IMG/VR virus record: IMGVR_UViG_3300027833_000261
Span: 1-20,555 of that record
DNA length: 20,555 bases
Origin: a virus
Direction: 5' to 3' (one strand)
In this document: positions 1-20,555 of the stretch, in pieces
Position numbering within the stretch: the stretch's first letter is position 1
How the letters are laid out: every line of letters starts with the position of its first letter
Notes under the pieces: generated by a model
Seen by the model: the letters and a program-made list of their open reading frames with translations, nothing else
Database searches by the model: none
What the model was told of the DNA's origin: nothing
Position numbers and translations under genes: made by a program

Positions 1-2302
1 GGTGTATTACTAGGTTGTCTGCGCCTGTGTAATAGCTACTAGGCGTACTAGTACCAATACCCATGTTGCCTGATGATCCTTCAACAAATAACGCATGGGT
101 GTTGCCATCTGACTCGACGCGGAAGTCAGAGTCTATTCCGGGATTGTTGATAACAACCTCTGTGGCGCTAGCCTCCATTCTTACTCTGTCGGTTCCTCCA
201 ACTAGCGTGTGTAGCTCCCAATAGCCTTGTTCAGAACCGCCAGTAACTGTTTGAGGGTAAGCAACTTGATGGACATAATCTGTTTTATTTCCACCATCAT
301 CTTCACCAGAAAAAACAATTTTTCCAATAGTGTCAAAGTTAGCGGGGCTTGCAGAGTTTCTAAATAAGTCTAGGACTGGCCCAACAGCAGCATCAGCGTC
401 CGTGCTTGCGAGAGTAAGTTGTGTCGTGTTATCAGCAGTTGTGAAGGTGGCATTAGTGCCTGTCAGTGCACCAGTAACTGCCAAAGTACTTGGCGTAGTC
501 AAAGCACCAGACAATTTAGCCGATGTGACAGTTCCATCATCTGGAGTCCCTACACCGAAAACCACCGTTCTAGCAACCATGACTTCGATGGCCGAGCCAC
601 TTGGGGGCGGGGTCGAGAAGCTCAGGGTTGATCCAGAAACGGAGAAGTTTGCCTTCGATTGATACACTCCAGAAATAAACACTGAGCATTGATTTTCGTT
701 TGTCGGGGCGGCACTTAGCGTATAAGCAGTTGTTGAACCATTGCCTGTAAAGTTGTTAAGTAAGAAGTCCGTACTTTCCTGAACGGGTGCAACGGTTGCC
801 GCTGTAATTTCAATCAAACTACCAGCGTCTGGAGCCTCTGTGAAAGTTAGCACCTGCCCCGACATCGCATAAGCAGCCTTCACTTGGTACACGCCATCTA
901 TGTATGCAAGAGTGTTCGACAGGTCAGGTGAGGTAGTAAGCGTGTAGGCAACAGTAGAACCATCACCAGTAAACGAGTTGACTCTCAAATCCGCTGCACC
1001 ACCACCGATCTCACCCCAAGTTGTTGAGTAGCCTTCAAACTTATCTTCGGTGGTGTTGTAACGGAACATTCCGGCAACACCTGTCGGACGCTGGGCAGTC
1101 GTTCCTGCCGACATGGTTACTGCTGTTGTCTCGTCAACTATCAGCGGCCCAGTCATAGTGCCACCAGCTTTAGGTAAAGCCGCATTAGCTGTTGTGGTTG
1201 TACTGGTTAGTACAGCATCACGGGTAGCAATGTCAACGCCGTCAACTGTAGAGTTTGTAGTGATGGCTCCGGTGAAAGCTGCTCCTGATAGGGCTGCTTT
1301 GGTGGCTATAGAATTCGTAACGGTGGTTGAGAAATTAACGTCATCGCCCAACGCTGCCGCCAGTTCATTTAGAGTATTAAGGGCCGCTGGCGAACTATCA
1401 ACAAGATTTGAAACAGCGGTATCCGTGTAGCCTGTAAAGTAGCTTCCTTCTTGCCCATCGAGCAAGTCAGCGTCTAGACCTGTGCCTGCGCCGTCCACTG
1501 TTTTAATTGCAGTCAGTAGCTGTGCTGGAGTTTGATCTGCTGTGGCCGATGCTTCAATGCCGCTCAGTTTGGTAAATTGTGCATCTGTGAAAGCATTGGT
1601 TTCTGCCTGGTAAGCCGACTTAATTTGTGCGCCTGTTTGATCTGCTGTGGCATTAGCTTCTATGCCATCTAGCTTGGCTCCGTCGGTAGCTACGTCCCGA
1701 CCGTCAAAAGTAGAGTTAGTGGTTATGGCTCCCGACATCGCACCCCCAGATTTAGGTAGCGATACTGAAACCGAGTTGGCGGCATCCGCTGCACTGACAG
1801 CGGCAGCATCTTTAGCAACCACCGCAGCGGCTCTGGCAGTCTCTGCATCAGCAGCTTTGGAAGCCGCTGTGACTTTGCTGGCTTCGGAGGCAGTCGCTGA
1901 GTTTGCACTAGCAGTCGCTGAGTTTCCGCTCGTAACTTTTGAGGCTTCAGAAGCTGTGGCGGAGGTAGCCGAAGCTGTCGCAGAGTTGGCCGAAGCAGTC
2001 GCGCTCGATGCGCTATTGGTCTCTGCGGTTTCGCTATTTGTCTCAGCGGTTTCTGCATTTGTCTCAGCAGTTTCCGCAGCAGTTTTAGCGGCCAAAGCCG
2101 CCTGCCGCGAAACCTCACTAGCTGCTGCCGAGGCCGCATTAGTGCTGACATTTGCAGACGCAGATGCGGCACTTGAAGCTGCTGAAGTGGCACTAGCTGC
2201 TGCTGCGGTTTCGCTGGCTGCGGCTGCGGCTGTAGAACTTTCTAACGCAGTTGTATTTTCAGCACTGATGCCAGTGCCGCCAAAGAACGAAGATTTAGCC
2301 AT
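1..2302 (-). CDS. Long tail fibre protein, 3' end outside the window
   Basis: This frame starts at ATG 2302 and stays open to the left edge, giving at least 767 codons without a stop. The N-terminus (MAKSSFFGGTGIS) is a common opening of fibre proteins in marine podoviruses, probably the part that attaches to the tail. Residues about 15-177 are almost all Ala, Ser and Thr. Next come fibre-shaft motifs: PKSGGAMSG near 183, two GIEA.ATADQT repeats at 211 and 246, a DADLLDG segment, a LNELAAALGDD segment and PKAGGTMTG. Two 74-residue repeats start at about 444 and 518. The last visible part (GNMGIGTSTP, then GADNLVI) is typical of the shaft just before a C-terminal chaperone or receptor-binding tip, which would lie off the window. 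Role: probably host recognition. It starts 20 nt after the adaptor gene, with only a weak GAG-type ribosome site. Fibre identity is well supported; receptor and tip type are unknown. Confidence 0.88.
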   Translation of the reverse strand, partial: MAKSSFFGGTGISAENTTALESSTAAAAASETAAAASATSAASSAASASANVSTNAASAAASEVSRQAALAAKTAAETAETNAETAETNSETAETNSASSATASANSATASATSATASEASKVTSGNSATASANSATASEASKVTAASKAADAETARAAAVVAKDAAAVSAADAANSVSVSLPKSGGAMSGAITTNSTFDGRDVATDGAKLDGIEANATADQTGAQIKSAYQAETNAFTDAQFTKLSGIEASATADQTPAQLLTAIKTVDGAGTGLDADLLDGQEGSYFTGYTDTAVSNLVDSSPAALNTLNELAAALGDDVNFSTTVTNSIATKAALSGAAFTGAITTNSTVDGVDIATRDAVLTSTTTTANAALPKAGGTMTGPLIVDETTAVTMSAGTTAQRPTGVAGMFRYNTTEDKFEGYSTTWGEIGGGAADLRVNSFTGDGSTVAYTLTTSPDLSNTLAYIDGVYQVKAAYAMSGQVLTFTEAPDAGSLIEITAATVAPVQESTDFLLNNFTGNGSTTAYTLSAAPTNENQCSVFISGVYQSKANFSVSGSTLSFSTPPPSGSAIEVMVARTVVFGVGTPDDGTVTSAKLSGALTTPSTLAVTGALTGTNATFTTADNTTQLTLASTDADAAVGPVLDLFRNSASPANFDTIGKIVFSGEDDGGNKTDYVHQVAYPQTVTGGSEQGYWELHTLVGGTDRVRMEASATEVVINNPGIDSDFRVESDGNTHALFVEGSSGNMGIGTSTPSSYYTGADNLVIH
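569..973 (-). repeat. Two tandem 74-residue repeats in the tail fibre
   Basis: Two consecutive units share the pattern FTG[DN]GST.AYTL, then [IF].GVYQ.KA, then SG..L.F and [LA]IE[IV]. Unit 1 begins at 973 and unit 2 at 751, a spacing of 222 nt (74 aa). The DNA has diverged more than the protein, so the duplication is old. Such beta-rich repeats occur in many phage fibres and probably form stacked shaft or sugar-binding domains; that role is inference. Confidence 0.8.
1505..1672 (-). repeat. Tandem GIEA.ATADQT fibre repeat, 35-residue period
   Basis: The motif LDGIEANATADQT starts at 1672 and LSGIEASATADQT at 1567, exactly 105 nt apart. The second unit is partial. This repeat is familiar in phage fibre shafts and supports the call for the surrounding gene. 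Confidence 0.75.
1772..2260 (-). repeat. Ala/Ser/Thr-rich low-complexity segment of the tail fibre
   Basis: About 163 codons are dominated by Ala (GCN), Ser and Thr, with Glu at near-regular intervals and short repeated phrases such as AETNAETAE and SATASA. It probably forms a trimeric helical coiled-coil shaft near the attachment end. The GC-biased, periodic codons open long spurious reading frames on both strands here. Confidence 0.8.
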
Positions 2303-2322
2303 GTTTGGAGACTCTTTTTTAT

Positions 2323-2922
2323 TTAAGTGTACGCTGGACGGATTTGTTGCAGAGTGCCTGATTGCTCTTGCTCAAAAGCTTGTGTTTGTATCTCTGAGCC
2401 GAACGCTGCGTACTTAGATTCCCATATGTCTGAACGCTCATCTAAATAATAATCAGACGCATAGGTCAGGGCGGCATAAGTTAAAAGGTCAGGGGCAATT
2501 TGGCTGAGTATGTTTTCATCACTGTCGGCCACTAGGTCTGTGAAGAGCGCGTAGTAGTTAAGCACCAAGTCACCGCCAGTAGGCTTCGGGTGTAGCAAAA
2601 AGCTACTGCCTTCTCTTGAGAAGAACAGTGGGTTACCTGTCTCGCCAGTAGCAATGTTCTGTTGCATTTCGCGCATCGGCAACTTAGTCAACGCTCGATT
2701 TAAATAGTAGATATCGATGGCTTCTAGGAAGTTGGTTGGCAAAGTTACTTTAGATGTAGCAGAAGTAAAACTGTAAGTGTGCTGGGCTTCCATCGATGGG
2801 ATTCTCAGGCTTCTTTGTATCCTGGCAATACCCTGATCGATAAAAGTGTTAGCAAGGGCATCAGTGATATCTGATCGATTAAGCAATGCTTTGAAGTGTG
2901 TACGGATTTGACCGTAGTTCAT
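2323..2922 (-). CDS. Head-tail adaptor (connector) protein
   Basis: 199 aa. Order and composition fit the phage adaptor family (T7 gp11 / P22 gp4 / SU10 adaptor type), which forms a ring under the portal and joins the short tail to the filled head. Visible family-like features are the helical N-terminus (MNYGQIRTHFKALLNRSD), the helix FIDQGIARIQRSLRIPSME, the central LPTNFLEAIDIYY segment, and a C-terminal helical part with LLTYAALTYASDYYLDE and a WESKYAAF stretch. ATG at 2922 follows an AGGTG ribosome site at about 7 nt, and the upstream gene stops 2 nt before. Position after the capsid gene and before the fibre supports the role. Assignment is from remembered family features, not a search. 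Confidence 0.75.
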   Translation of the reverse strand: MNYGQIRTHFKALLNRSDITDALANTFIDQGIARIQRSLRIPSMEAQHTYSFTSATSKVTLPTNFLEAIDIYYLNRALTKLPMREMQQNIATGETGNPLFFSREGSSFLLHPKPTGGDLVLNYYALFTDLVADSDENILSQIAPDLLTYAALTYASDYYLDERSDIWESKYAAFGSEIQTQAFEQEQSGTLQQIRPAYT

Positions 2923-2924
2923 TT

Positions 2925-3239
2925 TTACACCTGCTTTTTAGTCGTTATGAATGCTTCTAAATCCTGTTGCTTTAGTCGCATCAAGATCGCTTTTGGGTCT
3001 TCTTTCATCATGTCAAAACCTTCACGAAGCCACTGCTCATAGACTGAGACAGGCACTTCAGCAACACTCATAAATTCACCTTCTTTTTGATTCAGTGAGT
3101 TTTCACGCTGTCTGCGTAGAGTGTCCAAGAATGACGGGGCAATATACTGGGTCTGTTCAATGACATTTTCATCGCCTTTGTGTTCAAACATAAAGCGGTT
3201 TTGAATATCATGGTAAATGTAATTATCTTTTTTTATCAC
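2925..3239 (-). CDS. Conserved phage protein of unknown function next to the capsid gene
   Basis: 104 aa, hydrophilic, no signal peptide or membrane segment. The centre has FLDTLRRQRENSLNQKEGEF, then EVPVSVYEQWLREGFDMMKE and a C-terminal helix ending DLEAFITTKK. I believe proteins with this WLREGFD pattern sit beside capsid genes in other podoviruses, but I know no function. It may be a head-completion or small virion protein; this is inference from position. The start is GTG at 3239, with AAGGAG 9 nt upstream; the nearest ATG is out of frame. It ends 2 nt before the adaptor gene. Confidence 0.72.
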   Translation of the reverse strand: MIKKDNYIYHDIQNRFMFEHKGDENVIEQTQYIAPSFLDTLRRQRENSLNQKEGEFMSVAEVPVSVYEQWLREGFDMMKEDPKAILMRLKQQDLEAFITTKKQV

Positions 3240-3350
3240 GTTTGATGTCTCCTTAAAAAACTAAAAGAGGGAGCGGAGTATCTGGCAGGAAAAGGAGAGC
3301 AAAACCCCTACCGTCAACCCCGCCCCCAACTATTTAACTAGGACTTAAAA
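3240..3350 (-). other. Intergenic spacer after the capsid gene, G-rich on the minus strand
   Basis: A 111-nt gap, unusually long for this window. On the minus strand it holds GGGGGCGGGG, then TTGACGGTAGGGG, then a pyrimidine-rich stretch, ending in AAGGAG, the ribosome site of the next gene. TTGACG resembles a -35 box, but no matching -10 box lies at 16-18 nt. A CTCC some 20 nt upstream of AAGGAG could pair weakly with it. I see no convincing intrinsic terminator. Confidence 0.4.
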
Positions 3351-4235
3351 TCAAGAAAGTCCTGTGATCATTCCGCTATCAGCGAAGCTTGTATGCTTAA
3401 CTGAAAGTTCCCCGATGACCATGTGCTTGTCGCTATCGCCATTTTTGGATAACAGTGTGCGAGAGAAAGGACGCAACACACATTGCTTAAACATTGTCGG
3501 ATCAATCAGGTACGCATTGGTCGCAAGATTTTCACGATTAAGCACAACCTTGAAAGTTCCGAACGCGGTCACAAGTACCGATATGGTATTGACAAGTGTC
3601 TGGCTTGCGCCGATGTCCCGCTCACGGCCAGTCGCTGATGCAAAGCCGCCAATGATTAGACTATCAGCAGGCTTGATCATTAGAACTGTAGGATCAGAAC
3701 CGTTGGTGTAGCAAGTCTGGGCAAGTGTAAGCAACTTGGCTTCTGTCAGAGGATCGGTACTGTTTGATCCCGCATCTAAAGTTGTAGAAATTTGCTGATC
3801 GATTGAAGCCATCTTACGGGCAGTAGAAGCGTTAGTATTTACCGCTGCCTGAGAGACACCGACCATCGACTTTTCTACGTCTTTCTTGAGACTTTTTAAA
3901 ACTTTTGCCAAATTATAGGCTGTCTCTTTCGCTCGCCCGTGGGTAGCCACTACGTCAGAAGTTGCAGATACTTGGAAAGACTCGCCAATGATCTGAGTGA
4001 CGTTTGAACGAGAAGTGGGTTGACCAACTGCGGTCATTGAGGCATCAGCCCCTTCAACTAGTGCGGTAGCAGCAGAAGCGCGTAGGGAATCTTCTAGCCA
4101 GTCGAAATTACGAGCAGATACTTTCTCGCTTTTGATCATGGTTTGGAAAGGCGTGGCACTTGGAGAAATGTTTGCAATACTATTTGAAACATCCTCTTTT
4201 TTTCCAACCATTGCATATGTGGTTAAGGTAGTCAT
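3351..4235 (-). CDS. Major capsid protein, SU10/DUF5309 type
   Basis: 294 aa, close to the usual ~300 aa of this HK97-fold family. Family-like landmarks are TTYAMVGKKEDVSNSIANIS at the N-terminus, SATPFQTMI, a VEGADAS loop, RSNVTQI, VSATSDVVATHGRAKETAY, STARKMAS, and GDSDKHMVIGELSVKHTSF near the C-terminus. It forms the icosahedral shell and needs the scaffold encoded just upstream. There is no capsid protease nearby and no obvious N-terminal delta domain. ATG at 4235 follows AGGA at 8 nt. It lies 46 nt after the scaffold gene, the normal scaffold-capsid order. Confidence 0.9.
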   Translation of the reverse strand: MTTLTTYAMVGKKEDVSNSIANISPSATPFQTMIKSEKVSARNFDWLEDSLRASAATALVEGADASMTAVGQPTSRSNVTQIIGESFQVSATSDVVATHGRAKETAYNLAKVLKSLKKDVEKSMVGVSQAAVNTNASTARKMASIDQQISTTLDAGSNSTDPLTEAKLLTLAQTCYTNGSDPTVLMIKPADSLIIGGFASATGRERDIGASQTLVNTISVLVTAFGTFKVVLNRENLATNAYLIDPTMFKQCVLRPFSRTLLSKNGDSDKHMVIGELSVKHTSFADSGMITGLS

Positions 4236-4281
4236 TATTTATATCCTGTTAAAAGTGAAAAGATTTAAAAATTAAAAAGGG

Positions 4282-5322
4282 TTATTCAACATCCCAATTA
4301 GCCATTAGCATTTCTGCAATGTCATCTAAATCATTACCTCCACTTGGGCTTTTCCGTAGTTTTTCTTGCGCCGCCTTCTGCTTGCTGATGCGTTGATCAG
4401 TTTTATTGGGCGGTGCTTTCTTACTGCGTAGAACCTTTGCGGGTGCTTTAGCTTTCTTAGATTTGGCTACCTGCTTCGACTTATCAAACATCATTGCTTT
4501 ATGTAGCAACATGATCACGTTAGGATCGGTGTATTGATTGACACTCTCTGCGGGTAAACCACTTGTAATAGCATGTTGTCGAATGTCGTTGTATAACTCA
4601 GTACTCCATTCGGGCAACTCTTTCTGAAGAACCTCAATACAGTTCTTGGCGCTTTCACGCTGCTGTTCTGCTTGTTTGTTTTGGAGTTCTCCGTAAAAAC
4701 TATTAGCCTCTTCTGTGAGGAATTTAAGATCGCCTTCTGCTAGTTTCGCTTCAGCGCGTAGTGCCGCAAAGTCATCGGGGTTCATTTGCCGTGAGGCAAC
4801 TAACATATCGACTTCTGAGTAAGGCTTAAAACGCTCCTGTGCGCGAGACAACATAACTTGTAATGAGGCATCTGCACGTTGCATTGCTTCATTGGCTTCT
4901 TTCTTTTGGTTTGCTGTTTCTTGAGACTTTCTTGTGAGTGATGCTTCTTGACCGTAGAGCCGCTTGAGGTCTTTCAAAGATGCCTGCTTAGTTTCACCGT
5001 CAACTAAAAGTTCAACAAGAGTATCGTCAGACAGACTAACTTCTTCTGTCTCTTCTTCTGCTTCTTCTTTAGTTTCCGAGTCTTCTTCTTGAGGGTCTTC
5101 TTCAGTCTCAGATTCGTCTTCTTCGGTTTCTTCATCTAACTCAGTTTCATCAGATTCATCTACGTCATCAGTCTCTTGTTCACTTGTAGATTCATCTGTT
5201 GCCTCTAACTCACTTTTCTCAGATAGCTGATCTTCATCAGCGTCTTCCCAGCTTGCTAAAATGGCTTCTGCGGTATCATCCACACTTCCTGAAAATTCGC
5301 TTTGCACGTTATCTATAGACAT
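4282..5322 (-). CDS. Capsid scaffolding protein
   Basis: 346 aa from ATG 5322. An in-frame start at 5358 exists, but 5322 has a strong AGAGGAG site at 7 nt and avoids overlapping the previous gene. The N-terminal third is extremely acidic, with long Glu/Asp runs over about residues 15-100. Then comes a charged helical region with coiled-coil character (about 110-230) and a Lys-rich tail (about 285-330), typical of scaffolds whose basic C-terminus touches the shell. Position between portal and capsid genes supports the role: directing procapsid assembly and leaving before packaging. Oddity: a 12-residue motif, DD.AE..[LM]A.W[DE]-like, appears at residues 15-26 and again at 333-344, the last residues but two. 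Confidence 0.85.
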   Translation of the reverse strand: MSIDNVQSEFSGSVDDTAEAILASWEDADEDQLSEKSELEATDESTSEQETDDVDESDETELDEETEEDESETEEDPQEEDSETKEEAEEETEEVSLSDDTLVELLVDGETKQASLKDLKRLYGQEASLTRKSQETANQKKEANEAMQRADASLQVMLSRAQERFKPYSEVDMLVASRQMNPDDFAALRAEAKLAEGDLKFLTEEANSFYGELQNKQAEQQRESAKNCIEVLQKELPEWSTELYNDIRQHAITSGLPAESVNQYTDPNVIMLLHKAMMFDKSKQVAKSKKAKAPAKVLRSKKAPPNKTDQRISKQKAAQEKLRKSPSGGNDLDDIAEMLMANWDVE

Positions 5323-5326
5323 AGTG

Positions 5327-5587
5327 CTACTCCTCTTCTTGATTAGTTTCTTTTGCATTTATTTGGTCGCGTACTTCGACTTGCTGTCTTAAAGTACTGA
5401 CCACATCGGTTAAAGCGCGGTAGTGGTTGTATGCCTCTTCACGCTTTACGTTTTGATCTGGAGCCGAACTTAGAAACGCCTGGACAGACACATCTACTAG
5501 AGCATTTATCGTCCTAGTAAAAGCGTCTGTATTAAGTAGTATCTCTGCGTCCGAACCTTGCTGTAGTAAAGCTTCTTCTTTATCCAT
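5327..5587 (-). CDS. Small hydrophilic phage protein of unknown function
   Basis: 86 aa, acidic and predicted helical, without membrane segment or recognisable domain. It begins MDKEEALLQQGSDAEILLNT and ends in a charged tail with NQEEE. ATG at 5587 has an excellent AAGGAGA site at 6 nt, so it is very likely translated. It lies between portal and scaffold and ends 4 nt before the scaffold start, suggesting a part in head assembly. I do not recognise a family. Confidence 0.75.
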   Translation of the reverse strand: MDKEEALLQQGSDAEILLNTDAFTRTINALVDVSVQAFLSSAPDQNVKREEAYNHYRALTDVVSTLRQQVEVRDQINAKETNQEEE

Positions 5588-5620
5588 TGCTGCTCTCCTT
5601 TTAAGAACATTTGGTTTGTA

Positions 5621-5635
5621 AACGGATTATCCGTT
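5621..5635. repeat. 15-nt perfect palindrome over the portal stop codon
   Basis: AACGGATTATCCGTT has 7-nt arms around a single central base. It spans the portal stop codon and the start of the 39-nt gap before the 86-aa gene. No T-run follows on the minus strand, so it is not a standard terminator. It could be a small RNA hairpin, a protein-binding site, or chance. Confidence 0.35.
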
Positions 5636-7660
5636 AGGTGATGCGATAGCCGTGATCTCATCTGCTTGTTGTGCAAGTAGAAGTTCTGCGGTATCTATGA
5701 CTTTCTTGTGATTCAGTTGTGCTTCACTAAGATCAACTTTGTCACTCTGTATAGCAAAGGTGTTCTCTGCTTTCAGACGCTCTAGTTCCAGCTTCATCTG
5801 CATGTTCTGGATATCCATCTTTGCCTTCATCTCGCCAAGTGCAGTTTGTCGCTCTTGCACCTCCAACTGTTTCTTCATTAGTTCTAACTGAAGTTCTTGT
5901 GCTGGATCAGGCTTTTCCTCTGGTAGCTGATCAGGGCTAGTTAAATACTCTGCAACATTCTTAATACCAGACAATTCCATGACCTTGGACATCAATTGAA
6001 ATTGGTTCTGAGGGCTGTACATCTTTGCGAGATTAGGGTCACCTTGGAAAACTTGGTGCATAGCCATATACTTTTGACTTTCCTTCTCTTGCTCACCATA
6101 GCCAAGAGAAAGTTCTACAGTCACATCTCGCTTGTCTGCCCAGTCATTAGGGTTAATCTCAATGTACTTACCGCTGATCTCAACTACCTTTTCTGCTTCT
6201 TCATTTTCTATGACTAACTGGTATATAAACTGATACAGAGGTTTGACGAACTGCGTTGCGAAGTTTCTGGCTATAATTTTCTGACGTTGCTGTGACATGG
6301 TAGCCAACTGCTCTACCATCGCCGCCGAGTTCTGCTTTGAGACAGCATCTTTGTTTAAACCTTGCGACAAAGAACTTACACCCGTGGTCTCTTCCATGTT
6401 GCTGGATAGCATATCTATAGTGGTGAAGACAAACGGGTTCAGTGGGGATTGAAGCATAGGGGTGATAGCGTCTGGGCGAGTTACATTTACCAAGCCACCA
6501 ACGCGGTTGTCTATCAGTTCTTTAGGGTTAGTGAGACCACCCTTCAAGACTTGATAGCGCGGGTTATTGGTAATCATTGCATGGTCTAAGATAGACCTTG
6601 TTAAGACTGTTCTGGCATTCTGAGTTGCCACCAGTTTGTCAGCAAAGTTATTGCCGTAAAAAGCGTGAGGGATCGGGAGCGGAACAAATGCAATGAATGG
6701 TTTTCTATTAACCTTCTCTTTTTCAAGAAGCACATTACCGGCTTTCATTATCTTATAGAGTTCTGCAACTCCCGACCCCTCAACGTCCAACTCCATGTAG
6801 ACTTCATGTACCATTACCGTCCTAACTTGATCTTGGTAACCTTGACTATTGAAGCCCCTGTCAGCATTGATAGAATCGTGACGCGCCAACACTTCTAAGT
6901 CGGTGTCTAAGTCAACGTCAGTGTGATCGCCTATCTTGTCTAACAGTTTTTCTTCGTACCCCATTGATCGCAAGTCGGACAGTGTCTTCTTAGTACGATG
7001 GGCGCAAAACAATACGCTATCTAGAGACTTAGCTTGCGATTCAATCAGGAACTCTTCTGGAGGTATATTTTCTATTACTACTTGGCTAGTATCACGGGTC
7101 ACAAGTATCTCACCGGATGTCAGCCCAAGATCATCTTCTTCTGTGTCACCTAGTTCAACATTGTCTTGAGCCAAGAGCATGTCAAGTTCGTCTTCAGTCA
7201 GGTTTTCAAAGAATTCAGATATAGTTTCTGACTGTTGCTGCCAGAACACTTTGGCAATGCCCACACGGGCTGTAAGGCCATCGTGAATTACTGAGGACAT
7301 TACAGAGTAAAGATCGTTCTGCCTGTGTGCCACAAAGTCTGTGTAAGCAGAGCATACGGTAGCCATCTCTACGTCATCTTCGTTCTCTGGCGCAAAGTGG
7401 ACTATCTTATTTCCCGCAGAGAAGGTCTCTAGTAACGCAGCCCGCATCGACTCCACTGCATTCCAGACATCCAAAGATACATATTTGGAATTACCATCGT
7501 GGGTTGGCTTTGGCATGTTGCCGCTGTAGTACTCCATGACATTTGCACGTTCACGGCTCAAGGCGCTGTCGTGGTAGCCAACTGAACGTCCTACACTTTC
7601 ATCGCACAATGCAACTATCTCTGCGTCAGAGAGTTTCTTGTAGTCCTTTTTCTTAGCCAT
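5627..7660 (-). CDS. Portal protein, P22-like
   Basis: 677 aa, the usual size for large podovirus portals. Twelve copies would form the DNA entry and exit ring at one vertex, where TerL docks during packaging. Visible features: an N-terminal helical region with MEYYSGNMPK and a DVWNAVESMRAALLETFSAG segment; a central wing/stem region with VIENIPPEEFLIES and KPFIAFVPLPIPHAFYGNNF; the segment MEETTGVSSLSQGLNKDA, typical of this family; and about 100 C-terminal residues of charged coiled coil (about 575-665), like the P22 helical barrel. It starts 4 nt after the TerL stop without a strong ribosome site, so translation may be coupled to TerL. Confidence 0.9.
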   Translation of the reverse strand: MAKKKDYKKLSDAEIVALCDESVGRSVGYHDSALSRERANVMEYYSGNMPKPTHDGNSKYVSLDVWNAVESMRAALLETFSAGNKIVHFAPENEDDVEMATVCSAYTDFVAHRQNDLYSVMSSVIHDGLTARVGIAKVFWQQQSETISEFFENLTEDELDMLLAQDNVELGDTEEDDLGLTSGEILVTRDTSQVVIENIPPEEFLIESQAKSLDSVLFCAHRTKKTLSDLRSMGYEEKLLDKIGDHTDVDLDTDLEVLARHDSINADRGFNSQGYQDQVRTVMVHEVYMELDVEGSGVAELYKIMKAGNVLLEKEKVNRKPFIAFVPLPIPHAFYGNNFADKLVATQNARTVLTRSILDHAMITNNPRYQVLKGGLTNPKELIDNRVGGLVNVTRPDAITPMLQSPLNPFVFTTIDMLSSNMEETTGVSSLSQGLNKDAVSKQNSAAMVEQLATMSQQRQKIIARNFATQFVKPLYQFIYQLVIENEEAEKVVEISGKYIEINPNDWADKRDVTVELSLGYGEQEKESQKYMAMHQVFQGDPNLAKMYSPQNQFQLMSKVMELSGIKNVAEYLTSPDQLPEEKPDPAQELQLELMKKQLEVQERQTALGEMKAKMDIQNMQMKLELERLKAENTFAIQSDKVDLSEAQLNHKKVIDTAELLLAQQADEITAIASPNG

Positions 7661-7664
7661 AAAT

Positions 7665-9248
7665 TTAAACCATTTCTATATAAAAATTATCGGTGGATTC
7701 GACAGGAGTCCAAGCACCAGTGTGAACGTGATTGGCAAGAGCAAGCGCCATGACACAATCGTCATAGCAACCAGCTTCGGCCTGCATAGCGCCACTTTCG
7801 GTGACTATATAACTCAGCATTTCGCGCAGCGTGACTTTGCAGTTCACCTCCAACTCTTCACCACGCATTGCTGCGCGTAGTTGGTCTATGATTAAAGGTT
7901 TTGTCTTCTGAGTCGTTGTGAAACCTAGCTTTGTAGTTTCTCGATCAGTAATTTTGTCAAGCTGCTGCTCTGTGTGGAAATTGGGGTACGCCATATCTTT
8001 TCCCAGGCGGGTACACGTTAGAATTCCGTGGCTGTTATTCTCGACACAGATGTATGCCTCGTTGTAGTAAACACCTAGCGCATACAGAACATTTGCGAAG
8101 TAGTCGGGATGTACATGGCCTCGCCACGTTGCTACTTGGCGTTTTTTAGAGTCAAGTATCTGACACACAGAATAATCGCCGCCCCGCACTCCCATAGCGA
8201 CATCAGCCCCAATGACGTACATTTCTCCATTCACATGGGGTCTATAAGTACTAAGTTCACCACGCGCATTGTTGACAAACTCCTCGCCTTCTAAAGCGAG
8301 TCGTTCTTTGAGGTCTTGGGTAGTCTTTAGATTCCGAGAAATCTGCTCTGGATTAAATACTGGACGGCCAGTGGTCAAGAATGCTTCGTCTGGCTCGCTA
8401 GGGTACTCCTGACGGAATAGATCGATACCATTCTGGGCTATCTTTCTACGGCGAAACATTAGCTGCTCATTGTCTAAGTCATATAGCTTTGCTAAGTCTT
8501 CTTCGTCAGGAGTTCTCTCAAAGTTCTTCGTAACTGGTTCACGGTAATCAACATCAGTAAACCAAGGAATAAAAACAGGAACATAACCATTGCTACCATC
8601 GATAGCACCACGCCAAAGGTCAGCAAAAATGCCTGTTGCACCATTCGCAGTGGACTCGACAAAAATAGCCGTACCCTCCGAATTAGGGACTGCTTGAGTG
8701 AGTCCATTCCAGTTATCCAGTGCGGTACTCTTCTGCCAGAACGCAAGTTCAGAAGCATGGACATGAGTAAGCGTTTCGCCGCGTCCAATACTTTCACCGC
8801 CTGCCGTTGCAACCACAAAACTACTATCGAGTACGTCAAAATTCATCTCCCGCCTGGAACTATACTTTGTGTGTGGTTTTAAGATGTCAGGACAATGCTC
8901 ATGGAAGCGTTTTGTCATATCGAACAATGCGCGAGTAGAATCGGAGTGGTGTGTGATCACCATTGCTTTACTTGCGGCCTTCTGACTCACCGCAAAATAT
9001 AAATAGCCGCCTGTGTAGGTAGATAAGCCCTGCTGCCGTGCCTTTAAGATAATGACACGGATTTTACCTTCGGCGGCTAGTTGGTCTTCGACTGCGGTGT
9101 TAAGTATTATTTGTGCAGAGTTTAACTTTAGGGGGGATATGTTGCCGAGTTTGGTTCTTATCTTGAGTGCGGCGTTAGAGTAGTAGCCGTAATCAGTTAG
9201 TAGTCTCTTCCGTACTTTCGCTATTTTCTGGTGCATCGGGCTGCTCAT
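7665..9248 (-). CDS. Terminase large subunit (packaging ATPase and nuclease)
   Basis: 527 aa from ATG 9248. It would pump DNA into the procapsid and cut the concatemer. ATPase part: adenine-binding Q46 region, Walker A-like KARQQGLST at residues 69-77, Walker B-like THVHASE with catalytic E167, and a coupling motif STANG at 199-203. Nuclease part (RNase H fold): D349 in VIGAD, E403 in CVEN, and D496/D497 in YDDCVMA. All key residues are present. The 5' end overlaps TerS by 56 nt. Start choice is uncertain: an AAGAGG lies directly against ATG 9248, too close, but 12 nt before ATG 9236, which would shorten the protein by four residues. Confidence 0.93.
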   Translation of the reverse strand: MSSPMHQKIAKVRKRLLTDYGYYSNAALKIRTKLGNISPLKLNSAQIILNTAVEDQLAAEGKIRVIILKARQQGLSTYTGGYLYFAVSQKAASKAMVITHHSDSTRALFDMTKRFHEHCPDILKPHTKYSSRREMNFDVLDSSFVVATAGGESIGRGETLTHVHASELAFWQKSTALDNWNGLTQAVPNSEGTAIFVESTANGATGIFADLWRGAIDGSNGYVPVFIPWFTDVDYREPVTKNFERTPDEEDLAKLYDLDNEQLMFRRRKIAQNGIDLFRQEYPSEPDEAFLTTGRPVFNPEQISRNLKTTQDLKERLALEGEEFVNNARGELSTYRPHVNGEMYVIGADVAMGVRGGDYSVCQILDSKKRQVATWRGHVHPDYFANVLYALGVYYNEAYICVENNSHGILTCTRLGKDMAYPNFHTEQQLDKITDRETTKLGFTTTQKTKPLIIDQLRAAMRGEELEVNCKVTLREMLSYIVTESGAMQAEAGCYDDCVMALALANHVHTGAWTPVESTDNFYIEMV

Positions 9249-9714
9249 CCTCTTGCAATAATGTCGCTAGGAAATCTTCTGCTCTAGATATCGAGACATC
9301 GGATTTACTGGCAGGCTTACTTTTTGTGAAGTCCAAAACCAATCGTGCAGCCGCTAGGCGCTCTCTTGTCTCGCCAACCAGTCGCATTACTTCTACGGCA
9401 GTGGTCAAGGCTTCCTTTTGGTATTCATCTTCAATATTGAATTTATTACTCATAATCTCTACTACCTTTTTTGCGTCAAGCTTGGCTTGTTCACGGAGTG
9501 GTGCAATGGTCTCTTTACGGTGGCCGTCAGGCACTCCCTTTGGCCGACCTGCGTTTTTTTTGGGCTTGTTTGACCACTCTTTCCGCAGCGCCCTGCCCTC
9601 CGGTGTTGACATCAGGGTCTTGAAGTAGTTGTTCGGCCTCGCGTTTTTGGGGTGCGTTAGCGCCTTTGGAGGGGACACTGCTCGTTTTTTTCTTGGGGGC
9701 TTTTGTTGTTCCAT
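9193..9714 (-). CDS. Terminase small subunit
   Basis: 173 aa from ATG 9714. It would recognise phage DNA and hand it to TerL. The first 50 residues are Lys/Pro-rich. The recognisable part starts with the basic GRPKGVPDGHRK motif at about 56-67, common at the beginning of small terminases, followed by helices (LREQAKLDAKKVVEIMSNKF, then TAVEVMRLVGETRERLAAAR) suited to oligomerisation, and an acidic C-terminal tail that could bind TerL. It overlaps TerL by 56 nt, a standard TerS-TerL arrangement, and overlaps the upstream 127-aa frame by 188 nt. Start uncertain: AAAGG lies about 12 nt before ATG 9714; Met35 (9612) has no better site. Confidence 0.8.
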   Translation of the reverse strand: MEQQKPPRKKRAVSPPKALTHPKNARPNNYFKTLMSTPEGRALRKEWSNKPKKNAGRPKGVPDGHRKETIAPLREQAKLDAKKVVEIMSNKFNIEDEYQKEALTTAVEVMRLVGETRERLAAARLVLDFTKSKPASKSDVSISRAEDFLATLLQEDEQPDAPENSESTEETTN

Positions 9715-9910
9715 CGGGCGTTTTATCCTTTAGTATTTTTTCTATGATCTGCCTAGTGTTTATAGAGGAGGTACACATCATTTCTGGTGGTAACTCTGAG
9801 CGCATTTCTTTAAGAATGTTTGTGCGCTGCTCTTTGTCTAGGAAAGAACTTTCTGTTACTTCTTGGATTGCCTTTAGGTATTGGACTAAGTCCATTGCTT
9901 TAGTTGACAC
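9527..9910 (-). CDS. Unknown 127-aa protein overlapping the small terminase gene
   Basis: GTG start at 9910 with AAGGAG 6 nt upstream, the best ribosome site in this stretch, so translation very probably begins here. The first ~70 residues look like a normal helical domain (AMDLVQYLKAIQEVTESSF, then NTRQIIEKILKDK) and cover DNA with no other gene. The last third is Lys/Ala/Gln-rich and shares 188 nt with TerS in another frame. A run of seven A (T7 at 9685-9691 on the plus strand) lies at the beginning of the shared part. Removing one base there would join this N-terminus to TerS as one protein of roughly 235 aa. No family recognised; it may be a terminase accessory protein or the true TerS N-terminal domain. 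Confidence 0.6.
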   Translation of the reverse strand: MSTKAMDLVQYLKAIQEVTESSFLDKEQRTNILKEMRSELPPEMMCTSSINTRQIIEKILKDKTPDGTTKAPKKKTSSVPSKGANAPQKREAEQLLQDPDVNTGGQGAAERVVKQAQKKRRSAKGSA

Positions 9911-9933
9911 ATAACTCTCCTTATGTGAATTTT

Positions 9934-12342
9934 TTACATGGGTGGAGGCGTTGGTGCTGGTGGCGGTGGTACTGGTGGTGGTGGTGGTGGCTGACCGCCC
10001 CTTTTCTCTTGCTGTTGCATTACTCTATTTTTGTAAGGCAAGAAATAAGTAGCCAGATGTATCTGCATAACACCTACTTCGAGCAACTGCTTATGTATCG
10101 CCTCTAAGGTGCTGACAGGGTCTTTACCTAGATTATTAGCCATCTTGTTAAGGGCAGCGTCTAGCCTTTTCTTGTCGATCATTGAGACACTGGAGTCTTC
10201 ACTTAGCTGCTTCTTTAAGTCCTCAACTATTGCGATATTGTCTAACCTGCCACGGGTATATCCTGGCGATTCTTTCACACCCCCGCCAGCTAGTAAGATT
10301 TTATTTAGTGTGGCTATGTCTTCTGGGAGCCTTACTCTACGCTTACCAACAGTGTCAGGGTTTTGGTTGATGAGTCCATTGATATGCCTTAAAGCACCGA
10401 AACCGGAAACCTTCTCACCGTATTTCATACTTTCAATTAGGTCTTCCATTTCTTGGCGTATAGTCGGGTCTAGATTAGGGTCTTGAAGTTGCTCCTCTAT
10501 TGTAGCCTCTAGACCAGCCCTATCCATCCCAGTGAATCTCTCGTAGTAACCTTGAGGTGACTCTGGGTTTGCGGGGGCGTTGTTCTTATAGTTGTAGTAG
10601 TGCTTCATTCTTTCAGCAGCTTTTGCTTGCCTAGACTTTTCTAAGGCTGCGGCATTAGCTTTTTTAGTAGCTGCTAGGTTCTTGTCTGTCTCACCCATGC
10701 CTGTTACTTTTCCGAAACCATCGCCGCCTTTGTTCTTCGCTATGTAACGCTTAACTTTTGAACGCCTACCTGTAATCTTGTCGATCATACGACCACCGAC
10801 AAAGATAGCTGCTTGTGGAGCCAAAGATGCACCACCTGTACTCACGGCAAGGCCAGTTTGAGTCGCACCTTTGATAGCATTGGTTACGGCTGCTTTACCA
10901 GAATAGTTGGAATTAGTCGGCATAGGGTTAGCCAGATCAGTGAACTTAGATACACCACCGACTAGACCATCGTTCCACACTTTAGTCTGCTCTTGGCTTT
11001 CTTTGACTAAATTTATTAGACGCTTACCGTCTGCTGTTTCACCCACTAGGCTTTTGAGCAAAGATAAGTCACTTGAGCCAACCACTGATTTGGTTTTGTT
11101 ACGCGCTTGCGCCAACATAGCTTTAATTTTTATCCTATCTGCCTTTTCTTGGGAAGTTAGGTTTTTGGCATTAGGGTTAAGGTATTCTTTTAGAGAAGAC
11201 TCTAGGTTTTTTATATCTGATCCTATAGCTACATGGGCTGCGTCTATCAGCGCACGGACACCCTTAGTTGAAGTAGTGTCAAGATCATTCATGTCATAGG
11301 GGTTACCGTTGACATCCCCGTCACGCTGAAGAGCCTCTAGACGCTGTGCGAAAGTAGATTGAGCAAGTCGATCACTCAGACCTGCTGGCTGACCTCTTAC
11401 AAGAGCGCCTGTGGTAGAGGCTGCTCCCATGACACCTTGGGCAGCACCAGAGTTAGTGACACCTAATGCAAAACTTTCTATGCCACGATCTAGTACTTCA
11501 TCCTCCGTGTACTCGCCGCCTCTAGAAGCTGCACCAGCCATCGATACGCCTTCTTGAGCAGCTTCAGTTAAACCTTCCGCAGTAAATCTTTTTGCGACTT
11601 GGGCTGCGGCTTGGGCATATCCTTTTTTAGTAAGTTCGTCAGTTATTTCTTTGCCTGTCATTTTCAATAGGCGTGATCTAGGTATAACTTTACCAGCACC
11701 AAACTTGTCTAGTAGCCCGATTAATATTCCTTGGCCGACAACTAAAGCGGCATCGTAATCACCTACTTTCTCTTCTTGTTCAAACGCAGCTTCACCCGCG
11801 CCCATAGTTCCGCTTCCAGCTAAAGTCGCTATGCCTAGTACGGCAGCGGCTGGAGTAGATACTGTTGCAGCAGCGGCAGTAGCAACACCGCCTATAAGGG
11901 CAACACCCCCAGACACAGAGTTCTCTGCTGTCTTTTCACCTAACCAGCTAACGGCTGATGCTACGCCATCTTGGTTGAAAGTATCACGAAGTGACTTAGT
12001 GTGGGTTGGGGCATAGCCGCCCTTGGCGAGGTCTTGGTCTTGCTGTTCAACTACTGAAGTTCCATAGTTTTCTAACGGGGTTGACCCCACAAAGCGGCCT
12101 GCCGCCTCAAGACCCTTGCCGCCCATCCTCTGCGCTTGATCTACAGAGTACTGGAAAGCATTGTCTTGCTTGGGTGCAATTTGTCTCATTGGGCGCATAG
12201 CCGTAGAGGACTGAGTCGTTGCCTGGGACTGCGCGGCTTGCTCTGCTCTGTAGGCGTTAGCCAAGTTCTGAGCGTCCTCTGTGTTACCCGCTTTGTCTGC
12301 GGCAGATAGTGCATTATAAATCTGAAGCAGACGCTGGGACAT
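9934..12342 (-). CDS. Large internal virion / DNA-ejection protein
   Basis: 802 aa. N-terminus MSQRLLQIYNALSAADKAGN resembles the short helical opening of many phage ejection and polyvalent proteins. Residues about 143-182 form a Gly/Ala-rich hydrophobic stretch with two likely membrane-crossing helices, and 199-214 a third (ALVVGQGILIGLLDKF). The segment AEGLTEAAQEG follows. The rest is long, charged and helical, ending in an 18-residue proline-rich tail. Place (third and largest of three, before terminase) and membrane-active segment suggest a role like T7 gp16, crossing the host envelope with the genome. I see no clear lysozyme or transglycosylase site. ATG 12342 has GAGG at 8 nt, 12 nt after the previous stop. 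Confidence 0.68.
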   Translation of the reverse strand: MSQRLLQIYNALSAADKAGNTEDAQNLANAYRAEQAAQSQATTQSSTAMRPMRQIAPKQDNAFQYSVDQAQRMGGKGLEAAGRFVGSTPLENYGTSVVEQQDQDLAKGGYAPTHTKSLRDTFNQDGVASAVSWLGEKTAENSVSGGVALIGGVATAAAATVSTPAAAVLGIATLAGSGTMGAGEAAFEQEEKVGDYDAALVVGQGILIGLLDKFGAGKVIPRSRLLKMTGKEITDELTKKGYAQAAAQVAKRFTAEGLTEAAQEGVSMAGAASRGGEYTEDEVLDRGIESFALGVTNSGAAQGVMGAASTTGALVRGQPAGLSDRLAQSTFAQRLEALQRDGDVNGNPYDMNDLDTTSTKGVRALIDAAHVAIGSDIKNLESSLKEYLNPNAKNLTSQEKADRIKIKAMLAQARNKTKSVVGSSDLSLLKSLVGETADGKRLINLVKESQEQTKVWNDGLVGGVSKFTDLANPMPTNSNYSGKAAVTNAIKGATQTGLAVSTGGASLAPQAAIFVGGRMIDKITGRRSKVKRYIAKNKGGDGFGKVTGMGETDKNLAATKKANAAALEKSRQAKAAERMKHYYNYKNNAPANPESPQGYYERFTGMDRAGLEATIEEQLQDPNLDPTIRQEMEDLIESMKYGEKVSGFGALRHINGLINQNPDTVGKRRVRLPEDIATLNKILLAGGGVKESPGYTRGRLDNIAIVEDLKKQLSEDSSVSMIDKKRLDAALNKMANNLGKDPVSTLEAIHKQLLEVGVMQIHLATYFLPYKNRVMQQQEKRGGQPPPPPPVPPPPAPTPPPM
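9937..9990 (-). repeat. Proline-rich C-terminal tail and CCA microsatellite
   Basis: The last 18 codons of the 802-aa protein read PPPPPPVPPPPAPTPPPM, largely from tandem CCA codons. Runs of six and four prolines stall ribosomes and normally need elongation factor P. The triplet run is also prone to slippage, so its length may vary between relatives. Confidence 0.85.
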
Positions 12343-12354
12343 TAAGTAACCTCG

Positions 12355-13932
12355 TTATTTTGGTGGGTATTTAGCTAAGTACGCTTCCAACTCTGGGCTT
12401 AGTGGAGCATCTTCATCAACAGCGTTTAAATAACGAGTCCCCGTTGAATCAAAGCCTCCTGAAGCTACTTGGTTCATCTTAGCCGCAACATTTCGCTGCA
12501 TAGTCATCCAGTCGATCCAGACTTCCTCCGAATCCGTAAGTTTCGGCATCGGGGACAAGAACAAGTCCATCTCTCTGTTAGAGATAGCACCTTTGGTCTG
12601 CTCAACTTTCGTTAGCGCAGCATCGACTCTTTGGTCTTCCAACCTTAACCTCAGATTAGCATTACGGTCTCCCGTTGCTCTGTCCAATAAAGCTCGACCA
12701 GTACCGTCCCAGAGGCCAGTCACATTGTCACCTGCTGCTGTAAGGTCATCAATGAGCATGTCTAGTGACCCAATGCGCTGCTTTCTCTTAGAAAATGACT
12801 CTTGCTTTTCGATAGCGTCTTTCTGAGCAGCAGCATTTAAGCGTCCAGAAGTCATCCGTTGAACCCTTCGATTCTCTTCATTTTCATAGGCTTTTTGGTC
12901 TGCTTCGTACTGCTGCATTTCCATAGCCCTGTTCTCATCTTGAATAGCGCCCCAAGTGTTCGTACCAGAGTTAATAGACGCAAGAGCGCCGTCAGCAGCA
13001 GAACCTGAGATAGCCCCGCCTACGCGCATGAGCATTTCTGACATATCAATCTTTTGTCGAGGAACAGAAAGTCCTGTTGCATCTCTCTTGTTACCTGTGG
13101 CCGTACCAGATCGGTCAACACTGGCTGCTTCGCCAATGGAGGATAAGATACCGTCTTTCTTACTATTACCTGTACCAGTAGCGGCTACATAAGGCTCTGT
13201 GGAAACTGAGGTATCTGTAATATCTGTGGACAGTACACCTGAATCATCTGAGTGTTCTGCGCCCTCCATTACAGTGCCGTCTGGCATCACATGGGTCTGC
13301 TTGGGGAGCAGATGCTCATAGGGGGCTTTGCCTAACTGCTCAAGCGCACCAGTATCCATGTTTCTTTCGGGTAGCTGATTAGCGTCTAGACCGTATTGGT
13401 TTAATGCGCCAGTACCTGTCTCTGCCCGAAGCCTGTCTGAAATACCTTGCGACATTGGTGGATTAACTACACCAGATTCTGGTATCGAGGATTGATCAAG
13501 TCGCGCATTAATTGGGTCAAAGAAATCTGTTTCACCCTCTAAGCCTAAAACGCCTCTACCAAAGTTTGTCGCGCCTTCCGCTAACCCAACTAAATTACGA
13601 CTTCTACCTAGCGCCCCCAAGGACGGATTGTCCTGTAAATATTGCACACCATCGCTTACGCCTTCACCAACACCGTATGCAGTTACATTTTGTGAAAGAG
13701 CGCCATTTTCTCGCCTGTCTTTTGCTACGCCACTGGCGTAGTCGAGTACAGGGTTAGCTAAACGAGAGTATTTATCCTGACCCCCTTGGAATTGTGCATC
13801 TCTGCGTATTTTCTTTTCTCTTTCTTCCTGCTCTTGCTGCAATCTAAGCTGTTGTTCTTTGCGAGACATCCTTGGGGCTAGTGGTGCGCCATAGTTGACA
13901 GCGTCACCCATCATTTTATTTAAAAAAGCCAT
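12355..13932 (-). CDS. Internal virion protein candidate, 525 aa
   Basis: The N-terminus is followed by a highly charged helix rich in Gln, Glu and Arg (residues about 22-48). The middle is polar, low in structure and rich in Gly, Ser, Thr and Asp (about 90-300). Then a long charged helix (MEMQQYEADQKAYENEENRR) and a C-terminal domain with DMLIDDLTAAGDNVTGLW, KGAISNREMDLFL and WIDWMTMQRNVAAKMNQ. A pattern 'KG.ISNRE...L' near the end occurs in other phage ejection proteins as I remember them. Middle position of the 348/525/802 trio suggests a T7 gp15-like place. ATG 13932 has AAGGAG at 8 nt. Assignment rests mainly on context. Confidence 0.6.
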   Translation of the reverse strand: MAFLNKMMGDAVNYGAPLAPRMSRKEQQLRLQQEQEEREKKIRRDAQFQGGQDKYSRLANPVLDYASGVAKDRRENGALSQNVTAYGVGEGVSDGVQYLQDNPSLGALGRSRNLVGLAEGATNFGRGVLGLEGETDFFDPINARLDQSSIPESGVVNPPMSQGISDRLRAETGTGALNQYGLDANQLPERNMDTGALEQLGKAPYEHLLPKQTHVMPDGTVMEGAEHSDDSGVLSTDITDTSVSTEPYVAATGTGNSKKDGILSSIGEAASVDRSGTATGNKRDATGLSVPRQKIDMSEMLMRVGGAISGSAADGALASINSGTNTWGAIQDENRAMEMQQYEADQKAYENEENRRVQRMTSGRLNAAAQKDAIEKQESFSKRKQRIGSLDMLIDDLTAAGDNVTGLWDGTGRALLDRATGDRNANLRLRLEDQRVDAALTKVEQTKGAISNREMDLFLSPMPKLTDSEEVWIDWMTMQRNVAAKMNQVASGGFDSTGTRYLNAVDEDAPLSPELEAYLAKYPPK

Positions 13933-13946
13933 TAGTGTTTCTCCTT

Positions 13947-14993
13947 TTAAGCGTAATTGCTGTAGTCTTTACCATACCCAGGAGGTGCGGGGGACGTTCC
14001 TGCTGGCGGTATGCGGTTCTGGTAATCACCATAAGCGTTAGCCATTTGCATACCAAAGCCAGCACCTTGCATAGCACCGCCAAACATAGCAGCGTTAGGA
14101 CTAGCAGTTACCTGCACAGGATTCTGAGGAGATTGGTACTGTGCGTTACCTAAGATTCCCTGCTGATACTTGATGTTCTGATCTAAGCCAAAGTCACGCT
14201 GGGCGTTGTAGTTCATCAGGTTGTCGTTATATTGACCTTGCTCAAAGCCCTGCATATTGCCGCCAGCGCCAGTCATAAAGTCACCCATCGTACCCATTGA
14301 GTTGATACCTTGGGAATACGCATTAGAGACACCATTGTTAGCCATAACTTGGTCTTTAAACTGTTGATTCTGTTGCCCTAATGACTGATTCATTAGCTGT
14401 TGATTGATGTCTGACGTAACATCGGCTCTACGATCATCATAGCCACGGTTAGCAATTGCATCTGCCACACCAGCGCGGGAAGAGTTTATATTCCCTGTGC
14501 CGCTTGCGTTTTGATTGATGCCTGTCAGGGTATTCTCTTGGAGATTACGCTTGTCATCCCGCATAGCAGAATTGACTAACCCCTGCGAGTTATTCATGGC
14601 GTAGTTTTGGGCATTGCCCATGCGATCAGCTTGGGAGGAGTTGTATATGTCGTTGGCATTCTGACCAAAAGCTTGACCACCTTGGGTAAGGTTATAAGCA
14701 CCCTCTGCACCAGCAGCGCCCATGTTACCGATATAGTTGTTACCTTGAATCTGCATATCATTTGGGCCAGCATACGTCTTTCCCGTGTAAGCGCCTTGGC
14801 TTTGGGAGTTCTGGAGGTTGGCCTCTGCTGAATCATAGTTACGTTCTATGTAGGGCTTTGAGAAGCGGAAGGCTTCGGCTTGCATTGCTGCGGCTTCTCT
14901 TTGAGCGGCTGCGGCTTGTTTTCCTGCGGAACGTGACGCTAGTCCACCGAGTATCGTTGAACCTCCTATTATTGCTGCTGAGACAAATCCCAT
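13947..14993 (-). CDS. Internal virion protein candidate, T7 gp14-like position
   Basis: 348 aa. A short hydrophobic N-terminus (GFVSAAIIGGSTILGGLA) is followed by an Ala/Gln-rich charged helix (about 22-42), then a long region dominated by Asn, Gln, Gly, Ser, Ala and Tyr with few charges, and a Pro/Gly-rich end. This outline (hydrophobic N-terminus, helix, Gln/Asn-rich body) matches T7 gp14-type internal proteins that insert into the outer membrane at infection, but there is no motif to prove it. The start ATG shares one base with the stop of the cupin gene (TAATG), and GGAGAA lies 6 nt upstream, so the two are probably translationally coupled. Confidence 0.6.
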   Translation of the reverse strand: MGFVSAAIIGGSTILGGLASRSAGKQAAAAQREAAAMQAEAFRFSKPYIERNYDSAEANLQNSQSQGAYTGKTYAGPNDMQIQGNNYIGNMGAAGAEGAYNLTQGGQAFGQNANDIYNSSQADRMGNAQNYAMNNSQGLVNSAMRDDKRNLQENTLTGINQNASGTGNINSSRAGVADAIANRGYDDRRADVTSDINQQLMNQSLGQQNQQFKDQVMANNGVSNAYSQGINSMGTMGDFMTGAGGNMQGFEQGQYNDNLMNYNAQRDFGLDQNIKYQQGILGNAQYQSPQNPVQVTASPNAAMFGGAMQGAGFGMQMANAYGDYQNRIPPAGTSPAPPGYGKDYSNYA

Positions 14994-15484
14994 TATGTAT
15001 TCTCCAAAAAAAGTTTGAGGTCAGGTTCATCAAGCCCCATAGATGTATAAGAAGGGGCGATTACCTCTTCCTCCATTAGTTCTAATTTGTCTTCACCCAG
15101 ATGTTGGGTGATATGTACATTGGTGAGGATGGAATCCTCTACTGCGTAAAAAGCCCGTTTTGCGCCAATGGGAGTTACCCATGTGTGGGGGGCTTTCATA
15201 TGTACTTTTCCAGTGGACGAGACAACCATTAACTCTCCTTTTAGTAGGAACGTCATGTGTGAATGTCTATGGATTTTGCCGACAAAGGTCATCCCTTTCG
15301 GAACAGTTAGTTCTCTTGTATAAATGCCACAGCCATACTCCGGTATTGCGTCTGTGTAGAAATGACGCAGAGAAGTTTGGTCTATGGCACACTTAGTCTC
15401 ACCGGAAGCCACGGATTCTACTATCGTGTTCTCTAGGTGAGTTACTGAAGCTTTTAAGGAGTCATGCACACTAAGGTTAGCCAT
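14993..15484 (-). CDS. Cupin-fold protein in the tail cassette
   Basis: 163 aa. Residues about 50-127 make a small beta-barrel cupin: IYTRELTVPKGMTFVGKIHR, then HSHMTFLLKGELMVVS, then PIGAKRAFYAVEDS and TNVHIT. Motif 1 (G.IHRHSH...KGE) supplies H72, H74, H76 and E84. Motif 2 has PIG but Lys/Arg where a metal-binding His is usual; H124 could replace it. Cupins bind metals, sugars or small acids; here substrate and activity are unknown. I recall similar proteins beside fibre genes in marine phages, so it may be a virion or fibre-modifying factor, but that is inference. ATG 15484 has GGAG at 7 nt. Confidence 0.78.
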   Translation of the reverse strand: MANLSVHDSLKASVTHLENTIVESVASGETKCAIDQTSLRHFYTDAIPEYGCGIYTRELTVPKGMTFVGKIHRHSHMTFLLKGELMVVSSTGKVHMKAPHTWVTPIGAKRAFYAVEDSILTNVHITQHLGEDKLELMEEEVIAPSYTSMGLDEPDLKLFLENT

Positions 15485-15498
15485 AGTGTGACTCCGTT

Positions 15499-15945
15499 TT
15501 AGCTAGGGGGTGAAGGCCAGACTATATCGTTGATCGATACACAGTCAGCGTTGTCGTTAGGGACATTGCGTAGGGCTTGACGGTAAGTGATCCAAGCAGT
15601 TTTTACTCCAGCATTGAAATTGACATCTGACATTTGAGTCCAGTCAGACTGTCCCAGTTTTAAGTCTCGCTCATGGCGAACATGCACCCAAAATCTTTCG
15701 GCGTTAAAAGTCCAGGCATTGTCCACCCAGTCTTGCCACTGATTTACTCTGGCCTGCCTGTCTAGCCACTGGCCGTCAGAGAAGTATTTCGTGTTCATCA
15801 AGTCTTGGGCATCAGCCGCTGTCGCTACAGCTTTTGCTGTGAGGCCGTTGTAAACTTGACCGTCAACATAATCAGAATCAGCACCCATCGACATTACATG
15901 CTGTACTTCGCCATTCGCTGAGACAAACGCATATTGAACTGCCAT
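15499..15945 (-). CDS. Tail-assembly-chaperone-like protein (PF16778 type)
   Basis: 148 aa. The C-terminal part carries the signature of this family: VRHERDLKLGQSDWTQMSDV, then AWITYRQALRNVP and the ending IVWPSPPS. The N-terminal part (QYAFVSANGEVQHVMSMGAD and WLDRQARVNQW) resembles the sensor or fibre-linked region in relatives. In other phages such proteins lie next to fibre genes and may help fibre folding or attachment. ATG 15945 has AGGAGG at 7 nt, 11 nt after the previous stop. Function in a short-tailed phage is inference. Confidence 0.75.
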   Translation of the reverse strand: MAVQYAFVSANGEVQHVMSMGADSDYVDGQVYNGLTAKAVATAADAQDLMNTKYFSDGQWLDRQARVNQWQDWVDNAWTFNAERFWVHVRHERDLKLGQSDWTQMSDVNFNAGVKTAWITYRQALRNVPNDNADCVSINDIVWPSPPS

Positions 15946-15956
15946 TTGATATCCTC

Positions 15957-16661
15957 CTAGTTTGGGTCGTAGACGAGCATATATGTGAAGGTTCCGGTTC
16001 CTGTGGCTGAAGCCCCATTTCCGAATAAATATTTATGTTCTACAACAATGTATGGAGTGCTTGCGGACGAGAAAAAATGATATCCCAAGGTAAATGTTTG
16101 TGCCGCTGAGTTCACTGGGAAACCAATCGGGGGGATGTAGTTCATAAGCGAACCATTGACAACCGCATAGATTTTATTGAAGTCTAAAGAAGACGGCGGG
16201 GTGTAAGTAACCGAAGAACCTATTGTAACTGTACCGACCGCCAACAATCGGACACCTGTCATTCTGGTTGCGGAAAACAATAGTGTTGAGCCGTTGGTAT
16301 CGTATATGTCTAAGCCGTACTCGCCCGATGAGGGGGAGCCTATGCCAACTGATTGATTTTTTAACAGGGCAGTCACAATGCCAGCAGTATTCTGAAAGTT
16401 TTGTGAGGAGGTCGAAGTCTGTGACCCGTAAAATCTGTTCAGAGTACCTATCGCAATCGGCACATACCCGCCCGAAGTGTAGACCGGACTATTCACTGGC
16501 CTAGCTAGAATTAAATCACCAGCGGCATACCCGCTTGGTGGATACGCCATCGCTGAGTATGCAGAAGTCGTTACATTTTTTAGCTGAGTATTCGGGTAGG
16601 ATTCATTCGTATCTAATTGCTTTCTCCCGTCAGCGTTAAAAATCTGCATTCCATATGCCAT
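15957..16661 (-). CDS. MAYG-type tail protein, 234 aa
   Basis: Start set at ATG 16661 because AGGAG lies 9 nt upstream and the N-terminus MAYGMQIFNADGRKQLD then matches that of the preceding 101-aa protein; a longer frame to 16733 would overlap that gene. The protein is beta-rich, with many Ser, Thr, Tyr and Gly, no membrane segment, and a C-terminal strand series ending FTYMLVYDPN. N-termini of this kind occur in small phage tail or receptor-associated proteins (possibly DUF6453; remembered, not searched). It probably forms part of a fibre or tail tip. It starts 4 nt after the previous stop. Confidence 0.7.
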   Translation of the reverse strand: MAYGMQIFNADGRKQLDTNESYPNTQLKNVTTSAYSAMAYPPSGYAAGDLILARPVNSPVYTSGGYVPIAIGTLNRFYGSQTSTSSQNFQNTAGIVTALLKNQSVGIGSPSSGEYGLDIYDTNGSTLLFSATRMTGVRLLAVGTVTIGSSVTYTPPSSLDFNKIYAVVNGSLMNYIPPIGFPVNSAAQTFTLGYHFFSSASTPYIVVEHKYLFGNGASATGTGTFTYMLVYDPN

Positions 16662-16665
16662 TCTA

Positions 16666-16971
16666 TTAACTCCTAAAAACGTAGTAAGAAATACTCGTAG
16701 AAGCTGGCGTTGATGCTGATGTGCTGTATCCAATTCTCAAGTTGTTTGTAGATTTAGTGTAATACCAGTCTTGAACAAAACCGGAAAACAAAGCTATGTT
16801 TAGACCTACTGTCCAGCTATCATCATTAGCCATTCCGCTTATAGCGATATCCACATAACTGTTTCGATTCACCGTCACAGTACCATGCGTCACTAACCTT
16901 AAAAGGCGATCAGTGTTGCCCACGATTTTCTTCGTGCCTGCTGCGTTAAACACTTCCAGACCGTAAGCCAT
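16666..16971 (-). CDS. MAYG-type tail protein, 101 aa
   Basis: The N-terminus MAYGLEVFNAAGTKKIV is paralogous to that of the next gene. The rest is beta-rich (TVNRNSYVDIAISGM, LNIALFSGFVQDWYY) and ends SISYYVFRS. It is less than half the length of its neighbour. The start ATG shares one base with the stop of the DUF1983 gene (TAATG). Likely a small tail-tip or fibre component; no function is known to me. Confidence 0.7.
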   Translation of the reverse strand: MAYGLEVFNAAGTKKIVGNTDRLLRLVTHGTVTVNRNSYVDIAISGMANDDSWTVGLNIALFSGFVQDWYYTKSTNNLRIGYSTSASTPASTSISYYVFRS

Positions 16972-17636
16972 TACGAAAGGTTTCCAAGTTTAACTCTGAG
17001 TACATTACCAGCGTCAAAGACGGACATGACATCTGAGTCTATCTGGAGTCTTGCGCCGCTGGCTGCACTTCTAATGTTTTTTATTGTGGCGTAACCACCG
17101 GAGACACCGAAGACTTCCACTCCAGCTTGCCCAGATGCGTTGTTGGGGTTAATGATCTTAAACTCATCAGCTATGATCTTAAATGAGCCAGTCGTGCCAT
17201 TGTTGTTTTGAGAAAACCCTGTGATGTATCCGTTGGAGTTCAGCTTAACGCCGTACTTCGCCAGTAGAGTGTTATCCGCTGCTACTCTTGCCGAGGCTTC
17301 AGCCGTCACGGAAGCAGAGACACCGTTTACTGTGGATGTGAGCGAACTGACAGTACTCGATAGAGCCGAATCTGCCGAAGTCCTTATAGTGGCCTCCTGG
17401 CTAATCGCTGCGGTGTTCTGCCCAGTCGTAACTGACAGGGCGATGACCTGCTGCTTCGCCTCATTGACACCATCATCGACTTCTTCGGTCTGTTGGGAGT
17501 TGGTGTCAAAAGAGTTCTCTAGGCGTTGGAGTTCACTGTCTAAGTAAGCACCCAGAGCATAGAGGTCTTTGGCAGGGTCTTTACCTAGTACTGGACGGGG
17601 GTGGCGCTTGTAGCCAAGGATAGGTAGGGCTGACAT
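16971..17636 (-). CDS. Tail fibre protein with a DUF1983-like domain
   Basis: 221 aa. N-terminus with a proline-rich lead (PILGYKRHPRPVLGKDP), then a long coiled coil (about 22-117) with AISQEATIRTSADSALSSTV and TAEASARVAADNTL. Residues about 125-165 (YGVKLNSNGYITGFSQNNN, then FKIIADEFKIINP) resemble DUF1983, found in the C-terminal part of lambda J-type central fibres, where it follows just such a coiled coil. The end (FDAGNVLRVKLGNLS) is short, so this is a compact stand-alone version. ATG 17636 has AAGGAGG at about 5 nt, inside the end of the upstream gene, which stops 2 nt earlier. Confidence 0.78.
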   Translation of the reverse strand: MSALPILGYKRHPRPVLGKDPAKDLYALGAYLDSELQRLENSFDTNSQQTEEVDDGVNEAKQQVIALSVTTGQNTAAISQEATIRTSADSALSSTVSSLTSTVNGVSASVTAEASARVAADNTLLAKYGVKLNSNGYITGFSQNNNGTTGSFKIIADEFKIINPNNASGQAGVEVFGVSGGYATIKNIRSAASGARLQIDSDVMSVFDAGNVLRVKLGNLS

Positions 17637-17638
17637 AG

Positions 17639-19255
17639 CTACCTCCTTCCAGTTGTTGTTACATCCAAATCGAAACCAATGAAGCTAAAGTCTTTATCAT
17701 CGCTGACAGTCATTTTGTAACTCAAGTATCTCCCTGCGACTCTAGTGTCCAACTTGTAGTCGGTAGAGCCATCGAAGGTAATGCTAGTGTCGTACACGGT
17801 AGCATCGCCTAATAAATTAGAAGCACCAAAAGTAAAAGTGAACTGCTTATTAGGGTTACTAGTGTCTACCTGTGGGAGTATCTTACTGATGACTTTGTAG
17901 CCATTTAAAGAAGAAAGTTCATCGAGGTCTATACCCTGTCTCTCTAGGAACGGACTCTTGTTAGCTTCCGTATCTAGCGGGAAAGCGAGACTACCAGCGT
18001 CACTTAAATCTAAGCCGTATAGCTTGGCAGAAGTGATACCATCTACGCTGTTAGTCTCTCCTACAAATAGGGAGTGCAGGTCATAGCCTGCCTCTTGGGT
18101 ATAGTAAGTGCCGCCCGTAGTCGAGTAGACAGCAGGGCTATTAGAATAAGTCACAGATGAACTTACAGTACCCATAGTACTACTTGAGACATTCGGCATA
18201 TCCATGAATGACCATGTTTGTTTCTTATAGTTGAATACAGCGGCTCTGTTACATCTCTCGCCACTCTTATACTCAGCCATATCGTCCCCCGATACATAGC
18301 AGAACATTACTTCGTCCAACTCAGGGTTGTGGTGTGCAAAGCATCTGTCAGTCTTGGCTGTGTTTAGGCCACCAAAGATATATGCCTTTACGCGCTCATC
18401 ACAAATTGACTGTCGTGTATGGGTGTCATGGATATAGATGTCATCGTGGTCAAAGACGTAGTGTGTGCCTTCGACTTCTAGTATGCAGTTCTGGTTGATT
18501 ACGCCACATTCACTGTAGAGTTTTCTAAAGTTATGGATGAACGTACCACCCACAAACTCCATAAGCCAAACTTGATCCTTAGAGTAAATAATGAAGTTAG
18601 TACCTAAAGTAGCCCCATCAACAATACCTGACTGCATCTGGACTAGGTCATTGAAACCAGCCGACTTAGTGGTGTCTGCTGCGTCCCATGAGTCAGGGAC
18701 TGCATTAGCCAAAGCTAGGTTGGAGTACCGTACTCTAGAGGGGTAGCCCACACCATTCTCCGTGATGTTTAGGGCTAGAAGGAAGTCACCATAGGAGCGG
18801 ACTGATTCAGCCCTCCATGTGGAGTCCCAGTTTGGGAGTACCGCAAAGTTAGTACCATTATTAAGCATATAGGCAGGTACTTTGTCTGACCTGTTGATAT
18901 ACGTTATGTCTGCTAAGTTAGTCCCTGTCATGGGAGTGTTACTAGCAGAAGTTGTCGAAAGACTACCTTGGGCAGATGACACTGAGCCATTCTGGTAAAC
19001 CTTAAACTGGTAGGTGTCTGAGACCATTACTATGGACGCAAATCCACCCCCGTAGACACCCTGTATGCCATAGGTGAATCGGGGGTTAAACCCCAGGGAA
19101 TCTTTGATCTTACGGAACACAGGGGAACGAGCCACCTTACCCTCATCGAACCTTACGTTCTTAGCCCTAGAGAAACCATTCAGCGGGAGGGACGCTGGGC
19201 GTATGTCGGTGACTACACCTATATCGCCTACATCTCTAATCTGGGGCAATTTCAT
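17639..19255 (-). CDS. Tail hub / stabilisation protein candidate, P22 gp10-like
   Basis: 538 aa, beta-rich throughout, no membrane segment. The opening (DVGDIGVVTDIRPASLPLNG, then NVRFDEGKVARSP) and blocks such as FASIVMVSDTYQFKVYQNG, LPNWDSTWRAESVRSYGDFL, YSKDQVWLMEF and KQTWSFMDMP match the pattern of podovirus hub proteins related to P22 gp10, which close the portal-adaptor channel after packaging and form part of the tail. Size agrees with that family (about 470-600 aa). ATG 19255 follows GAGGAT. It precedes the fibre genes in the tail cassette. The family call is from memory of sequence patterns. Confidence 0.72.
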   Translation of the reverse strand: MKLPQIRDVGDIGVVTDIRPASLPLNGFSRAKNVRFDEGKVARSPVFRKIKDSLGFNPRFTYGIQGVYGGGFASIVMVSDTYQFKVYQNGSVSSAQGSLSTTSASNTPMTGTNLADITYINRSDKVPAYMLNNGTNFAVLPNWDSTWRAESVRSYGDFLLALNITENGVGYPSRVRYSNLALANAVPDSWDAADTTKSAGFNDLVQMQSGIVDGATLGTNFIIYSKDQVWLMEFVGGTFIHNFRKLYSECGVINQNCILEVEGTHYVFDHDDIYIHDTHTRQSICDERVKAYIFGGLNTAKTDRCFAHHNPELDEVMFCYVSGDDMAEYKSGERCNRAAVFNYKKQTWSFMDMPNVSSSTMGTVSSSVTYSNSPAVYSTTGGTYYTQEAGYDLHSLFVGETNSVDGITSAKLYGLDLSDAGSLAFPLDTEANKSPFLERQGIDLDELSSLNGYKVISKILPQVDTSNPNKQFTFTFGASNLLGDATVYDTSITFDGSTDYKLDTRVAGRYLSYKMTVSDDKDFSFIGFDLDVTTTGRR

Positions 19256-19288
19256 CGTGGGTATATCCTCGCTCTTTCTCTATAGATA

Positions 19289-20038
19289 TTAAGCTGTTCT
19301 CTTCCACATGTGGACTACGATGTAAGGCTGAAGTATCGGGTGAGCAGTGCCGCCACCAGTGGAGTTAGTGTCTGAAGATTCAAAGCTACTCTGGCCATCT
19401 TCTGCACCAGCAGCACCACTACCTCTAGTATTCTCTAAGTTAATACTGTGGGTGTGCGCTGGCATCTCCGCGATGGTCAACGTGTGGGTATTAGAGCCAC
19501 CTGTTTCTTCTACAGTGTCAAACTCTGTCTGAGAGTTATCGAAACCTGTCAACACCCTACCCGCCCCAAACACTGCCCAAGTACCACCAAAGTAGGTTGC
19601 TGGGCTAGTGGCTACCACAGAGGTATAGATGCTACCCACAGGGTATACAGCCAGTAAGGTAGCCGCTGTAGCTGATGCTGATGCACCTATAAGAGCGCGT
19701 ACTTCCGCAGCAGTAATGCCAGAGGCTAGGGCTGGGGTAGAGCCATTGGTAGTAATAGCTGCATCTGCTGCACCTATGAGGGTCTTAACTTCTGCACCAG
19801 TGATACCAGTGGCTAGGGAAGGCACAGAGCCATTAGAGGTGATAGCCGAAACACTAGCACCAAACGAGGCGTTCATCTCTGCGTGGGTAGCCGTAACAGC
19901 CCCAGTCACATTAGGGAACGTGGCCTTCAGTGTTGCCTTAATTAGCCGTAAATGATCATCAGCCTGCGCTAGAGCATCAGTAGCGGCTGGGTTAGACGCA
20001 TTCAGACTGTCGATGTAAGTGCCTGTTTCAAGTGCCAT
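19289..20038 (-). CDS. Tail collar / fibre tip protein
   Basis: 249 aa. Residues about 11-50 (SLNASNPAATDALAQADDHL, then RLIKATLKATFPNVTGAV) are a common fibre N-terminal segment. Residues about 51-120 hold two and a half 29-residue repeats. From about 131 a compact tip follows: YPVGSIYTSVVATSP, FGGTWAVFGAGRVLTG, then THTLTIAEMPAHTHSI with H185, H195 and H197, and HPILQPYIVVHMWKRTA at the end. This tip is that of phage collar proteins of the T4 gp12 type, where HxH pairs bind metal along the trimer axis. It probably forms a short receptor-binding spike. ATG 20038 has AGGAA at 12 nt, a weak site. Confidence 0.85.
   Translation of the reverse strand: MALETGTYIDSLNASNPAATDALAQADDHLRLIKATLKATFPNVTGAVTATHAEMNASFGASVSAITSNGSVPSLATGITGAEVKTLIGAADAAITTNGSTPALASGITAAEVRALIGASASATAATLLAVYPVGSIYTSVVATSPATYFGGTWAVFGAGRVLTGFDNSQTEFDTVEETGGSNTHTLTIAEMPAHTHSINLENTRGSGAAGAEDGQSSFESSDTNSTGGGTAHPILQPYIVVHMWKRTA
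19683..19856 (-). repeat. Two 87-nt tandem repeats in the collar protein
   Basis: Adjacent units start at 19683 and 19770 on the plus strand. They encode the pattern AIT[ST]NGS.P.LA[TS]GIT.AEV..LIGA, 29 residues each. A third, partial copy lies next to them at 19857-19900 (HAEMNASFGA). They probably lengthen the shaft. Confidence 0.8.
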
Positions 20039-20061
20039 GAGGGGGTGTTTCCTATTGCATG

Positions 20062-20325
20062 TTAGTAAAGGGCAACAATGCCTGTCGCTGTAGTGCCTGT
20101 TGCCTTAATGATAGTAGGACGTATAGCCAGAGGGACTCCAGCCGCTAGGTGAAATACACCTACAGCACCATCATCGCCAACTACAGTCACAGCACCCGCT
20201 ACAAGGGCAACTATCTGTTTCGGGAGTAACGCTAGGGCAGTGGTGTTATGGGGGGTTATAGCAGCCCACCGCCGAGAGGGAGACTCTATGCCGTGGTAGT
20301 GCGTTGAATATGGGTCTTGGGACAT
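20062..20325 (-). CDS. Spike base protein, Rcc01079-like
   Basis: 87 aa. The pattern is that of the small spike-base family known from gene transfer agents and many phages: a DPYSTH.HGIESP opening, AITP near residue 23, a central beta section with VALVAGAVTVVGDDG, and the hallmark ending IKATGTTATGIVALY. It would form a trimeric or ring-like base for a receptor-binding spike. ATG 20325 has AAGG at 9 nt. Length agrees with the family. Confidence 0.8.
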   Translation of the reverse strand: MSQDPYSTHYHGIESPSRRWAAITPHNTTALALLPKQIVALVAGAVTVVGDDGAVGVFHLAAGVPLAIRPTIIKATGTTATGIVALY

Positions 20326-20439
20326 GGGGTGTACCTTTTAAAAGGGGTTACTTGGGGGGGAGACTCCTCTGCATGAAGAAGCCTAATAATAACAATAGCA
20401 ACAAAGGGGTTTAACGGTCTTTTTGAATCGCCTAATACA
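20326..20439 (-). other. Intergenic spacer with weak promoter-like elements
   Basis: 114 nt without a usable ORF. On the minus strand it holds TTAAAC, 17 nt, then TATTAT (20386-20391), a poor -35 paired with a fair -10 box. It also holds a perfect 12-nt palindrome CCTTTTAAAAGG at 20334-20345, just upstream of the spike-base start, and a C7 run. AACCCCTTT occurs twice. No clear terminator. If a late promoter lies inside this window, this is one of two places long enough for it. Confidence 0.35.
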
Positions 20440-20555
20440 TTAGACCCACGGGGTCACTTTTGGGCTAGGGAACCTAAAGTTTCTACCTAAATCATCCAAC
20501 TCATTGATATACATCAGGTTATTGATCAGGGGATTAGTTAACCCGTGGCCGTTGG
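20440..20555 (-). CDS. C-terminal end of an unidentified protein, truncated by the window
   Basis: One frame is open from the right edge to a TAA at 20440, giving 37 residues that end NFRFPSPKVTPWV; the other two minus frames stop within 25 nt of the edge. Composition looks like normal coding sequence (LTNPLINNLMYINELDDLGR). Position suggests another tail or virion gene upstream of the spike base. Too short to identify. Confidence 0.55.
   Translation of the reverse strand, partial: NGHGLTNPLINNLMYINELDDLGRNFRFPSPKVTPWV

Follow-up and report, generated by a model that had tools for sequence, protein, structure and literature searches.

In the 20,555-base virus record from IMG/VR analysed here (hereafter the window, meaning that whole stretch of DNA), two open reading frames in different frames share 188 nt of the minus strand (9527..9714). 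The first is an upstream gene of 127 aa with a GTG start (9527..9910, minus strand), recognised both as an ORF and by its N-terminal domain, which recurs in relatives; the second encodes a probable terminase small subunit, TerS, of 173 aa with its own ATG (9193..9714, minus strand). This arrangement raises the question of whether the locus holds two genes, one protein assembled by frameshifting, or a damaged single gene. A sequence-only reading of the window had reported the overlap and had left dual coding, programmed frameshifting at a run of seven A and a homopolymer error as competing explanations; the overlap, both ORFs and the starts at GTG 9910 and ATG 9714 are confirmed here. Our analysis, some steps of which are inferred, indicates that these are very probably two separate, out-of-frame overlapping genes with independent starts: across relatives both frames are kept open, the starts are separate and the A-run is not conserved. 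Judged from these comparisons, the overlap is a real and conserved example of an ordinary kind of overlapping gene pair.

The pair sits in a virion module on the minus strand whose sequence matches assign it to the SU10-like group, with Pfam hits to the SU10 portal (E 2.2e-181), capsid (E 1.3e-70) and adaptor (E 2.1e-28). On this strand the 127-aa ORF is followed by TerS and then by TerL (527 aa, 7665..9248, minus strand), which matches PHROG terminase families and overlaps the end of TerS by 56 nt (9193-9248, minus strand). The earlier remark that long overlaps are rare in the window is partly correct. In a survey of 19 genes, a set that excludes the two ORFs at the window ends, TerL and TerS share these 56 nt, the scaffold gene and an 86-aa gene share 32 nt, and a 258-aa and a 101-aa ORF share 68 nt if the TTG start of the former is right. 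The last two ORFs occupy 15957-16971 on the minus strand. TerL has its first in-frame ATG 41-110 nt ahead of the TerS end across 38 loci.

The product of 9193..9714 is a probable terminase small subunit, an assignment based on its position adjoining TerL and on weak matches within its family to the PHROG terminase small subunit phrog_2538 (25 of 32 TerS members at E up to 0.1, best E 1.7e-4). A second family of unknown function, phrog_15261, is matched by 31 of the 32 members at E up to 0.1 (best 6.3e-5) and is the only one matched by the window's own TerS protein (E 0.0071). The TerS fold has no PDB match with E below 0.001. As the sequence-only reading had proposed, the AAGGAG before GTG 9910 is a strong ribosome site and the Shine-Dalgarno-like AAAGGAT of TerS (9725..9731, minus strand) a weaker one, with duplex energies of -9.6 vs -5.4 kcal/mol. 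An in-frame ATG at 9895, 15 nt past GTG 9910, is a possible alternative start for the upstream gene. TerS starts are not hidden by RNA structure: their mean unpaired probability is 0.56 vs 0.52 at random TerS sites (37 loci), and there is therefore no sign of coupling by unfolding.

The relatives carry most of the argument. A TerS search of IMG/VR found 119 loci, of which 80 were kept (the first-search loci); TerS is present in all 80 and the upstream domain in 79, locus L019 being the exception. A check of these relatives for a single uninterrupted ORF, suggested by the sequence-only reading, found none: in all 96 loci with both genes the upstream domain lies in the other frame and the relative frame is identical, a count that includes contig duplicates and the window, takes the best hit per locus on the plus strand of oriented loci, and uses profiles built from these same loci. 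For the quantitative comparisons, the 80 loci and the window (81 sequences) were reduced to 38 non-redundant loci by dropping eight with an unplaced start (contig ends, L019 and L056, together with L052, L058, L062 and L063, which the motif missed) and then removing near-identical sequences (>97%) and the truncated L020.

Across these 38 loci the overlap measures 62-197 nt and varies by clade. TerS has its own start in every one (ATG in 36, GTG in 2), with GGAG, AGGA, GAGG or AAGG no more than 20 nt before it in 34 and GAGAG in the remaining four. In every locus with candidate starts for the upstream gene, one of them lies 117 or 120 nt ahead of a Leu-Pro motif; other candidates exist in those loci, and later counts took only these two distances. 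The start so placed, which in the window is GTG 9910, usually has the best purine-rich site as judged by eye. The sequences of the relatives thus point to separate starts and to conservation of both ORFs.

Outlying loci extend this picture. In the distant L097 (TerS 62% identical, from a gammaproteobacterial assembly), the upstream gene is a 91-aa version with an overlap of 86 nt. In L019 (about 2985-3100), TerS occurs without the upstream gene, directly behind a different ORF and with a purine-rich site before its ATG, as if the arrangement had been exchanged at the TerS start. In L098, a contig from a SAR116-labelled assembly, the upstream domain is absent. Its TerS match is confined to residues 8-120, suggesting a phage remnant altered by decay or recombination. 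A search of 50,697 phage records returned no match to TerS at E 0.01 and none to the 127-aa protein at E 1. The closest phage TerL is that of Roseobacter phage CRP-7 (38%); neither the TerS nor the upstream profile has a match in the fetched stretch of CRP-7 or of the next phage (L099, L100).

These loci bear directly on the two explanations that invoke the A-runs. The A7 run (9685..9691, minus strand) does read AGA AAA AAA in the TerS frame, where its first A completes an Arg codon and the other six form two Lys codons; in the 127-aa frame its first six A form two Lys codons and the seventh begins a Thr codon. It is one of five runs of at least seven A or T in the window, and an A8 run in the same overlap (9554..9561, minus strand), also found in L001 and L002, had been missed. 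Codons on the minus strand start at 1 mod 3 in the 127-aa frame and at 0 mod 3 in the TerS frame, so that passage from the former into TerS needs a +1 (or -2) shift. The claim that the run is a -1 slippery heptamer leading into TerS consequently has the direction wrong, a -1 slip moving a TerS ribosome into the 127-aa frame, and the companion claim that removing one base would fuse the two ORFs describes a +1 shift, at odds with that heptamer.

Programmed frameshifting at the A7 run, which would fuse the 127-aa N-terminus to TerS, is accorded a very low probability. The upstream frame reads AAG AAA AAA ACG at the run, where a +1 slip could re-pair, and runs of at least seven A occur somewhere in the overlap of nine of the 38 loci and within the first 45 nt of TerS in seven; yet their offsets differ, and the +1 direction makes a -1 heptamer irrelevant. 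The longest A-run at the first TerS Arg-Lys motif is seven in three loci, six in four and at most four in 31, by a first-match rule that misses L066, whose A7 sits at the next Arg-Lys-Lys. L002, with a TerS 91% identical to the window's, reads AGA AAG CAA at the same position. TerS, moreover, has its own start in 38 of 38 loci and stands alone in L019. A conserved slippery sequence leading into the new frame is not found in these alignments, which indicate instead that the A7 run is not conserved and that its source is lysine-rich coding. A homopolymer sequencing or assembly error that split one gene into two frames has a probability close to nil: the A7 and A8 runs both fall inside the overlap, but the same two frames recur in 79 of the 80 first-search loci, which refutes the error unless all 79 carry an equivalent one, and 29 of the 38 non-redundant loci have no run of seven or more A in the overlap. 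L001 (TerS 99% identical), on a separate contig, also has both frames, though it shares both runs.

With two genes as the preferred reading, the upstream frame can be compared with a null model in which TerS amino acids are fixed and synonymous codons are resampled from each locus's own usage. In the window, the chance of an open upstream frame is 0.006 over the later part of the overlap and 0.171 over the earlier part. Over a fixed 66-nt stretch, picked after the stop positions had been seen, the frame is open in 26 of 38 loci where 4.97 would be expected; of 18 hand-picked diverged loci, 12 are open where 2.44 would be expected (P 1.7e-8 if independent, which these loci are not fully). Control stretches give 1, 5 and 5 open loci of 38 in the same frame further down TerS (2.6, 5.2 and 2.8 expected) and 1, 0, 4 and 10 in the other frame (6.1, 6.4, 2.1 and 9.7 expected). 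In the part of the overlap common to both groups, a synonymous T before AA, AG or GA occurs in 0/105 cases in the 26 long-overlap loci and 0/41 in the 12 short-overlap loci, vs 193/497 and 92/217 further down TerS, an avoidance that is partly true by definition, since an ORF contains no stop. These comparisons indicate that stop codons are strongly avoided in the upstream frame and that this frame is open beyond chance.

Constraint on the amino acids of the shared tail is a separate matter. Outside the overlap, the upstream gene is clearly constrained by sequence comparison (median dN/dS 0.22 over 61 pairs; 10-90% range 0.08-0.61). Within it, a pairwise test that ignores the tree, taking synonymous change in the shared part relative to the remainder of TerS, gives ratios of 0.85 for 16 long-overlap loci and 1.18 for 12 short-overlap ones (bootstrap P 0.001). 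A count of changes that accounts for tree and codon degeneracy finds no such effect (P 0.47 with 14 loci, 0.30 with 20 loci). The low synonymous change in both frames that the sequence-only reading had named as a mark of dual coding is thus seen pairwise and is gone once these two factors are counted. Dual coding itself is upheld as far as two kept frames and separate starts go (79 of the 80 first-search loci), whereas the tests of amino-acid constraint on the tail disagree. The upstream-frame pN/pS in the shared part is 1.93 (16 long-overlap loci), between the non-coding controls of 1.81 and 4.54, and of 12 loci tried, only 3 have a tail charge above the null at P<0.05, the window (P 0.079) not among them. 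Frame openness together with drifting tail residues implies that the frame persists even as its letters change.

A variant of the two-gene reading, not exclusive of it, holds that the upstream gene is real and that overlap beyond about 80 nt is drift, the tail being translated and tolerated, with no function. The end of the ORF differs among clades and, by eye, has changed repeatedly on the tree, and neither the tree-aware P values (0.47 and 0.30) nor the pN/pS of 1.93 gives a signal of amino-acid constraint; the 66-nt stretch is nevertheless open far more often than chance would give (26 of the 38 loci, and 12 of the 18 diverged ones). We regard this variant as a serious possibility, though the less likely side of the balance.

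Structural modeling of the 127-aa protein agrees with a division into two parts. Residues 1 to about 65 are predicted to form a three-helix bundle, with confident helices at 5-20, 26-38 and 50-63 (mean pLDDT 86-93 in residues 1-60), and the rest is a low-confidence tail (mean pLDDT 38-51 from residue 71; residues 69-111 and 124-127 below 50; a doubtful helix at 108-123). The overlap starts at about residue 66, where the predicted folded part ends, and the first 29 residues of TerS have no predicted secondary structure. With both products low in structure there, the shared DNA mostly encodes two stretches without confident structure.

Homology searches did not reveal a function for the upstream protein. 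PHROGs has no match for the window's 127-aa protein and scattered weak ones in at most 3 of 37 members; the best match among PDB sequences has E 0.3, and a Foldseek search of the PDB with the model returned nothing with E below 0.001. The best Pfam candidate, TMEM215 (E 0.0097), was rejected as below the cut-off and lying over the tail. Fold matches to 14-3-3 segments from VIA (best Z 7.7) were likewise set aside, falling in the range that the tool calls a common helical arrangement. The model does match two viral models with uninformative names, A0A516M1N9 (E 5.4e-5) and A0A6J7XBC3 (E 7.2e-4).

The start of the upstream gene carries a feature of its own. At 9908..9927 (minus strand), the arms CACATAA and TTATGTG enclose a six-base loop, GGAGAG, which holds the Shine-Dalgarno sequence, and the 3' arm contains the AUGUG start. 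Folding of the 56 nt around this hairpin gives -10.4 kcal/mol (z -2.03), with 5 of 200 shuffles as good. A 16-nt core, TAAGGAGAGTTATGTG, is present in 16 of the 38 loci, and these 16 make up the whole of the window's clade, with no locus outside it (support 0.66). In 15 core loci, selected by having the core, three further bases are also identical, and the flanks have a mean identity of 42% over the 20 nt before and 47% over the 30 nt after. In a wider set, 153 sequences with the upstream domain (many of them duplicates, and 41 fetched by the core itself) reduce to 61 distinct start regions, of which 29 contain TAAGGAGAGTTA and 32 lack it. Seven pairs form in 21 of these 29 regions, six pairs with an A-U to G-C change in three, and six pairs in one; in the other four (the L052/L053/L054 and L062 groups), pairing occurs by the loop and further out, with one mismatch between.

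Among 23 distinct rows, both-side changes occur in two of the seven pairs and amount to five cells, vs 0.7 in shuffles; two pairs are reached by 17 of 500 shuffles, five cells by none, and the number of pair types by 281. Slid versions of the hairpin reach at most one pair and two cells. The compensatory changes, few in number and located in a second clade, probably represent one or two events on the tree. Taken together, these patterns in the alignment argue for a conserved hairpin, with compensatory changes, over the Shine-Dalgarno sequence and start codon. Across the 833 kb (both strands counted) of 60 loci that carry the exact 20-mer, some of them duplicates, no other hairpin combines at least seven pairs with a 5-8 nt loop containing GGAG or AGGA. 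Lineages without the hairpin still have the gene overlap, and the two features are therefore separable. A role as a generic signal was considered and rejected; the core occurs in 68 IMG/VR contigs, directly before the upstream gene in 41 and elsewhere in 27, these latter sites being mostly accompanied by an ORF from the same ATG. A comparison of 9100-10300 with Rfam returned nothing at E 1 or below. No title or abstract opening describing such a hairpin was found in a literature search of partial coverage.

The same bases could be read as DNA. With 7-bp arms flanking a 6-bp spacer, the inverted repeat over the upstream start has the symmetry that a dimeric DNA-binding protein would need, and it might act as a site for a repressor or packaging enzyme and not as an RNA hairpin. 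This alternative, which concerns the hairpin only, is unlikely: in each of the 29 core regions the spacer GGAGAG, which forms the loop, is exactly the Shine-Dalgarno sequence, and the start codon falls within the arm or beside it, though here invariance of the spacer follows from selection of the regions, the core itself including the spacer. Read as RNA, the hairpin resembles a translational operator, a function suggested by its sequence. Among translational operators, CsrA sites carry GGA in the loop of a hairpin, and the likeness of the phage hairpin to CsrA-type operators lies in a loop GGA that overlaps the Shine-Dalgarno sequence (PMC5027483). A crude motif scan of 186 sequences, all from genome pieces, found no CsrA-like protein.

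The AUG of AUGUG also opens a mini-ORF in the TerS frame (9886..9912, minus strand), with eight codons, MCQLKQWT, and then a stop; 12 of the 16 core-clade loci have a start-stop AUGUGA where the window has MCQLKQWT. At ambiguous AUGUG starts in E. coli, spacings of 11/13 lead to initiation only at GUG, according to Kohl et al. 2022 (PMC9841429). The phage site is similar in having AUGUG after a UAAGGAG-type Shine-Dalgarno sequence, with spacing counted as 11/13, and differs in that the motif lies inside a conserved hairpin, the word "hairpin" being absent from the main text of that paper (PMC9841429). The GUG pairs with CAC in the hairpin, and the hairpin itself may thereby explain the AUGUG motif.

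The two-gene reading suggests how the cassette could work. A small upstream gene would encode a folded helical domain and a flexible tail, the DNA of the tail being also the beginning of TerS, and TerS would be initiated independently from its own start and Shine-Dalgarno sequence inside the upstream gene. Tail length would drift as stops in the upstream frame come and go while TerS amino acids are kept. We infer that both genes yield protein, with their translation linked and the tail acting as a flexible segment. The hairpin at the start of the upstream gene may, in the lineage of the window, tune translation of the cassette. More broadly, the head of the packaging cassette (small gene, TerS and TerL, with overlaps of 188 and 56 nt) might be governed by a translational-operator hairpin through which one RNA-binding regulator, or temperature, sets the first gene and, via the overlaps, the terminase genes, a speculative proposal that we hold to be somewhat unlikely.

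Gene callers may trim long overlaps or read them as error, and the 79 of 80 relatives indicate that both genes here are real. Clades with short and long overlaps offer a natural experiment on overlap growth. The hairpin, a better lead than the overlap, offers a candidate, open to testing, for how uncultured phages might control DNA packaging at the level of translation.

Set beside known systems, the window shares with SU10 (an Escherichia phage, Kuravirus) the order TerL, portal, small protein, scaffold and major capsid; it differs at the head of the module, where the SU10 record has a hypothetical gene (1505-1978) that ends 161 nt before TerL, with no overlap there. Out-of-frame overlapping gene pairs are known in viruses and phages. 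The TerS pair is like them in lying on the same strand in different frames, with own starts and with the shared part of the upstream product predicted to be disordered, whereas here only the C-terminal tail of the upstream protein and the N-terminus of TerS are shared, over a length that ranges by clade from 62 to 197 nt.
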